From positions 1 through 62,085 of the forward strand of contig NZ_AYYT01000009.1 of NCBI RefSeq assembly GCF_001435955.1: a stretch of 62,085 nucleotides of DNA, in the 5' to 3' direction. Of this stretch, positions 1 to 62,085 are shown piece by piece (the first letter of the stretch is position 1; each line of letters opens with the position of its first letter). The notes under the pieces were generated by a model. It was not told where the DNA came from. It saw nothing but the letters and a program-made list of their open reading frames with translations, and searched no databases. This DNA is from Ligilactobacillus salivarius DSM 20555 = ATCC 11741 (GTDB lineage Bacteria; Bacillota; Bacilli; Lactobacillales; Lactobacillaceae). Made by a program: the position numbers and the translations under genes.

Positions 1-25
1 CTTTAGCTGTAATTACTGTTTTCAT
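1..25 (-). CDS. 5' end of an unidentified gene (partial)
   Basis: Only the first eight codons (MKTVITAK) are inside the window; the gene runs off the left edge. An AAGGTGG ribosome binding site sits a few bases upstream of the ATG, and a TATAAT-like -10 lies at 56-61 on the same strand, so this is a real gene start. The product cannot be identified from eight residues; the opening resembles that of many NAD(P)-dependent oxidoreductases, but that is weak. Confidence 0.6.
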
Positions 26-39
26 TTAATTTCACCACC

Positions 40-76
40 TTTTATCCATGTCTATATTATATCATATTGGATAAAA
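40..76 (-). promoter_or_regulatory. Promoter with flanking dyad of the partial gene
   Basis: Nine-base inverted arms TTTTATCCA (40-48) and TGGATAAAA (68-76) flank a 19-bp spacer that contains a minus-strand TATAAT (56-61). A perfect dyad centred on a -10 element looks like a repressor operator. Which regulator binds is unknown. Confidence 0.4.
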
Positions 77-87
77 TAAAGATATAA

Positions 88-217
88 GAGGCTGGGAAAA
101 AAGTCTCAAGACTTAAAACCCGCTAGAAATCACGTTACTAAAAACGTTGATTCCTAGCGGGTTTTAATATAACTATTTTCTAAAATTCATCTGAAAATAT
201 AGTTTTTTCCCAGCCTC
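88..217. repeat. 130-bp palindromic interspersed repeat, copy 1
   Basis: The element starts GAGGCTGGGAAAAAA and ends with the inverted complement TTTTTTCCCAGCCTC. Inside are two more hairpins: a long one (AACCCGCTAG paired with CTAGCGGGTT, continuing through ATCACGTT/AACGTTGAT) and a shorter one (AACTATTTTC with GAAAATATAGTT). The fold is a three-way junction. A second full-length copy of the same 130 bp is at 46282-46411. It has no coding capacity. It lies just downstream of a truncated gene. Confidence 0.85.
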
Positions 218-253
218 ACTAGGGCTTATATCCCCTCACTAAAGTAAGGGAGG

Positions 254-481
254 TTACGCCCCATCTGTCACTAAAATATCCATATTAATATTATCTAGGT
301 GTAAGTTGCCATATCTTATCAAAGTATCATCTAATCCTTGTGTTTGAGCCATACGCTTGCCACCTATTTCATCTTTATTAGAAATCTTTTTACCTGTTAA
401 TGTTTCGTAAAATTCAATTGACTTTTCTAAGTTACTTACTGTAATTCCTACGTGATTTACTAACGAAAATCCATTATTCAT
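254..481 (-). pseudogene. Truncated VOC/glyoxalase-family protein
   Basis: The 75-residue product opens with a typical VOC first half (VNHVGITVSNLEKSIEFYETLTG), in which the early His is the usual metal ligand. Family members usually have 120-150 residues with a second beta-alpha-beta-beta-beta unit; here the frame stops after VTDGA, so the C-terminal half is missing. The start is the ATG at 481, seven bases after GGAGG; an upstream in-frame ATG would put this SD inside the gene. A small hairpin (233-250) and the 130-bp repeat follow the stop. It is either a decayed gene or a single-module protein; I favour decay. Confidence 0.6.
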
Positions 482-509
482 TTTAAATTCCTCCATTTAC
501 TAATTACTC

Positions 510-1349
510 TTAAAAATCAAATTCATCTGGATTAGGACCCACACGCAAATCTTCATTGAGCATATTAATTCTATCCATATCTTCATCGTCTAATTCAAAG
601 TCAAATACACTAGCATTGCTTATCATGCGATCAGTGTGTACTGATTTAACATTTAATAAAATATCTTGTTGGATATCCCAACGTAAAATCACTTGTGCGG
701 CTGATTTATTATGCTTTTTAGCTATATCTAAAATAACTTCATTCTTTAATAATTGTCCTTGCATTAATGGTGACCAAGCTTGAATTTTCATATCCATGTT
801 AGCTGCATATTCGCGTAATTCCTTTTGTGCCAACTTGGGATGTAATTCTATTTGATTGATAACTGGTACAACTTTAGCAAAAGTTTTCAATTTCTCTAAG
901 TGATGAATTTCAAAGTTACTTACGCCAATTGCTTTAATTTTTCCTTCAGCATATAAAGTTTCCAATGCCTTCCATGATTCTTCAAAAGCGTCTTGTCCTG
1001 GCCAATGGATTAAATATAAATCTAGATAATCTAAATCTAGTTTAGCCAAACTTTCATTAAACGCAGCAATAGTTTCATCATAAGTCAAATGATTGTTCCA
1101 GACTTTAGAGGTAATAAACAAGTCTTCGCGCTTTAAACCTGTTGCTTTAAGTCCTTCTTTAATCCCAATACCTGTACCTTTTTCATTCCCGTAAATAGCA
1201 GCTGTATCAATCAGACGATACCCATTAATAATTCCATTTTTTACAACTTCTGCAGTTTGATCTTCGGGAATTTGAAAAACTCCTAATCCTAGACCTGGAA
1301 TTTTAGTACCATTATTTAATTCAACTCTATCTGATAGCGACTTAATCAT
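510..1349 (-). CDS. Aldo/keto reductase
   Basis: A 279-residue AKR-family NAD(P)H-dependent reductase of the 2,5-diketo-gluconate/YvgN type, presumably a cytosolic detoxifier of aldehydes and ketones. The catalytic tetrad is visible as D48 and Y53 (LIDTAAIYGNE), K82 (ITSKVWN) and H115 (LYLIHWPG); the C-terminal IGVSNF and IKSV-type cofactor region is present as LNVKSVHTD. The start at 1349 is set by AAGGAGGAAC eight bases upstream; a longer upstream reading lacks a site and runs through the promoter. It is divergent from an HxlR regulator that probably controls it. Natural substrate unknown. Confidence 0.9.
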   Translation of the reverse strand: MIKSLSDRVELNNGTKIPGLGLGVFQIPEDQTAEVVKNGIINGYRLIDTAAIYGNEKGTGIGIKEGLKATGLKREDLFITSKVWNNHLTYDETIAAFNESLAKLDLDYLDLYLIHWPGQDAFEESWKALETLYAEGKIKAIGVSNFEIHHLEKLKTFAKVVPVINQIELHPKLAQKELREYAANMDMKIQAWSPLMQGQLLKNEVILDIAKKHNKSAAQVILRWDIQQDILLNVKSVHTDRMISNASVFDFELDDEDMDRINMLNEDLRVGPNPDEFDF

Positions 1350-1396
1350 AATTGTTCCTCCTTGTAAATTCTTGAGATTATAATATAATATACCCT

Positions 1397-1430
1397 GTAC
1401 TTTGCATAGTACGTACTTTTTTGTTATATA
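1397..1430 (+). promoter_or_regulatory. HxlR-type operator and promoter of the regulator
   Basis: The dyad GTACTTTGCATAGTAC (1397-1412) matches the GTACT/AGTAC or TACTAT/ATAGTA arms used by HxlR proteins such as YodB. It overlaps a plus-strand promoter: TTGCAT (1402-1407), 17-bp spacer, TATATA (1425-1430). A further GTACTTTTTTG follows. The position between the divergent reductase and regulator suggests autoregulation and control of the reductase. Confidence 0.55.
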
Positions 1431-1479
1431 GATACCTTTTAGTAACTTTTGTATAAACATTGAGATTGGAGCGATAATT

Positions 1480-1836
1480 TTGACCAAAAAAATTTATAAC
1501 ATTGGTGTAGAAGCTACTATGGATGTCATTGGTGGAAAGTGGAAACCAATTATTTTATGTAATTTTCGCCACCAATCATTACGTACAAGTGAACTAAAAA
1601 GATTAATTCCTAATATCAGCCAAAAGATGTTGACTCAACAATTACGCGAATTAGAAGCAGCCGATATTATCAACCGCAAAGTATATAATCAAGTTCCACC
1701 TAAAGTTGAATATTCTTTAAGTGATTATGGTCAATCATTAAGTACCGTGCTTAGTGATCTTTGTACTTGGGGCGAAATGCATGTAGATATGCTGAAAAAA
1801 CGCGGTGAAGATGTAGAACTTGTAAACTATGACTAA
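1480..1836 (+). CDS. HxlR-family winged-helix transcriptional regulator
   Basis: A 118-residue HxlR/MarR-like regulator. The diagnostic core is plain: MDVIGGKWKPIILCNF, then LRTSELKRLIPNISQKMLTQQLRELE (recognition helix) and the wing region VPPKVEYSLSDYGQSL. The family senses electrophiles or aldehydes, often by cysteine oxidation; Cys28 in ILCNF is a candidate sensor. The start is TTG at 1480 preceded by TTGGAG. It is divergent from the aldo/keto reductase with a shared operator between them and ends in a strong hairpin terminator. Confidence 0.9.
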   Translation: MTKKIYNIGVEATMDVIGGKWKPIILCNFRHQSLRTSELKRLIPNISQKMLTQQLRELEAADIINRKVYNQVPPKVEYSLSDYGQSLSTVLSDLCTWGEMHVDMLKKRGEDVELVNYD

Positions 1837-1860
1837 ACGAAAAACAATGTCAAAACCAAA

Positions 1861-1910
1861 AAATCACTAAAGAGCTCGTCATTTAAAACTTGCTCTCTAG
1901 TGATTTTTTT
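1861..1910. terminator. Bidirectional intrinsic terminator
   Basis: AAATCACTA and AAGAGC pair with GCTCTC and TAGTGATTT (one mismatch), followed by seven T on the plus strand and preceded by an A-run for the minus strand. It serves the HxlR gene and the convergent fetAB pair. Confidence 0.85.
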
Positions 1911-1951
1911 ATTATTTTCAATTCTATTTATTAAATAATCAGTCTTCCTTA

Positions 1952-2716
1952 CTATTTAATTCTCAATTGTAATTTTTCGTTATAGTAATCTTTATATGTT
2001 CGATATCCTGCAATAATTGATCCTAAACTCGTAGCCGATAAAAGCATGAACGTAACCATAATCTGATACTTAATTGCTCTTACTGGATCTACTCCAGCAA
2101 AAATCAAACCTGACATCATTCCTGGTAAACTTACCAAACCAACTGTTTTTGCAGAATCTATCGTTGGTTGCATCGCTGTCTTAATACTTGCATGTAATAA
2201 AGGTAATGAAGCCTGCTTCATAGATGCTCCTAAGGCCAATTTTTCTAAAACCTGTTGTCTTTGGTTTTTAAAAAGTGTATTTAAATTTCTGTAGCAAAGA
2301 CCAATCGCAACCATAGAGTTACTTGCAATCATCCCACTGATAGGGACAATTTGAGATGGAATAAATCTAATTGAACCGGAAGCTACTAATACTCCCATAG
2401 TTACATATGTACTAACAAAAATAGCTAATAATGAATTAAAGTAACTCTTGTGGTCATTAGGATTTCGCTTATGAGCATTGTAGGCAGCATTTAACACAAT
2501 AAAGAAACTCATTGCTGCTGTTAAGATAACATTATTTACATTGAAGATATATTTAAGAATATATCCTACGATTACAAGTTGGACTATTGCCCGGGAAATA
2601 CTATAAAAAATATCCTTTGTTAAACCTAATTTTTCACGGTTACTAATATAAACGGCTACTAATACTAATGCAAAAGCCAATGCTAAAGATAAATTATTAA
2701 CGCTTAGTTGTGACAT
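1952..2716 (-). CDS. fetB: ABC exporter permease, FetB/YbbM family
   Basis: A 254-residue integral membrane protein of the UPF0014 (FetB) family with about seven hydrophobic segments. Conserved family features include the region around GLVSLPGMMSGLIFAGVDP and the YQIMVTFMLLSATSLG segment. In E. coli FetAB is an iron exporter that raises oxidative-stress resistance; metal specificity here is inferred from family only. The start overlaps the end of fetA by 20 bases, so the two are translationally coupled. The bidirectional terminator at 1861-1910 closes the operon. Confidence 0.85.
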   Translation of the reverse strand: MSQLSVNNLSLALAFALVLVAVYISNREKLGLTKDIFYSISRAIVQLVIVGYILKYIFNVNNVILTAAMSFFIVLNAAYNAHKRNPNDHKSYFNSLLAIFVSTYVTMGVLVASGSIRFIPSQIVPISGMIASNSMVAIGLCYRNLNTLFKNQRQQVLEKLALGASMKQASLPLLHASIKTAMQPTIDSAKTVGLVSLPGMMSGLIFAGVDPVRAIKYQIMVTFMLLSATSLGSIIAGYRTYKDYYNEKLQLRIK

Positions 2717-3350
2717 CTTTAATCATCCCTTCCTCTACCCAAATTATTTTATTAGCTTGCTTAATTTCTCCTTCATGATGTGTAATTTGTAGAATTGTTA
2801 CTCCTTGTTTCCAAATCTTATCAATAAATTCATGCACAATTTCAATTGAACGAGCATCCAACCCTACCGTTACTTCATCTAACAACAAAACTTTTGGTAA
2901 GAACATCGTATTTCTCAACAAAGCTACTCGTTGACGCTCACCACCGGATAAACTATTAATATCCTTATGTAAATAAGTTTCTGGTAAATTTACAGATTTC
3001 AAAGCTTCAATTGCAGATTTTTCATCAAATTCTTTTTGACGAATCTCATAAGGAAAACTCAAATTATCAAATACTGTCTCTCCAAATAAACTAGGTTGTT
3101 GAAAGCAATATGACACTTGTTGTCTATATTCAGTTATCGCATACTCATCTTGATTTTTCCCATCAAAGAAGATTTCTCCAGTTGTCGCAGTTAGTAAAGT
3201 AGCTATTATCTTTAATAAAGTACTTTTCCCTCCACCCGAAGGACCGGTGATTGTTATAAATTCATTTTCGTTGATGTCTAGATTTATATTTTTCAATATC
3301 TCATTAGTATCAACTTTATATCCTACATTCTGTAAGCTAAGTATTGCCAT
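2697..3350 (-). CDS. fetA: ABC exporter ATP-binding protein, FetA/YbbL family
   Basis: A 217-residue ATPase. Walker A is GPSGGGKST (36-44), the Q-loop lies in YCFQQPSLFGE, the signature is LSGGERQRV, Walker B is VLLLDE and the switch His is in THHEGE. The D-loop region reads DEVTVGLD, where most importers have DEPTSALD; this is seen in FetA-type ATPases. It forms a two-gene operon with fetB. The proposed role is iron export linked to peroxide defence, which fits a neighbourhood with thiol peroxidase and a heme peroxidase, but no metal-binding residue proves it. Confidence 0.88.
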   Translation of the reverse strand: MAILSLQNVGYKVDTNEILKNINLDINENEFITITGPSGGGKSTLLKIIATLLTATTGEIFFDGKNQDEYAITEYRQQVSYCFQQPSLFGETVFDNLSFPYEIRQKEFDEKSAIEALKSVNLPETYLHKDINSLSGGERQRVALLRNTMFLPKVLLLDEVTVGLDARSIEIVHEFIDKIWKQGVTILQITHHEGEIKQANKIIWVEEGMIKDVTTKR

Positions 3351-3381
3351 CGCCCATACCTCTCTTTTTTAATTTAGAAAA

Positions 3382-3410
3382 ATTATAACATACAAGCGGT
3401 TACACAACAA
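3382..3410 (-). promoter_or_regulatory. fetAB promoter
   Basis: Minus-strand TTGTTG (3405-3410), 17-bp spacer, TATAAT (3382-3387), located about 30 bp upstream of the fetA start. Confidence 0.6.
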
Positions 3411-3441
3411 TTATTATGCTTTGAACAATATATTTTCAAAC

Positions 3442-3477
3442 AAAAAAGGTTCAAAGCCGCTTACCGGCCTTGAACCC
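3442..3477 (-). terminator. Intrinsic terminator of the MFS gene
   Basis: GGTTCAAGGCCG pairs with GCGGCTTTGAACC and is followed by TTTTTTG, 25 bases after the stop codon of the OFA transporter. Confidence 0.85.
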
Positions 3478-3499
3478 TTATTTTCAATTCAATACTAGT

Positions 3500-4726
3500 T
3501 TATTTTTCAAATACTTGTTTCTTAATTCTCAAAATGTCACGTTGTACCCAGAAGGAGACAAACAATGCTACCATATCAACAATAATGAAAGTTATAATTG
3601 TTGTTGCATAACTATGTAACATTTGGTGAGTGTAAGATAGTAAAACTGGACCAACCATACCTGCCATTGCCCATGCAGTTAAGATGTAACCGTGGATAGC
3701 ACCTAATTCTTTTGTACCAAATACATCACCTAGATATGCAGGGATTACTGAGAAACCAGCACCATAGCATGACATTAACAAGCATAATGCTACAACAAAT
3801 ACCATTGGTACGTGGAAAATTAGTAATGTTGCTAACATGATAATATCTACAATGAAGATCAAACTAAATGTTAAAGGTCTACCGATATAGTCAGATAATG
3901 TTGCCCAGATAAGACGACCAAAACCGTTAAATAATCCGATAATACCTACCATAACAGCTGCTGCACCTGCATTCATAGCAGTCATTTCTTGGGCCATAGG
4001 TGAAGCTGCAGATACTAAACCAATTCCACAAGTAATGTTGATGAACAACATGAACCATAAAGAGTAGAATGCTTTAGTTTTTAAAGCTTGGTTAGCTGTA
4101 AGTTGAGCACCTAAACTAACTTTATTACCTTTAGCAACTGCTACTTCTGGAACATCGCCTTCTTTAGGACGCTTAATAAATTGTGCTGCAATAAGCATAA
4201 CAATCATGTAAAATGCACCTAAAATGTAAAATGTTGTCTCTAACCCTACTACACTCATTAATCTTTGTGCAATTGGACTTGTAAGTAAAGCAGCAAATCC
4301 GAATCCCATGATAGCCAAACCTGTTGCCAAGCCTCGCTTATCTGGGAACCATTTGATAATTGTAGAAACAGGAGTTACATAACCAGAACCTAATCCTAAT
4401 CCTCCGATTACCCCATATGACAAGTAAAGCATCCATAATTGATTCAAATGAATTGAAACACCTGTCAAAATAATACCTGTTCCAAATAAGAGAGCTGAAA
4501 TAGTTCCTGTCACTGTAGGGCCGAATTTTTCAACTAAGCGACCCATAAAAGCTGCAGACATTCCCAAGAAGAAAATAGCCAAACTAAAAGCAAATGAAAT
4601 AGCTGATTCTGACCAAGAAGTTTGACTTGCAATAGGCTTTGCATAAACACTCCAAGCATACACTGAACCAATCATTAAATGAAAGATAACACCCGCTAAG
4701 GCAACAACATATCGATTACTTCTCAC
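3500..4726 (-). CDS. OFA-family MFS transporter
   Basis: A 408-residue, 12-helix major facilitator of the oxalate:formate antiporter (OFA) group. Family marks are the N-terminal GSVYAWSVYAKPI, GLGLGSGYVTPVSTIIKWFPDKRGLATG between helices 4 and 5, and a central loop near residue 190. Lactobacilli carry such proteins as single genes; the substrate is a small carboxylate in characterised members, unknown here. The start is GTG at 4726, preceded by a perfect AGGAGG seven bases away. It has its own terminator at 3442-3477. The 280 bp upstream, shared with tpx, contain several TATAAT-like sites but no operator I can name. Confidence 0.85.
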   Translation of the reverse strand: MRSNRYVVALAGVIFHLMIGSVYAWSVYAKPIASQTSWSESAISFAFSLAIFFLGMSAAFMGRLVEKFGPTVTGTISALLFGTGIILTGVSIHLNQLWMLYLSYGVIGGLGLGSGYVTPVSTIIKWFPDKRGLATGLAIMGFGFAALLTSPIAQRLMSVVGLETTFYILGAFYMIVMLIAAQFIKRPKEGDVPEVAVAKGNKVSLGAQLTANQALKTKAFYSLWFMLFINITCGIGLVSAASPMAQEMTAMNAGAAAVMVGIIGLFNGFGRLIWATLSDYIGRPLTFSLIFIVDIIMLATLLIFHVPMVFVVALCLLMSCYGAGFSVIPAYLGDVFGTKELGAIHGYILTAWAMAGMVGPVLLSYTHQMLHSYATTIITFIIVDMVALFVSFWVQRDILRIKKQVFEK

Positions 4727-5006
4727 TTTTGTACCTCCTGTTTTTAAAAACGAACAATAAAATAAACAACTGCTTCAATAGTTCATATATTACACTTTAA
4801 AATATATATGGTATTTTGTGATTAATCAACATAAAATTAGCATTTCTAATATAAAAATAATGATAATGCTTAACATACTAATGTTCGTGTATAATAATTA
4901 TGCGAACGTTAGGTTTTACGAAATATTTTTACAAGCATATATTTACCACTATTAAGCTCACTCGTTCTATAATTAGGATAGTACATAACGAAAGGATCGA
5001 TTAATT

Positions 5007-5501
5007 ATGAAAATTACTCGTCATGACGAACCTCTATCAACTAACGGAACTCCTGTAGATGTTAATGGAGTTTTCCCAGAATTTACAGTTCAAAATGCCA
5101 AAGGTGAAAATGTAAGTAGTTCTGATTTATTAAAGAAAGTGACATTTATCAGTGTTGTTCCTGACATCAACACTAGAGTATGTAGTATTTCTACTAAAAA
5201 ATTTAATCAAGATGTAGACAAATATTCCAACATCGCTTTCTATACAGTTTCTACAAACACAATTGAAGAACAAGCAAATTGGTGTGCAGCTGAAGGCGTT
5301 AAGAATATGCAACTTCTTTCTGACAAAGCTTTCGATTTTGGCAAGAATGCTGGTCTTTATGTTGCTGATAACGATACTGATGCTCGCAGCGTTTGGGTAT
5401 TAGATAATGACGGTAAGGTTCTATATCGTGAATTAGTTATTGAACAAACAGATGAACCAGACTATGAAAGTGTACTACAATTTTTAGATAGTCTAGCTTA
5501 A
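5007..5501 (+). CDS. tpx: Thiol peroxidase, atypical 2-Cys peroxiredoxin
   Basis: A 164-residue Tpx that reduces H2O2 and alkyl hydroperoxides with electrons from thioredoxin. The peroxidatic cysteine is C59 in PDINTRVCSIST and the resolving cysteine is C93 in NWCAAEG; both are needed for the Tpx mechanism and both are present. Length matches the family. The ribosome site AAAGGA precedes the ATG. Monocistronic, closed by the hairpin at 5510-5557. Thioredoxin reductase, its likely electron source, is at 53241. Confidence 0.95.
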   Translation: MKITRHDEPLSTNGTPVDVNGVFPEFTVQNAKGENVSSSDLLKKVTFISVVPDINTRVCSISTKKFNQDVDKYSNIAFYTVSTNTIEEQANWCAAEGVKNMQLLSDKAFDFGKNAGLYVADNDTDARSVWVLDNDGKVLYRELVIEQTDEPDYESVLQFLDSLA

Positions 5502-5509
5502 ACCACAAA

Positions 5510-5557
5510 AATAGCAGCTCTCGATTATTTTAAATCAAAGGCTGCTATTCTTCTTTT
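5510..5557. terminator. Terminator between tpx and the convergent hdeD-like gene
   Basis: AATAGCAG (5510-5517) pairs with CTGCTATT (5542-5549) and is followed by CTTCTTTT. The loop is long (24 nt). The minus-strand gene ends inside its tail. Confidence 0.7.
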
Positions 5558-6080
5558 AGAATGCTTGAATAATTTTTAAAATTCCAATTGTAATCAAATA
5601 TATAGAAATAATCCATACAATTGTTAGAGATGATAACATTGGGTTAAATAATAGCATTATCCCCATAATTAAGGACAAAATGCTTAAAATGACAATTACC
5701 CAATAATACCCTTTATCTAATCTCTTAAAGAAATTGGCTGTTGCAAGTTGAGTTATTGCATCAAAAATAAACCAAACAGCAAAAATTACCGCTATAAAGC
5801 TTGCACCAACTGCGATCTTAAAAATGAATATAAGGCCTAAAATAATATCTAAAATACCCATAACTAAGAGCCAACCAGATTTTTCTCCTAGCCAAAATGA
5901 TATTCCACGTCTGAACCATAATTCATAAATTCCTTTGATAATGGCTATCATCCCAATCATGATTGAGATAAAAGCCAGTGTCGTATCTGGACGATATAAG
6001 GAATATCCTCCTAAAAATATTAGCAAAATACCTATGACCAAACTAAACACATCAAAATTACGTTTATTTTCTGAATACAT
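5556..6080 (-). CDS. HdeD/DUF308 family membrane protein
   Basis: A 174-residue protein of six hydrophobic helices arranged as paired repeats, with the DUF308 pattern (GILLIFLGGYSLYRP, then IIKGIYELWFR, then WLLVMGILDIILGLIFIF). HdeD is an acid-resistance inner-membrane protein in E. coli; the function in Gram-positives is not settled. GAGGTGAGG precedes the ATG. It follows a TetR-family gene on the same strand with a 19-base gap, so the two are probably one operon and the regulator probably controls it. Confidence 0.75.
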   Translation of the reverse strand: MYSENKRNFDVFSLVIGILLIFLGGYSLYRPDTTLAFISIMIGMIAIIKGIYELWFRRGISFWLGEKSGWLLVMGILDIILGLIFIFKIAVGASFIAVIFAVWFIFDAITQLATANFFKRLDKGYYWVIVILSILSLIMGIMLLFNPMLSSLTIVWIISIYLITIGILKIIQAF

Positions 6081-6099
6081 TATTCCTCACCTCTAGCAA

Positions 6100-6693
6100 T
6101 TATTCCTTAACCGCAAATGCTAATGGTGCTTTCGTTCGTGTACGCATCATTATTTTTGCAAATTCATTTGGTGGTTCAGGATTGTCCTTTTCCAACCAAT
6201 AAATTGATAAATTTAACATGCTACCGATTGCATATTCTTCGATATATTCGTGTGGTATCTCGTCACTCATCTTGATACCTAAATACTCCATCCTTTTAAG
6301 CAATTCTCGAGTCAAGATTTGCTTAATTTTATGGTAAAACATTGGGTCACCATTTCCTAACACCATCGCTAAGATAAAGTCTCGCTCTCCATAAATGTAG
6401 GCCGAAAACTTTTGAAAAAATTGTCTGTTCAAATCTTCATAACTAGTCGCTGAGGAAATTGTTCCATTATCATGGAATAACTGTATAATGTCAGAATATA
6501 TAGCTTCCTCTAATTGTTCCAACAAATCTTGTTTACCCTTGTAATGAATATAGAAAGTTCCTCGGTTAATTCCAGCTCTTTCAGTAATATCAGATACTGT
6601 TAGATTTCCAAAACCTTTTTCGTTAATAGTTTCGATCAATGCCCTTTTTATCTTTGCGCGAGTCTTTCTCACCCTTAAATCATTTTGGTGCAT
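6100..6693 (-). CDS. TetR/AcrR-family transcriptional regulator
   Basis: A 197-residue TetR regulator. The N-terminal HTH reads TRAKIKRALIETINEKGFGNLTVSDITERAGINRGTFYIHYKGKQDLLEQLE (about 10-60), followed by a helical ligand domain with the TetR_C_7-like ending typical of lactobacilli. The start at 6693 is chosen because GGGGGAG lies four to nine bases upstream; the longer reading contains this site. Co-directional and adjacent to the HdeD-like gene. Ligand unknown. Confidence 0.85.
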   Translation of the reverse strand: MHQNDLRVRKTRAKIKRALIETINEKGFGNLTVSDITERAGINRGTFYIHYKGKQDLLEQLEEAIYSDIIQLFHDNGTISSATSYEDLNRQFFQKFSAYIYGERDFILAMVLGNGDPMFYHKIKQILTRELLKRMEYLGIKMSDEIPHEYIEEYAIGSMLNLSIYWLEKDNPEPPNEFAKIMMRTRTKAPLAFAVKE

Positions 6694-6827
6694 CGAACTC
6701 CCCCTTTTCTCAAACACTCAATAAAATAATAAACTATCTATTCTGATAATAATATGCTTATATCATCAAAGCAATACTTTTAATCATTTATCGGACATTT
6801 ATTTAATTTTGTATCTTTATAGAATGT

Positions 6828-6860
6828 AAAAAACCCAAAAGACTATAGTAATCTTTTGAG
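6828..6860 (-). terminator. Terminator of the Dyp peroxidase gene
   Basis: CTCAAAAGA pairs with TCTTTTGGG around a nine-base loop, followed by TTTTTT. Confidence 0.8.
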
Positions 6861-6883
6861 CTAAGTTATTATTTTTGGCTATA

Positions 6884-7831
6884 TTATTTATTCAATTCAC
6901 CATCGGCTATCTTATCCAACATATCACGTGAAGGAATGAAGAATAATTGACCTGATAAAATATCTGAGAATGTCAACAAGAAGTCTGATTTATCTACCAT
7001 ATTTTGTAACATCATTTTGGTTACTTTCCAATGACGTGCATATCCAATAAAGTAAGTACCAGTATTATTTTGTGCTGGATCAGAATATGGAACGTTCATA
7101 CGTACAATCTTTTGTTCCTCACCATCAATTTCAGCCTTAGATGCTACGTTATGAGCATTCTTAAACTTATCTTCATCTTCAAGTTCTAGGTCAGTAAATT
7201 TCTCACGACCAACAGCTTTTTCTTGTTCCTCAGTCTTCATATGATTCCAGAAGTCCATGTTATGTTTCCACTTTTGAGCAAATGCATATGAACCATTTTC
7301 AAAGAAAGGATCTTCATCACCGATGATTGCATAATCAGCAGCATCTTCTACTTGTGGAGCTTCTGTTCCATCGATAAAACCGATAATAGCGCGACCTTCA
7401 AAATAACGGAAGCCTTTAGTTTCATCAACAACTGTTGTAATGTCTTCAAGGAATCTGCGGAATTGACTCATTGCTTCGTATACATATGCTTCGCTATCAG
7501 CACGAATATGGAAGAATAAGTCGCCTTTACTTGCAGGCATTGAGTATTCTGGACCACTAATTGTTTCATATGTTTCTAGTTCCTTAGGCTTTGGAGCATT
7601 AGGGAATAGATAATCCCAAGCATCATTACTAATACCGAAAGATGCTTTTAAGTAACCATCACCATTTCTAATTCTCAAGGAACGAATAATTGCCTGATAA
7701 CGATCTGCAAATTCTTGAATTACTTCTTGTTCATGAGCTTGATTTTCACGCTTTAATTCAAGAACTGTAAATTGTACGCTCTTTCCAATATCTTTCCACA
7801 CATCTTGTGCTTTGCTAGGATTCATTGCCAT
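6884..7831 (-). CDS. Dyp-type heme peroxidase, cytosolic YfeX-like
   Basis: A 315-residue dye-decolorizing peroxidase. The family GXXDG motif is GFIDG (151-155) with catalytic D154; a distal Arg is in FIGYARHWK. A His in the KNAHNVAS segment is a candidate proximal heme ligand. There is no Tat or Sec signal, so it acts in the cytosol. The start is the ATG at 7831 (MAMNPSK) after GGAAGGGG; an upstream in-frame ATG lacks a site. Upstream lies a Fur/PerR-like dyad (7857-7882), then the DUF3021/LytTR pair on the same strand, 85 bp away. Physiological substrate unknown; peroxide detoxification or heme handling is inferred. Confidence 0.9.
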   Translation of the reverse strand: MAMNPSKAQDVWKDIGKSVQFTVLELKRENQAHEQEVIQEFADRYQAIIRSLRIRNGDGYLKASFGISNDAWDYLFPNAPKPKELETYETISGPEYSMPASKGDLFFHIRADSEAYVYEAMSQFRRFLEDITTVVDETKGFRYFEGRAIIGFIDGTEAPQVEDAADYAIIGDEDPFFENGSYAFAQKWKHNMDFWNHMKTEEQEKAVGREKFTDLELEDEDKFKNAHNVASKAEIDGEEQKIVRMNVPYSDPAQNNTGTYFIGYARHWKVTKMMLQNMVDKSDFLLTFSDILSGQLFFIPSRDMLDKIADGELNK

Positions 7832-7856
7832 AATAATTTCCCCTTCCAAAGTTAGT

Positions 7857-7882
7857 TTAGAATTATTACAAATTAATTCTAA
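7857..7882. promoter_or_regulatory. Fur/PerR-like inverted repeat upstream of the Dyp peroxidase
   Basis: Perfect arms TTAGAATTA (7857-7865) and TAATTCTAA (7874-7882) with an 8-bp spacer. The left part reads TTAGAATTATTACAA, close to the 7-1-7 Fur/PerR consensus TTAGAATNATTCTAA (13 of 15 counting the free N). Placement just upstream of a heme peroxidase makes PerR or Fur control plausible. Confidence 0.5.
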
Positions 7883-7916
7883 CACTTTTTAATAAGGTTT
7901 ACTACTACATAAATTT

Positions 7917-8375
7917 TTATTTTTCTTTTAATTTTGTTATTTGTTTATTTATCCTTTTAATGTCATTCTTTATCGTTAACCATGTAATTACCCAGATAGC
8001 AGTATAAACAACTACAAACGAGATAGTAACTAAGATAAATCCATTAGTCGTGAACCACTTCAAATATATTCCTACTGCCAACACAATCGCATATACTAAG
8101 CAAAAATGAATCACAGTTTTAATTAGCAAGGATATATTTTCCAATTCAAAAATTATGCTTGAATATGCTGAAAATAATCCAACTACCATCCATAACAATA
8201 CTGAAATAAGTGTTGCTGTTAGATTATTATTAAACTCTGCCACAAAAGCTGGGGTGGAAGGGTAGTAACTACTGCTACCAGCTAAATAAGAGAAGATTAA
8301 TGAGAGAATCATCCCTACTGTTACACCATAAGTGATACCATTGATTCCAAGTCTAGCAATTTTTTTAATGGTCAT
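7917..8375 (-). CDS. DUF3021 family membrane protein
   Basis: A 152-residue protein with four transmembrane helices (about 12-34, 50-75, 83-107, 112-137) and a basic C-terminal tail (KNDIKRINKQITKLKEK). DUF3021 proteins are commonly encoded directly after a LytTR regulator, as here, where the two frames overlap by four bases (ATGA). In streptococcal HdrRM/BrsRM systems the membrane partner holds the LytTR activator inactive; the same role is inferred. GGAGG-type site present within the end of the upstream gene. Confidence 0.8.
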   Translation of the reverse strand: MTIKKIARLGINGITYGVTVGMILSLIFSYLAGSSSYYPSTPAFVAEFNNNLTATLISVLLWMVVGLFSAYSSIIFELENISLLIKTVIHFCLVYAIVLAVGIYLKWFTTNGFILVTISFVVVYTAIWVITWLTIKNDIKRINKQITKLKEK

Positions 8376-8806
8376 AGCCCTAACCTCCCTTTCAAAATCT
8401 TAATTTTCCTTCTTGAAATCCCTACTCTCATTTGATTTTCTAAGATTACGTCAATCATGCCACTTCCTAGAATTTCCAAATGATCAATCTTTTGATAATT
8501 AAAAATTGCACTTCTAGAAGCTTCTATAAACATATTTGGTAACTCATCTTTTACCTGATACAATCTGCCATGGTATTCATAGCTATCTTCATCTGTATAG
8601 ACCATAAGTATATTATTTTCACTTTGAATTAGAATAATTTCTTCATATTTCACGGGAATAATATCTCTATTTTTATAGCACCATAATCCGCTATTATCGT
8701 TAGTTAACTCTTTGGCAATTCTTGTAATTTTATCAGTCATTTCTTGTAGATAAAATTCTGCTCTATCTTCTACTAAATTTTCATCAATATTAATGTTAAC
8801 TTTCAT
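8372..8806 (-). CDS. LytTR-domain DNA-binding regulator
   Basis: A 144-residue regulator without a receiver domain. Residues from about 45 to 143 form a LytTR fold (IIPVKYEEIILIQSENN, then YEYHGRLYQVKDELP, FIEASRSAIFNYQKID, and the C-terminal VGISRRKIKILKGRLG). The first 45 residues are a short helical segment. GGGGGAATC precedes the ATG. It is coupled to a DUF3021 membrane protein and has a three-copy array of LytTR boxes in its own promoter region (8869-8919), so positive autoregulation is likely. Other targets are not visible here. Confidence 0.88.
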   Translation of the reverse strand: MKVNINIDENLVEDRAEFYLQEMTDKITRIAKELTNDNSGLWCYKNRDIIPVKYEEIILIQSENNILMVYTDEDSYEYHGRLYQVKDELPNMFIEASRSAIFNYQKIDHLEILGSGMIDVILENQMRVGISRRKIKILKGRLGL

Positions 8807-8868
8807 CTTTGATTCCCCCTTTCCACTTTTAATATAGCATAGTTAAAGTACATTTTACGTCTCTTTGT

Positions 8869-8919
8869 ATGAACGGTTCACTATCTTTATTAAACGGTTA
8901 AAATTCATTCTTAAACGAC
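8869..8919 (-). promoter_or_regulatory. Three phased LytTR boxes
   Basis: On the minus strand, GTCGTTTAA (8919-8911), ACCGTTTAA (8898-8890) and ACCGTTCAT (8877-8869) are direct repeats at exactly 21-bp intervals, each pair separated by 12 bp. This is the spacing known for LytTR regulator sites. They lie 63 bp upstream of the LytTR start and downstream of the neighbouring terminator. A TATATT -10 follows at about 32 bp from the last box with no good -35, as expected for an activated promoter. Confidence 0.75.
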
Positions 8920-8950
8920 AAAAAAGCCACCTATCCCATGATAGATGACC
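8920..8950 (-). terminator. Terminator of the homocysteine methyltransferase gene
   Basis: GTCATCTATC pairs with GATAGGTGGC (two G-U pairs) and is followed by TTTTTT, just after the stop codon. Confidence 0.8.
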
Positions 8951-8959
8951 TTTATAATA

Positions 8960-9883
8960 TTATCTATTACGCTTAATAAAATCCGCCACTGCTTTGATTT
9001 CCTTTGGTCCTGTTGTACAACAACCACCAATAATTCTAGCTCCTGCTTCATACCAATTAGGAATCAATTCTTCAAAGGTTGCACTAGTTTTAGGTTGAGA
9101 CCAAGTCTTACTCTTAGGATCATAAACCGCACTTGAATTAGGATATACTATTAAGTGCTTATCTGTGATTTCTTTCATATTTTTCAAAGCCGGTTCTACT
9201 AACTCTAGCTTTACACAATTTATTCCTACTGCTATTACTTGCGAATAATCCTCAAGTGCATGGATAGCTCTAGGCAATGGTGTTCCATCGCTGATTGTAT
9301 CATCATCGCTCAAAGTATAAGAAACATACACTTTTTGTTGCGGATATTTTTTCTTTAACAATTCTAGAATTGCTAGCACTTCATCTAACTTAGGTTGAGT
9401 TTCAATAGCCAAGATATCGACCCCTGCATTTACCAATTCTTCAATCCTTGGTAAATGGAATTGTTGATATTCTTCAACAGATAACTCATAATCTCCTCTA
9501 TACTCGCTTCCGTTAGCTAGGTAAGCACCATATGGACCAATTGTTCCAGCAATATAATTATGCTTTCCTGTTCTATTTTCATAATCATCGCGTGCCTTTT
9601 GTGCGATTTTTACTGCTTTTTTAATTAAATTTCTAGCTTCTTTTTCACTGTATCCAACTTTTTCAAATGCTTGAACATTAGCTTGATAAGTATCCGTAAT
9701 TATTAAGTCCGCTCCAGCTTCGAAATACATTTTATGAACTTCATATACCAATTCTTCATTATCAATCAATGCTTTAGCTGTCCATAAATCATTATTTGTA
9801 TCTGCACCCAATCTTTCAAGAGGAGTTGACATCGCTCCATCTAAAACAACTGGATTGTTAGTTAAAAACTCTGTAAAGTCCAC
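8960..9883 (-). CDS. mmuM: Homocysteine S-methyltransferase
   Basis: A 307-residue Zn-dependent methyltransferase that makes methionine from homocysteine using S-methylmethionine (or SAM). The three zinc ligands are in place: C223 (GINCVKLE) and C288/C289 (GGCCTTGP). N-terminal LDGAMSTPLERLGAD is the family start. It is transcribed away from an amino acid permease; mmuP-mmuM pairs are common, which supports S-methylmethionine salvage. Its terminator is at 8920-8950. The donor is inferred, not proven. Confidence 0.9.
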   Translation of the reverse strand: MDFTEFLTNNPVVLDGAMSTPLERLGADTNNDLWTAKALIDNEELVYEVHKMYFEAGADLIITDTYQANVQAFEKVGYSEKEARNLIKKAVKIAQKARDDYENRTGKHNYIAGTIGPYGAYLANGSEYRGDYELSVEEYQQFHLPRIEELVNAGVDILAIETQPKLDEVLAILELLKKKYPQQKVYVSYTLSDDDTISDGTPLPRAIHALEDYSQVIAVGINCVKLELVEPALKNMKEITDKHLIVYPNSSAVYDPKSKTWSQPKTSATFEELIPNWYEAGARIIGGCCTTGPKEIKAVADFIKRNR

Positions 9884-9996
9884 GTTTACTCACCTACTTT
9901 TTCATGTTAATATACTAATTATAATCTAATCTAAAGTTAATTTGTAGTTATAATAACCATTTTAATTACTGTAATTTAAAGAAATGAGGATTAAAT

Positions 9997-11364
9997 ATGT
10001 CTAAGAAAACACATCTTGCTCGTAAAATGGAAACTCGTCACATCCGGATGATTTCCTTAGGTGGTGTTATTGGAACTGGACTATTTTTAAGTTCAGGTTA
10101 CACAATCCATCAAGCTGGGCCAATTGGTACTATCATTGCCTATTTAATTGGAGCCTTAATTGTTTACTCAGTGATGTTATGTCTTGGTGAACTATCAGTA
10201 GCAATGCCTTATACTGGTGCTTTCCATGTTTATGCTAAAAAGTATATCGGCGAAGGTACTGGCTTTACTGTCGCGATTTTATATTGGTTAACCTGGACGA
10301 TTGCTCTGGGCTCAGAATTTACAGCTGCTGGACTCATCATGCAAGAATGGTTTCCTCATACTCCCGTTTGGATTTGGAGTGCTATTTTTATTATATTAAT
10401 ATTTCTTTCCAATGCCTATTCAGTTAAAGTTTTCGCTGAAAGTGAATTTTGGTTCTCTGCAATTAAGGTTTTTGCAATTGTAGCCTTTATCTTACTCGGT
10501 GTCCTAGCAATGGTTGGAATTATTCCTTTAAATGGTTTCACCCACGCTCCTGGCATCAGCAATCTATATAAAAACGGTATTTTTCCTAATGGATTTAGTG
10601 GCGTTTTTACAACTATGTTAACTGTCAATTTTGCTTTTTCTGGTACTGAACTAATTGCCATTACAGCTGGCGAAGCAAAGGAACCTGATAAAACTATTCC
10701 TAAGGCTATTCACACAACTCTTTGGAGATTGGTTATATTTTTCATTGGAAGTATTGTTGTTATGGCCGCTCTTATCCCTTACCAAAAAGCTGGAGTTACG
10801 CAAAGTCCATTTGTTTATGTTTTAAAAATGATGGGTATTCCTTATGCTGCTGATATTATGAATTTTGTCGTTCTAACTGCCATTATTTCTGCAGCTAATT
10901 CTGGATTATATGCATCAACTCGTATGCTCTGGTCATTAGGAAATGAAGGAACAATCCCTAAGAATATCTCAAAAACTAATAAAAACGGTATCCCTGTCAT
11001 CGCACTATGTTTGAGTATGCTTGGTGGATTGTTAGCACTGCTTTCAAGTATTTTTGCAGCAGATACTATCTACCTAGTCTTGGTTTCTGTTTCTGGATTA
11101 GCCGTTGTAATCGTTTGGGCAGCTATTGCCTTAGCAGAGCTTAATTTCCGAAAACAATTTTTAAAATCCGGACATTCTTTATCTGAGTTAAAATATAAGA
11201 CACCTTGGTATCCTGTTATTCCACTGTTCGCTTTAATTACCAGCATTTTATCTTGTGTATTAATTTGGTTCGATCCTAATCAACGTGTCGCTTTATACTG
11301 CACAATTCCTTTTGTTTTAGCTTGTTATTTAGTACACTATGTGTATAAAAAGTATGCAGTTTAG
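9997..11364 (+). CDS. mmuP: APC-family amino acid permease, possible S-methylmethionine permease
   Basis: A 455-residue, 12-helix amino acid permease. The family signature is [24 protein letters not shown] in helix 1, with [15 protein letters not shown] in the middle. AATGAGGATT precedes the ATG. It is divergent from mmuM, and YbgF/MmuP-type permeases share this arrangement, so S-methylmethionine uptake is the best guess. The family assignment is firm; the substrate and symbol are not. The downstream PsiE-like gene starts 25 bases after the stop and probably is cotranscribed. Confidence 0.85.
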
Positions 11365-11389
11365 CATTATTAGATTGGGGGCCACTATT

Positions 11390-11830
11390 TTGAGATTCTC
11401 AAAGTTAATTCAAAAATACGCAGATAAGTTTGCCCAACTTTTCAGTGTACTTAGCTTCGTGGTTATAATTTTATTGGGAATAGTTTTACTAATTCAAATC
11501 GCAAAAGAGATTATTCGACTTTTCCAAATTGCACTTGAACCTACAACTAGTGACATTTACCTTATGATAGATAAGATTATAGTTTTCTTTTTACTGTTTG
11601 AATTTTTCATGATTGTAATTAGTTCTCTTAAAAATAATGGTCATGTATCTATTACTTTATTGATGGGACTTGGACTAACAGCTTTATTACGAAACTTACT
11701 GATTATCCATGATGACTATAAGAACTTAATCTTAAATGTCGTCGGTATTTTATTATTGATCGTCGGTATGGCGATTTATCGTTACTTTGTACACGCTCAT
11801 ATTAAAGAAGAAGATCAACAACAGAAATAA
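11390..11830 (+). CDS. PsiE-family membrane protein
   Basis: A 146-residue protein with four hydrophobic helices and the PsiE (phosphate-starvation-inducible E) family layout: an amphipathic N-terminus (SKLIQKYADKFAQLF), LLFEFFMIVISSLKN, then a basic loop with HDDYKN. The start is TTG at 11390, eight bases after GGGGG; in-frame upstream ATGs overlap the permease and lack sites. Function unknown. It ends in a strong hairpin shared with the convergent opp operon. Confidence 0.7.
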   Translation: MRFSKLIQKYADKFAQLFSVLSFVVIILLGIVLLIQIAKEIIRLFQIALEPTTSDIYLMIDKIIVFFLLFEFFMIVISSLKNNGHVSITLLMGLGLTALLRNLLIIHDDYKNLILNVVGILLLIVGMAIYRYFVHAHIKEEDQQQK

Positions 11831-11850
11831 TTTATCATAATAAACAAAAA

Positions 11851-11892
11851 TCGCACCATTTCAAAGTTTAATAACTAGGAAATGGTGCGATA
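11851..11892. terminator. Bidirectional terminator
   Basis: TCGCACCATTTC pairs with GAAATGGTGCGA, with A-rich and T-rich flanks. It separates the PsiE-like gene from the convergent oppF. Confidence 0.85.
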
Positions 11893-11913
11893 TTAATTTT
11901 ATTTTCTAATTAC

Positions 11914-12861
11914 TTATTTTTCGTATTCAGCAGCTTTTTTCTTATACATTTCCACTTCATCATCCGTACATCTTACAAAATGACCTGGTGTAATTTCATG
12001 TAAAGAACGAACCTTATCACCATCATCACCTTCAATAGAAGGATCATAGTCAATTCTATGACGTTGACGTTCAATTTCAGGATCTGGAATTGGAACTGCA
12101 GAAATCAAACTCTTAGTATAGTCATGTAGAGGCTTATCATAGACATCATCAGCTGGTCCTACTTCTAATAGTCTTCCATAATGCATAACTCCAATTCTAT
12201 CGGAGATAAACTTAACCATTGATAAGTCATGGGCGATAAAGAGATAAGTTAATCCCTTTTCTTCTTGAAGATCTTTCAATAAGTTAACTACCTGAGCTTG
12301 AATAGAAACGTCCAAAGCTGAAATAGGTTCGTCAGCAATGATAAACTTAGGTTGTACGGCTAATGCACGAGCAATCCCTATACGTTGACGTTGACCACCA
12401 GAGAATTCATGTGGATAACGACTAGCATGATCACGATTCAAACCAACTGTTTCAAGTAGATTTTCAACCATTTCTGAACGTTCTTTCTTACTCTTGGCCA
12501 AACCATGAATATCAATACCTTCAGCGATAATATCTTCAACTGTCATTCTTGGATTTAGGGAAGCATATGGATCTTGGAAGATCATTTGCATTTTACGATT
12601 GAATTCACGCTTATCAGCACGTGATTTTAACTTGCTGACATCTTTTCCATCGAAAATAATTTCCCCATCAGTTGGATCGTATAAACGAATAATACTACGT
12701 CCTGTTGTTGTTTTACCTGAACCTGATTCTCCTACAAGTCCAAATGTTTCACCTTCGTAAATGTCAAAAGTAACATCATCAACAGCCTTAACAGTGGACT
12801 TACCGGAAGTAAAGTATTGTTTTAAATGCTTAACTTGTAACAATTTTTTTCTTTCTGGCAT
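11914..12861 (-). CDS. oppF: Oligopeptide ABC transporter ATP-binding protein OppF
   Basis: A 315-residue ATPase, last gene of oppABCDF. Walker A is GESGSGKTT, signature [15 protein letters not shown], Walker B FIIADE, switch His in AHDLS. The C-terminus has the oligopeptide-transporter extension with SAVPIPDPE and a cysteine ([10 protein letters not shown]) in the position of the OppD/F iron-sulfur-like region, although only one Cys is present. AAGGATG-type site upstream; 18 bases after oppD. Confidence 0.95.
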
Positions 12862-12879
12862 TAATTCTCATCCTTTCTG

Positions 12880-13923
12880 TTAATCTTTCTTTTTAGCCAT
12901 TAATTCTGCATACTTTTCCTGACGTCTAACAATTTCTTCAGGTGGTGTTACTTTAGGAGCGTCTGGATGTAACAACCATGTAGCAGCATAATGTGTATCC
13001 GACACCTTGAAGAATGGTGGCTTTTGTTCAGCATCAATCTTCATCGCATATGGATTTCTTGGAGCAAAAGGATCGCCTTTTGGTGGATCAAGTAAATCTG
13101 GTGGTGTTCCTGGAATAGATTCTAACTTATCACTTGCTAAAGTTGGCATGGAATTCAAAAGTCCCCAAGTATATGGATGTTGTGGGTTATAAAATACTTC
13201 ATCAACTGTACCATATTCTAAAAGTTCTCCAGCATACATAACAGCTACTCTATCAGCCATACCAGCTACAACACCTAAATCGTGAGTGATGAAGATAATA
13301 GATGTTTTTACTTTAGCTTGCATTTCTTTCATTAAATCCAAGATTTGTGCTTGAACAGTAACGTCTAACGCAGTTGTTGGTTCATCAGCAATCAAAATTT
13401 CAGGATCACATACCAATGCAATCGCAATTACGATACGTTGACGCATACCACCTGAAAATTGGTGTGGATAGTCATTGATACGTTTTTCAGCATTTGTAAT
13501 TCCAACAGCCTTTAACATATCAAGAGCTTTTGCCCAAGCATCCTTCTTATTCATGCCTTTATGTTTCATTAGAGGTTCAGCAATTTGTTGTCCAATTTTC
13601 ATTGTTGGGTCTAAAGAAGTCATTGGATCTTGGAAAATCATGGAAATCTCTTTTCCTCGAACGGATTGCATTTCTTTTTCTGATTTTTTCAAAATGTCTT
13701 GTCCGTTGAAGTTAATTTCACCACCAACAACCTTAGCATTATTTGCTAAAAGACCAATTATTGCTTTAGTTGTAACAGACTTACCTGAACCTGATTCCCC
13801 TACAATTGCTAGGGTTTCACCTTTATCTAAGTGGAAACTCACATCGCGGATGGCTTTAACTTCGCCGGCATAGGTGTGGAAATCCACTTTTAAATTTTTA
13901 ACATCTAAAATTCTTTCTGCCAT
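12880..13923 (-). CDS. oppD: Oligopeptide ABC transporter ATP-binding protein OppD
   Basis: A 347-residue ATPase that pairs with OppF to power peptide import. Walker A GESGSGKSV, signature FSGGMRQRIVIAIAL, Walker B ILIADE, switch His in THDLGVV. The C-terminal oligo_HPY region reads LLNSMPTLASDKLESIPGTPPDLLDPP. The Cys cluster seen in many OppD C-termini is absent (FAPRNPYAMKID replaces it), a common trait in lactobacilli. The gap to oppC is ten bases. Confidence 0.95.
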   Translation of the reverse strand: MAERILDVKNLKVDFHTYAGEVKAIRDVSFHLDKGETLAIVGESGSGKSVTTKAIIGLLANNAKVVGGEINFNGQDILKKSEKEMQSVRGKEISMIFQDPMTSLDPTMKIGQQIAEPLMKHKGMNKKDAWAKALDMLKAVGITNAEKRINDYPHQFSGGMRQRIVIAIALVCDPEILIADEPTTALDVTVQAQILDLMKEMQAKVKTSIIFITHDLGVVAGMADRVAVMYAGELLEYGTVDEVFYNPQHPYTWGLLNSMPTLASDKLESIPGTPPDLLDPPKGDPFAPRNPYAMKIDAEQKPPFFKVSDTHYAATWLLHPDAPKVTPPEEIVRRQEKYAELMAKKKD

Positions 13924-13933
13924 TGTTTAAAAC

Positions 13934-14962
13934 CTACCTTCTTGTCTTTGGATCGAATGCATCACGTAAACCGTCACCTAAAAGGTTAAATGCAATCATC
14001 AATACACACAATACAATTGCTGGATACCACATTTGATATGGTAAGAATTGGAAGTTCTTTTGACCTTCATTCAACAATACCCCTAAAGAAGTTTCTGGAG
14101 CTGTAATACCGATACCGATAAAACTCAAAAATGCTTCGAAGAAGATAGCTGATGGAATTGTGTACATTGTTTGAATAATGATGATACTTGATAAGTTTGG
14201 TACCAAGTGTTTCCATGCAATTTTTGTAGGTGACTCACCTAATGTTCTTGCGGCTAATACATATTCTTGTGTTTTCAAGGACAGCGTTTCGGCACGAATC
14301 ATACGAGCCATGGTTGTCCATGAAGAAATTGCGATAGCTAAGATAATAGAAGTCATACCTGGCTTCAATACTACCAACATCAAAACAACGATAACAAGGT
14401 TAGGGATAGAGGAAATAATTTCGATAATACGTTGCATAACATTATCTACTCTACCCCCTTTCCACCCTGAGATGATGCCATAGGCGACCCCAACTGTTAA
14501 ATCAAAGAATGTTGCGACTAAAGCTACAATCAATGAAACTTTTGTACCGTAAATAATACGTTGAGCTAATGAACGTCCTAAATAATCAGTTCCTAAATAG
14601 AAATACTTATCTTTTGGAACATCATTTTTAGCATAAGCATCTACCCAGACACCGCCTTGCTTAATCTTACCGTTAAGACCATTAATTGCATCTAGACCTG
14701 GAACCTTAGCTGGTAAGTTTGCATATTGTGGCTGAGACTTAACTAATGTACTTTTATTAATGAATGGTGTTGAACCAAATGCTACAATCACCATCAATAA
14801 GATAACAATCAAAGAGACAACTGCACCTTTGTTCTTCTTCAATCTTAACCATACGTCTTGAGTAAAGGTAAGTGAGGGAGCAGCGATTTTTTCATTATCT
14901 TGAGCTTCGCCTTTTGCTAAAGGTTCGAAACTATCTGGACTTAATTTTAATTTTTCTTCCAT
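13934..14962 (-). CDS. oppC: Oligopeptide ABC transporter permease OppC
   Basis: A 342-residue permease with one N-terminal helix (about 40-62), a large extracytoplasmic loop (65-130) and a C-terminal five-helix core. The EAA loop is EYVLAARTLGESPTKIAWKHLVP. The N-terminal cytoplasmic tail (LKLSPDSFEPL) is typical of OppC. Its ATG overlaps the oppB stop by one base (TAATG), so translation is coupled. Confidence 0.95.
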   Translation of the reverse strand: MEEKLKLSPDSFEPLAKGEAQDNEKIAAPSLTFTQDVWLRLKKNKGAVVSLIVILLMVIVAFGSTPFINKSTLVKSQPQYANLPAKVPGLDAINGLNGKIKQGGVWVDAYAKNDVPKDKYFYLGTDYLGRSLAQRIIYGTKVSLIVALVATFFDLTVGVAYGIISGWKGGRVDNVMQRIIEIISSIPNLVIVVLMLVVLKPGMTSIILAIAISSWTTMARMIRAETLSLKTQEYVLAARTLGESPTKIAWKHLVPNLSSIIIIQTMYTIPSAIFFEAFLSFIGIGITAPETSLGVLLNEGQKNFQFLPYQMWYPAIVLCVLMIAFNLLGDGLRDAFDPKTRR

Positions 14963-15897
14963 TACTTATTCCCTCCATTTCCTTCAAGTCTAATACGTGG
15001 ATCAATCAATCCATAGATGATGTCAGTAATTAAAATAACTACTACCAATCCGATTGAGAAGACCATTGTTACCCCCATAATAGTTGGGTAATCATTAGTC
15101 ATGATTGACTTAACAAATTGTTCTCCAATTCCTGGAATGTTAAAGACATTTTCGATAACCATAGAACCTGTCATCAAAGCAACTGTATAAGGTCCTAATA
15201 ATGTAACTAATGGAATCAAACTGTTTCTTAATGCATGGTGATAAACCACTTCAAATTTACTTAAGCCTTTTGCTTTAGCCAATTCAATATAATCAGAGTT
15301 CAACACTTCAACCATACTTGTACGGATAAAACGAGCTGTTTCAGCTAATGGTCCTACCCCTAAAGCAATTGTTGGTAAAATTGTATTGGAGAATTGACCC
15401 CAACCTGCAATTGGGAACCAGCCCAATTTCAAAGCAATATAGTATTGTAACAAGATAGCTAACACGAAGTTTGGTACAGATTTACCAATAATCGCAATTA
15501 CTGTTGCTCCTGTATCAGCCCATGTATTATGCTTGATAGCTGCAGCTGCACCTAGAATTACACCGAAGAAAACTCCGAAGATCATTGCTTGTAAACCTAG
15601 TTGCATTGAAGCACCTAAACGACTAGAAATTAAGTATGCTACTGGTTGGTTACTATATTGGAAAGAAGTTCCAAAATCACCATGGAACATACCAAAGATG
15701 TAAATCAAATATTGTTCCCAAATAGGTTTATCCAAACCATATTGTTTGTTCATTATTTCAATTTGTGAAGCTGTCATTTTAGCTTGGTTCGTATATGGTG
15801 TTCCGGGCATCAATTTCATTAAGAAGAATGTGATTGTCGCAACCAGGAACAATGTTAATAGCATATACAAAACACGTTTTAATAAGTATTTACGCAT
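14962..15897 (-). CDS. oppB: Oligopeptide ABC transporter permease OppB
   Basis: A 311-residue permease with six helices. The N-terminus MRKYLLKRVLYMLLTLFLVATITFFLMKLMPG is classic OppB and the EAA loop is DYIELAKAKGLSKFEVVYHHALRN. The start at 15897 follows AAGGGAC by eight bases; an in-frame ATG six codons earlier has no site. It is separated from oppA by 135 bp that contain a hairpin with a T-rich tail (15965-16000). Confidence 0.95.
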   Translation of the reverse strand: MRKYLLKRVLYMLLTLFLVATITFFLMKLMPGTPYTNQAKMTASQIEIMNKQYGLDKPIWEQYLIYIFGMFHGDFGTSFQYSNQPVAYLISSRLGASMQLGLQAMIFGVFFGVILGAAAAIKHNTWADTGATVIAIIGKSVPNFVLAILLQYYIALKLGWFPIAGWGQFSNTILPTIALGVGPLAETARFIRTSMVEVLNSDYIELAKAKGLSKFEVVYHHALRNSLIPLVTLLGPYTVALMTGSMVIENVFNIPGIGEQFVKSIMTNDYPTIMGVTMVFSIGLVVVILITDIIYGLIDPRIRLEGNGGNK

Positions 15898-15964
15898 ATC
15901 AATTAGTCCCTTCATTCTATTATTTAAATTAAAAAAATCTCATAAATAACTGTGGGGTAAAATA

Positions 15965-16000
15965 AAATCGGTGACTAAATCTAAATCTAGCCCCCGATTT
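15965..16000 (-). terminator. Intra-operon hairpin between oppA and oppB
   Basis: AAATCGG (16000-15994) pairs with CCGATTT (15971-15965) around a 22-base loop, followed by TATTTT. A weak, leaky terminator or a 3'-protecting stem here would give more OppA than OppBCDF, as seen for solute-binding proteins in other opp operons. Confidence 0.6.
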
Positions 16001-16032
16001 ATTAAATAATTTTAGAACTAAACTTCTATAAA

Positions 16033-17646
16033 TTATTTTGCGATGTAGGTATCCTTGAAGTTCAAGTTAGCACCTGCTGTATTGTAGATGATACCTTTAA
16101 CTTTATCATTTACCATCCATGCTTGGTTTCTGTAGTAAAGTGGTGTTACACCTTGATCTTGAAGTAAGATCTTTTCAGCTTTTTCTAGATCACTCCAACG
16201 ATCACTTGCAGAACTAGCATTCTTAGAAGCAGCGATCAACTTGTCATATTCAGCATTGCTCCACTTACCATCATTTTGTTCGTTGTTTGATGTAAACAAG
16301 TCTAAGAATGAGATAGGATCAGCGAAGTCTGCACCCCAAGCTGATAATACTACATCGAAATCACCGCTTGTTGAACGGGATAGACGTGTCTTAAATGGAA
16401 CTGTTTGTGTATTAACTGTTACCTTATCACCAAATGCTTCTTTCAATTGACTTTGAAGAGCTTCAACAGACTTCTTAGCGGCGTCTGTATCATCTGTCAA
16501 GATAGCAAATTCTAATTTGTCTTTACCTAATTCTTGTAAACCTTTGTTGAACAATTCTTTAGCTTTAGCTTTGTTGTATGTCATATCTGTCTTGTCAGAT
16601 ACAATGCTTTGGAAGTCTTTTCCATTAACTTTTGTCAATCCAACTGGTGTTACAGATGTAGCAGCTGTATTTTCACCACCAAGAACTTTTAAGTAGTCCT
16701 TACGATTGATAGCTAGAGAAATTGCTTTACGGATATTAGCGTTCTTAAATTCTTCTTTTGTTTGGTTGTATTGTAAGTAGAATGTTGTACTTTCGTGGAA
16801 GACTGTGTAGTTCTTTTGTCCCTTTAATTGCTTTGTTTGTTCAGCACTTAATAATGCACCATCTAACTTACCAGATTGGAATAAGTTGTAACCTGTATTA
16901 GAATCCTTAACTACTTGGTAAGTAATCTTATCTAATTTAACAGCTTTCTTATCCCAGTAATCATCGTTCTTAACTAATTTCCAGCTTAAGTTAGAACCTG
17001 TCCAACCTTCTTGCTTGAATGGCCCGTCATAAACGAAGTACTTAGAAGCTGTACCATACTTGCTACCATATTTTTCAACAACTTTTTGGTTTTGTGGGAA
17101 GAATAATGGGAATCCCATCAATAACTTGAAGTATGGAATCTTCTTATCTAATGTAACAACTAACTTGTAGTCACCGTCTGCTTTAACACCTAATTCAGAA
17201 ACTGACTTCTTGCCTTCCATAATAGCGTCAGCGTTCTTAATACCACTGAATAGGTAAGCATATTGTGAACCTGTCTTAGGATTTACTGTACGTTGCCAGG
17301 AATATACAAAGTCTTTTGCGGTTACTTTATCACCATTAGACCATTTTGCATCCTTACGTAAAGTAAATGTATATGTAAGGCCGTCTTTACTTACGGTTGT
17401 CTTTGTAGCAAGACCTGGTGTGATCTTACTGTCTTTTCCTAAACGATATAAACCTTCAGTAACATTGTTTAATTGGTTAAAACCAACAACGTCTGTTACT
17501 TTAGAAGGGTCTAATGTGGAAATTTCAGCATTGTCTTCCCAGTGAAGAGTTTTGCCAGAATCGCTGCTCTTTGATCCACAAGCAGCTAATGTGAATGCTG
17601 ACACTGCTAAAGTAGCGCCAACTGCTAATAGCTTTTTAAACTTCAT
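16033..17646 (-). CDS. oppA: Oligopeptide-binding lipoprotein OppA
   Basis: A 537-residue SBP_bac_5 solute-binding protein. It has a signal peptide with lipobox LAAC (lipidated C23), so it is tethered outside the membrane. Family signatures include the early LDPSKVTD region and LRKDAKWSNGDKVTAKDFVYSWQRTVNP. GGAAAGGGG precedes the ATG, and a near-consensus promoter is at 17697-17725. First gene of oppABCDF. It delivers oligopeptides to OppBC. A second OppA (39207) lies elsewhere under an Ile-type T-box. Confidence 0.95.
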   Translation of the reverse strand: MKFKKLLAVGATLAVSAFTLAACGSKSSDSGKTLHWEDNAEISTLDPSKVTDVVGFNQLNNVTEGLYRLGKDSKITPGLATKTTVSKDGLTYTFTLRKDAKWSNGDKVTAKDFVYSWQRTVNPKTGSQYAYLFSGIKNADAIMEGKKSVSELGVKADGDYKLVVTLDKKIPYFKLLMGFPLFFPQNQKVVEKYGSKYGTASKYFVYDGPFKQEGWTGSNLSWKLVKNDDYWDKKAVKLDKITYQVVKDSNTGYNLFQSGKLDGALLSAEQTKQLKGQKNYTVFHESTTFYLQYNQTKEEFKNANIRKAISLAINRKDYLKVLGGENTAATSVTPVGLTKVNGKDFQSIVSDKTDMTYNKAKAKELFNKGLQELGKDKLEFAILTDDTDAAKKSVEALQSQLKEAFGDKVTVNTQTVPFKTRLSRSTSGDFDVVLSAWGADFADPISFLDLFTSNNEQNDGKWSNAEYDKLIAASKNASSASDRWSDLEKAEKILLQDQGVTPLYYRNQAWMVNDKVKGIIYNTAGANLNFKDTYIAK

Positions 17647-17696
17647 TTCATTTACCCCTTTCCTCAGTTAAAAAAGTTATCTTATATCATGGTTAG

Positions 17697-17725
17697 ATTA
17701 TATAATACTCACCGAAAAATTACAA
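17697..17725 (-). promoter_or_regulatory. oppA promoter
   Basis: Minus-strand TTGTAA (17720-17725), 17-bp spacer, TATAAT (17697-17702), about 50 bp upstream of the oppA start. Confidence 0.75.
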
Positions 17726-18107
17726 CATTTTAATTTTTCTTTTATAAATATATTTTTTTGCTATTAAATTGAAATTTTAATTATGCCTATCAAATACTAT
17801 TTAAAACTTAAAACACCTTATAAATACTGATATAAAGGCTATAACTATTGCTGTAATAATTCTAAAATAATGATAATTCAGATTAACAAAATTCAAATTT
17901 TCTCTTATTATTACGATTAATTTTTTTATTCTACTTTAAAAAAAGCTATAATTAATTTCTTGTTCATTCTAGTAAAAACTAAAATTAGATTCTTTAACAA
18001 CTATATTTATTATCAAATTACGAATTTTAATAATAAATCATCCCTATAAAAGCAACCCATATTTTTATTAAATTACAATATTTCTCATAATAATATTAAA
18101 TTGGTAT
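17726..18107. other. Long AT-rich intergenic stretch without recognised features
   Basis: About 380 bp upstream of the oppA promoter. I see no ORF with a ribosome site, no convincing hairpin and no operator that I can name; base composition is extremely AT-rich with T- and A-tracts. Confidence 0.5.
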
Positions 18108-18137
18108 AAAAAAATAGTCGCAATTGATGCGACTATT
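18108..18137 (-). terminator. Terminator of the amino acid permease gene
   Basis: AATAGTCGCA pairs with TGCGACTATT around a four-base loop, followed by TTTTT. Confidence 0.9.
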
Positions 18138-18147
18138 TTCTTCTATA

Positions 18148-19548
18148 TTAATTCTTTCCTTTTTGTCCATCTTTTCCATGTCTAATAAAGAAAATCAATG
18201 ACAATAATAATAGAAATACTGCTCCGACTGATACTGAAACTCGTGTATCAGGGTTAACAAACATAAAGAGAACTATTATTACCAATGCAATGATTGCCAG
18301 ATAATTAGATAATGGATAGAACGGCATCTTAAATGGATGTTCTTCTAGCATATGTGCATTTTGACGACGGAAACGTAATTCTGATAATAGAATTACAAAC
18401 CAAGGTACTAATCCAGGTAATACACTGGAACTATAGACAATTACAAATAAGTTAGCTGAAGATTTACTAAAGATAGAAAGGACAATGTTCAAAATAAATC
18501 CAATCAAAATCCCACTTGATATTGTCAAAATAGCGATATTAGGTACCACATGTTTAGATAACTTACTAAAAATACTTGGTGCTTCTTTATCTACTGATAA
18601 CTTAAATAACATTCTACTAGAACTATAAATTCCTGAGTTAGCCCCAGACATTGCAGCTGTAAGAACAACAAAGTTAATAATTCCAGCTGCACCAGCAATA
18701 CCTACTTTAGTAAATGTTTCAACAAATGGTGAACCTACAGAAGCTAATTGATTCCATGGATAAATTGTCACAATTACAAAGATTGCTCCAATATAGAAAA
18801 TCAAAATTCTCCATACAATCGATTTTACAGATGCTACAATTGCATGTTTAGGATTTTCTGCTTCACCAGCTGTAATTCCTAGTAACTCAATTCCTTGATA
18901 AGAACCAACAATAATAGATAGAGAAAACATAAATCCTTTAAATCCACCTGTAAAGAATCCACCATGTTTCCAAAGATTTGATAATCCAATCGCATGCCAG
19001 TTATTTCCTAATCCAAGGAAGATAACCATTAATCCAATAATTATCATTAAGATAATCGTAACAACTTTTATCATCGCAAAATAAAATTCCAATGTCCCAT
19101 ACGCTTTAGCAGATGCAAGATTTGCTAAAGTCAATGTTATGATAACCACTAATCCTGAAATCCAATCTGGTAAATGTGGCCACCAGAAATTCAGATATTG
19201 AGTAACAGCGATAACTTCACTAATTCCTACAACAATATATTGGAATATATTGCTCCATTTTGTTAAATACCCAGCCAGTGGATGAATGTAATCAGTCGCA
19301 TAGTCAGCAAATGATCCCGTTCCTGGTGTTATATAGATCATTTCTCCTAAAGCTCGCATAACAGCATATAATAATACACCTACTACTGCATAAGCCAATA
19401 ATACTGAAGGACCAGTCCATTTAATTGTAGATGTAGATCCCATGAATAATCCAACACCAATTGTTCCACCTAAAGCTATCATCTCCATCTGTCCTGATGA
19501 TAGCGACCTATTCAGGCCCCCATTTATATTATCCTTATTTTTGCTCAT
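18148..19548 (-). CDS. APC-family amino acid permease under Thr-leader attenuation
   Basis: A 466-residue, 12-helix amino acid transporter of the bacterial AAT group. Helix 1 reads MIALGGTIGVGLFMGSTSTIKWTGP and the mid-protein GSYQGIELLGITAGEAENP is the family's second mark. The start at 19548 (MSKNKDN) lies seven bases after GAGG; the longer reading lacks a site. The gene sits alone between its terminator (18108-18137) and a 5' leader holding a Thr-rich peptide (19727-19795) and a trp-type attenuator. That regulation points to a threonine (or Thr/Ser) transporter, an inference from the leader rather than from the protein itself. Confidence 0.88.
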   Translation of the reverse strand: MSKNKDNINGGLNRSLSSGQMEMIALGGTIGVGLFMGSTSTIKWTGPSVLLAYAVVGVLLYAVMRALGEMIYITPGTGSFADYATDYIHPLAGYLTKWSNIFQYIVVGISEVIAVTQYLNFWWPHLPDWISGLVVIITLTLANLASAKAYGTLEFYFAMIKVVTIILMIIIGLMVIFLGLGNNWHAIGLSNLWKHGGFFTGGFKGFMFSLSIIVGSYQGIELLGITAGEAENPKHAIVASVKSIVWRILIFYIGAIFVIVTIYPWNQLASVGSPFVETFTKVGIAGAAGIINFVVLTAAMSGANSGIYSSSRMLFKLSVDKEAPSIFSKLSKHVVPNIAILTISSGILIGFILNIVLSIFSKSSANLFVIVYSSSVLPGLVPWFVILLSELRFRRQNAHMLEEHPFKMPFYPLSNYLAIIALVIIVLFMFVNPDTRVSVSVGAVFLLLLSLIFFIRHGKDGQKGKN

Positions 19549-19607
19549 ATAGATTCCTCTTTTCCTTGCCAACTAAATTTCTACTCAGTTGGATCGTCTA
19601 AATACAT

Positions 19608-19742
19608 AAAAAAGCCAACCATCCAACTTTTCTCACAATACATTTTTAGTTTGTGATTAGCTGATCTAGTTGACTTTGTATTTTGCATTCATTTTAATAA
19701 TAGCATACCAAATTAACTCAACCAGCTTACACAGTGGTTGAG
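19608..19742 (-). promoter_or_regulatory. Four-segment transcription attenuator
   Basis: In transcript order: segment 1 CTCAACCA (19742-19735, inside the leader ORF), segment 2 TGGTTGAG (19724-19717), segment 3 AGTCAACTA (19675-19667), segment 4 TGGTTGGCT (19621-19613) followed by TTTTTT. Pairing 1:2 is a perfect 8 bp with the leader stop codon in its loop. Pairing 2:3 gives 7 bp with one G-U. Pairing 3:4 gives 9 bp with two G-U and encloses an extra hairpin (TCACAA/TTGTGA), making the terminator. A ribosome stalled on the Thr codons would mask segment 1, allow 2:3 and prevent termination. Confidence 0.8.
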
Positions 19743-19795
19743 GTGGTGGTTGTATTCAATTTGTTGTTATCATTAATATGTAAGTTAATCATCAT
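19727..19795 (-). CDS. Thr-rich leader peptide
   Basis: A 22-codon ORF with GGAGG five bases before the first ATG and eight before the second (the start is ATGATG, so the second may be used). Residues 15-21 read TTTTSTT, encoded by ACA ACC ACC ACC TCA ACC ACT; Asn codons occur five times earlier. It ends with GTG TAA inside the loop of the 1:2 hairpin. Promoter TTGCAC-17-TATTCT is just upstream. The layout is that of a biosynthetic-operon leader peptide but it precedes a permease. Too short for similarity search; the case rests on the SD, codon run and RNA architecture. Confidence 0.8.
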   Translation of the reverse strand: MMINLHINDNNKLNTTTTSTTV

Positions 19796-19827
19796 TACAA
19801 CCTCCAATTACATTTGAGTATACTATT

Positions 19828-19856
19828 AGAATACCATTAAAATAAAATGGGTGCAA
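19828..19856 (-). promoter_or_regulatory. Promoter of the Thr leader and permease
   Basis: Minus-strand TTGCAC (19851-19856), 17-bp spacer, TATTCT (19828-19833). The predicted transcription start is about 25 bp before the leader ATG. Confidence 0.65.
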
Positions 19857-19873
19857 GTTTTAATTTTTAAAAT

Positions 19874-19912
19874 AAAAACCAACTATATACCATAATCTCG
19901 GTATATAATTGG
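19874..19912 (-). terminator. Terminator of efp
   Basis: CCAATTATATACC pairs with GGTATATAGTTGG (one G-U), followed by TTTTTATTTT, 10 bases after the efp stop. Confidence 0.9.
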
Positions 19913-19922
19913 CTTTCATTTT

Positions 19923-20480
19923 TTATGCACGTGCTTTATATTCACCTGTTGTAGTATTTATTACTAATGTGTCCCCTACATTAATAAAGTCTGGAACTGT
20001 AACGACTAATCCTGTTTCCATTGTTGCTGGCTTACCACCACTAGCTGCTGTAGCACCCTTAATTGTTGGTTCAGTTTCAGTTACTTTCATTTCAACAGTT
20101 GTTGGCAATTCAATCCCAATTAATTCATTTTTACAAAAGTCTAGTTGAACTTCCATATTTGGCATTAAATACTTTTCTTCATTTGCTAATTGTTCTTTAG
20201 TTAATTCATATTGTTCATAAGTATCCATATCCATAAATACTTCAAGGTCGCCTTCACCATATAAGTATTGGGCATTTTTCTTATCAACTATGGCTAACTC
20301 TACTTTTTCAGAAGGACGCATGGTTGTTTGAACGATTGCTCCTGTTCGCACATCATTTAATTTCATTTGCATAACAGTATTTCCCTTACCAGGCTTGTGG
20401 TGATTTGCTTCCAACACCTTAATAAGTTTACCGTTCATTTCAAAAATCATACCTTTTTTCAAGTTAATTGCTTCTACCAT
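19923..20480 (-). CDS. efp: Translation elongation factor P
   Basis: A 185-residue EF-P with three OB-like domains. It binds between the P and E sites and rescues ribosomes stalled at consecutive prolines. The functional loop reads HHKPGKGN with K32 at the tip, the residue modified with 5-aminopentanol in Bacillus. TAGGAG precedes the ATG. Usually efp is next to pepQ or accB; here it is alone. The roughly 120-nt 5' leader holds a short ORF with a Pro-Pro pair and two hairpins (20500-20530 and 20550-20592), an unusual arrangement discussed in the findings. Confidence 0.97.
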   Translation of the reverse strand: MVEAINLKKGMIFEMNGKLIKVLEANHHKPGKGNTVMQMKLNDVRTGAIVQTTMRPSEKVELAIVDKKNAQYLYGEGDLEVFMDMDTYEQYELTKEQLANEEKYLMPNMEVQLDFCKNELIGIELPTTVEMKVTETEPTIKGATAASGGKPATMETGLVVTVPDFINVGDTLVINTTTGEYKARA

Positions 20481-20499
20481 AATCTAATTTCTCCTATTC

Positions 20500-20592
20500 T
20501 TGTGATAATTTTATTGTTTAATTGTCACAAAATGATGGAGGCGACTGTGGTAAAGCGAATCCTCTTAGTGTCATAAAATTTCCTCGCTTTAC
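20500..20592 (-). promoter_or_regulatory. Structured 5' leader of efp (two hairpins)
   Basis: Hairpin A pairs GTAAAGCGA (20592-20584) with TCGCTTTAC (20558-20550), enclosing the leader SD and start. Hairpin B pairs TTGTGACAATT (20530-20520) with AATTATCACAA (20510-20500), one mismatch, at the end of the leader ORF and ending five bases before the efp SD. Neither has a T-run, so they are not simple terminators. A TATAAT -10 lies at 20609-20614. Confidence 0.6.
20518..20574 (-). CDS. Pro-Pro-containing leader ORF upstream of efp
   Basis: An 18-codon ORF, MTLRGFALPQSPPSFCDN, with GAGG seven bases upstream of its ATG and a stop 38 bases before the efp start. It contains three prolines, two of them consecutive (CCT CCA), the type of site where EF-P is needed. 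The CCTCC within these codons is also complementary to SD sequences. The ribosome stalled at Pro-Pro would cover the 5' arm of hairpin B. It may be a regulatory leader or a chance ORF. Confidence 0.55.
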   Translation of the reverse strand: MTLRGFALPQSPPSFCDN

Positions 20593-20631
20593 TATTGTAA
20601 TACTTCTAATTATACCGTAGTTTAGATTAAC

Positions 20632-21432
20632 TTACATTAAATAGTCAGCTAAAACTTTCAATACTCCCGAATCATTATTATTAGGGGCGATTTTATCAGC
20701 TACCTTTTTCACTTCATCGCTACCATTTTCCATTGCATAGCTAAGTCCTGCAGCTTTTAACATCTCTAAATCATTTCCACCATCGCCAAAAGCTACTAAA
20801 TCATCTAAGGTTAAATTCCAACTTGCTAGCATTTTTTCTAATCCGACAGCTTTATTGACATGTGGCAAGATTAAATCAAAATTTCCAAAACCACTTGAAG
20901 TAGCAAAAACTCTTCCCGCAAATTTTTCGTTAATTTCATCAACCGTTGATAAAGTTTTTTCTTTAGGAACATCAACTGTAAATTTAAAAAATACATCATC
21001 AGGAAGTTGCTTGAAACTATCAACAATTTTATGCTTAGGTAAATAATATTTCATCATCTTGACAAATTTTGAATCTGAATTCTTTTCTAGATATGCATTT
21101 TCTTTCCCACATAAAGCTGGTGTTAATTCAGGTCTTTGTGCCATAAATTCTACTAACTCTTCAACTAAACTTCGGTCCAATTGCTCATAGCTTAGATCTT
21201 TCCCATCATCTACCAAGTACATTCCATTTTCGGCAACGAAGGACATATCTTTCCAATATTCAGTAAAATCTAATCTCGTCCTTTCAAATTGATTACCACT
21301 AGCTACAATAAAATGGATATCCTTTTCTTTCATCTTATTTAATAACTCAGAAAATAATTTTTTATCATAGCTTTTATCATCTCTTAAAAAGGTTCCATCC
21401 ATATCAATCGCTACAGCTTTAAAAGGTATCAT
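20632..21432 (-). CDS. Cof-type HAD phosphatase
   Basis: A 266-residue HAD-superfamily hydrolase of the Cof (IIB) group. Motif I is D10-M-D-G-T, motif II is VASGN, and motif IV is FGDGGNDLEML; a conserved Lys (VNKAVGLEK) is motif III. It dephosphorylates sugar phosphates or similar small metabolites in the cytosol; the substrate cannot be read from sequence. GGTGGG lies about eight bases before the ATG. It follows the histidine phosphatase gene by 18 bases, so they are probably cotranscribed. Confidence 0.9.
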   Translation of the reverse strand: MIPFKAVAIDMDGTFLRDDKSYDKKLFSELLNKMKEKDIHFIVASGNQFERTRLDFTEYWKDMSFVAENGMYLVDDGKDLSYEQLDRSLVEELVEFMAQRPELTPALCGKENAYLEKNSDSKFVKMMKYYLPKHKIVDSFKQLPDDVFFKFTVDVPKEKTLSTVDEINEKFAGRVFATSSGFGNFDLILPHVNKAVGLEKMLASWNLTLDDLVAFGDGGNDLEMLKAAGLSYAMENGSDEVKKVADKIAPNNNDSGVLKVLADYLM

Positions 21433-21450
21433 CTAATAATCCCACCATCT

Positions 21451-22107
21451 CTAATCTATTTTATTATATTCTTCAATTTCAATATCATTTTCTGTTACTT
21501 TTAACTTAGTAATTGACCCATTCTGAGGATAGTTTTCCCCAACATTAATATTATCTCCATATTTGTCAGCCAAACTGGCAATTGTACTACCATGACATAC
21601 CAATAAAACAGCTTCTCCATCTTTATGATTTTTTCTTAGATAGTCAAAGCCTGAATTTATTCTCTTCCAGTACGTCTTACTATCTTCACTTTCATGAAAT
21701 GGATCAGTCTCATGCATAAAATCCTTAATCTCATCTAAAGGATACTTATTTACAAGTTCTTTAAATGAACCTGCCCCATGCGTTGCACCAATTAGCATCC
21801 ATGTTTGTGGTGAATCACTACCTTCAAAATAACCATACTTTTGTTCACGAAACTCCATCATTGCTTGCGGTTCTTTTAAATCACCTGATACTTTATTTTC
21901 ACTCAAAATGTACTCACAAGTACGAATTGCACGCATTGTATCTGAACTATATGCTTTATCAAACTTAATATTTTCTAGGATTTTACCTGCTCGCTTACCA
22001 TCTTGAATTCCCTTTTCAGTCAACGGTGAATCTACCCATCCTTGCATCTTCTTATAACGATTCAATAATGTTTGCCCATGGCGTACAATGTAGACTGTTA
22101 TTGCCAT
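21451..22107 (-). CDS. Histidine phosphatase (phosphoglycerate mutase-like)
   Basis: A 218-residue histidine phosphatase. The phosphorylated His is in VRHGQT (R9-H10-G11); the second catalytic His is in LLVCHGS. Other core residues are the SSDTMRAIRTCE segment. Many lactobacilli carry several such PGM-like proteins that act as general phosphatases, not glycolytic mutases. The start at 22107 (MAITVYIVRHG) follows GGGAAGTG; an upstream in-frame ATG would place this site inside the gene. Upstream of the Cof phosphatase in one unit. Confidence 0.85.
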   Translation of the reverse strand: MAITVYIVRHGQTLLNRYKKMQGWVDSPLTEKGIQDGKRAGKILENIKFDKAYSSDTMRAIRTCEYILSENKVSGDLKEPQAMMEFREQKYGYFEGSDSPQTWMLIGATHGAGSFKELVNKYPLDEIKDFMHETDPFHESEDSKTYWKRINSGFDYLRKNHKDGEAVLLVCHGSTIASLADKYGDNINVGENYPQNGSITKLKVTENDIEIEEYNKID

Positions 22108-22188
22108 TTTATCACTTCCCAAATTTAAACTCATTGATTCTATTATATCACTTTTTAAAGCGGTTACTTTAGTTAATAAAATTTTACA

Positions 22189-22217
22189 AAATAAAAGACT
22201 AGAGAAATTCCCTAGTC
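22189..22217 (-). terminator. Terminator of the copper operon
   Basis: GACTAG pairs with CTAGTC around an eight-base loop, followed by TTTTATTTT. Confidence 0.75.
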
Positions 22218-22225
22218 ATTAATTT

Positions 22226-24136
22226 TTATGCAATTTTTACCCTATTCAACATCAAAGAACTTATCATTACGGATATAGAGCTAAATGCCATTGCTAATCC
22301 TGCTAATTCCGGACTTAGAGTTAAACCAATGCCAGAAAAGATCCCTGCTGCCACTGGAATTCCCAAGCCATTATAGATAAATGCCCAGAATAGATTTAAC
22401 TTAATGCGATTAAAAGTCTTTTCACTCATCATTAAAGCTTTAACTACATCTTCTAGATCATTTTTCACTAAAACAATGCCACCAGATTCAATTGCAATAT
22501 CTGTTCCTGCTCCCATAGCAATTCCGACATTAGCAGTTGTTAAAGCTGGTGCATCATTAATTCCATCACCAACAAAAGCAACATTTCTACCTTGATCTTG
22601 CAGCATTTCAATATGATGTGCTTTATCTTGTGGTAAAACATCCGCTATCACTTCATCAATTCCTACTTCGTTGGCAATAACTTCTGCTACTTGTTGATTA
22701 TCACCAGTTAACATAACTGTTTTTAGCCCACGTTTTTCCAAATCACTAATTGCCTTAGCTGAAGTTGCCTTTGGAATGTCTTGAATTGCAATTAAACCTA
22801 TGACTTCATCATTTTTACCCACAACTACAACTGTCTTTGCTTCAGATTGCAAGTTCTTCATTTTTTCTTGTAGTTCTTGGAATATATTCCAATCTTCAAT
22901 AAGCTTAGTGTTACCCACTACTACTCGTTGCTCAGCAATTGAGCCAGTAATTCCTTTTCCCTCAACTGCCATAAATTCATTTACTTCAAATAATTCAAGT
23001 TGCTGTTCTATTGCCTTATCCATAATCGCAGTAGCTAATGGATGCTCAGAATTTTTCTCTAAGCTAGCAGCAATTTGTAATACTTCATCTTTATTACCGA
23101 TAATATCTGTAACTTTAGGCTTACCTTCAGTAATTGTACCTGTTTTATCAAAGACTACGGTATCAATTTTATCGGTTGCTTCTAGTACTTCACCATCTTT
23201 AATAAGAATTCCCATCTTTGCACTACGTCCAGTTCCTACCATTAGGGCTGTTGGAGTTGCAATTCCCAAAGCACATGGACATGCAATAATAACAACTGAT
23301 ACTGCAAATAATAATGAAGAAATATTGCTATTCCCTAAAAATACATACCATACTAAATAAGTAAGAATAGCAATAATTAGCACTACTGGCACAAAAATAT
23401 TTGCAATCTTATCCGCTGTTTTTTGAATTGGAGCATGACTATTCTGAGCTTTTTTAACCATTTCAACAATCTGAGCTAACATTGTGTCTTTACCTACTTT
23501 GTCAGCTTTGAAAAGGAAAGTTCCAGTATTATTCAATGTTGAACCAATAACTTTATCGCCCACTTTTTTCGTTACTGGCATACTTTCACCTGTTATCATT
23601 GATTCATCTACTGTCGAACTTCCTTCGATTATTTCTCCATCTACAGCTATCTTTTGACCAGGTCTCACACGGATAACGTCGCCTACTTTTATATCATCTA
23701 ATGGTACCATTTGAGATTTACCATCTACTATTACTTCAGCTTCTTTAACTTGTAAGTTTAATAATTTTTCAACTGAACTATTAGCATTGTTTCTCATCTT
23801 TTCTTCAAAAACTTGACCTAACAGGATGAATGTTATAACAAAAGCTGCACTCTCAAAAAACACATCTTGGCCTGTAAACATCGCATAAATACTATACACA
23901 TAAGCTGTAGCTGTTCCAATTGCTACCAATGTATCCATATTAGCATGATGATTTTTAAAAGCCGCCCATGCACTATGAAGGAATGGTCTTGCTGAAATTG
24001 CCATTACAATTGTTGTTAAAATAAACATTGTATAGGTATGTCCTGGCAGCATCCAGCCAAATGGCTTTAATATCATTTCGAAAAACATTGGTAATGAGAA
24101 TATCAATGAAATCCAAAATCTTGATTTAATCGTCAT
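22226..24136 (-). CDS. Copper-translocating P1B-type ATPase lacking an N-terminal HMA domain
   Basis: A 636-residue heavy-metal ATPase. Key sites: TGES (182-185), the membrane CPC (286-288, [12 protein letters not shown]), phosphorylated D330 (DKTGTIT), HP locus (SEHPLATA, 365-366) and hinge [13 protein letters not shown] with these helices is the Cu(I) type. It starts directly with the first membrane helix, lacking the CXXC metal-binding domains or the His-rich tail found in most CopA/CopB. Its ATG overlaps the stop of a small cupredoxin by one base, and a membrane cupredoxin precedes that. The operon has a CopY-type operator. Copper export is likely. Confidence 0.92.
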
Positions 24137-24399
24137 TACTCAATCACTACCTTACCCTTAAACATGTTCATGCCACAAGCAAAATCAACTTCACCAGCTT
24201 TACTTGTATCTAATTCAAATTCTTGTGGTTCATTTAATGGTAAATCTTGTTGCTTAACATTCAATGCTGGAATATTTAATTGATCTAGACATCCTTTATC
24301 GCTAATTCGATTAAACACTAATTTAACTGGTTCTCCAACTTTAACCTTAACTTCACTTGGTTTGTATCCACCATCTACTGTTATTTCTACTTTATTCAT
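24136..24399 (-). CDS. Small soluble cupredoxin-like copper-binding protein
   Basis: An 87-residue single-domain cupredoxin without signal peptide. It opens with [24 protein letters not shown] and ends with the ligand loop [10 protein letters not shown] (C75, M77, M79); another Cys is C37 (DKGCLDQ). Being cytosolic and coupled to a P-type ATPase without its own metal-binding domain, it may deliver copper to the pump in place of CopZ; this is inference. GAAAGTAGGAA precedes the ATG. It is a close paralogue of the domain in the next upstream gene. Confidence 0.8.
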
Positions 24400-24415
24400 A
24401 TTTGATTCCTACTTT

Positions 24416-24790
24416 CTATTTAATAATTACTTTTCCATGAAACATATTCATACCACAGGCAAAACCATATTCTCCTGCTTTATCAGTATTAATTTCTATT
24501 TTAGTATTCTCGTTCTCTGGCAACATCTTGCTGATACCAAAATCAGAGAATACAACTTGTTCCAAACAACTAGAAGGATCTTTACGATAAAAATTAATTA
24601 CCGCTGGAACTCCTTTTTTAAGTACCACTGTTTCTGGCGAATAACCACCGTCAACTTTAACTGTAACTTCTTGAACATTATCTGCAACATCAGCTGTAAC
24701 AGCCTCTTTTTCATGTTTTCCAAAAAACCACCATGAAATAAAACCTATTAAAGCAATCCCTATTACTAAGGCAATAATTTTTGTAATCAT
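24416..24790 (-). CDS. Membrane-anchored cupredoxin-domain protein
   Basis: A 124-residue protein: one N-terminal helix (about 3-22, IIALVIGIALIGFISWWFFG), a short linker, then a cupredoxin domain (about 40-124) ending [14 protein letters not shown]. Cys (SSCLEQ) and the Cys-X-Met-X-Met loop match the downstream soluble paralogue. No charged residue precedes the helix strongly enough to be sure of topology; an extracytoplasmic domain held by a signal anchor is most likely. First gene of the copper operon, 16 bases before the soluble cupredoxin. Confidence 0.8.
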   Translation of the reverse strand: MITKIIALVIGIALIGFISWWFFGKHEKEAVTADVADNVQEVTVKVDGGYSPETVVLKKGVPAVINFYRKDPSSCLEQVVFSDFGISKMLPENENTKIEINTDKAGEYGFACGMNMFHGKVIIK

Positions 24791-24810
24791 AGGCTCACTC
24801 CTTTTTAATT

Positions 24811-24860
24811 TACATTTGTAATCACAACTATATATTAATCTTAAGAATTATAGTTGTCAA
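24811..24860 (-). promoter_or_regulatory. Copper operon promoter and cop box
   Basis: Promoter TTGACA (24855-24860), 17-bp spacer, TAATAT (24832-24837) on the minus strand. TACATTTGTA (24811-24820) fits the CopY operator TACANNTGTA and lies just downstream of the predicted start site, suited to repression that copper relieves. No copY gene is in this window. Confidence 0.75.
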
Positions 24861-24865
24861 TAAAA

Positions 24866-24912
24866 GAAAAATATACTGGCCTAAGTTTCTTACCTATACC
24901 AGTATATTTTTC
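24866..24912 (-). terminator. Terminator of the glycerate kinase gene
   Basis: AAAATATACTGG pairs with CCAGTATATTTT, T-rich tail, immediately after the stop. Confidence 0.85.
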
Positions 24913-26055
24913 CTAATCTAGGATACTCGATATTAATCGGGCAATATTTTCAGTTGTTCTTTCTACGTTTTGTGGACCTTTTTCTAAAGATTCTTCTATA
25001 CTTTCAGCTTTATCTACAATTCCAAAAATTGCAGATATTCCTATATCGTATAGGTCTTCAATTCTTTCTCCTAAATATCCTGCTTCAGCAAAAACTGCTT
25101 TATGATACTTTTTAGCAACTTGTGCGACTCCAAATGGTGTTTTCCCATATTTAGTCTGGAAATCCATTCCACCTTCACCAGTAAATACGTAGTCTGCGTT
25201 AGATATTTTTTCTGCTAAATTAACTGTATTAGCTACTACTTCCACACCAGATTGTAACTTAGCATCCAAGAATGCTATTAAACCAGCTCCTAAGCCTCCT
25301 GCAGCACCACTGCCTGCAATGTCTTCTACATCTTTATCTAGATCCTTTCTTAATATCTCGGCATAATGTGATAATCCTTTATCCAATAATTCAACTTCAT
25401 CCTGAGTTGCACCTTTTTGTGGACCAAATACTGCTGCAGCACCATTTTTACCAGTTAATGTATTTTCCACATCGCTAGCAATAATGAAGTTTACATTTTT
25501 GATTCGTTTATCCATGTTTTCCGTTGAAATTTTATCAATCTTAGTAAGACCTCTACCAGTTGGCTCAATATTATTTCCATATTTATCAGTAAATTTCACC
25601 CCTAAGGCTTGGGCCATACCTATACCGCCATCAACGGTTGCACTTCCACCAATTCCTATAATAACAGTTGATACTCCCTTATCTAGTGCTGCTTTTATTA
25701 ATTCTCCAGTACCATAAGTAGTAGTTGTCAGAGGATTTCTATCTCTAGGTTCTACTAACATTAATCCACTTGCTTGAGCCATCTCAATTACAGCTGTCTT
25801 TTCATCACCTAAAATTCCATAGTACGCCTTTACTTTCTGTTCAGGTAAAGGTCCTTGAACTTCAAGATACTCTTTATGACCATTTGTAGCATCAACTAAA
25901 GATTCCACTGTACCTTCTCCACCATCTGCCATTGGTACATGTATAATTTCTGCATCGCTAAAAACCTTTTTTATACCTTTTTCCATAGCAACACATACTT
26001 CCTTAGCTGTCATACTTTCTTTAAAAGAATCTGGTGCTAATACAAATTTCTTCAT
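24913..26055 (-). CDS. glxK: Glycerate kinase
   Basis: A 380-residue type-1 glycerate kinase (GarK/GlxK family) that phosphorylates D-glycerate to 2- or 3-phosphoglycerate and so feeds glycolysis. Marks are KFVLAPDSFKESMTA at the N-terminus, IGIGGSATVDGGIGMAQALG, GAAGGLGAGLIAF and VFTGEGGMDFQT. The start at 26055 is eight bases after GAGG; an ATG two codons earlier sits too close. It lies 13 bases after a GntP-type permease with a divergent CdaR regulator, a classic glycerate/sugar-acid use unit. Confidence 0.93.
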   Translation of the reverse strand: MKKFVLAPDSFKESMTAKEVCVAMEKGIKKVFSDAEIIHVPMADGGEGTVESLVDATNGHKEYLEVQGPLPEQKVKAYYGILGDEKTAVIEMAQASGLMLVEPRDRNPLTTTTYGTGELIKAALDKGVSTVIIGIGGSATVDGGIGMAQALGVKFTDKYGNNIEPTGRGLTKIDKISTENMDKRIKNVNFIIASDVENTLTGKNGAAAVFGPQKGATQDEVELLDKGLSHYAEILRKDLDKDVEDIAGSGAAGGLGAGLIAFLDAKLQSGVEVVANTVNLAEKISNADYVFTGEGGMDFQTKYGKTPFGVAQVAKKYHKAVFAEAGYLGERIEDLYDIGISAIFGIVDKAESIEESLEKGPQNVERTTENIARLISSILD

Positions 26056-26068
26056 AATCATTACCTCA

Positions 26069-27364
26069 CTAATTTAAAATAAATCCGTATAAAATAGTTG
26101 CTACAATCGTCATAACTCCACCAACGCATGCTTCATAAGGTATAACTTTCATTCTATCTTTAATACTCATATGCATACTTTGTGCTGTTATATGGAAATA
26201 ATTCCCTTGTGGTACAGAATCTATTACCGTTGCACCTGTATGTACCATCACAGCTGCACCTATTGCTGAAGTTCCTGTACCTAGAATTGCATTTCCAAAT
26301 GAACCAGTAGCTAAAATTACAGCTGTTGAAGTAGAACCTACAGCTAGTCCCATTAAAATACCAGAAATTGGAGCTAAGAAAGTACCAGATATTCCTGCCA
26401 TATTAATAAGATTTACAATTTCTTTCGACAAATCTGAACTTGATATTAATCCAGCAATTGCTCCAGCTCCAATCAAAATTAGAACAGTATCTGTAACTTT
26501 AGCTAATCCTAATTTTGCATAAGAACCTATTTTCTTTCCTTGCCCCATCGCAATTGCACCTATAACGGAAGCAAAGGGTAAAATATACATCGCATCTACT
26601 TTGAAATTAGCTAGTACTTCTATATGTAAAATACTTCCAATTGGATTCATTAAAAGTAAAATTATTGATAATACAGGTGCTATTAAAGCTTTCTTTAAAG
26701 AAATGATATGCTTTTCTGTTACTTCCTCATCAATATCCTTTGAATTAACAAATTCACCCTTATTTTTGACTAAACTAGCAACAATTACAGCTGTTGCTAA
26801 TCCGAATAGAGCTGGAATGAAACCTGCTAACATTACATGACTTAATTCTAAGTGAAATCCATTAGCTGCAGCAATTGTATTAGGATTAGGAGAAATTATA
26901 TTTCCTGCTTTTCCTCCTCCAGATAATGCTACTAGTAAAGATAACTTACTAATACCAGTCTGCTTACCAACAGATAATGCAATTGGTGCAACAATCAAAA
27001 CCGCCACTGGAATAAATACCCCTACAGCTGTGATTATCATTGTTGATAGTGCTAACGACAGTAACGCTTGCTTATTACCCATTTTAGTAACAATTGCATG
27101 TGCAATAGATTCAGCTGCTCCTGATTCCATCATAACACCGGCTAACATTCCAGCTGCTAGAACTCTAATTGCAGTTCCAATAATACTTTGAGTGCCTGAT
27201 ATCATCACATTAACTGTTTGTGCAAATGACATACCACCTAACAAACAACCCACAATTGCACCGATAAACAAAGAGTATACAGGATTAAATTTTTTTAAGA
27301 TTAAAAATATTGCTAATAGTAATCCGAAAATAGCAGAAAACCACGGTATTGTAATACTTCCCAT
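26069..27364 (-). CDS. GntP-family permease, probable glycerate transporter
   Basis: A 431-residue, about 12-helix proton symporter of the gluconate permease family. Typical segments are YSLFIGAIVGCLLGGM near the start, GGGKAGNIISPNPNT in the middle and GSTSTAVILATGSFGNAI in the C-terminal half. GAGGTG precedes the ATG. Cotranscribed with glycerate kinase, so the substrate is most likely D-glycerate rather than gluconate. A cre-like sequence and the cdaR promoter lie just upstream. Confidence 0.88.
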   Translation of the reverse strand: MGSITIPWFSAIFGLLLAIFLILKKFNPVYSLFIGAIVGCLLGGMSFAQTVNVMISGTQSIIGTAIRVLAAGMLAGVMMESGAAESIAHAIVTKMGNKQALLSLALSTMIITAVGVFIPVAVLIVAPIALSVGKQTGISKLSLLVALSGGGKAGNIISPNPNTIAAANGFHLELSHVMLAGFIPALFGLATAVIVASLVKNKGEFVNSKDIDEEVTEKHIISLKKALIAPVLSIILLLMNPIGSILHIEVLANFKVDAMYILPFASVIGAIAMGQGKKIGSYAKLGLAKVTDTVLILIGAGAIAGLISSSDLSKEIVNLINMAGISGTFLAPISGILMGLAVGSTSTAVILATGSFGNAILGTGTSAIGAAVMVHTGATVIDSVPQGNYFHITAQSMHMSIKDRMKVIPYEACVGGVMTIVATILYGFILN

Positions 27365-27400
27365 TACTTACACCTCATATGTTAAATTATTTTCTTTTAA

Positions 27401-27423
27401 CGTTAACGCTTACAGGTTATAAT
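27401..27423. promoter_or_regulatory. cre-like site and cdaR promoter
   Basis: Read on the minus strand, TGTAAGCGTTAACG (27414-27401) matches the CcpA cre pattern TGNAANCGNTNNCA except the last base, and lies in the gntP upstream region. On the plus strand TATAAT (27418-27423) with TTTTAA 17 bp upstream can drive cdaR. Confidence 0.45.
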
Positions 27424-27489
27424 TTATCATATTACAATTGCTATTTTCATTATGCAGTTGCACAAATTAATTTAGAAGGTGTTTTCCAT

Positions 27490-28557
27490 ATGGAACTTAG
27501 TACAAAACTAGCTCAAGTAATCGTTGACAGAATGATGAAGACTATCCCTTATAACATAAATATGATGAATGACGAAGGTATTATCATTGCTAGCGGTGAT
27601 CATACTCGTATCGGAAAATTGCACACTGAAGCCATCAGAGTACTCAGAAAGAACAAAATACTTAAATTCTCACACAATGATCCAAAAGAGAATGTTCAAC
27701 CAGGTGTGAATATTCCTGTTAATTTTCATGATCAAACAATTGGTGTCATCGGCATTACTGGTGATCCTCAAGAGGTTACACCTTTTGCACTTTTATTAAA
27801 AAGTTCTACTGAACTCTTACTCGAGCAGCAATCATTCCAACAAATTGAAGAAAACAAACAAAATAAATTGACTAGATTTCTATTTAGATGGACACAAAAA
27901 GATATAGATTTCGATACAACTCAAAATCTAGAAAAAGAGGCCTTAGAACTAAATATTGATTTCTATTTCGAACGAACTGTTGTTATTATTAAATGCTCTG
28001 CAAAAAAATTACTTGACCTACGTCTAGAACAAGATAATTTTCATCTCAATCGTTCTGTAAATACACAAGTCTTAATTTGCAAAGATTTGTCTACAGTCAA
28101 AAAATGCATAAATTTTGCGCATAATCATAATTATAGAGTTGGCGTAGGTTCTACAACTAAAAACATTGGAAAATCCTTTTATGAAGCTCAAACAGTTATT
28201 AAAATTTCTACATTACTAGATAAAGACTATATTTATTATCGAGAGGTTAAATTTATTCAACAGTTACTTACTTCTGATCTAGCAGATAAAACATTAGTAG
28301 AAAAATTTTCTATGCTTGATAATACTGAATCTGGAACAGATTTATTAAACACACTATTAACATATTTAAAAAATAGTGGAAATATGAATAAAACTGCCTC
28401 AGACCTACATATCCATCGTAATACTCTACTATACAGATTGTCTAAAATACACAATTTAATTGGACTAAATCCTCATAAATTTACAGATTTATTCCAATTA
28501 TTTTTAACTTTACTAACCTATTTGAATCATAAAAATCCTCAACTTAAGATTCATTAG
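27490..28557 (+). CDS. cdaR: CdaR-family sugar-diacid/glycerate regulator
   Basis: A 355-residue activator. Residues 1-130 match the sugar-diacid recognition domain (STKLAQVIVDRMMKTIPYNINMMNDEGIIIASGD, then RIGKLHTEAIRVL). The C-terminus is a PucR-type HTH (YLKNSGNMNKTASDLHIHRNTLLYRLSKI). The start at 27490 follows GAAGGTG; a longer reading starts in the promoter. In E. coli CdaR activates garK and glycerate genes, which agrees with the divergent gntP-glxK operon. Confidence 0.85.
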   Translation: MELSTKLAQVIVDRMMKTIPYNINMMNDEGIIIASGDHTRIGKLHTEAIRVLRKNKILKFSHNDPKENVQPGVNIPVNFHDQTIGVIGITGDPQEVTPFALLLKSSTELLLEQQSFQQIEENKQNKLTRFLFRWTQKDIDFDTTQNLEKEALELNIDFYFERTVVIIKCSAKKLLDLRLEQDNFHLNRSVNTQVLICKDLSTVKKCINFAHNHNYRVGVGSTTKNIGKSFYEAQTVIKISTLLDKDYIYYREVKFIQQLLTSDLADKTLVEKFSMLDNTESGTDLLNTLLTYLKNSGNMNKTASDLHIHRNTLLYRLSKIHNLIGLNPHKFTDLFQLFLTLLTYLNHKNPQLKIH

Positions 28558-28673
28558 TTAACACACTTATTCTTTCGTCTCGATTTTCTTTCTCAATATC
28601 TCTTTTCCTTGAAAATATGATTGTTGAATGGTTTAATTTGATTAACGAATAAGATGTGGAAAGGAATTTTATT

Positions 28674-29033
28674 ATGACTAAAGAAGAAAAAATGAAACAA
28701 ATCAAGCTCAGTTTTGAAAATCTAGCTCAACTGTTCGAAGTATTGGGCGATCAAAATCGACAACATCTCATCTATACTCTCTTTTCTCTTCCTTGCAAAT
28801 CCAAAGGTGGTGTCCGCGTTGGAGAGATTACAGAAAAGACACATCTTTCTCGACCTGCTGTTTCACATCATTTAAAACTGCTGAAACAAGTTGGTATTGT
28901 CGGCATGAGAAAAGAAGGTACTAAGAATTTCTATTATTTGGAAACTAATACTCAACAATGGCATGACCTTTCCAAATTATCACAAGATATCATATCTTTG
29001 ATTCAAGAAATAAATTTGGGGGAAGAAAATTAA
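28674..29033 (+). CDS. ArsR-family transcriptional regulator
   Basis: A 119-residue ArsR/SmtB winged helix: FEVLGDQNRQHLIYTLF, VGEITEKTHLSRPAVSHHLKLLKQVGIVGMRKEGTKNFYYL. The metal-binding CXC box of ArsR is absent; one Cys (LPCKSK) is upstream of the HTH, so sensing is probably not classic arsenic type. The start at 28674 follows AAGGA by nine bases. Its stop overlaps the next ATG by one base (TAATG), coupling it to the DJ-1 gene. Confidence 0.88.
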   Translation: MTKEEKMKQIKLSFENLAQLFEVLGDQNRQHLIYTLFSLPCKSKGGVRVGEITEKTHLSRPAVSHHLKLLKQVGIVGMRKEGTKNFYYLETNTQQWHDLSKLSQDIISLIQEINLGEEN

Positions 29034-29719
29034 TGAAAAAAATATTAATTATTCTAACTAACACCAGATACTATGGTAATAATAGTAAAGATAAGACAGG
29101 TTTATGGTTAGCTGAAGCTGCTGAATTTGTCTATAAAGTGCAAGAACATGGCTATCAAGTTGATTATGCCAGTGTTAATGGTGGAGAAGTTCCTCTAGAT
29201 CCTCGTAGTTTAAAAAGTACTTATCGTTCTAAAGAGGTTGATGAAATTTATTATTCTAATGACTTTCAAAATCGCGCTTTAAAACACAGTTTAAAAGTTT
29301 CTGATCTTGATCCTCAAGACTATTTTGCAATTTACTATACTGGAGGTCATGGGGTATTATGGGATTTTCCTAATCAACCAGCCCTTAGCTCTATAACTAA
29401 TAGCATCTTTAAGCAAGGTGGCTTCATCATGTCAATCTGCCACGGATTAGCTGGACTCGTTACAATTAAAGATGATCAAGGCAATTATTTAATCAATAAC
29501 AAGAAGATCACTGGCTTTACTAACTTTGAAGAAATTCTCAGTGGCAAATTACTTAAAGTACCATTTTTAACCGAAAACCAAGCTAAGAAAGCCGGAGCTA
29601 AATTTGTTCAAAAAAGACCTTTTGCTAGTTTTGCTGTTCAAGATGGACAATTTATTACGGGCCAAAACCCCATGTCTGGCTTCGCTGTTGCAGACCTTTT
29701 AGTAAAAAAAATCTCCTAA
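29033..29719 (+). CDS. DJ-1/PfpI (Hsp31-like) type 1 glutamine amidotransferase-like protein
   Basis: A 228-residue member of the DJ-1/PfpI superfamily, Hsp31/HchA-like. The nucleophile is the Cys of MSICHGLAGL with the adjacent His; YYTGGHGVLWDFP is the Hsp31-type loop containing the acidic partner region. Such proteins act as glyoxalase III or protein/nucleotide deglycases. Coupled to an ArsR regulator, so expression is probably induced by reactive electrophiles. Terminator at 29741-29775. Confidence 0.85.
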   Translation: MKKILIILTNTRYYGNNSKDKTGLWLAEAAEFVYKVQEHGYQVDYASVNGGEVPLDPRSLKSTYRSKEVDEIYYSNDFQNRALKHSLKVSDLDPQDYFAIYYTGGHGVLWDFPNQPALSSITNSIFKQGGFIMSICHGLAGLVTIKDDQGNYLINNKKITGFTNFEEILSGKLLKVPFLTENQAKKAGAKFVQKRPFASFAVQDGQFITGQNPMSGFAVADLLVKKIS

Positions 29720-29740
29720 ATATTAAATCCTATCTCTTTT

Positions 29741-29775
29741 AAGCAAATGACCGTAGACTTCATTTGCTTATTTTT
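29741..29775 (+). terminator. Terminator of the arsR-DJ-1 pair
   Basis: AAGCAAATGA pairs with TCATTTGCTT, then ATTTTT. Confidence 0.9.
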
Positions 29776-29840
29776 ATGGTCAGAAAATTCTCTATGTTAT
29801 AATTAGACCGTAGAAAATATATTTAAGGGAGGCGTTTATT

Positions 29841-31655
29841 TTGCAACAAATTCGTTCAGATTTGCAATTTATCGATCACTATATCAATGTTTTCAAACGT
29901 AGTTGGGGAAGCTACTTGTTTTTCTTTTTAGGGATTAATTTGTTTATTGAGGCAATTGTTATCCCCATTTTTACGTTTTTAACTAGTTGGATTTTAAAGC
30001 TAAGTCATATTCCATATGTTTCATATACTAATATCTTAGAAATTATCACTCATCATCCTGTTGGATCATTGGCTCTCATTTTAGAATTAGTTCTGATAGT
30101 TGGTGTAATTTTCTTCCAATTTACATTTTTACTAACAGGTATTACTAATATTTCTAGGGATAATTTTTCACTTAAAGAAGTTTGGTTTACTTCTTGGGAA
30201 CGTTTAATTCAACTCCGACCAACAAGTATTCTATTCTTCATTGGATATTTTACCCTTATTATGCCCTTTGCTAATTTAATTTTTAAAACACCTTTACTGA
30301 ATAAAGCTAAGATTCCGGCATTCATCGTTGATTTCTTATTAGCTAAATGGCAATTTGCCTTATTACTTGCAGTTGCTTATCTTGTCGTCTTTTACCTAGG
30401 ACTCAGATTACTGTACACTTTGCCTTTAATGATTATTCAAAATTATCATACTCGCGAAGCTGTATCTAAAAGTTTTAAGTTAACTAGACATCAAAATCTT
30501 GCTAATCTTCGTAGAATGGCTGTTATCTCTATTTATTTCGGTGCCATTACTGCGGTTGGATACTTACTAGTCTTACTTCTTCAGGTGGGATTTGACAAAC
30601 TTCCTAAGCCTTTTGACTTAATTATGGCTATTATCATGCTCGCAATTATCCAGATTTTTAGTACTTTTATTGCAACAATTGTTAGTTTCCTCTTACTTCA
30701 AATGACTTTACCAACTGAAGTATTTAAGGGACATCCTACTTTTTACCATAGTAATCGTATCAATCAACGTAAGAAAAAGATCAGAATTACTACTGTTATT
30801 TTGGTTGGTTTCATTGCATTACTATCACTAACCAATGATTACTTTTATTTACATAGTAATAATATCCCACCCCTTCGCATCTCACATCGCGGTGTTGATG
30901 ACGGTAATGGTGTACAAAATACAATTCCAGCTATGGCTGCTACTATTAAAGAACATCCAGATTTTATTGAAATGGATATTCATGAAACTAAAGATCACCA
31001 ATTTGTCGTTATGCATGACGAAAACCTTAAAAATCTTACTGGCGTCAACAAAGCTCCTTATCAGTTGACTTTATCTCAAATTACTAAATTAGTAGCTCAT
31101 GAGAATGGTCATGCTGCTCACGTTGTAAGTTTTGACGATTATTTAGCTTATGCTAATAAGCATCACCAAAAGTTGTTAATTGAAGTTAAAACTACTCCAC
31201 ACGATTCAAAAGATGTCGTTGATATCTTTTTGAAAAAGTATAAGAAAGATATTTTGAAACATCATCACGAGGTTCATTCCTTGGATTACAATGTTGTTAA
31301 ACAAATTAAAGCTAAAGCTCCTAAAATATTTGTAAGTTATATCTTGCCTTATAACTTCACCTATCCTCAAACATCTGCCAATGCATATAGTATGGAGCAA
31401 TCAACATTAAACGATTCTTTTATTGTTGATTCTCTCTTTAATCAACAAAAAGTATATGCTTGGACAGTTAATACTGACAGTGAAATGGATAGAATTTTGT
31501 GGTTAAATACTGATGGTATTATTACCGATAATTTGTCAGCTTTAGATAGTAAAATAAATGATTTTTATCATGATCCTTCTTATGCTGATATGCTTTTCAA
31601 TTACATTACGGTTATTCCTTATAGCAATTCAATAACTAGTGAGGCTAGTGTGTAA
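29841..31655 (+). CDS. Membrane-bound glycerophosphodiester phosphodiesterase
   Basis: A 604-residue protein. The first 330 residues hold about seven or eight helices (glycerophosphoryl diester phosphodiesterase membrane domain). From about 345 to 585 is a GDPD TIM barrel: ISHRGVDDGNGVQNT, then FIEMDIHETKDHQFVVMHDENL, which carry the catalytic His residues and the metal-binding Glu/Asp, and the ending WTVNTDSE and GIITDNL. It would cleave glycerophosphodiesters or lipoteichoic-acid-like polymers at the outer face. The start is TTG at 29841, nine bases after GGGAGG. Monocistronic. Confidence 0.9.
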   Translation: MQQIRSDLQFIDHYINVFKRSWGSYLFFFLGINLFIEAIVIPIFTFLTSWILKLSHIPYVSYTNILEIITHHPVGSLALILELVLIVGVIFFQFTFLLTGITNISRDNFSLKEVWFTSWERLIQLRPTSILFFIGYFTLIMPFANLIFKTPLLNKAKIPAFIVDFLLAKWQFALLLAVAYLVVFYLGLRLLYTLPLMIIQNYHTREAVSKSFKLTRHQNLANLRRMAVISIYFGAITAVGYLLVLLLQVGFDKLPKPFDLIMAIIMLAIIQIFSTFIATIVSFLLLQMTLPTEVFKGHPTFYHSNRINQRKKKIRITTVILVGFIALLSLTNDYFYLHSNNIPPLRISHRGVDDGNGVQNTIPAMAATIKEHPDFIEMDIHETKDHQFVVMHDENLKNLTGVNKAPYQLTLSQITKLVAHENGHAAHVVSFDDYLAYANKHHQKLLIEVKTTPHDSKDVVDIFLKKYKKDILKHHHEVHSLDYNVVKQIKAKAPKIFVSYILPYNFTYPQTSANAYSMEQSTLNDSFIVDSLFNQQKVYAWTVNTDSEMDRILWLNTDGIITDNLSALDSKINDFYHDPSYADMLFNYITVIPYSNSITSEASV

Positions 31656-31676
31656 GCGTAAGTTCGAAAAAACAAT

Positions 31677-31726
31677 AAGTGTCATATATCAAGTTTTTGT
31701 TAACTTGATATATGACACTTTCTTTT
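31677..31726. terminator. Strong bidirectional terminator
   Basis: Nineteen bases beginning AAGTGTCATATATCAA pair perfectly with the complementary arm ending in GACACTT, with a T-rich tail. It serves the phosphodiesterase and the convergent PTS operon. Confidence 0.9.
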
Positions 31727-31739
31727 TGATACAAATTTT

Positions 31740-32741
31740 CTATATTGATGTAGTTGTTAAACCTTGTTGAAAATTTACAGGAACCATTATTCGTGATGCT
31801 TCTCTTTCTGAATTTCCTTTTATTTGTTTATCCAGTATTTCAGTTGCTTTATTTGCTATCTGTTGAACATCCTGTCTAATAGAAGACACAGTTAATCTTG
31901 TATTAGGATATATTTTACTACCATCAAAGCCTATAATTTGAACTTGTTCTGGTACTTCTATTCCCTCTTCATCTAGCTTTTCTTTTATGTGAATAGCAAC
32001 CTCATCAGAATAAGCAAATATTCCCAGTTTTCCAAAATCTGCTTCTTTATCTTTTACTGATTCTAATAGCTGGTTTAAAAATTTATGAAAGTCTTCAGTA
32101 TTTTTAGAAGATGGAACATCTAAAATGCTATAATGTATTCCTAAATTATTACACTGATCTATAAATCCAGACTTTCTAGCAATCATTGGTGAAAATTCTT
32201 CATGTAATGTACCAGCATATATTGCACTAGTTACTCCTCTTTTATGGAATTCAGATGCTGCAATTTTACCACCATCATAATTATTAGATGTTACTAATGG
32301 AAACATTCCTGTATCATCTTTTTCTATTGATACCAATGGAATATTAGCTGGAACATGGCTATTTAAATCAGAGTAAGAAATTGATATTATCCCTGCTACT
32401 CTTTGCTCTTCAGCCATTTTTACATATGATTTCTCTTTAGAATAATTATTTTCAGAAACACTGAGTATTAATTTATATCCCATATCATTTAAATATTGTT
32501 GTACCCAAAATGTTAGTTCTGAAAAAAACGGAGACCAAACTGTAGGTAAAACAAAAACTACATATTTAGATTCACTAGTTTTCAATGCCCTAGCAGCTGC
32601 ATTTCTTACATAATGCAACTTTTCAATAGATTGTCTGACTTGCTCTTCGACTTCAGGTCTAACTTTTTTCCCATTAATATAATTTGAAACTGTTGCTACA
32701 GATACGTTAGCATCTTTAGCTACATCTTTCATATTAACCAA
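31740..32741 (-). CDS. LacI-family regulator of the PTS/GH13 operon
   Basis: A 333-residue LacI/GalR repressor. HTH: MKDVAKDANVSVATVSNYINGKKVRPEVEEQVRQSIEKLHYVRNAAARALKT; the rest is a periplasmic-binding-protein fold for a sugar effector. The start is probably TTG at 32741 (GGGAGAG at useful distance); an ATG three codons later is the alternative. It overlaps the GH13 stop by eight bases and is the last gene of its operon. AAACGTT-centred sites upstream of the first PTS gene are likely operators. Confidence 0.9.
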   Translation of the reverse strand: MVNMKDVAKDANVSVATVSNYINGKKVRPEVEEQVRQSIEKLHYVRNAAARALKTSESKYVVFVLPTVWSPFFSELTFWVQQYLNDMGYKLILSVSENNYSKEKSYVKMAEEQRVAGIISISYSDLNSHVPANIPLVSIEKDDTGMFPLVTSNNYDGGKIAASEFHKRGVTSAIYAGTLHEEFSPMIARKSGFIDQCNNLGIHYSILDVPSSKNTEDFHKFLNQLLESVKDKEADFGKLGIFAYSDEVAIHIKEKLDEEGIEVPEQVQIIGFDGSKIYPNTRLTVSSIRQDVQQIANKATEILDKQIKGNSEREASRIMVPVNFQQGLTTTSI

Positions 32742-34392
32742 TTATATAAGCTCTCCCTTCATAAGGCTCCAGGTAAGTTGTCACATCCCCTTCAAAGTCA
32801 GCGCTATCATAGTTACTTATTAATAATTTCGTTGCTTTATACTCTTTTGGAATATCGAATTTAATTTTTTTATCCGAAAATGAACAAATCACCAAGATTT
32901 TCTCCCCATTATTATTTCTAGTAAAGGTTATAATATCAGAATCTGTTAAATCTAGCAATTTGCAATCGCCATTTATCAAAATATCATTACTCTTTCTTAA
33001 TGAAATTAACTTTTGGTAAAATTTGTAAATGGAATCTTTATTTAATAAATCTTTTTCCACATTAATATTTTTATAATTATTATTAATCCGTATCCATGGT
33101 TGTCCGTCAGTGAAACCTGCATTTTTGCTAGCATTCCATTGCATAGGTGTCCTACTATTGTCTCTTGTCTTCCTGTTAACCATATCTAAGGCTTTTTCGC
33201 TTGATATACCCACTCTTGTCAAAAAATCATATGTATTGTGCGCTTCTAAATCTTTCATATCATCTATAGACTGAAAATCCACATTAGTCATACCTATCTC
33301 TTCACCTTGATAAATAAATGGTGTCCCACGTTGAAATAATGTTAGCATTGCTAACATTTTTGCTGACTTTTCTCTATACTTTTTGTCATTTCCAAATCTT
33401 GAAACTATTCTAGGTTGATCATGATTTCCTAAATAATTAGAATTCCATGTAAGATTTTCTTGCCAATGGTTTATACTTTCTCTTAAATCACTCATCTTAA
33501 ATGATACATCAGAATATCTACCATACTTACCATAGTCTACATGCATATGCTCAAATTGAAAGATCATATCTAATTCATTTGAATCTAAAAATTTGGATCC
33601 TTCTTCCGTATTTGTATGAGGAGTTTCCCCAATTGTTATAAGATCATATTTACTTAATACTCTTTCATTCATTTCTTTTAAATATCTGTGAATATTATTT
33701 CCATTGGCTATTCCATAATAATATGCGCCATATTCTTTATTATCTACCACTGGTGCATTTGTAAATTTTTGAGGTTTAGATATAAAGCTAATAGAATCCA
33801 TTCTAAACCCATCAATACCCTTTTCTGCCCAAAAAGACATCATATTATAAATTTCATTTCTTAATTCTTTATTATCCCAATTTAAGTCTGGTTGTTCTTT
33901 AGCAAATAAGTGTAAATAGTACTGATCTCTTTCTGGAACATACTCCCATGCTGATCCTCCAAATGCGGAACCATGATTTGTTGGTGCTGACCCATCAGGT
34001 CTAGGATCACGCCAAATGTAGTATTCACTATATTTATTATCTTTACTTTTCTTTGATTCTTGAAACCACTTGTGCTGATCAGAAGTATGATTTACTACTA
34101 AATCCATCACAATTTTTATATTATAGTCATGTGATTTTTTTATTAGCTCCTCCACATCTTCCATTGTTCCGTAGATATTATTTATACTTTGATAGTTTGA
34201 AATATCGTATCCATTATCAACTAGTGGTGATTCAAAAATTGGAGTTAGCCATAAAATATTTACTCCTAATTCTTTTAAGTAATCTAATTTTTGAATTACT
34301 CCCTGTATATCTCCTATACCGTCATCATTAGTATCATTGAAACTTTGAACATAAATTTCATATACTACACCTTTCTTTTTCCAATCATTCAT
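32734..34392 (-). CDS. GH13 alpha-glucosidase (oligo-1,6-glucosidase type)
   Basis: A 552-residue family GH13 enzyme with (beta/alpha)8 barrel and C-terminal beta domain. Catalytic residues: nucleophile D199 (GFRMDSIS), acid/base E256 (ITIGETPHT) and D325 (LGNHDQPR). DVVNH-like region I reads MDLVVNHTSDQHKWF. The sequence groups with oligo-1,6-glucosidases, dextran glucosidases and trehalose-6-P hydrolases; the exact linkage cannot be set. Start 34392 (MNDWKKKG) follows GGTGAGG and overlaps the EIIA stop by eight bases. It lies inside a mannose-family PTS operon, so it likely cleaves a (phosphorylated) alpha-glucoside after uptake. Confidence 0.9.
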   Translation of the reverse strand: MNDWKKKGVVYEIYVQSFNDTNDDGIGDIQGVIQKLDYLKELGVNILWLTPIFESPLVDNGYDISNYQSINNIYGTMEDVEELIKKSHDYNIKIVMDLVVNHTSDQHKWFQESKKSKDNKYSEYYIWRDPRPDGSAPTNHGSAFGGSAWEYVPERDQYYLHLFAKEQPDLNWDNKELRNEIYNMMSFWAEKGIDGFRMDSISFISKPQKFTNAPVVDNKEYGAYYYGIANGNNIHRYLKEMNERVLSKYDLITIGETPHTNTEEGSKFLDSNELDMIFQFEHMHVDYGKYGRYSDVSFKMSDLRESINHWQENLTWNSNYLGNHDQPRIVSRFGNDKKYREKSAKMLAMLTLFQRGTPFIYQGEEIGMTNVDFQSIDDMKDLEAHNTYDFLTRVGISSEKALDMVNRKTRDNSRTPMQWNASKNAGFTDGQPWIRINNNYKNINVEKDLLNKDSIYKFYQKLISLRKSNDILINGDCKLLDLTDSDIITFTRNNNGEKILVICSFSDKKIKFDIPKEYKATKLLISNYDSADFEGDVTTYLEPYEGRAYIIG

Positions 34393-34810
34393 CTTCCTCA
34401 TCCTCACCTACTATCGCTAAAGATTCATTAACATAAATAATTTGTTTTCTAGATTCTTCAATAATTTCATTTATTCTTTTTTCTGATATATATGAATCCT
34501 TAGGTTCCATCGTTATTGCCATTGCAAGGGATAAATTCATTCCTGCAATTAAATGCACATGTTCTTTATTGAAAATATTTTCTACAAATTTTTGATTTAC
34601 AGACCCTGCCATTAAATCTGTCAAAATAATGTATTCGTCATCTTCATTATAGTCTTTAAAAACATCTCTAATTGTATCTTCAATTGGTTTATTATCTACA
34701 TAGGCCGTAATAACTGTTAACTTCAATCCTTCTCCTTCGAAAAATCTAAGTGTTTCTGCTATCCCAGCTGCCAGTGTAGAATGACTTGCTATAATTATAT
34801 GTCTATTCAT
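34385..34810 (-). CDS. PTS EIIA, mannose family
   Basis: A 141-residue EIIA-Man domain. Phosphorylation site is H10 in IIIASHSTLAAG; DLMAGSVNQKF and LIAGMNLSLAMA are the other conserved strands. The C-terminus is acidic (VGEDEEDE). Order EIIB-EIIC-EIID-EIIA. Its frame overlaps the GH13 gene that follows. It passes phosphate from HPr to the separate EIIB. Confidence 0.93.
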   Translation of the reverse strand: MNRHIIIASHSTLAAGIAETLRFFEGEGLKLTVITAYVDNKPIEDTIRDVFKDYNEDDEYIILTDLMAGSVNQKFVENIFNKEHVHLIAGMNLSLAMAITMEPKDSYISEKRINEIIEESRKQIIYVNESLAIVGEDEEDE

Positions 34811-34836
34811 CTATTTATCTCTCTTTCTCTTAACAT

Positions 34837-35646
34837 TTATGCAGCTATACCTAAAATCCCCGTTGCTGCACCAATCAAACAAATTAGGATAATTAATAAA
34901 ATAATTCTAGTTGGTGTCCATGATTTCTTCCCTAAAAGCCAATACACTAATAATGCTAAACAAACTGGAAGTAATCCTGGCATGATTTTATCAAATATTC
35001 CTTTTTGCAAGGACAAAGAAACTTTACCCGTAGCAAATTTTAATGGTGTATAAACTTTTACAACTGCTGGTACTAATGATCCAACCACCATCAATCCCAT
35101 GATTGAAATTGCATCTGTAAATACATTAATTTTTTCTCCAAGCGTAGTAATTAATTTTGTTCCTGACTCATATCCTAAATTGAATAACCACATTTTTAGC
35201 CAATAAAAAGCTATATACATTAACATCCATAAAACTGCTCCAACAGCATTTTTTTGAAGTGCCATATACCCTGCAATAGATCCCATAATAGTTGGAATTA
35301 ATATCCAAAATACAGAATCACCTACACCTGAGAGAGGACCCATTAATGATGTTTTTAGAGATTGAACAGCATCTTTAGCTTCAATACCATCCTTCTCTTC
35401 CATCGCCAAAGTTGCCCCTAAAATTACATTTCCCATTTGTGGAGTTACATTAAAATATTTATAATGATTATCCATTGCATCAATATATTCATCATCATTA
35501 GAATAAATCTTTCTTAAAGCCTTTCTCATTGAAAATGCAACAGATGGTGCCTGTTGGGATTCATAGTTATACCCTAATCCTGCAGAAAAAATCCATCTTC
35601 TAAACATATTTTTTCTTTCTTTTACCGTTAATTTATTATTACTCAT
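34837..35646 (-). CDS. PTS EIID, mannose family
   Basis: A 269-residue EIID membrane component. Conserved: MFRRWIFSAGLGYNYESQQAPSVAFSMRKAL at the N-terminus, FFNVTP-like FNVTPQMGNVILGATLAMEE, and the TSLMGPLSGVGDSVFWILIPTIMGSIAG stretch. The C-terminal single helix is present. Start 35646 (MSNNK) follows AAGGAG and overlaps the EIIC stop by eight bases. Confidence 0.93.
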   Translation of the reverse strand: MSNNKLTVKERKNMFRRWIFSAGLGYNYESQQAPSVAFSMRKALRKIYSNDDEYIDAMDNHYKYFNVTPQMGNVILGATLAMEEKDGIEAKDAVQSLKTSLMGPLSGVGDSVFWILIPTIMGSIAGYMALQKNAVGAVLWMLMYIAFYWLKMWLFNLGYESGTKLITTLGEKINVFTDAISIMGLMVVGSLVPAVVKVYTPLKFATGKVSLSLQKGIFDKIMPGLLPVCLALLVYWLLGKKSWTPTRIILLIILICLIGAATGILGIAA

Positions 35647-36439
35647 CAAAATCATCTCCTTCATCATTAACAATATCTTGCTCTGCTGTAGCTACCGTAC
35701 TATTTGTCTTTTGAATATTTTTCATATATACAGCATAAGCTGCAGCTCCACCCAATAAGGCAATTCCTAGTACTGGAACTTTAAGGTATGCAGCAGCAAC
35801 AAATCCAATGATTAAATATGTTAAATATTTTTTTACTGGCATGTATCTCAACAACATTCCAATACCTACAACAGGTAACATACCACCAGCTATTTGCAAA
35901 CCATTAGTAAACCAAGTTGGAATTACATTTAATATAAGTTTTACAATTGGTGTTCCAAAGAGTACCACTAAAGTTACAGGAATTACATATTTAAGCATCC
36001 ATGTTACAACTGTTAAATAAAATACTGCATCAATTTTTTTGAACTTTTTCTCATGTAATAATCTTTGAGCCCAATGTGCATAGAAGTTATTAATAATCTT
36101 TAAAACTACATCTAATTGAAGCGTTAACATTCCTACGGGTAATCCTACTGCAATGGCCGTTCCTGTACTTGCCCCAGTCCTAATTGCTAAATAAATGCTA
36201 ACAATCGTAGCGACTCCATATTCAGGAACTGAAGAGCCTCCAATACCTGCTACACCCAATGACATTAATTGAAGTGTTCCTCCTATCACTAAACCAACAC
36301 TTACATTTCCCATTACTAACCCTACAAGTAATCCTATTGTTACTGGCCAGTTACCTGTTATTTGGTTTCCTGTTCCATTATCCCAAGCCATGTATGCTGC
36401 AATTAATATTACTAAAATATCTTGTAAAAAATGTGGCAT
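35639..36439 (-). CDS. PTS EIIC, mannose family
   Basis: A 266-residue EIIC with about six helices. Typical segments are GNWPVTIGLLVGLVMGNVSVGLVIGGTLQLMSLGVAGIGGSSVPE (transport core) and GMLTLQLDVVLKIINNFYAHWAQR. The C-terminus is acidic (EGDDFDE). Sugar specificity is not visible in the sequence; the GH13 partner suggests an alpha-glucoside disaccharide. Confidence 0.93.
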   Translation of the reverse strand: MPHFLQDILVILIAAYMAWDNGTGNQITGNWPVTIGLLVGLVMGNVSVGLVIGGTLQLMSLGVAGIGGSSVPEYGVATIVSIYLAIRTGASTGTAIAVGLPVGMLTLQLDVVLKIINNFYAHWAQRLLHEKKFKKIDAVFYLTVVTWMLKYVIPVTLVVLFGTPIVKLILNVIPTWFTNGLQIAGGMLPVVGIGMLLRYMPVKKYLTYLIIGFVAAAYLKVPVLGIALLGGAAAYAVYMKNIQKTNSTVATAEQDIVNDEGDDFDE

Positions 36440-36443
36440 ATTA

Positions 36444-36929
36444 TTATTCCCCTTTCTTCAATAAATCATCTAGCAGAATTTTTTCATCATCAGGTGTATA
36501 CTGTGCATATATCTTTACACCTAACTCTTGGATTTTTTTCAAATCTTCAATTTCCTTATCATCCATGGCAATCCTGGAAGTAAAAGATTTCCTATCGTTT
36601 TCTTCAAACATAGCTCCTAAGTTGACTGCTGGTATTTTCACACCACCCCTGATCATATTTAATAATGTCTCCGGTTCTTTAACCAGAATGAAAACAGCAT
36701 GTGAATCATATTTCCCATTATTAAAATTAGTTATAGCCTTTTCTTCATCAATGATTGACATTCCTGTTCCTGCAGGCTTGCTCATTCTCATAGTTGCCTT
36801 TATCATTTCATTTTTACTAATTTCATTATCTACTACCATATATCTTTTAGGATGTAATTCTCGGTTCCATTGATTTACTGTAACACCGTGTACTAACCTT
36901 TCATCAACCCTAGCTAAAACTACTGTCAT
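36444..36929 (-). CDS. PTS EIIB, mannose family
   Basis: A 161-residue EIIB-Man. Phosphorylation site H14 in RVDERLVHGVTVNQWN. GAMFEENDRKSF and AVNLGAMFE are in the usual place of the conserved N-G strand. AGGAGG precedes the ATG. First gene of the operon EIIB-EIIC-EIID-EIIA-GH13-LacI. Confidence 0.93.
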   Translation of the reverse strand: MTVVLARVDERLVHGVTVNQWNRELHPKRYMVVDNEISKNEMIKATMRMSKPAGTGMSIIDEEKAITNFNNGKYDSHAVFILVKEPETLLNMIRGGVKIPAVNLGAMFEENDRKSFTSRIAMDDKEIEDLKKIQELGVKIYAQYTPDDEKILLDDLLKKGE

Positions 36930-36945
36930 TTTTCTTCCTCCTAGT

Positions 36946-37066
36946 ATAACGTTTAAATTAATGCTTTTTATTTGTTGTTATTTTAACAATTTATAAACTT
37001 TAAACGTTTCAAGTTTTGTTACAATTATTATTATAATCCTTCGTTTTTTAATTGCAAGCGTTTTTA
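36946..37066 (-). promoter_or_regulatory. LacI-type operators and a cre-like site upstream of the PTS operon
   Basis: Two AACGTT-centred dyads, ATAACGTTTAAAT (36946) and CTTTAAACGTTTCAAG (36998-37013), resemble LacI-family operators and would suit the operon's own regulator. TTGCAAGCGTTTTTA (37052-37066) fits the CcpA cre consensus with one mismatch. Confidence 0.5.
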
Positions 37067-37099
37067 TAAATTATATTTTTTTGTTTGTAAGCGTAACAA

Positions 37100-37128
37100 T
37101 TGACAGCTAACTTTTCGTAAGTTATAAT
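37100..37128 (+). promoter_or_regulatory. Consensus promoter of the Cys leader/cysE-cysK operon
   Basis: TTGACA (37100-37105), 17-bp spacer, TATAAT (37123-37128): a perfect sigma-A promoter. Such strength suits a locus controlled by attenuation after initiation. Confidence 0.9.
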
Positions 37129-37160
37129 TCAAGTAACTTATTTGTCGGAGGTAATACTAA

Positions 37161-37232
37161 ATGTCTAATGAATATCAAGTAAAAACAGATATTTGTTGTT
37201 GTGGATTGTGCCCTACGCCATCCACCATTTAG
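37161..37232 (+). CDS. Cys-rich leader peptide
   Basis: A 23-codon ORF with GGAGG nine bases upstream of its ATG, about 25 nt after the predicted transcription start. Residues 12-17 read CCCGLC (TGT TGT TGT GGA TTG TGC), then P18. A perfect consensus promoter lies before it and a transcription terminator 33 bases after it, followed by serine acetyltransferase and cysteine synthase genes. Four Cys in 23 codons before a cysteine operon is the signature of a ribosome-sensed cysteine leader. Confidence 0.85.
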   Translation: MSNEYQVKTDICCCGLCPTPSTI

Positions 37233-37298
37233 TATGCTTGTATTCTTTTGGTAGATATCAAGGGCACAGGACAATTTCATTTTGTTCTGTGTTTTTTT
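37201..37298 (+). promoter_or_regulatory. Cysteine-responsive attenuator (terminator/antiterminator)
   Basis: Terminator: CACAGGACAA (37265-37274) pairs with TTGTTCTGTG (37282-37291), then seven T. Antiterminator: TGTGCCCT inside the leader ORF (37207-37214) pairs with AGGGCACA (37261-37268), overlapping the 5' arm of the terminator. A third pairing, GTGGAT (37201-37206) with ATCCAC (37220-37225), would lock the antiterminator segment in a loop. A ribosome stalled at the first Cys codons covers GTGGA and leaves TGTGCCCT free, so transcription continues when Cys-tRNA is scarce. Confidence 0.75.
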
Positions 37299-37362
37299 AT
37301 TGTTTTAAATACATAAACTGATAAAATAAGTGAAAATTTTGGTGTAGAAAGAAGTGGAAAGA

Positions 37363-38169
37363 ATGTCGCGGCAACCATTAAAAATCGGAATTTTAAATCT
37401 TATGCATGACAAAGAAGATACTCAAAAAAGATTTTCTAGAGTCTTAAGAGATACAGGTGAAAATTTAGAAATAACTTATTTCTATCCTGTTAACCACTAT
37501 AAGAATCGTGAAGTTCCAGAATTAGTGGCTAAAATATCTCAACCATTAGATTTAAAATTAGTTCATCAGATGGATGCTTTCATCATTACAGGTGCACCCT
37601 TGGAAAAATTACCATTTTCAGATATTACCTATCTTGATGAATTACAGGGACTAATGGATACTCTAGAAAAGCAAAATATCTCTCAACTCTATGTTTGCTG
37701 GGGTGGTATGGTTGCTCTTAATTACTTCTATGGTATTCATAAAGAAATGCTAGATACTAAACTTTTCGGTATTTATCCGCAAAAAATTACTAATCAAAGT
37801 AATTTGCTTAAGGGTTTGACTAATGGTTTCTTAGCACCGCATGCACGTTACGCTGAAATGAATAAAGATGACATTCTTTCATCTAAAGACTTAATTATTA
37901 ATGCTTATTCATCAACCGGACACTTATTCTTAGTGTCTGCAAAAAATAAGCCTCAACACTTCTTATTCTCACACCTAGAATACGGTCCTAATGCCTTTAT
38001 AAAGGAATATCACCGCGAATTAAATGCTCGAGGAGGTGATGCTGTTGGCTTGGCAAAACCAACAGGATACTTTAAGGATGATAATAATATGAGCCAACCC
38101 CAATTTACTTGGGAAAATACACAAAAAAAATTCTTTAAAAATTGGATTACTACAATAACTAATCATTAA
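37363..38169 (+). CDS. cysE: MetA-family acyltransferase, probable serine O-acetyltransferase
   Basis: A 268-residue member of the homoserine transsuccinylase (MetA) fold. Nucleophile C112 is in VCWGG; E81 (TGAPLEKL) at the acyl-specificity position predicts acetyl-CoA. It differs from true MetA (47745): SHLEYGP replaces the catalytic-region TGHPEYD and the SRH-T segment is absent. In Lactobacillus casei the metA-like gene upstream of cysK was shown to be a serine acetyltransferase. Its place before cysK and behind a Cys leader supports that role. ATG at 37363 chosen; GTG at 37354 possible. Confidence 0.75.
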   Translation: MSRQPLKIGILNLMHDKEDTQKRFSRVLRDTGENLEITYFYPVNHYKNREVPELVAKISQPLDLKLVHQMDAFIITGAPLEKLPFSDITYLDELQGLMDTLEKQNISQLYVCWGGMVALNYFYGIHKEMLDTKLFGIYPQKITNQSNLLKGLTNGFLAPHARYAEMNKDDILSSKDLIINAYSSTGHLFLVSAKNKPQHFLFSHLEYGPNAFIKEYHRELNARGGDAVGLAKPTGYFKDDNNMSQPQFTWENTQKKFFKNWITTITNH

Positions 38170-38181
38170 GGAGGACTCCCT

Positions 38182-39105
38182 ATGTCAAAAATTTATAACT
38201 CTATCTTAGATACTATTGGAAATACACCTATCGTGAAATTAAATCATGTTGTACCTGAAAATGCTGCTGATGTTTATGTAAAACTTGAATTCTTTAATCC
38301 TGCAGGTTCAGTTAAAGATCGAATTGCTTTAGCAATGATTGAAAAAGCTGAAAAAGATGGCATTTTAAAACCAGGTGATACTATTGTTGAACCAACTTCT
38401 GGTAATACCGGTGTTGGTTTATCTGCAGTAGCTTCTGCTAAAGGCTATCATTTAATTATTACTATGCCTGAAACTATGAGTGACGAACGTAAAAAATTAA
38501 TGCGTGCTTATGGCACTGAACTTATTCTTACACCAGGTTCTGAAGGTATGGCAGGTTCCATTGCTAAAGCTGAAGAATTAGTTCAAACTAAAGGTTACTT
38601 CATGCCTATGCAATTTAAGAACTTAGCTAACCCTGAAATTCATGAACTTACAACTGGTAAAGAAATTGTTGCTGCTTTTGGTAGCGATAATTTACCAGAC
38701 GCATTTGTCGCTGGTGTAGGTACTGGTGGTACCCTAACTGGAATCGGTCGGGCTTTAAAGAAGGCTTCTTCAGACGTAAAAGTATATGCTCTTGAACCTT
38801 CTGAATCCCCACTACTCAAAGAAGGCAAAAAAGGTGCACACAAAATTCAAGGTATCTCCGCTGGCTTTATCCCTGATACTTTAGATCGTGAAATTTATGA
38901 TGATGTTGTAGAAGTTTCAAGCGATGAAGCATTTGAAACTGCACGTGAAGTTGCTAAAAAAGAAGGTTTCCTACCTGGTATCTCTGCTGGTGCTAACATT
39001 CATGGCGCAATTGAATTGGCTAAAAAATTAGGCAAAGGTAAGAAAGTTATTACTGTTGCTCCTGACAATGGTGAACGTTATCTTTCTACTGCTTTATATC
39101 AATAA
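38182..39105 (+). CDS. cysK: Cysteine synthase A (O-acetylserine sulfhydrylase)
   Basis: A 307-residue PLP enzyme that makes cysteine from O-acetylserine and sulfide. PLP Lys is K45 ([10 protein letters not shown]), substrate loop TSGNTG (72-77), phosphate-binding GTGGT. TAAGGAGGAC precedes the ATG, 12 bases after the upstream acetyltransferase. Both genes are controlled by the Cys leader attenuator. A strong terminator follows. Confidence 0.95.
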
Positions 39106-39121
39106 AATATAATACACAAAA

Positions 39122-39171
39122 TAATAATCGCTAAAGATTACGTAGTTAAAACGTTAATCTTTAGCGATTAT
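39122..39171. terminator. Bidirectional terminator after cysK
   Basis: AATAATCGCTAAAGATTA pairs with TTAATCTTTAGCGATTATT; also serves the convergent oppA paralogue. Confidence 0.9.
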
Positions 39172-39206
39172 TTTAGTTTAGAGATCTAAATCTCAATCTT
39201 TATCTA

Positions 39207-40823
39207 TTACTTACCGAAATATGCTCTTGTATAGTCTGTTTCACCTACTGAATGCCACATAACACCTTTTAAGTTGCTATTTACTAAGTGACTTTCTGTC
39301 ATTGTGTACAATGGTACTACTGGCATGTCATCATTTAATTGTTTTTGCATGTTTCTCATATTTTCCCAATACTTATTAGTATCAGTACCATTTTGCTTAG
39401 CTAATTCCAATTGCTTGTTGTAATACTCACTAGCATACTTACCATAATTTTGTGGATTAGTTTTAGATAATACATCGAAATCACTGATTGGATCTGCAAA
39501 ATCAGCTAACCACAAAGTATAATTCATATCAAAATTACCGTTGCTTACTTTATCATTAGCACTCTTGTCAGGAACAGATACTACATCCACTTCTGCACCT
39601 TTTAATTTTGTTTCAACTTGTGATTGAACAAATTGACCTACATTCTTAGAAATTGTTTGATCATCTGTAACAAGTGTCAATGTTACTTTCTTCTTATTAA
39701 GTTCCTTCAAACCTTCATTCCATAATTCTTGACCTTTTTTCAAATCATAAGTTGTAGAAGGCTTCATTTCTGTTGCAAAGTCTTTGTTTGTAGTAGGATC
39801 TTTAGCTAATCTAGGAGCAACATAAGTATCTCCTGCTGTTGATCCATCACTTAGTACTTTATTGGCTAATTGTTTTCTATTTAAAACTAGATACAAAGCT
39901 TGTCTTAATTTTTGATTTTGGAATGCTTTATTATTTTGTAGATTTAGTCTTAAATAATATGTTCCTGCTCTGTATACGTGCTTCAAATCTTTATCTTTTT
40001 GCAAACCTTGAGCTGTAGTTCCTGTAACTAATGCATCATCTAACTTATTATCTTGGAACAATTGGTGAGCAGTATTTGAATCTTTAACTACTTGCATAGA
40101 GATCTTCTTCAAATGAACATCTTTCTTATCATAGTAGTACTTATTACGTGTTAAATCCCAACTTTCATTAGTACCGGTCCAACCTGTTACCTTAAATGGT
40201 CCGTTATATACTAATCTTGTACTTGAAGTACCATATCTTTTTCCTTCTTTGTTAACGTATTTTGTACTTTGTGGGAAGAAAGCTGGCATTACCATCATTT
40301 GGCTGAAGTAAGGCATTGGATACTCTAACTGAACTTGAAGTGTAGTGTCATTTAATGCTTTTACACCTAAGTCAGAAGCTGGCAATTCACCACTCGAAAC
40401 TTTAGTAGCATTTTTAATTCCAGTAAATATGTAGTTATATCCTGATTTAGCTGATGGACTTGCTGATCTTCTCCATGAAGTTACAAAGTCTTGAGCTGTA
40501 ACTTTAGAACCATCAGACCACTTAGCATCTTTTCTGATATGGAAGGTATAAGTCTTACCATTGTTAGTTGGTTTTACAACCTTTGTAGCCATCGCTGCTA
40601 CTGGTTTACCATTTTTGTCCATTCTATATAGACCTTCCATTGATTGAACTAGCACATTCCATTGAGGCAAAGTTGCTACATTAGAATTATCCAACGATTG
40701 AATTTCAGCTGTTTGCATTAACTTTAATGTGTCCTTTGAACTATTCTTTCCTGAACATGATGCTAGTAAGAATGTGCCTGCTAAAACAACTGGAACTAAT
40801 CGTAATACTTTCTTGAATTTCAT
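39207..40823 (-). CDS. Peptide-binding lipoprotein, OppA paralogue
   Basis: A 538-residue SBP_bac_5 lipoprotein, lipobox LLASC with lipidated C23. It keeps IRKDAKWSDGSKVTAQDFVTSWRRSASP and the overall architecture of OppA (16033) but is clearly divergent. No permease or ATPase genes adjoin, so it must share a transporter, probably OppBCDF. It follows the proline iminopeptidase gene by 31 bases under the same T-box, which ties peptide uptake and N-terminal peptide cleavage to isoleucine limitation. Confidence 0.9.
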   Translation of the reverse strand: MKFKKVLRLVPVVLAGTFLLASCSGKNSSKDTLKLMQTAEIQSLDNSNVATLPQWNVLVQSMEGLYRMDKNGKPVAAMATKVVKPTNNGKTYTFHIRKDAKWSDGSKVTAQDFVTSWRRSASPSAKSGYNYIFTGIKNATKVSSGELPASDLGVKALNDTTLQVQLEYPMPYFSQMMVMPAFFPQSTKYVNKEGKRYGTSSTRLVYNGPFKVTGWTGTNESWDLTRNKYYYDKKDVHLKKISMQVVKDSNTAHQLFQDNKLDDALVTGTTAQGLQKDKDLKHVYRAGTYYLRLNLQNNKAFQNQKLRQALYLVLNRKQLANKVLSDGSTAGDTYVAPRLAKDPTTNKDFATEMKPSTTYDLKKGQELWNEGLKELNKKKVTLTLVTDDQTISKNVGQFVQSQVETKLKGAEVDVVSVPDKSANDKVSNGNFDMNYTLWLADFADPISDFDVLSKTNPQNYGKYASEYYNKQLELAKQNGTDTNKYWENMRNMQKQLNDDMPVVPLYTMTESHLVNSNLKGVMWHSVGETDYTRAYFGK

Positions 40824-40854
40824 ATCCTCATCTTCTCTCTTCTCTTAATCGTTA

Positions 40855-41754
40855 TTATTCTTTCCCAAATGTTCCGTCTTCTACTTCTGATACAAACTCG
40901 TATAAGCTCTTGAAGAATGCTTCTGGATTATCTTCATTGTGGCAATGTCCACCGTCCGGAGTTAATACCAATCTAGAGTTTGGCAAAGTATCTTGCATTC
41001 TTCTAGCTACATCTAATGGCATTGTGTCAAATTCACCAAATGTCAATAAAGTAGGTACTTTTACATTTGCTAACTTATCTCGTACACTCCAACCATTCAA
41101 AGTTCCTACCATCACAAATTCATTATTTCCCTGGAAATAATTGTATACATCTGTTGCCATTGTATTGACCATATGTGAAACTTTTGGATGTCTAGTAACA
41201 TATTTAGCATAGAGCTTTTTCAACAATTCTTGATACATTGGATCATCAAAATTTTCAGTTTCTTCAACATCTTTCATATATTGAACTTCTAAACTGTTAA
41301 ACATTTCTTCTCTTAACTTGTTGATATGAGTTGTATATTCTTCAATATTATCAATCATACTGAAAACAACTAAACCTTTTAAATGTTCTCCGTATTTTAA
41401 AGCATATTCTTGTGCTAGAAGTCCGCCCCATGAATGTCCAACTAAATAAAAATTATCTAATCCCAATTTTTTTCTAACTTCTTCTAGTTCTTCCAAATAA
41501 TAATCAAGCGTTAAATAATGTTTATTTTCTTCCAAAGAAAAGTCTGGTTGATCTGAATAAAACGAACCTAATTGATCGTAGGTATAAACTTCTACACCCT
41601 TATCATTTAAATTTTGAGCAAAATTTTCAAATTCTTCATGATTTCCTCCAGGACCACCATGCACGCATAACATCTTAACGGGACCTTTCCCTTCCTTTCG
41701 AGTAAATAGATGGTACCCATTATCTAGTTCTAAAAGTTTTGTTCCTTGTTTCAT
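40855..41754 (-). CDS. pip: Proline iminopeptidase
   Basis: A 299-residue alpha/beta hydrolase, S33 family, releasing N-terminal proline from peptides. The oxyanion motif is VHGGPGG, nucleophile S108 in GHSWGG, catalytic Asp in FGEFDTMP and His in PDGGHCHNED. A typical intracellular peptidase of dairy and sourdough lactobacilli, no signal peptide. GAGGTGAA precedes the ATG. First gene after the T-box. Confidence 0.92.
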   Translation of the reverse strand: MKQGTKLLELDNGYHLFTRKEGKGPVKMLCVHGGPGGNHEEFENFAQNLNDKGVEVYTYDQLGSFYSDQPDFSLEENKHYLTLDYYLEELEEVRKKLGLDNFYLVGHSWGGLLAQEYALKYGEHLKGLVVFSMIDNIEEYTTHINKLREEMFNSLEVQYMKDVEETENFDDPMYQELLKKLYAKYVTRHPKVSHMVNTMATDVYNYFQGNNEFVMVGTLNGWSVRDKLANVKVPTLLTFGEFDTMPLDVARRMQDTLPNSRLVLTPDGGHCHNEDNPEAFFKSLYEFVSEVEDGTFGKE

Positions 41755-41799
41755 TAGTAATTCACCTCATAATTTTATTGAGAAAATTATTAAGCAATT

Positions 41800-42086
41800 A
41801 AAAACGCCCTATAGAAGTTTAATTACTTCTATAGGGCGTTTCCGCGGTACCACCTATTTTTATTGATCAACAAAAATTAATCAACATCTCTTTTCACGTG
41901 CGGCCTAGACTTCTCTAAGCGATACGCTAGTACGTTAAAGGGTACAACCTAAAAACACTCTTCGCATTTTTAGCTCTAAGGTGATATTCGTAAACTTCCA
42001 TACTGTTTTCTTACACCAACCGAAAACTCTCTTTAAGCGTAAAAATTTACTACTGTCCTTGTCATTGCTATTAATCTCTCTATTCG
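41800..42086 (-). ncRNA. T-box riboswitch, probable Ile specifier
   Basis: The T-box sequence AGGTGGTACCGCGG is at 41855-41842 and the terminator (AACGCCCTATAGAAGT, complementary arm, TTTTT) at 41840-41800. Stem I starts near AGAGAG (42080), contains GACAAGGACAGTAGTA and the GGTTGGTG distal loop, and ends GAATATCACCTTAGAGC. The specifier is most likely ATC (41985-41983, Ile), followed by a purine; TAT (Tyr) in the next frame is less likely. TTGACA of the promoter is at 42117-42122. Confidence 0.93.
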
Positions 42087-42157
42087 TTGTCATCATATTA
42101 ACACTTTTTTATAATCTGTCAACTACGTTTATTCATTTTTTTATTATCTTAATCTAA

Positions 42158-42203
42158 TAAAAAGCCCAAAAAAATCGTATTACTTCACTATTTTTTGGAC
42201 TTC
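42158..42203 (-). terminator. Terminator of the flavoprotein gene
   Basis: AAGTCCAAAAAAT pairs with ATTTTTTTGGGCTT, then TTT. Confidence 0.8.
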
Positions 42204-42214
42204 AATTTTTTCAA

Positions 42215-44059
42215 TTAAATTTTATTCATCGCATCTTTTACAGCTTCTTTTAAAGCTCTACTTGTTGCTGATGCTCCCGAAATGCTATCAACGTCGTAAG
42301 TATTCTTACTGATCATTTCTTTTGGCATACTCTCAATTGCTTGGGCTCCAATTCCAGTTTCACTTTGTTTTAAAATCTCAATATCTTTTAATTTTTTATC
42401 ATCATCTACTGTAATTCTAACTACAACTTCGTTACCTACACCAGCATTACTTCTTCCTAAATATTGGTTAGCACCCACCATATAAGTTTCTTTAACATCT
42501 AAGTCACTACCTAAATTGACCTTTTTTTCAGTTTGAGATGCTGAAGATACAGCGTCAGGTTCTTCTGTCATGTGTTCAAAAACTTCTTCTTTAACACGAG
42601 CTGCATTTAAGCCTGCAATTTTACCAAAAATTAAGCATTCAGCAATGTTTTCTCCAGCTTGATAACGTCCAGCAGAAATTCCACCGAGTTCTCCAGCTCC
42701 ATAAAGATGTGGAATAGGTGTACCATCATTGGACAAAATTTCAGCACGTGCATTACGGCGTGGCCCACCTTGTGTGTTTAAAACTGTTTGTGATACTGAT
42801 AAGGCATAGTATGGACCCTCAGCATCAAATGCTTGCATCGTTTCTGGATTACGGTGGAATGCATAATCCTTTCCTTCAGTTGCAAAGAAGTTAAACTCTG
42901 CCACTTGTTCTTGCAATTTTTCTGGTACAGCACCTATCTTTTTAGCTAATTCTTCTAGTGTGTTAGCTTCAATCACCATATCTAGTGCTTGTGGGTAGAT
43001 ACTTGTCTCTTTATCTGCAAATTTTTCGTATTGTTTTTTATCAAAAATAATATGTGGATGATGATTATTTTGTGGAACTTTCCAATAACCATGGCTATAA
43101 ACATGGCCATGTCTATTAGTCATATCTTCAGGATAATAGCGTGTACCATCATCTCCTGCAAGGAAGACACTGCCGTCATAAATAGCTTTCCAATCTCCCA
43201 AAATTAATTTACCACGTTTACCAGTTGGAACCGTAAATGCTAGTCCATGAAGCATTCCTAAAGATTCATAGTTATTCATGTGCCATAAACTAGCACCGAC
43301 TTCAGTTGCCATCTTAATTCCATCGCCTTTATTGTATAAGGTTCCTAATGGTACTAACTTAGATGCACCCAGGTAATCTTCTAACATTTCTGGGTTATTT
43401 TCGAAACCACCAGTAGCCATAACTACACCATTATTAGCTTTAATATTTCTCAATACATGATCACGTTCAATTTGAACCCCTATTACAGTTTTTGTTGCAG
43501 GATCTTGAATTAAATGACGAGCTGGTGAACTAAACCATACGTCAATCTTATCTGAACGATCAACTACATTTTGTCTTAGCATCTTCCACAAAGCACCATC
43601 AAAGAATCCCAAACTAACTGATAAAATATCATGGTGTTCGCTACCTTCAAATTCTGGATATTCCACTGTATTATCAATAATAGCTTTTCTCAATGCTGCA
43701 AATTTAGGATTATTCCAATAATCGCGCTTATATTGATAAGGTTCCACGCCTAAATGTTCCTTTAAATATTTAGCCATATTTGCCATACCTTCAACATAAG
43801 TATCAGCTATTTCTTGGTCAAGTGTCATCGGATCTGTTAGAGCTGCGAAGTATTTCTTTTCAGCTTCAAAGTCATCACTTGCACTGATCATTTGAGCAGA
43901 ATAACGAGTGTTACCACCTTCATTACCTTCAGGAGCAGCATCAACTAATAAAACTTTTGCCCCTTCATCTGCAGCGAATCTGGCTGCTGTGGCTCCAGCT
44001 CCACCAAATCCTAAAACAACTACATCATACTCAGCATCCCAATTATTTACTTTAACCAT
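42215..44059 (-). CDS. FAD-dependent fumarate reductase/flavocytochrome c-like protein with FMN-binding domain
   Basis: A 614-residue flavoprotein. N-terminal Rossmann motif VLGFGGAGATAARFAADEGAKVLLVD (15-40); the FAD_binding_2 body includes QTVLNTQGGPRRNARAEIL and GAGELGGISAGRYQAGENI. Residues from about 530 form an FMN_bind domain ending DSISGASATS, the target motif for ApbE-type covalent flavinylation. No signal peptide or heme site is seen. Likely role: cytosolic reductase using fumarate, urocanate or an enoate as electron acceptor; substrate unknown. A divergent LysR gene probably regulates it. Confidence 0.85.
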   Translation of the reverse strand: MVKVNNWDAEYDVVVLGFGGAGATAARFAADEGAKVLLVDAAPEGNEGGNTRYSAQMISASDDFEAEKKYFAALTDPMTLDQEIADTYVEGMANMAKYLKEHLGVEPYQYKRDYWNNPKFAALRKAIIDNTVEYPEFEGSEHHDILSVSLGFFDGALWKMLRQNVVDRSDKIDVWFSSPARHLIQDPATKTVIGVQIERDHVLRNIKANNGVVMATGGFENNPEMLEDYLGASKLVPLGTLYNKGDGIKMATEVGASLWHMNNYESLGMLHGLAFTVPTGKRGKLILGDWKAIYDGSVFLAGDDGTRYYPEDMTNRHGHVYSHGYWKVPQNNHHPHIIFDKKQYEKFADKETSIYPQALDMVIEANTLEELAKKIGAVPEKLQEQVAEFNFFATEGKDYAFHRNPETMQAFDAEGPYYALSVSQTVLNTQGGPRRNARAEILSNDGTPIPHLYGAGELGGISAGRYQAGENIAECLIFGKIAGLNAARVKEEVFEHMTEEPDAVSSASQTEKKVNLGSDLDVKETYMVGANQYLGRSNAGVGNEVVVRITVDDDKKLKDIEILKQSETGIGAQAIESMPKEMISKNTYDVDSISGASATSRALKEAVKDAMNKI

Positions 44060-44117
44060 CTAAAATTCCTCCTCATAGGATTTATCAAGTTACATATTTC
44101 ACATATATAATTATAAA

Positions 44118-44184
44118 ATACTATAGGTATAAAAGTAATCGTTTTCTAATTTCTATTAATCATGTTATTATAACTTTAGGTTAT
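44118..44184. promoter_or_regulatory. Paired LysR-type sites
   Basis: Two similar dyads, ATACTATAGGTAT (44118-44130) and ATAACTTTAGGTTAT (44170-44184), fit the T-N11-A LysR pattern with the same TWTAG core. Their centres are 53 bp apart (about five helical turns) in the intergenic region shared by the flavoprotein and the LysR gene. Confidence 0.5.
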
Positions 44185-44248
44185 GATTAAAAATTTAGTT
44201 AATCATAAAAATTTTAGTAACTATCACTGTTATATTGGAGAATCTGTT

Positions 44249-45151
44249 ATGAGTTTTGAAATTAATCATATTAAATATATCCAAGCCATTGTTGAAAATG
44301 ACTTCAATATTACTGCAGCGGCTCATAAAATACATATCAGTCAACCCGCTCTCAGTAAATCAATTAATTTAATTGAAAGCGAATATCATGTACATATTTT
44401 TACAAGAGATAAGCATCGATTAGTTGGACTAAGTCAACAAGGTAAAATTCTCTATGCCATGATGTTAGATATTCTAGAGAAATACGAAGAATTAGAAAAT
44501 GAATTGCATCAACTTGGAACTGAACCTTCGCTTATTAAATTTGGAGCCATTGCTAGTACCCCACAGATTTTATTTCCTGGTCTCTTTATTGATTTTGAAA
44601 GTACACATCCTAACATCCACATTGAAATTATTGAGGATGGTGGTGTAAATATCTTACATGATTTCTTACAAAAAAAATTTGATTTTGCTTTACTAGTTAA
44701 TCCTTTTGAATTACCACCTGATTTAGCTGATGTGCATTTAGTTGCTGAAGATGAGATTGTTGCCTTTCTTCCCCTAGGACATCCTCTCACTTCAAAAGCA
44801 ATACTAACTTGGGAAGATCTAGCTGAATATCCGCTTGTCTCTTTATCAGACAAATATCAGACCTACTTTAAAGTAATGGAACAATTTAGAATACGTGGAC
44901 TAGAGCCTCATTTTGCATACACATCATCTTCATGGCAATATCTAACAGATGCTATTCAACGCAATTTTGTAATTACTTTAATGCCATCGCTAGTCCCAAC
45001 ATTTTCCTCTACTGATAACATTATTATTAAACGAATTAAAAATCCTGCATCATTTAATTTGTTTTTAGCTAGATTAAATAAGAAACACTATTCAAAAGAA
45101 AATAAACTTTTCTACAACTTTCTTAATCAACATTTACCAAAATTAAAATAA
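44249..45151 (+). CDS. LysR-family transcriptional regulator
   Basis: A 300-residue LysR regulator. HTH: IKYIQAIVENDFNITAAAHKIHISQPALSKSINLIESEYHVHIFTR; effector domain from about 90 with LIKFGAIASTPQILFPGLF. The start at 44249 (MSFEINH) follows GGAG by eight bases; the in-frame ATG at 44183 has none. Divergent from the FAD/FMN reductase with two LysR-like sites between. Confidence 0.88.
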   Translation: MSFEINHIKYIQAIVENDFNITAAAHKIHISQPALSKSINLIESEYHVHIFTRDKHRLVGLSQQGKILYAMMLDILEKYEELENELHQLGTEPSLIKFGAIASTPQILFPGLFIDFESTHPNIHIEIIEDGGVNILHDFLQKKFDFALLVNPFELPPDLADVHLVAEDEIVAFLPLGHPLTSKAILTWEDLAEYPLVSLSDKYQTYFKVMEQFRIRGLEPHFAYTSSSWQYLTDAIQRNFVITLMPSLVPTFSSTDNIIIKRIKNPASFNLFLARLNKKHYSKENKLFYNFLNQHLPKLK

Positions 45152-45159
45152 CTTTTTTC

Positions 45160-45190
45160 TTGCCTTGGAGTTAACTCAAAGGTTTAGAAT
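45160..45190 (+). promoter_or_regulatory. MerR-type promoter with 19-bp spacer
   Basis: TTGCCT (45160-45165), 19-bp spacer, TAGAAT (45185-45190). The near-perfect dyad CCTTGGAGTTAACTCAAAGG (45163-45182) fills the spacer. An overlong spacer holding a dyad is the hallmark of MerR activation; the dyad resembles AdhR-type aldehyde-responsive sites. Confidence 0.75.
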
Positions 45191-45229
45191 TCAAACTATA
45201 GAATAGATTTAAAAAATGAGGTATCTTCA

Positions 45230-46270
45230 ATGAAAAGTGCAGTTTTTGAAAATAAGGGAAAAGTCAGTCTAGAAGAAATTAGTAAACCTACAATTCAAGA
45301 TAGTGGTGATGCTATTATCCGCGTTATTCGTGCATGTGTTTGTGGCTCTGATTTATGGGCTTATTCTGGATTGGACAGTAAAGAAACACATTCCGTTAAT
45401 AGTGGTCATGAAGCATTAGGTATTATTGAAGAAGTAGGCTCTGATGTAACAACTGTAAAACCTGGCGATTTTGTGATTGTTCCATTTACACATGGATGCG
45501 GTCATTGTGCAGCTTGTTTGGCAGGTTTCGATGGTGTATGTCAAGATCATGAAGATAATTTTAGCGTTGGTTTCCAATCTCAATATATTCGTTTTGCGTA
45601 TGCTCAATGGGCTTTAGTTAAAGTTCCTGGTAAACCTGAAGATTATAGTGAAGGAATGTTGAAGTCATTACTTACTCTATCTGACGTTATGGCTACTGGT
45701 TATCATGCTGCTCGCACAGCTCATGTTAAGCCTGGAGATAAAGTAGTTGTTGTCGGTGACGGAGCTGTTGGTCAATGTGCTGTTATTGCAGCTAAAATGT
45801 TAGGTGCCTCTCAAATTATTATGATGAGTCGTCATAAGGATCGCCAAGATTTAGCTTTAGAATTCGGTGCTACTGATATTGTTGCTGAACGTGGAGCAGA
45901 AGGTATTTCTAAAGTTATTGCTCTAACTGGTGGAACAGGTGCTGATGCTGTTCTCGAATGTGTAGGCGCTCAAGCATCTACTGAACAAGCTATGGGTGTT
46001 GTCCGTCCTGGTGGTTTTATTGGTAGAGTTGGTCTACCTCACGGAAAAGATATGAACCCTGCTGCTACATTCTATCGCAACGTTACTCTAGCTGGTGGTC
46101 CTGCTTCTGTTACAACTTATGATAAAAAAGTTTTACTTAAAGCTGTACTTGATGGACAAATCAATCCTGGAAAAGTTTTTACTCATAGTTATAGTCTTGA
46201 TGAAATTAATCAAGCTTATAAAGACATGGCAGATCGTAAGACTATTAAATCACTGTTAGTCATCGATTAA
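45230..46270 (+). CDS. Zinc-dependent alcohol dehydrogenase (MDR family)
   Basis: A 346-residue MDR dehydrogenase. Catalytic Zn ligands: C38 (ACVCGSD), H60/E61 (GHEALG); structural Zn cysteines C90, C93, C96, C104 (GCGHCAACLAGFDGVC). NAD(P) motif GDGAVGQCAV. GAGG precedes the ATG. It is monocistronic behind a MerR-type promoter, so it probably reduces toxic aldehydes. The 130-bp palindromic repeat lies just after the stop and may end transcription. Confidence 0.92.
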   Translation: MKSAVFENKGKVSLEEISKPTIQDSGDAIIRVIRACVCGSDLWAYSGLDSKETHSVNSGHEALGIIEEVGSDVTTVKPGDFVIVPFTHGCGHCAACLAGFDGVCQDHEDNFSVGFQSQYIRFAYAQWALVKVPGKPEDYSEGMLKSLLTLSDVMATGYHAARTAHVKPGDKVVVVGDGAVGQCAVIAAKMLGASQIIMMSRHKDRQDLALEFGATDIVAERGAEGISKVIALTGGTGADAVLECVGAQASTEQAMGVVRPGGFIGRVGLPHGKDMNPAATFYRNVTLAGGPASVTTYDKKVLLKAVLDGQINPGKVFTHSYSLDEINQAYKDMADRKTIKSLLVID

Positions 46271-46281
46271 TCATAAAAAAT

Positions 46282-46411
46282 GAGGCTGGGAAAAAAGTCT
46301 CAAAACTTAAAAACCGTTAGAAATCACGTTACTAAAAGCGTTGATTCCTAGCGGTTTTTAATATAACCATTTTCTAAAATTCATCTGAAAATATAGTTTT
46401 TTTCTAGCCTC
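46282..46411. repeat. 130-bp palindromic interspersed repeat, copy 2
   Basis: Same length and layout as 88-217: outer stem GAGGCTGGGAAAAAA with TTTTTTTCTAGCCTC, inner hairpins at AAACCGTTAG/CTAGCGGTTT and AACCATTTTC/GAAAATATAGTT. Differences from copy 1 mostly preserve pairing (one compensatory C-G to A-T change, four changes giving G-U on the plus-strand RNA, one mismatch). It sits between convergent genes 12 bp after the alcohol dehydrogenase stop and 20 bp before the metY stop, where a bidirectional terminator would be expected. Confidence 0.85.
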
Positions 46412-46431
46412 ATTTTTTATAACTTATATTT

Positions 46432-47730
46432 TTAATCTTTCAATTTATCCAAAGCTTGAGCAAAGTCATCAATTAAATCATCTGCATTTTCAATTCCAAC
46501 TGAAATTCTTAACAATTCTGGCGTTACTCCAGCTGCCTTCAATTCTTCGTCGCTTAATTGTGCATGTGTTGTTGAAGCTGGATGGATAATTAAAGATTTA
46601 GCATCCGCAACATTTGCTAATAGAGAAAATAGTCGTAAATTTTCAATTAATTTCTTACCATCTTCTTTGCCACCTTTTAATCCTAAAGTAAAGATTGAAC
46701 CTACACCCTTAGGGAAATATTTCTGTGCCAAATCATAGTAAGGGCTATCCTCTAACTCTGGATAATTAATCCATGCTACTTCTGGACGAGACTTCAAGAA
46801 TGAAATTAGTTTTCTTGTATTTTCAACATGACGTTCTACTCGCAAGGATAATGTTTCTAAACCTTGTAATAGTAAAAATGAGTTGAAAGGACTAATTGAA
46901 GCACCAGTATCACGACCAATTTCAGCTCGTACCTTAGTAGTGAAAGCTGCACCTTTAATATCTGCAAATTTCAATCCTTCATATTGTTGATTAGGTTCTG
47001 TGAAATCAGGATAACGTCCGCTAGCTTCATAATCAAAATCTCCCTTTTCAACAATTACTCCACCCATGGTTGTCCCATGACCGCCGATAAATTTTGTAGC
47101 AGAATGTACGACAATATCTGCTCCATGTTCAAGTGGTCGTACTAAGTATGGTGTTCCAAAAGTATTATCAACAATAAAGAGAATACCGTATTTATGAGCA
47201 ATTTTCCCAATCTCTTCAAAATCGACTAAATTAATTCCGGGATTTCCAATACTCTCTACATAAATTGCCTTAGTCTTATCATTAATTGCTGCTTCAAAGT
47301 TTGCAGGATTATCAGGATTTACGAAATTTTTTTTAATCCCTAATCGTTTTAAAGTAATACTAAATAAGTTATAAGTACCACCATAAAGTGTGCTAGCAGC
47401 AACAATTTCATCGCCTTGTCCTGCAATATTCAATATCGCATATGTAATAGCTGCTGATCCAGTTGCTAATGTTATACCTGCACTTCCTTTTTCCAACGCT
47501 GCTACTCTTTTATCAACTACATCAGTGGTAGGATTTGTTAACCTAGTGTAAATATTTCCTGCATCTCTCAATGCAAATCTATCTGCTGCTTCTTGTGCAT
47601 TCTTAAAAACATATGATGTTGTTTGGTAAATAGGCACTGCTCTTGATCCTGTTTCATCAATTGTTTGTCCAGCGTGTACTTGTAAAGTTTCGAATCTATC
47701 TGTTGCTTTTGTTTGATCTTGAATTGTCAT
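46432..47730 (-). CDS. metY: O-acetylhomoserine sulfhydrylase
   Basis: A 432-residue PLP enzyme of the Cys/Met metabolism family that makes homocysteine from O-acetylhomoserine and sulfide. The PLP Lys is in [34 protein letters not shown] and the long C-terminus are MetY-like rather than MetB. Start 47730 (MTIQDQT) follows GAGG by six bases. Last gene of the T-box-controlled operon metE-like-metA-metY. Confidence 0.92.
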
Positions 47731-47744
47731 AATTATCCTCTTTT

Positions 47745-48593
47745 CTAAGTTGTGTGAATTAGGTTCAACCAATTCGTATATAGCTTGACACTACTTTGAA
47801 ACCACTGATTAACTATCTGATTATTTTGATAGTAATTGTTAGGTTTACTAATTGGTTTCCCTTTTTCTAAATCTCGTTTATATTCTCTATCTAACGTTCT
47901 TGTATCGTATTCTGGATGACCAGTAATAAATAAATTTTTTTGATCAGTAGTCGCTAATAGAAATGCCTCTACTTCCTGACTCTTAGCCAATACCTGTAAC
48001 TCATCAGGTAATTTTGCCGGTAAAATTAATTTAGTATGTCGAGACTGTGGCATTCGAATTGGTCCCCCACTTCCAAAACCTAATAAGAAGGAACTATTCA
48101 TGTCTATTTTTTCTGCTTGATAGACCCCAAATAATTTAGAAACTAAAGGTAACTTATCAATATCAAATTTTACTTTCAAAGCTGCTTGACTAGCCCAACA
48201 TTCAAAAATCGTATAAATTTTTGTTTGTCTACTCCATTCAACCAACTTTTGAAAATCATCCCAATAGTCTACTTCTGTGAAATCCAGATGTTCTACTGGT
48301 GCACCTGTAACTATTAGCCCATCAAAGTTTTGTTGTAAAACCTTGCTCAAGGGCAGATAATGTTTCTTTATAATTTCACTATTACCATGATGAAAATGAT
48401 GACTATCAGGATATGCAAAAGTCACTCTACAATTAATTTTTGTTTTTTCCAATAACTTTAAAAATTGTAATTCTGTTGTTTCCTTGGTTGGCATTAAATT
48501 TACAATTAATATTTCTAAATTTTGTTTATCGTTCAGTTTATTCTTCCATTGTTTTTGTGCTAAAGCTATTCCATTTACAGCTTGTACTGTCAT
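47745..48593 (-). CDS. metA: Homoserine O-acetyltransferase
   Basis: A 282-residue MetA. Nucleophile C132 in [10 protein letters not shown], His in [21 protein letters not shown], and [10 protein letters not shown]101 ([10 protein letters not shown]) is at the position where Glu gives acetyl-CoA and Gly gives succinyl-CoA preference, so it is an acetyltransferase, matching metY. The start could be any of several codons (ATGATG at 48596/48593); AAGGTGAG supports the second. Compare the divergent paralogue at 37363. Confidence 0.92.
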
Positions 48594-48608
48594 CATTCTC
48601 ACCTTCTT

Positions 48609-49742
48609 TTAATCTCCCCAAACTTCCTTAGCTGTCTCAATTACTAATTTCAGTTTGTTTTCTTGATCTTTTTCTGTAAGTTTATTTCCTTCCTCCGTTG
48701 AAGCAAATCCACATTGTGTACTTAATGCTAAATCATCTAAATCAACATATTTAGTTGCTTCTTGAATTTTTCGTTTCAATTCATCTTTGTCTTCTAATTC
48801 AGGCTTTTTGCTAGTTACTAGTCCTAATACCACTCTTTTACCAGCAGGAACAAATCTCAATGGCTCAAAACTACCTGAACGTGCATCATCAAATTCTAAG
48901 AAATATCCATCATAATCTGTGTCAAATAAATCTTCTGCAACAGCTTCATACCCGCCTGAGAATAACCAAGAAGATGCATGATTCCCACGACATACATGAG
49001 TTGTAATTATTAAATCATCAGGCTTATTCGCTAATGCATTATTGATAATTTCCTTACTAATTTTTGTTGCTTCTTTGGGATCAATACCTTTTTCTAATAA
49101 AGATTCACGTTTATTTTTATCAACTAAAAACGCCCAATTTGTATCATCAAATTGTAGATATCGACAACCTAAATCATAAAAAGCTTTAATTGCATCAGCA
49201 TAAGTTTGCGATAAGTCCGCATAGAATTCTTCTACGTTGGGATAAATTTCTTTCAATTTTGAAGAACCATCGTTAGCTAAAATTTCCTGACGATATAACA
49301 TTGTTGGACTAGGAATTGTAGCTTTAGCTATGAGATTTCTTTTATCTGCAACTTCTTTAAGATAAGAAAAATTCTTCAAAAATGGATGATCAGGATTAAA
49401 TTTTACTTTCCCTACTACTCGAACATTATAAGCAGGTGCATCAGTCCCTTTAAATTGTTGATTATATCCTGTTTGTGGAACATATCCTTCTACTCCATCT
49501 AAATTTTCTAGAAAGTCAATGTGCCACCAGCCTCGATTAAATTCTCCATCTGTCACAGCCTTTAGCCCCACTTTTTTTTCTTTTTCCACCAACTCATCGA
49601 TTAGTCTATCTTCAATTTCCTTTAATTCATCTTGAGAAATCTTTCTCTCTGAAAAATCTTTGCGTGCTTTTTTTAATTCTTCAGGTCTTAAAAAACTTCC
49701 TACAATATCATAATGTGCTAAATCTTTAATCGTCTTTGTCAT
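48609..49742 (-). CDS. MetE-like cobalamin-independent methionine synthase family protein (YxjG/YxjH type)
   Basis: A 377-residue protein with the MetE C-terminal catalytic barrel only. DIVGSFLRPEELKKAR opens the domain; VTDGEFNRGWWHIDFLE, RYLQFDDTNWAF, ITTHVCRGNHASSW and TQCGFASTEEG carry the conserved zinc-ligand region (His, Cys, Cys). Such half-length proteins methylate homocysteine, the methyl donor varying. AGTAGGA precedes the ATG. First gene after a Met T-box; metA and metY follow, so the operon runs from homoserine to methionine. Confidence 0.88.
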   Translation of the reverse strand: MTKTIKDLAHYDIVGSFLRPEELKKARKDFSERKISQDELKEIEDRLIDELVEKEKKVGLKAVTDGEFNRGWWHIDFLENLDGVEGYVPQTGYNQQFKGTDAPAYNVRVVGKVKFNPDHPFLKNFSYLKEVADKRNLIAKATIPSPTMLYRQEILANDGSSKLKEIYPNVEEFYADLSQTYADAIKAFYDLGCRYLQFDDTNWAFLVDKNKRESLLEKGIDPKEATKISKEIINNALANKPDDLIITTHVCRGNHASSWLFSGGYEAVAEDLFDTDYDGYFLEFDDARSGSFEPLRFVPAGKRVVLGLVTSKKPELEDKDELKRKIQEATKYVDLDDLALSTQCGFASTEEGNKLTEKDQENKLKLVIETAKEVWGD

Positions 49743-49773
49743 AATTTTTTCCTACTTTCTTTCGTATAAAAAT

Positions 49774-50020
49774 AAAAAAGTCCCTAGAACAACAAATGTT
49801 GTTCTAGGGACGTGTCATCATCTTATTCACGTGTTACCACCCGTTATTCGATACTACCTCACAGTAATATCCTCACTAAGTACACTATACAAGCTATACT
49901 CGTTCGCTATAACAGGCGACCCCTGTTATCTGCTTGCCATGGCTCACAGATAATCTAGCTCCAAGACCATCTTCATTAAGCTTTCAACACATCGCATCTC
50001 ACCATTCACGACTCTCTTTA
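49774..50020 (-). ncRNA. T-box riboswitch, Met specifier
   Basis: T-box sequence GGGTGGTAACACGTG at 49842-49828; terminator GTCCCTAGAACAACA with complementary arm and TTTTTT at 49811-49774. Stem I starts AAAGAGAGTC (50020) and ends GAAGATGGTCTTGGAGC. By alignment with the other T-box (GAATATCACCTTAGAGC) the specifier is ATG (49970-49968), Met, followed by G. A hairpin TTATCTG/CAGATAA follows stem I. Agrees with the methionine operon it precedes. Confidence 0.93.
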
Positions 50021-50077
50021 GTAATACTCACATTAATTACTCATCTTTTCTTAGCTATTTCTAATTATTATGTCATA

Positions 50078-50106
50078 ATAATATCTTTTATGTTACCCGC
50101 TGTCAA
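50078..50106 (-). promoter_or_regulatory. Promoter of the methionine operon
   Basis: Minus-strand TTGACA (50101-50106), 17-bp spacer, TATTAT (50078-50083), about 55 bp before stem I of the T-box. Confidence 0.8.
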
Positions 50107-50120
50107 CCCTAAATTATAAA

Positions 50121-50879
50121 TTAATTAAAATCTAGTGCTAACCCCTGACTATGAATAGCTTCTACAATGTCATCACGTTTATTTTGATGTGTATTCAATT
50201 TTTTTCCGTTAATTTGATTAGTAAATGAATCAATTCTTCGATTAGCATCACGTAAATCATAGTATGTTTGTACTATTTCATCGTAATCTTTCAGCTCACT
50301 AACTTCAAAATCACGTGGATATTCATTTTCAAAAGTTGTAAATTCTAATGGAAGTCTTGGCTTTAATTGTGGTTCTTGATCTGGTACACCAACTTGTAAG
50401 CCCAAAGCTGGGTATGTGAGTTCTGGTAAATCTAATACTTTTAACATTGCTTTAGGATCATCATTAACCGTCCCTAAAGGTACTATTCCAAGTCCCATAC
50501 TCTCAGCAGCATTAATTACATTTTGGACTGCTAACATTGTATCTTGAAATGCTTGAAAGAAAATATCCATTGTATGCAAGCGCCCATCATCATTTCCCAT
50601 TTGTTTGCGAATTTGTTTATTTCGATATAAATCAATGACAAAAATAAATAAATCACCGTTAGCTCCTACGTATTTTTGACCTGTTATTTCTCTAATTTGT
50701 TTACGTTTCTCCTCATCAGTAATATGTAAGATGCTAAATTGTTGCATAAACATACTAGTAGCTGTATGTCTAGCTACTTCATATAAAGTCGTTAATTGTT
50801 CTTCTGACAAAGTTTGATCTTTAAAAGCCCTAATTGCACGATGATTTAGTTGATGTTTAATTGTTTCATTTTCAATCAT
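50121..50879 (-). CDS. Nitroreductase family protein (NfsA-like)
   Basis: A 252-residue FMN-dependent NAD(P)H nitroreductase. N-terminal HRAIRAFKDQTLSEEQL is the FMN-binding start, with ARHTATSMFMQQFS, then AAESMGLGIVPLGTV. The extended C-terminus with basic DANRRIDSFTNQI resembles NfsA/FRP enzymes. Start 50879 (MIENET) follows GGGGTGGG; an ATG-equivalent codon three residues earlier overlaps it. Substrate unknown. It ends next to the methionine operon promoter on the same strand. Confidence 0.88.
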   Translation of the reverse strand: MIENETIKHQLNHRAIRAFKDQTLSEEQLTTLYEVARHTATSMFMQQFSILHITDEEKRKQIREITGQKYVGANGDLFIFVIDLYRNKQIRKQMGNDDGRLHTMDIFFQAFQDTMLAVQNVINAAESMGLGIVPLGTVNDDPKAMLKVLDLPELTYPALGLQVGVPDQEPQLKPRLPLEFTTFENEYPRDFEVSELKDYDEIVQTYYDLRDANRRIDSFTNQINGKKLNTHQNKRDDIVEAIHSQGLALDFN

Positions 50880-50933
50880 AAATCCCACCCCTTTGCTAAC
50901 TATTTATAAGTATAGTGTAACACACTTATACTT

Positions 50934-50949
50934 TGTTTCACGTGAAACG
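50934..50949. promoter_or_regulatory. parS-like ParB/Spo0J binding site
   Basis: TGTTTCACGTGAAACG matches parS (TGTTNCACGTGAAACA) at 15 of 16 positions counting N, with the 14-bp core GTTTCACGTGAAAC a perfect palindrome. Located between nitroreductase and yaaA. Confidence 0.88.
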
Positions 50950-50952
50950 CAC

Positions 50953-51696
50953 TTAGTTTTTAATGAACACTAATTCAGTATCAGTTGAAAATTGAGGTTC
51001 ATATTGATATCCATTTACTGAAAAGTTCTTTATTTCATCAATTTCTTTAATATTATTTTCTAAAATATACCTTACCATATCACCACGTGCTTGCTTAGCA
51101 GCTGGTGCCTGTTGTACATATTTACCATTCTTTTCCTTTTTAAACGAACAAGTGATGAATTTATCTTGAGGCTTTAGATATCTCTCAATGGCTTTAGAAT
51201 ATTCTTTAGAAGCTAAATTTACTACTAATTCATTATCTCTATATAATTCTTGATATATACTGTCACCCCAAAATTGATACAAAGTATGATGATCATTAAT
51301 ATCTACTTTTGCCTGCATTTCTAATCTATATGGCGTAATACCATCCATCGCTCCTAAAATTCCATAAAATCCTGATATGATATATAAATCTTTTGCTGCT
51401 CTTTGTAGTGCTTCTTGCGTAAAAACTTGTGGTCCCATCGCTTGATATTGAATTCCTGAATATGCCATAACTGCTGGTGTTAAGTTTTCATCTAAATTCA
51501 TATCTTGAACTCTATCATAGTTAAGTTTGGCAATTTTATCATTACATTTCCAAATATTCTTTAATTCATCATAGTTTTTACTCTTTAACCATGTTAATAA
51601 CACTTCCGCTTTGTCTTTAAATATTGGCAATTTACTAATATCAAAGCTGTCCGTATCTTCTACCATTTTCTTAGCTGGAGAAATTATTATTTTCAT
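50953..51696 (-). CDS. yaaA: Peroxide stress protein YaaA
   Basis: A 247-residue YaaA/DUF328 protein. Signature N-terminus MKIIISPAKKM; AYSGIQYQAM, YIISGFYGILGAMDGITPYRLEMQ and FITCSFKKEKNGKYVQQAPAAKQARGDMVRYI are conserved. In E. coli YaaA lowers free iron and protects DNA under peroxide stress. It follows the CPBP protease gene on the same strand by 26 bases. The parS-like site lies just after the stop. Confidence 0.93.
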   Translation of the reverse strand: MKIIISPAKKMVEDTDSFDISKLPIFKDKAEVLLTWLKSKNYDELKNIWKCNDKIAKLNYDRVQDMNLDENLTPAVMAYSGIQYQAMGPQVFTQEALQRAAKDLYIISGFYGILGAMDGITPYRLEMQAKVDINDHHTLYQFWGDSIYQELYRDNELVVNLASKEYSKAIERYLKPQDKFITCSFKKEKNGKYVQQAPAAKQARGDMVRYILENNIKEIDEIKNFSVNGYQYEPQFSTDTELVFIKN

Positions 51697-51722
51697 TTAG
51701 GTTATTTCCCTTCTACATTATT

Positions 51723-52457
51723 CTATGCTACTTTTTTCTTGATAATTCGCCATGCAATAAATCCTAATATTATCCAATATAGCACTGAAGAAATAATCAT
51801 CGCTATAGTACCTGAATCTTGCTCAGTAATTGTACCTGTTACTGCAATAATCCAAAAATCATTCAAAAAATGAATAAAAATCGTTCCAAATAAATTTTTA
51901 TATACTAAATATATTACCCCAAAAAACATCCCTATTGCTGTAGCCGCTATAACTTGATTAATAGTAGGTAGTAGTCCTTGCCTAAAAAGATTGATAAAAT
52001 GTAACATTCCAAATGCTAGACCTGAAGAAATCGCACTTATCCATATTCTTCTTTTTTCCTCTACTTTGTTTAAATCATTATAAATATATTTACTAATAAT
52101 ACCTCGACATATTACCTCTTCAACTATTCCTGCCTGTAAAGATACCATTAATGCCAGTGGAAGATTTTTTACATTACCTATAACAATTAAGATTGTGATA
52201 ATTGCTAAAACTGTAGCCAATATTATATGTCTCTTAAAAAAGCTAAAAGTAAATTTAAAGTCGATTTTTACTCTTATATATTTTTTATTGAGCCACAAAA
52301 ATAACGCACATATCACAAAATTAATTATTACAGAGGCAAATGTCTTACTATTGCTGGAATTTAAACTTAATAACTGAACTATTATTCCACTAATAACTAG
52401 TAATACTGCATATAGCCCCACTAACCCTACCGGAATTATAAATGTCTTCTTTTCCAT
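51723..52457 (-). CDS. CPBP family intramembrane metalloprotease
   Basis: A 244-residue membrane protein with about eight helices. The CPBP (Abi) active-site motifs are EEVICRG (EExxxR), FGMLHFINL and HFLNDFW, supplying Glu and His residues. Roles in the family include bacteriocin self-immunity and prenyl-protein-like cleavage; no bacteriocin gene is nearby. Start 52457 (MEKKTF) follows AAGGA by nine bases; the earlier ATG lacks a site. Confidence 0.85.
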   Translation of the reverse strand: MEKKTFIIPVGLVGLYAVLLVISGIIVQLLSLNSSNSKTFASVIINFVICALFLWLNKKYIRVKIDFKFTFSFFKRHIILATVLAIITILIVIGNVKNLPLALMVSLQAGIVEEVICRGIISKYIYNDLNKVEEKRRIWISAISSGLAFGMLHFINLFRQGLLPTINQVIAATAIGMFFGVIYLVYKNLFGTIFIHFLNDFWIIAVTGTITEQDSGTIAMIISSVLYWIILGFIAWRIIKKKVA

Positions 52458-52573
52458 AGTTTCATTCCTTTCCACTATCTATTTTAAATCTATCATTTTT
52501 ATTCTTAATAATCTAATTTCAATCATTAACTGTTATAATTATATGTGTAATTTTTATGAAAGGGTTGTTATAC

Positions 52574-53083
52574 TTGGAAGATTTAACATGTAGACAAACT
52601 CTAGCTATTACTAGCCATCGTGTTTTAGCTAGTGATTTAAATGAACATGAAACCGTATACGGTGGTAGACTCTTAGAAATGTTAGATGGAACTGCCTCCA
52701 TTTCCGCCATTCGTCTTGCTAGAGCTAGCAATGTTACAGCATCAGTTGATGAACTTAATTTTTTAGCACCATTTATCCTTAATGATTCTTTATGTATCGA
52801 ATCATACGTTAGTGGCGTTGGCTCTCGTTCAATTGAGGTTTTTGCGAAAATTATCGGTGAGCATTTAACTACTGGCGAAAGATTTTTAGGATTAACGGCA
52901 TTTTTAACTTTTGTTGTACCAGATAAACAAATTATTCTACCCCAAATTACTCCTATAACTGAAGAAGAAAAAATTATTTGTGCTGGATACAAAGATCGTA
53001 AACTAGAAAAATCTAAAAAATTTGCTCGTCAAAAAGAATTAAACCAGCATATATCTTTACATTTACCTTGGGATAAGAATTAG
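52574..53083 (+). CDS. Acyl-CoA thioesterase, hotdog fold
   Basis: A 169-residue hot-dog thioesterase of the YkhA/BFIT group. Conserved: ITSHRVLASDLNEHETVYGGRLLEMLDGTASISAIRLARA, with the Asn/Asp catalytic region, and VDELNFLAPFILNDSLCIESYVSGVGSRSIEV. Hydrolyses acyl-CoA; chain length unknown. The start is TTG at 52574, nine bases after AAAGGG; an ATG at 52556 lacks any ribosome site. Divergent from the CPBP gene. Confidence 0.85.
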   Translation: MEDLTCRQTLAITSHRVLASDLNEHETVYGGRLLEMLDGTASISAIRLARASNVTASVDELNFLAPFILNDSLCIESYVSGVGSRSIEVFAKIIGEHLTTGERFLGLTAFLTFVVPDKQIILPQITPITEEEKIICAGYKDRKLEKSKKFARQKELNQHISLHLPWDKN

Positions 53084-53122
53084 CAAACAAACATGTTGCA
53101 AAATATATTATCTTGTATTATA

Positions 53123-53175
53123 TTATTACTTGTAAAAAGTAAGTAATAATAAATTAACATTCTAAGACTTACTTT
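53123..53175 (+). repeat. Mutually exclusive inverted repeats before trxB
   Basis: TTATTACTT (53123-53131) can pair with AAGTAATAA (53141-53149). AAAGTAAGT (53136-53144), overlapping the second arm, can instead pair with ACTTACTTT (53167-53175). There is no T-run. It could be a weak terminator of the thioesterase gene or an operator before trxB; AT-rich chance pairing is possible. Confidence 0.35.
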
Positions 53176-53240
53176 ACTTCAATTATTAATAAGTATGATA
53201 TGATAGTTAAGATAATTAAAAAGAAAGAAGGTTTCACTGA

Positions 53241-54176
53241 ATGTCTGACAAATACGATGTAATTGTGATTGGGGCTGGCCCTGGTGGTATGACAGCTGCT
53301 TTATATGCCTCTCGTGCTAATTTAAAAGTAGCTATGCTTGACCGTGGCGTATATGGTGGTCAAATGAATAACACAGCTGAGGTTGAAAATTATCCTGGTT
53401 TTAAATCTATTTTAGGTCCAGATTTAGCTGAAGAGATGTTCCAAAGTTCTACACAATTTGGTGCCGAATTTGTCTATGGTAATGTTGAAGATCTTACCGT
53501 TGATGATAATGGCATTAAGCATGTTAAGACTGATGATGGCGAGTTGGAAGCACCCGTTGTTATTATTGCCACAGGTTCTCAATATCGCAAATTAGGTGTT
53601 CCTGGTGAAGAAAAATATAGTGGTCGTGGCGTATCTTACTGCGCTGTCTGCGATGGTGCTTTCTACCGTGATAAACCCGTTGTAGTTATTGGTGGCGGCG
53701 ATTCTGCCGTTGAAGAAGGTATGTATCTTGCTAAATTAACATCTTCTGTTAATGTAATTCATCGTCGTGATGAGCTACGTGCACAAAAGATTTTACAAGA
53801 TCGTGCTTTTGCTAATGATAAAATGCACTTCACATGGGATACAATTGTAACTGAAATTGTTGGTGATGATAAAAAGGTTACAGGTGTAAAGACCCATAAT
53901 AAAAAGACTGGTGAAGATGGTGAAATCGAAGCCAATGGTGTATTTATCTACGTTGGCTCAGTTCCAATGAGTGAACCATTCCAAAAACTTGGCATTACTG
54001 ATGATAAGGGCTGGATTGTAACTGACGATCACATGGCAACAAGTGTTCCAGGTATTTTTGCTATTGGTGATGTTCGTTCTAAGTTCCTACGTCAGATTAC
54101 AACAGCTGTTGGTGATGCAGGTATTGCAGGACAAGAAGCATTTGCTTATATTGAAAGCTTGAAAGATAAAAATTAA
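53241..54176 (+). CDS. trxB: Thioredoxin reductase
   Basis: A 311-residue low-molecular-weight thioredoxin reductase. FAD motif GAGPGG (11-16), redox pair C134-A-V-C137, NADPH motif GGGDSAVEEG and C-terminal GIFAIGDVRS. Reduces thioredoxin, and so supports Tpx and ribonucleotide reductase. GAAAGAAGG precedes the ATG. Terminator at 54185-54219. Confidence 0.97.
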   Translation: MSDKYDVIVIGAGPGGMTAALYASRANLKVAMLDRGVYGGQMNNTAEVENYPGFKSILGPDLAEEMFQSSTQFGAEFVYGNVEDLTVDDNGIKHVKTDDGELEAPVVIIATGSQYRKLGVPGEEKYSGRGVSYCAVCDGAFYRDKPVVVIGGGDSAVEEGMYLAKLTSSVNVIHRRDELRAQKILQDRAFANDKMHFTWDTIVTEIVGDDKKVTGVKTHNKKTGEDGEIEANGVFIYVGSVPMSEPFQKLGITDDKGWIVTDDHMATSVPGIFAIGDVRSKFLRQITTAVGDAGIAGQEAFAYIESLKDKN

Positions 54177-54184
54177 TGAGTTAC

Positions 54185-54219
54185 AAAAAAGGTAGTGATT
54201 AAAAATCACTACCTTTTTT
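54185..54219 (+). terminator. Terminator of trxB
   Basis: AAAAAAGGTAGTGATT pairs with AATCACTACCTTTTTT; bidirectional in form. It overlaps the end of the small minus-strand ORF. Confidence 0.95.
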
Positions 54220-54331
54220 CTGTATATTCTAGAAGGAAAGCGATAGCTTCTTTATAAGATAGCTTTCGCTCATTCATTACCTGCTGGATTATCTTTTGAG
54301 TTGAACTCAAACGCTCTTCTGTCATTGCCAT
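54209..54331 (-). CDS. Small 40-residue protein, possible SOS-controlled
   Basis: A 41-codon ORF starting at ATG 54331 with AGGAGGAAGAG six bases upstream, one of the best ribosome sites in the window. The product (MAMTEERLSSTQKIIQQVMN, then ERKLSYKEAIAFLLEYTEKR) is predicted to be two amphipathic helices without a membrane segment. I do not recognise it. A LexA-like site (54350-54363) lies 18 bp upstream. The stop lies inside the trxB terminator hairpin, which ends both transcripts. Hypothetical but likely translated. Confidence 0.7.
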   Translation of the reverse strand: MAMTEERLSSTQKIIQQVMNERKLSYKEAIAFLLEYTEKR

Positions 54332-54349
54332 AACTCTTCCTCCTATATA

Positions 54350-54363
54350 CAAACATCCGTTCT
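54350..54363 (-). promoter_or_regulatory. LexA-like (SOS) box
   Basis: Minus-strand AGAACGGATGTTTG fits the Gram-positive LexA consensus CGAACRNRYGTTYG at 13 of 14 positions, immediately upstream of the small ORF. One site only, so moderate confidence. Confidence 0.5.
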
Positions 54364-54681
54364 AGTTAATTAGCACTTTTTTATTGTATATCTATTTCAG
54401 ATAAAAATAAAGCCTTAATATTGTTCTAATTTTAGATATATCCGCCCTATCGTTAATTTAATCAGTTTTCTAGCCTTAGAAAAAATTATTTTAATATGGA
54501 TTTAGAAAATTATCTGTATTTTTAAGCAAATACCTTGATTTAATCATATTTTTATAGTATGTAACTTTCCATTTAAATATTGAAGAATTCTTCATATAAA
54601 GGTATACTCTAACTTCTTTGTGTTATTCACAGAATTATTTCTAATTTTATATAATTTTCAACTTATAATTCAATAAAAAAT
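54364..54681. other. AT-rich intergenic stretch without recognised features
   Basis: About 320 bp between the small ORF and the purA terminator. It contains no ORF with a ribosome site. One isolated DnaA-box match (54623-54631) is present and not considered meaningful. Confidence 0.5.
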
Positions 54682-54726
54682 AAAAAGATGAAATAAAAGC
54701 TGTATTAGCCCCTATTACATCTTTTT
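54682..54726 (-). terminator. Terminator of purA
   Basis: AAAGATG plus AATA pair with TATT plus CATCTTT, then TTATTTTT, 22 bases after the purA stop. Confidence 0.75.
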
Positions 54727-54748
54727 CTTCTAATATCTTTATCCTAAA

Positions 54749-56065
<1,317 letters not shown>

Positions 56066-56115
56066 TTATGTATAACCATAACTTTTGCGTCAATCAAACC
56101 AACGCAACCTCGATA

Positions 56116-56160
56116 ATTGTAACAAGAAAAACGATTATATTCAAGTAAAAACCGAATATT
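56116..56160 (-). promoter_or_regulatory. purA promoter with PurBox-like site
   Basis: Minus-strand TTGAAT (56139-56144), 17-bp spacer, TACAAT (56116-56121). Immediately upstream, AAAACCGAATATT (56148-56160, plus strand) matches the lactic-acid-bacterial PurBox AWWWCCGAACWWT with one mismatch, placed as for PurR activation. Confidence 0.5.
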
Positions 56161-56237
56161 TTAACTTTAATAAAACCTTTTTAGCAAATTATCATCAATT
56201 AAATTCGTGTTTTAATTATATATTCATGTATATAAAT

Positions 56238-56269
56238 AAAAAATACTCGACAATAAACCGAGTATTTTT
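56238..56269 (-). terminator. Terminator of the flavodoxin gene
   Basis: AAAAATACTCG pairs with CGAGTATTTTT around a nine-base loop; T-rich tail. Confidence 0.9.
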
Positions 56270-56276
56270 AACTATA

Positions 56277-56849
56277 TTATTTAATGTTAATTTGCTTCAA
56301 ATATTCTTGAATTCGTTGCAAATCTTTACCGTCGTCTTGTAACAATAAACGAGGCAATACCTTTGCTCGAGGTGCGTGATGTCTAATTAAACGTATACTA
56401 CGTCCACTACCTTGAGAAGCCTTATTAAGCGATACTACAGGGACTACATACTTGTTACTAAAATTATGCTTTTTAATAACTTGCTTCATAATCATTGGAG
56501 CAGTATCGTACCAGATAGGATAAGCCAAGTAAACCATATCGTACTTATCAATATTATCAAGCTTGTTCTTCACTTCTGGTGTAGCACCTGTTATCCATTC
56601 ACGAAAAGCACGTGCTTTATCATCGCCACTATATTCTTTTACACCTTCAATTTCAATAATATCTGCACTAGTTTCTTGTTGAACCAAATGAGCTAAACGC
56701 TTAGTTTTTCCAGCAGGTGAGAAATATAGTATTAAAGATTTATTGATCCCACCTTCTACCTTAGTATCAGTTGGGTTTACTAAGTGTGAAAAATATCGCC
56801 ATATTAAAGCAATAATCACTATTACTACTAAAATGCCCAAAATTAACAT
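56277..56849 (-). CDS. Membrane-anchored flavodoxin-like protein
   Basis: A 190-residue protein: one N-terminal helix (about 2-22), then a flavodoxin domain. The phosphate loop is LILYFSPAGKTKRLAHLV, and VYLAYPIWYDTAPMIMKQVI is the second FMN loop (W/Y stacking). Start 56849 (MLILGIL) follows AGGA by nine bases. Lactobacilli have several such flavodoxin_4-like proteins, function unclear. Monocistronic, between purA and dnaB. Confidence 0.8.
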   Translation of the reverse strand: MLILGILVVIVIIALIWRYFSHLVNPTDTKVEGGINKSLILYFSPAGKTKRLAHLVQQETSADIIEIEGVKEYSGDDKARAFREWITGATPEVKNKLDNIDKYDMVYLAYPIWYDTAPMIMKQVIKKHNFSNKYVVPVVSLNKASQGSGRSIRLIRHHAPRAKVLPRLLLQDDGKDLQRIQEYLKQINIK

Positions 56850-56922
56850 TCTAATCAATCCTATCTATAATTATTTGTATAATTATATTCTATCATAGGA
56901 AAAGTTTTATGAATAATATTTT

Positions 56923-58314
56923 CTACATTGGTGGCTCTTGAGCATATGAAATATTTGAAAATTTATTATAGGATTTAATAAACAATAATTTAACCGTTCC
57001 TCTAGCTCCAGCACGGTTCTTTTCAATGATTAATTCAACCTCACCAACATCTTGATTTAATGAATCCTGATCATCGCCATCTTCCTCTGATTTTGATTCA
57101 CCACGTTCATAGTAATCATCACGGTATAGAAAAGCAACTATATCCGCATCTTGTTCAATAGATCCAGATTCACGAATATCAGATAATACAGGACGTTTGT
57201 CTTGTCTTTGCTCTACTCCACGTGAAAGTTGGGATAAGGCTAGAATTGGCACACTTAATTCTTTAGCTAATTTCTTTAATTGTCGTGAAATTTCAGATAC
57301 TTCTTGTTGGCGACTTTCTTTATTACTACCTTCAATTAATTGCAGATAATCGATAACTACCAAACCTAAATTACCCTTTTCTTTTGCTAGTCGACGACAT
57401 TTTGCTCTGATTTCGGCCATTTTAATGCCTGGAGTGTCATCAATAAAGATTGAGGTGTTTGATAAAGCCCCCATTGCAACGATTAAATTTTGCCATTCTC
57501 CTTCATCTAATTGCCCTGTACGTAAATGGTTAGCATTTATTGAACCTTCTGCACACAACATTCGATTTACTAAAGACTCAGCACTCATTTCAAGAGAAAA
57601 AATAGCAACACTTGTATCCGTAGACGTTGCAACATTTTGAGCAATATTCAAGGCGAAAGCTGTCTTACCTACAGCTGGACGAGCAGCTAGAATAATCAAA
57701 TTATCTGGCTGTAAACCTGCCGTCATCTTATCAAATTCTCTATATCCAGTTGGTAAACCTGTAATATCTTCACTTTGCTGTGATAATCTATCAATATCAC
57801 TCAATGTCTCATTTAAAACATCTTTAATCTCTCTAAACCCACTACGATTTCTTCGCTCTGAAACGTCCATTATTTGCCGTTCAGCTGAATCTAATAGAGA
57901 TGGTACGTCATCATCACCGTTATTTGCTTGCGTTATAATATTTGTTGCAGTAGAAATTAAGCGACGCAACATAGACTTTTCTTCAACGATTTTAGCATAA
58001 TATCCAGCATTAGCTGCTGTTGGCACTGATGTTGCTAATTCTGCAATATAAGCAACTCCACCAACATCATCTAATTGATTATTAGTAGTCAGATAGTTTT
58101 GTACTGTCAATACATCGATTGCTTCACCATCATTGTTCAAATCTATCATTGCCTGGAATAAAATTTGATGTGCTCTTCGATAAAAATCATCAGCTTCCAC
58201 ATATTCCATCGCATCTGCTAAAGTATCTGTATTCAAGAAGATAGCACCTAAGACCGCTTGTTCAGCTTCTATATTTTGTGGTGGTAAATTATCCGTCATT
58301 ATGTCGTTATTCAC
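56923..58314 (-). CDS. dnaB: Replicative DNA helicase
   Basis: A 463-residue DnaB-type hexameric helicase. N-terminal primase-interaction domain (LPPQNIEAEQAVLGAIFL), linker, then RecA-like motor with Walker A ARPAVGKTAF, Walker B LVVIDYLQLI and the LSQLSRGVEQR motif. The GTG start at 58314 has AAGGAG seven bases upstream. Separated from rplI by its upstream terminator at 58428-58472, so it has its own promoter. No intein. Confidence 0.97.
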   Translation of the reverse strand: MNNDIMTDNLPPQNIEAEQAVLGAIFLNTDTLADAMEYVEADDFYRRAHQILFQAMIDLNNDGEAIDVLTVQNYLTTNNQLDDVGGVAYIAELATSVPTAANAGYYAKIVEEKSMLRRLISTATNIITQANNGDDDVPSLLDSAERQIMDVSERRNRSGFREIKDVLNETLSDIDRLSQQSEDITGLPTGYREFDKMTAGLQPDNLIILAARPAVGKTAFALNIAQNVATSTDTSVAIFSLEMSAESLVNRMLCAEGSINANHLRTGQLDEGEWQNLIVAMGALSNTSIFIDDTPGIKMAEIRAKCRRLAKEKGNLGLVVIDYLQLIEGSNKESRQQEVSEISRQLKKLAKELSVPILALSQLSRGVEQRQDKRPVLSDIRESGSIEQDADIVAFLYRDDYYERGESKSEEDGDDQDSLNQDVGEVELIIEKNRAGARGTVKLLFIKSYNKFSNISYAQEPPM

Positions 58315-58427
58315 TTAGAAGCTCCTTTCCGTTCAATATTACATTTTATAATTATAACTTTTTTAAGATGTAATTACATAATAAAAGTAATTCTTTTTGT
58401 TAACTTTTTTATTTTTGACTAATATAT

Positions 58428-58472
58428 AAAAACATCCAATACTAGATAATACTATCTACCATTGGATGTTTT
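58428..58472 (-). terminator. Terminator of gdpP-rplI
   Basis: AAAACATCCAAT pairs with ATTGGATGTTTT, with an inner AGATAG/ATCT pairing, then a T-run. Confidence 0.9.
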
Positions 58473-58486
58473 CATCATTTTAATTC

Positions 58487-58936
58487 TTACTTTTCAGAAA
58501 TATGAACTCTTATTTTAGCTGTTACTTCATTGTGAAGTTTTACAGGAACATTTACATATCCCATTGTACGAATTGGTTCACGTAATTCCATTTTACGCTT
58601 ATCAATTTTCATACCGTATTGCTTTTCAAGTTCTTGAGAAATTTGTTTGCTAGTAATTGAACCAAATAAACGTCCATCAGTTCCAGCCTTAGCTTTCATT
58701 TCTACTACTCTTTCACCTGATTCAAGTAGTTCTTTAAACTTCTTAGCTTCTTCTAGTTCTTCTGCTTCTTTTCTAGCTTCGGCACGTTTTTGACCTTTTA
58801 ATTGGCTCATTGCTTGTGCATTAGCTTGCTTTGCTTTATTTTGCTTAATTAAGAAATTAGCATAGCCATCTGGAAGTTCTTTAATTTCTCCACGACGTCC
58901 TTTACCTCGAACATCTTCTGTAAAAATAATCTTCAT
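58487..58936 (-). CDS. rplI: 50S ribosomal protein L9
   Basis: A 149-residue bL9: N-terminal domain [30 protein letters not shown], long connecting helix (about 45-75), C-terminal rRNA-binding domain [22 protein letters not shown] precedes the ATG. 13 bases after gdpP; the pair is conserved in Firmicutes. Confidence 0.98.
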
Positions 58937-58949
58937 TTACTAATCACTC

Positions 58950-60983
58950 CTAATCAGTTTCCTCTGTATTATTTTCTTCTGTTTGTGCAATTAAATCAAG
59001 TAGTTGCTTTCTAACATCCAAAATATCTCTATCTTCAATTTGAGTAGCGGCATTAGATAAATGTCCTCCGCCTCCCATTTTTTCCATAATAATTTGAACA
59101 TTAGTCTCTCCATTACTTCGAGCTGAAATCCCAATAATATCTTCAGAACGGTGAGTCACTACATACGAAGCTTGCACCCCACTAACAGTTAATAAAGAAT
59201 CGGCAGCTTGTGCAGCAGTTACCGGATCATAGGCACGATCATTTTCACCAACTACAACAGCATTTCCATTCCCTACAAATTCCACTCTATCAATCAAATG
59301 ATTTCGTTGCAAGAAACTTTGTACATTTTCTTTCATAAAATGTTGCGACATTTGTGAGTCAGCACCTACTGAACGAAGATAACTAGCAGCATCAAATGTT
59401 CTAGTTCCCGTTCTTAATGAGAATGACTTCGTATCAATAATAATTCCCGTCAGCATAGCTGTTGCTTCTAATTTATTTATTGGATCATCACTATAGCGTG
59501 ATTGATATTCAAACATTTCTGTTATTAACTCACATGTAGAACTAGCATAAGGTTCAATATATACCAACATCGGATTTTCAGGGAATTCTTCACCTCGACG
59601 ATGGTGATCAATAATAATAACTCGATTCTTGAGTTGATCATATAATTCAGGACTCATTGAAATTGAAGGTTTAGACAAGTCTAGCATCAATAATAAGCTT
59701 TTCTTGGTTGCTTTCTGTAAAGCTTCTTCAGGAGAAATGATGCTTTCCTTGATATCTGGATAGTTATCAATTTCATCTAGCAATCTTTGGATATCTGAAT
59801 GCAAATTATCTGTGTCCAACACAAGCCAACATTGCTTACCATTCATCTTTGCAATCCGTCTAATTCCCAAACATGCTCCTATCGAATCCATATCTGGTCT
59901 AGCATGTCCCATTACAAAAATATCATCTGATTGACTCATTAATTCTTGTAATGCTTGAGAAATCATTCTTGCTCTTACACGAGTTCTCTTCTCCATTGGA
60001 TTCGTCTTACCACCATAAAAACGAGCTTGAGAATCATCTACTCCTCTTACAACTACCTGATCTCCGCCTCGTCTTAGTGCTAAATCCAAATTACTTTGTG
60101 ATAATCGAGAAAGTTTAGCTAAATCAGTACCACCATAGGCTAATCCTATACTCAAAGTAACTGGAAAATTCTGCTTAGATGTTCTTTCTCTAATACGATC
60201 TAGTAATTTGAATTTTTCTTTTTCCATCTGTGTTAATGATTTTGTATATGCTAAAACGAAATAATGATCTTCATCAATCATCTTTAGAAACATTCCCATT
60301 TGACTAGCCCATGATGATAACTCATTCGTTATATAATTACTTAAATTGGAAATATTAGTATCATTCATTGATTGGGTAACTTCATCATAGTTATCAATAA
60401 AAATTTGTCCGATAACTAAGCGAGAATCATCGTATTGTTTCTGAATTTCAGCATAGTGTGTAATATCTAAAAGATAAACAACGTTAATATCACTTTGTAC
60501 TAACATATTAAATCTTTTATCTTGCCATTTGATTTCAACACTATCTTTATTCGACATATTATCATTGATCACTTTAGCTAATTCTTCATCAGCCTCTGTT
60601 AACTTTTTACCTAATATTTCTTCTTGCCCAAATAACTTTTGCATAGTTGGATTAACCCAAACAACTTCTGCTAAATCATTGAGCATTAGAATTCCTATTG
60701 GCATTTTTAACAATGCCTCTTGCTCACTTCGCTTAATTTTATACGATAAATCAGATATATAATGTGTGGTATCTTGCATAACTTGTTTTAATGTTATAAA
60801 AGACAATCCTATTGTCAATAAAATCAGCAGAAGGACAATTATACCTAACCAGGCATTAACAATAAATGCCAACGTTGCACAGACTAAGGAGAGTATAAGT
60901 AAGAAAACTGCTATTATTCGCAAATGTTTATTTCTTAAAAATTCTGGTATCTGCCAAAATTCTTTTTCCAACAAACGTTTCAC
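58950..60983 (-). CDS. gdpP: Cyclic-di-AMP phosphodiesterase GdpP
   Basis: A 677-residue membrane protein: two helices (about 22-62), a PAS-like domain (about 85-150), a degenerate GGDEF domain (about 170-300) and a DHH/DHHA1 phosphodiesterase (from 340). DHH motifs: GHARPDMDSIGA, IIDHHRRGE and the DHHA1 GGGGHLSNAATQ. Hydrolyses c-di-AMP to pApA. GTG start at 60983, eight bases after GAGG. Cotranscribed with rplI. Confidence 0.96.
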   Translation of the reverse strand: MKRLLEKEFWQIPEFLRNKHLRIIAVFLLILSLVCATLAFIVNAWLGIIVLLLILLTIGLSFITLKQVMQDTTHYISDLSYKIKRSEQEALLKMPIGILMLNDLAEVVWVNPTMQKLFGQEEILGKKLTEADEELAKVINDNMSNKDSVEIKWQDKRFNMLVQSDINVVYLLDITHYAEIQKQYDDSRLVIGQIFIDNYDEVTQSMNDTNISNLSNYITNELSSWASQMGMFLKMIDEDHYFVLAYTKSLTQMEKEKFKLLDRIRERTSKQNFPVTLSIGLAYGGTDLAKLSRLSQSNLDLALRRGGDQVVVRGVDDSQARFYGGKTNPMEKRTRVRARMISQALQELMSQSDDIFVMGHARPDMDSIGACLGIRRIAKMNGKQCWLVLDTDNLHSDIQRLLDEIDNYPDIKESIISPEEALQKATKKSLLLMLDLSKPSISMSPELYDQLKNRVIIIDHHRRGEEFPENPMLVYIEPYASSTCELITEMFEYQSRYSDDPINKLEATAMLTGIIIDTKSFSLRTGTRTFDAASYLRSVGADSQMSQHFMKENVQSFLQRNHLIDRVEFVGNGNAVVVGENDRAYDPVTAAQAADSLLTVSGVQASYVVTHRSEDIIGISARSNGETNVQIIMEKMGGGGHLSNAATQIEDRDILDVRKQLLDLIAQTEENNTEETD

Positions 60984-61081
60984 TTTTCCATCCTCACAGT
61001 CTAAATTTTTGATAGCCCTCTCATGAAAGCTACTTACTATTTTAACACATTTTCTACTATCACGTTACCTCAATCTATTCT

Positions 61082-61097
61082 TGTTCCACATGAAACA
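61082..61097. promoter_or_regulatory. parS-like ParB/Spo0J binding site
   Basis: TGTTCCACATGAAACA differs from parS (TGTTCCACGTGAAACA) by one base (G to A in the centre). It lies between gdpP and the lipoprotein gene. Confidence 0.75.
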
Positions 61098-61165
61098 TTT
61101 TAACTCAAATATGTTAAAATAATTATTGATTATAATATAGATTACCAGAAAGGATAATTAATAGA

Positions 61166-61933
61166 ATGAAAAAAAGATATGTTCTAATGGGGTTATTATC
61201 ATTGCTATTTCTAGGAGCATGTTCCAATAATAAACAGGAAACAACTTCATCTAGCAGTAGTCATGTGAGTTCAAGCCTAGCATCAACTGATACTATTAAT
61301 CAAACCCTAGACACTGTAGGATCACTTAAATATCATTTAGGCACTGTTACTACTAGAAAAGTTGAAAATGATCGTAATAACTACACAGAGGCCGAAAGAA
61401 AGTTCAAATATAAGTCATCTCTTGGAGATACTTACTATCGCACTACAATCACTTATAGTGTTACTAATGTTGGCGAAGAAACTATTAATTTAGCCAAAAC
61501 ACCATTATCTGTTACAACTGACGATGGCAGCAAATTTACTTCAACGGGAAAACTTAATCACTATGCGCATAACGTTCTTGTAAATGGATATAAGTTAAAG
61601 GTTGGCAAAAAATTACAAGGAAAATTAGTACTATTATCATCACACAAGTTAGACATTAGTTCTATTCAATTAAATATTGGAACTCAGGTACCTTATAATA
61701 GTATTGATGATACTGCCGAAGTAACTAGTGAAAATACTACAAATAGTGCTACTACTTCTTCTGCTGTATCTTCAACCACCTCTTCTTCTGATGGCATTTC
61801 TCCGGATTTGCAACAGCAATTAATCCAAAATGAACAGGGCGAGAATAAGGTCAACAGTTCTAATAGTGGATCTTCCAACAGTTCAGCATCATCTTCATCT
61901 GCTCAAACCGGTACTAGTGAAACTGCTCAATAA
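61166..61933 (+). CDS. Ser/Thr-rich lipoprotein of unknown function
   Basis: A 255-residue lipoprotein. Signal peptide with lipobox LGAC (C19), a Ser-rich linker, then a beta-rich domain (about 50-190) that looks like the DUF4352-type immunoglobulin-like fold (TYSVTNVGEETINL, then TDDGSKFTSTG), and a low-complexity Ser/Thr tail (195-255). Role unknown; surface exposure by lipidation is predicted. AAAGGA precedes the ATG. Terminator follows. Confidence 0.75.
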   Translation: MKKRYVLMGLLSLLFLGACSNNKQETTSSSSSHVSSSLASTDTINQTLDTVGSLKYHLGTVTTRKVENDRNNYTEAERKFKYKSSLGDTYYRTTITYSVTNVGEETINLAKTPLSVTTDDGSKFTSTGKLNHYAHNVLVNGYKLKVGKKLQGKLVLLSSHKLDISSIQLNIGTQVPYNSIDDTAEVTSENTTNSATTSSAVSSTTSSSDGISPDLQQQLIQNEQGENKVNSSNSGSSNSSASSSSAQTGTSETAQ

Positions 61934-61944
61934 CATATATTAAT

Positions 61945-61987
61945 AAAGCACTAATGAATTGATAAAATAGATTCATTAGTGCTTTTT
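61945..61987 (+). terminator. Terminator of the lipoprotein gene
   Basis: AAAGCACTAATGAAT pairs with ATTCATTAGTGCTTT, then TT. Confidence 0.9.
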
Positions 61988-62021
61988 ATATTCAAAAAAT
62001 TATGCCTATTTTTTAGAAATT

Positions 62022-62051
62022 AAAAAGCCTTAGTTTTTATAACTAAGACTT
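62022..62051 (-). terminator. Terminator after the tRNA
   Basis: AAGTCTTAGTT pairs with AACTAAGGCTT, followed by TTT, ten bases after the tRNA 3' end. Confidence 0.75.
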
Positions 62052-62060
62052 AAATACTGA

Positions 62061-62085
62061 TACCGGTGATCGGGGTCGAACCGAT
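62061..62085 (-). tRNA. 3' end of a tRNA (partial)
   Basis: The last 25 bases of the window, read on the minus strand, form a complete T arm (ATCGG, loop TTCGACC, CCGAT), then a seven-base acceptor strand CACCGGT and discriminator A. CCA is not encoded. The anticodon lies beyond the window edge, so the amino acid is not determined. Confidence 0.85.

Follow-up and report, generated by a model that had tools for sequence, protein, structure and literature searches.

The window analysed here is a stretch of 62,085 nucleotides from Ligilactobacillus salivarius DSM 20555 (positions 1 to 62,085 of contig NZ_AYYT01000009.1). On its plus strand, an HTS (MetA-family) gene and a cysteine synthase gene are preceded by a promoter, a short cysteine-rich leader ORF and an intrinsic terminator, so that the terminator stands ahead of the first structural gene (Table 1). 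The consensus promoter, the 23-codon Cys-rich ORF and the terminator named in the original prediction were all read directly in the letters of the window, at their positions, and 32 nt separate the -10 box from the ATG of the leader.

Table 1. Features of the cysteine leader and the genes behind it (window positions)
Feature	Position	Strand	Basis or detail
Sigma70-type promoter, TTGACA-17-TATAAT	37100..37128	+	Sequence; -35 at 37100-37105, -10 at 37123-37128
Shine-Dalgarno (SD) GGAGG ahead of the leader ORF	37147..37151	+	Sequence
Cysteine leader peptide ORF, 23 codons, MSNEYQVKTDICCCGLCPTPSTI	37161..37232	+	Sequence; relatives
Three tandem Cys codons TGT-TGT-TGT, codons 12-14	37194..37202	+	Putative sensor
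Fourth Cys codon, codon 17 of the leader ORF	37209-37211	+	
P1 (competing 5') hairpin, GTGGAT 37201-37206 with ATCCAC 37220-37225	37201..37225	+	Covaries in relatives
Antiterminator helix, TGTGCCCT 37207-37214 with AGGGCACA 37261-37268	37207..37268	+	Covariation in relatives
Intrinsic terminator, CACAGGACAA 37265-37274 with TTGTTCTGTG 37282-37291, T-run 37292-37298	37265..37298	+	Sequence, relatives
HTS (MetA-family) gene	37363..38169	+	Pfam PF04204, 210 bits; start GTG 37354 or ATG 37363
cysK, cysteine synthase A	38182..39105	+	TIGR01139, 443 bits, above cut-off

The first gene of the pair had been labelled 'cysE-like'. The NCBIfam MetA models match it below their cut-offs, and the label is plausible: in Lacticaseibacillus (L.) paracasei, a MetA-like enzyme adjoining cysK is a serine acetyltransferase, according to the text consulted of PMC6004538, which cites Bogicevic 2016. 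We infer that the HTS gene is likewise the serine acetyltransferase of this operon. A second HTS paralogue (32% identity) lies on the minus strand at 47757-48524, with a T-box match below the cut-off farther upstream of it (49803-50061), and is perhaps the methionine-side enzyme. Another T-box (119 bits; 41829-42074, minus strand) lies upstream of a proline iminopeptidase-family gene. At the promoter itself, an inverted repeat, TAACTT-N5-AAGTTA, spans the spacer (37108-37124), and CTTA..TAAG repeats also occur at the promoters of some leaderless HTS operons of genus g37. As a promoter operator, CTTA-N-TAAG was found in 14 of 91 HTS loci against a shuffle mean of 6.6 and maximum of 13, and this weak candidate was rejected.

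The same leader precedes HTS in three genomes of g37, a genus that includes Lactobacillus agrestimuris, where CCCGLC or CCCGLR is followed by GTGGAT...ATCCAC. The stretch after the Cys codons pairs with the 5' side of the terminator in letters that differ from one genome to another, namely, TGTGCCCT/AGGGCACA in the window, TGTGTCTT/AAGACACG in G379, TGTGTCTT/AAGACGCG in G398, and TGCGTCTT/AAGACGCG in G417 (pairs read by eye, some of them G-U). The Cys at codon 17 is dispensable, as G417 has Arg at the position of this fourth Cys. Allowing up to two mismatches, the core pattern of the window occurs in 12 of 397 Lactobacillaceae genomes and in none with a reversed-pattern control, and 10 of these 12 sites precede other cysteine-type genes.

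A covariance model of P1 and the terminator, built from 12 relatives with the window excluded, recovered the window with a score of 45.8 bits (E 1.6e-8). The next-best match in the window (3439-3587, 24.1 bits) has no Cys leader and was rejected, as were weak matches at C1 and C25 of the same genome, which also have none. Outside the window, the genome holds a second unit at 68 bits (L122, G000:C56:39778-39929), with the leader MREFNSVELNTCCCEACQLRFTFLVCQ and with the P1 letters changed to GTGAAGCG/CGCTTCAC, upstream of a cysK-like gene. At E up to 0.01, matches were found in 133 of the 397 genomes; many of these are probably plain terminators, and therefore only those below 1e-6 were taken. 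When 295 genomes of the order, family members included, were searched, a single match at E up to 1e-5 fell outside the family (G549, L160, around 1506); it has no start-led leader and no same-strand gene after it, and was set aside. Its start-less frame, given as CCCLFSLNEKAC and as CCCLFSLNEKACLLC, lies with a terminator and is like some leaders of genus g6, CCCLFLSAEKAC.

By protein motif, the nearest downstream gene in 70 loci is cysK-like (34 loci), cystathionine synthase/lyase-like (22), an amino-acid ABC permease (8), or HTS (4), with two unassigned; of these two, L165 reads as cysK-like, and the other ends at a contig edge. One permease has a cystine permease model as its best NCBIfam match, below the cut-off. 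The downstream gene is 380-1133 bases away in three loci. In genome G069 (L114/L131), more than 1 kb separates the attenuator from the cystathionine synthase/lyase-like gene. A gene of this last type also follows the L152 unit (209-344), where the leader is cut right after its Cys run (CCC-stop) and the hairpins are kept.

All three of the hairpins originally proposed are kept in relatives with compensatory changes. In an alignment of the 12 relatives without the window, 98.5% of the cells of the main antiterminator helix are paired, compensatory changes occur in 7 of its 11 pairs, and P1 and the terminator also covary; an outer extension of four pairs is paired in 64.1% of cells in these 12 rows. 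A larger alignment of 38 loci, in which the 12 relatives are included, was made by the model of P1 and the terminator, from which the antiterminator is absent. Here, 97.0% of the 433 antiterminator cells are paired and 8 of its 12 pairs show both-side compensatory changes, a result reached by 0 of 500 shuffles; when its partner strand was slid by one to three columns, 28-53% was paired. For P1 and the terminator together, 92.5% of 816 cells are paired and both-side changes occur in 17 of 22 pairs, one P1 pair being unpaired in 25 of the 38 rows. These helix statistics are not independent probabilities because the antiterminator shares strands with both other helices and the shuffles ignore relatedness. 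The pairs of the window itself were read by hand, since MAFFT misaligned its short terminator and the model alignment misses the 3' part. Of the three covarying helices, the antiterminator shares strands with, and so excludes, both the terminator and P1. In the window alone, an 8-bp antiterminator was reached in 115 of 20,000 shuffles of the 5' segment, which is moderately unlikely and would leave some room for a chance ORF ahead of an ordinary terminator. That reading is barely credible, being contradicted by the covariation in relatives, by the conservation of the Cys codons, and by the HTS survey described below; it is the covariation in relatives, and not the window shuffles, that makes the antiterminator of the window secure.

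Conservation of the Cys codons was followed in 73 loci, consisting of 70 of the 71 listed matches below 1e-6 plus L095, L096, and L120; L147, with the same leader peptide as L146, was left out. The first Cys codon, at which the ribosome had been proposed to stall, is Cys in all 73 loci (69 TGT, 4 TGC), the second in 69, and the third in 70, a conservation that is partly selected by the search because the model and the anchor contain Cys letters. In the loci examined, the Cys codons are thus kept where the terminator is present. An in-frame start with an SD, by a permissive rule, is found in 71 of the 73, so that the sequences appear to hold a short SD-led ORF with codons of the presumably regulated amino acid. 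The antiterminator 5' strand begins 13-14 nt past the first base of the first Cys codon, which is approximately where the leading edge of a ribosome lies when that codon is in its A site; a ribosome at the second or third Cys codon would cover part of the antiterminator strand.

The leader-peptide attenuator model is supported by the hairpin covariation together with the conservation of the Cys codons, and the leader of the window very probably acts as a ribosome-mediated transcription attenuator with charged tRNA-Cys as its signal. As long as Cys-tRNA suffices, the ribosome would pass codons 12 to 14, P1 and then the terminator would fold, and transcription would end before HTS-cysK. Under a shortage of Cys-tRNA, the ribosome would stall with the first Cys codon (codon 12, the putative stall site) in its A site and cover the 5' strand of P1; the 5' strand of the antiterminator, freed just ahead of the stalled ribosome, would then pair with the 5' side of the terminator, and RNA polymerase would continue into HTS-cysK.

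Hairpins of this kind need a stalled ribosome, and a stall might also come from the nascent peptide, if CCC, perhaps with free cysteine or a thiol ligand, arrested the ribosome and the hairpins switched likewise. The leader peptides are indeed alike in many loci (CCCGSRLMRPT and similar); however, the likeness in GSRLMRPT can be explained by RNA pairing because these codons overlap P1 and the antiterminator. Known arrest peptides depend on the residues that precede the stall, and the residues ahead of CCC vary strongly here. Moreover, the L152 leader ends right after CCC, and other leader types have only the Cys run in common, all of which makes nascent-peptide arrest very unlikely. The strong covariation of the three helices on their own would also suit a riboswitch or a protein-bound attenuator, in which the ORF is irrelevant and the hairpins respond to another ligand or to a protein. 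This we regard as extremely unlikely, given the in-frame SD and start in nearly all of the loci and the retention of their Cys codons. In Firmicutes, the T-box senses tRNA charging before amino-acid genes, reading the tRNA directly and without translation. At gathering scores, neither the T-box (RF00230) nor any other Rfam family was found at the window site (0 matches) or in the loci of 14 relatives; a permissive Rfam search of the site gave six matches at chance level, below the gathering scores. The T-box model has 21 matches in the same genome.

Folding predictions agree only in part with attenuation by a stalled ribosome. When a ribosome occupies the first Cys codon in the prediction, the window, G398, and G417 switch to the antiterminator fold, whereas the minimum-energy fold of G379 keeps the full terminator. 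Across 70 of the 73 loci (L144, L185, and L187 were dropped; in three of the 73, the script found no terminator), the median equilibrium probability of the terminator falls from 0.918 to 0.705 upon the first-Cys stall, with a value below 0.5 in 25 of the 70; in the window, it falls from 0.98 to 0.57. Equilibrium folding alone does not establish the switch. In RNA cut before the 3' arm of the terminator and free of a ribosome, the antiterminator has a median probability of 0.997 and exceeds 0.5 in 37 of 38 loci, and the probability of P1 is near 0. As the antiterminator wins in the cut RNA without a ribosome, sequestering by P1 must be kinetic or ribosome-driven, which suggests that timing and ribosome movement would both matter for the switch.

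A survey of HTS genes, free of any selection for Cys letters by model or anchor, was conducted in the 397 Lactobacillaceae genomes, an even sample of a larger group. Of these, 83 genomes, from 11 of 40 genera, have such an HTS gene at E up to 1e-50; together with eight more regions from one genus, this gave 91 upstream regions. Not among the 91 are G011, with a broken HTS gene, and L020 and L021, which share 447 identical upstream bases with G276 (in g6, which includes Limosilactobacillus caviae) and G400 (in g37), respectively. As leaders, we counted SD-led ORFs of 8-45 codons containing CCC or CC, with the antisense strand and 40 dinucleotide-shuffled sets as controls. CCC leaders were found in 39 of the 91 regions on the sense strand, compared with none on the antisense strand and a shuffle mean of 0.075 loci (maximum 1); for CC leaders, the corresponding values were 46, none, and 3.1 (maximum 6). 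Therefore, about half of the HTS operons are without a leader by this SD-ORF rule, under which G226, whose CCC ORF was missed, is scored as a miss. CC leaders occur in all 19 regions of genus g4, 12 of 14 in g6, 7 of 14 in g30, 3 of 4 in g13, 3 of 13 in g37, and 2 of 10 in the genus of the window (the window included), with 0 of 17 in the remaining genera. A leader relic, DIDCCLCP, lies in frame in G021, a genome of the window's genus, and was left out because it has no SD-led start.

Further short ORFs were observed upstream of HTS genes. Five loci of g30, g13, and g33 (L076, L077, L086, L073, and L075) have two in tandem, the first starting 330-460 nt upstream and ending CCC-stop and the second starting near a T-run and, in L076 and L077, ending GGVRACC-stop; these may form a double leader. 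In genus g12, five loci (L056, L057, L060, L061, and L062) share alike SD-led ORFs with few Cys, having CW about halfway along and MC close to the end, for example, MKNLIAFNRCWHCVTDQGIPLMCPGK.

Other designs appear to exist among the leaders. In four HTS operons of g6 (Limosilactobacillus-like) that were folded, the Cys codons immediately ahead of the stop make up the 5' arm of a long hairpin, and therefore, a stalled ribosome would remove the hairpin directly; a T-run follows it in three of the four and is absent in G100. The g4 leaders have covarying hairpins of their own. On an Enterococcus faecalis plasmid (L121, 1774-1911), a cysteine synthase-CGS pair is preceded by a terminator and by the annotated hypothetical protein WP_002355203.1, which contains ESCCCMV. 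This protein is similar to the g4 HTS leaders and seems to be an example of a Cys leader from beyond Lactobacillaceae.

Expression data are available for a related cluster, cysK2-ctl1-cysE2 of L. paracasei FAM18149. According to the text consulted of PMC6004538, its expression in cysteine-deficient medium exceeds that in methionine-deficient medium about 8-fold, and its 5'UTR shows high read coverage and a terminator covering AAGGGCGCGAAA-N16-TTTCGCGCCCTT; the cluster is described there as cysteine-repressed and with premature termination, with no known regulon or sensor identified. Text consulted of PMC6200037 describes massive up-regulation of the same cluster without cysteine. For the cysE(metA-like)-cysK operon of L. 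paracasei, the former source gives constitutive expression by qPCR and a small RNA-seq difference. An SD-led CCC leader, followed by a terminator motif of the FAM18149 type, is present in this cluster on pBD-II, an L. paracasei plasmid (leader MSQSMFNAINCCCRTTRFWRCSAC), and on pLBCZ-1, a plasmid of L. casei ATCC 393. Neither leader (L118, L119) matched the covariance model, and that of pBD-II folds differently, its terminator persisting under the stall mask. The FAM18149 motif, similar to the palindromic motif AAAGGGCGCGAA-N(11-18)-TTCGCGCCTTTT of Liu 2012 (via PMC6004538), matches the terminator hairpin after the CCC leader on both plasmids; the motif account in that paper, in the part consulted, mentions no Cys leader ORF. 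Plasmid matches to the HTS protein were all below 60% identity, at most 34.3% among the matches listed.

The trp and his operons are the classical transcription attenuators with amino-acid leader peptides, and the present leader shares with such systems a short SD-led ORF, tandem codons of the pathway amino acid, a competing 5' hairpin, an antiterminator, and an intrinsic terminator. It differs in its amino acid, cysteine, in its occurrence in Lactobacillaceae, and in the use of one leader family across several operon types. In our view, this is a case of classical ribosome-mediated attenuation in which the leader is rich in cysteine codons; leader-peptide attenuation as such is already known. 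His attenuators have been predicted in some Firmicutes (PMC2965389, PMC9413887, as far as the parts consulted go). Cys-run leader peptides upstream of cysteine genes are also known from mycobacteria, as leaderless polycysteine sORF attenuators (Canestrari 2020, cited in PMC13236596), and from Actinobacteria (PMC1262725). The parts consulted describe these systems either as leaderless or as lacking conserved terminator hairpins, whereas the leaders found here have an SD and an intrinsic terminator, together with an antiterminator that covaries; a leaderless start of the mycobacterial type was looked for at the window, where the ORF has its SD instead. The uORFC-8-2 motif likewise has a terminator and a uORF containing tandem Cys codons but, according to the part consulted of PMC8632094, is a two-stem motif of Rhodobacterales (Alphaproteobacteria) upstream of cysS, in contrast to the leader before HTS-cysK in Lactobacillaceae. 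A literature search that covered few subscription papers found no description of Cys leader-peptide attenuators in Lactobacillaceae or other Firmicutes.

Taken across operons, we consider it likely that Lactobacillaceae control much of their cysteine regulon (serine acetyltransferase-cysK, cysK2/CBS-ctl, cystathionine lyase, and cystine-type transport) by Cys leader attenuators rather than by T-boxes or a CymR-type repressor, and that they do so with at least two designs: (i) a three-hairpin switch, in which the leading edge of a ribosome with the first Cys codon in its A site stands at the start of the antiterminator, and (ii) a minimal design, in which the Cys codons themselves are the 5' arm of the terminator. 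In Firmicutes, control of amino-acid genes is usually ascribed to T-boxes, riboswitches, or repressors, and few descriptions of leader-peptide attenuators were found there. If true, this reading would suggest what the missing sensor of the cysteine-repressed cysK-ctl-cysE cluster could be and would name a testable one for cysK2-ctl1-cysE2 of L. paracasei, whose regulation is left open in the part consulted of PMC6004538. Short CCC-containing 'hypothetical proteins', one of which is annotated in Enterococcus faecalis, could be re-annotated as leaders. A cysteine-specific leader family across several operons would also provide a ready explanation for how lactobacilli control their cysteine supply and their sulfur-flavour genes.
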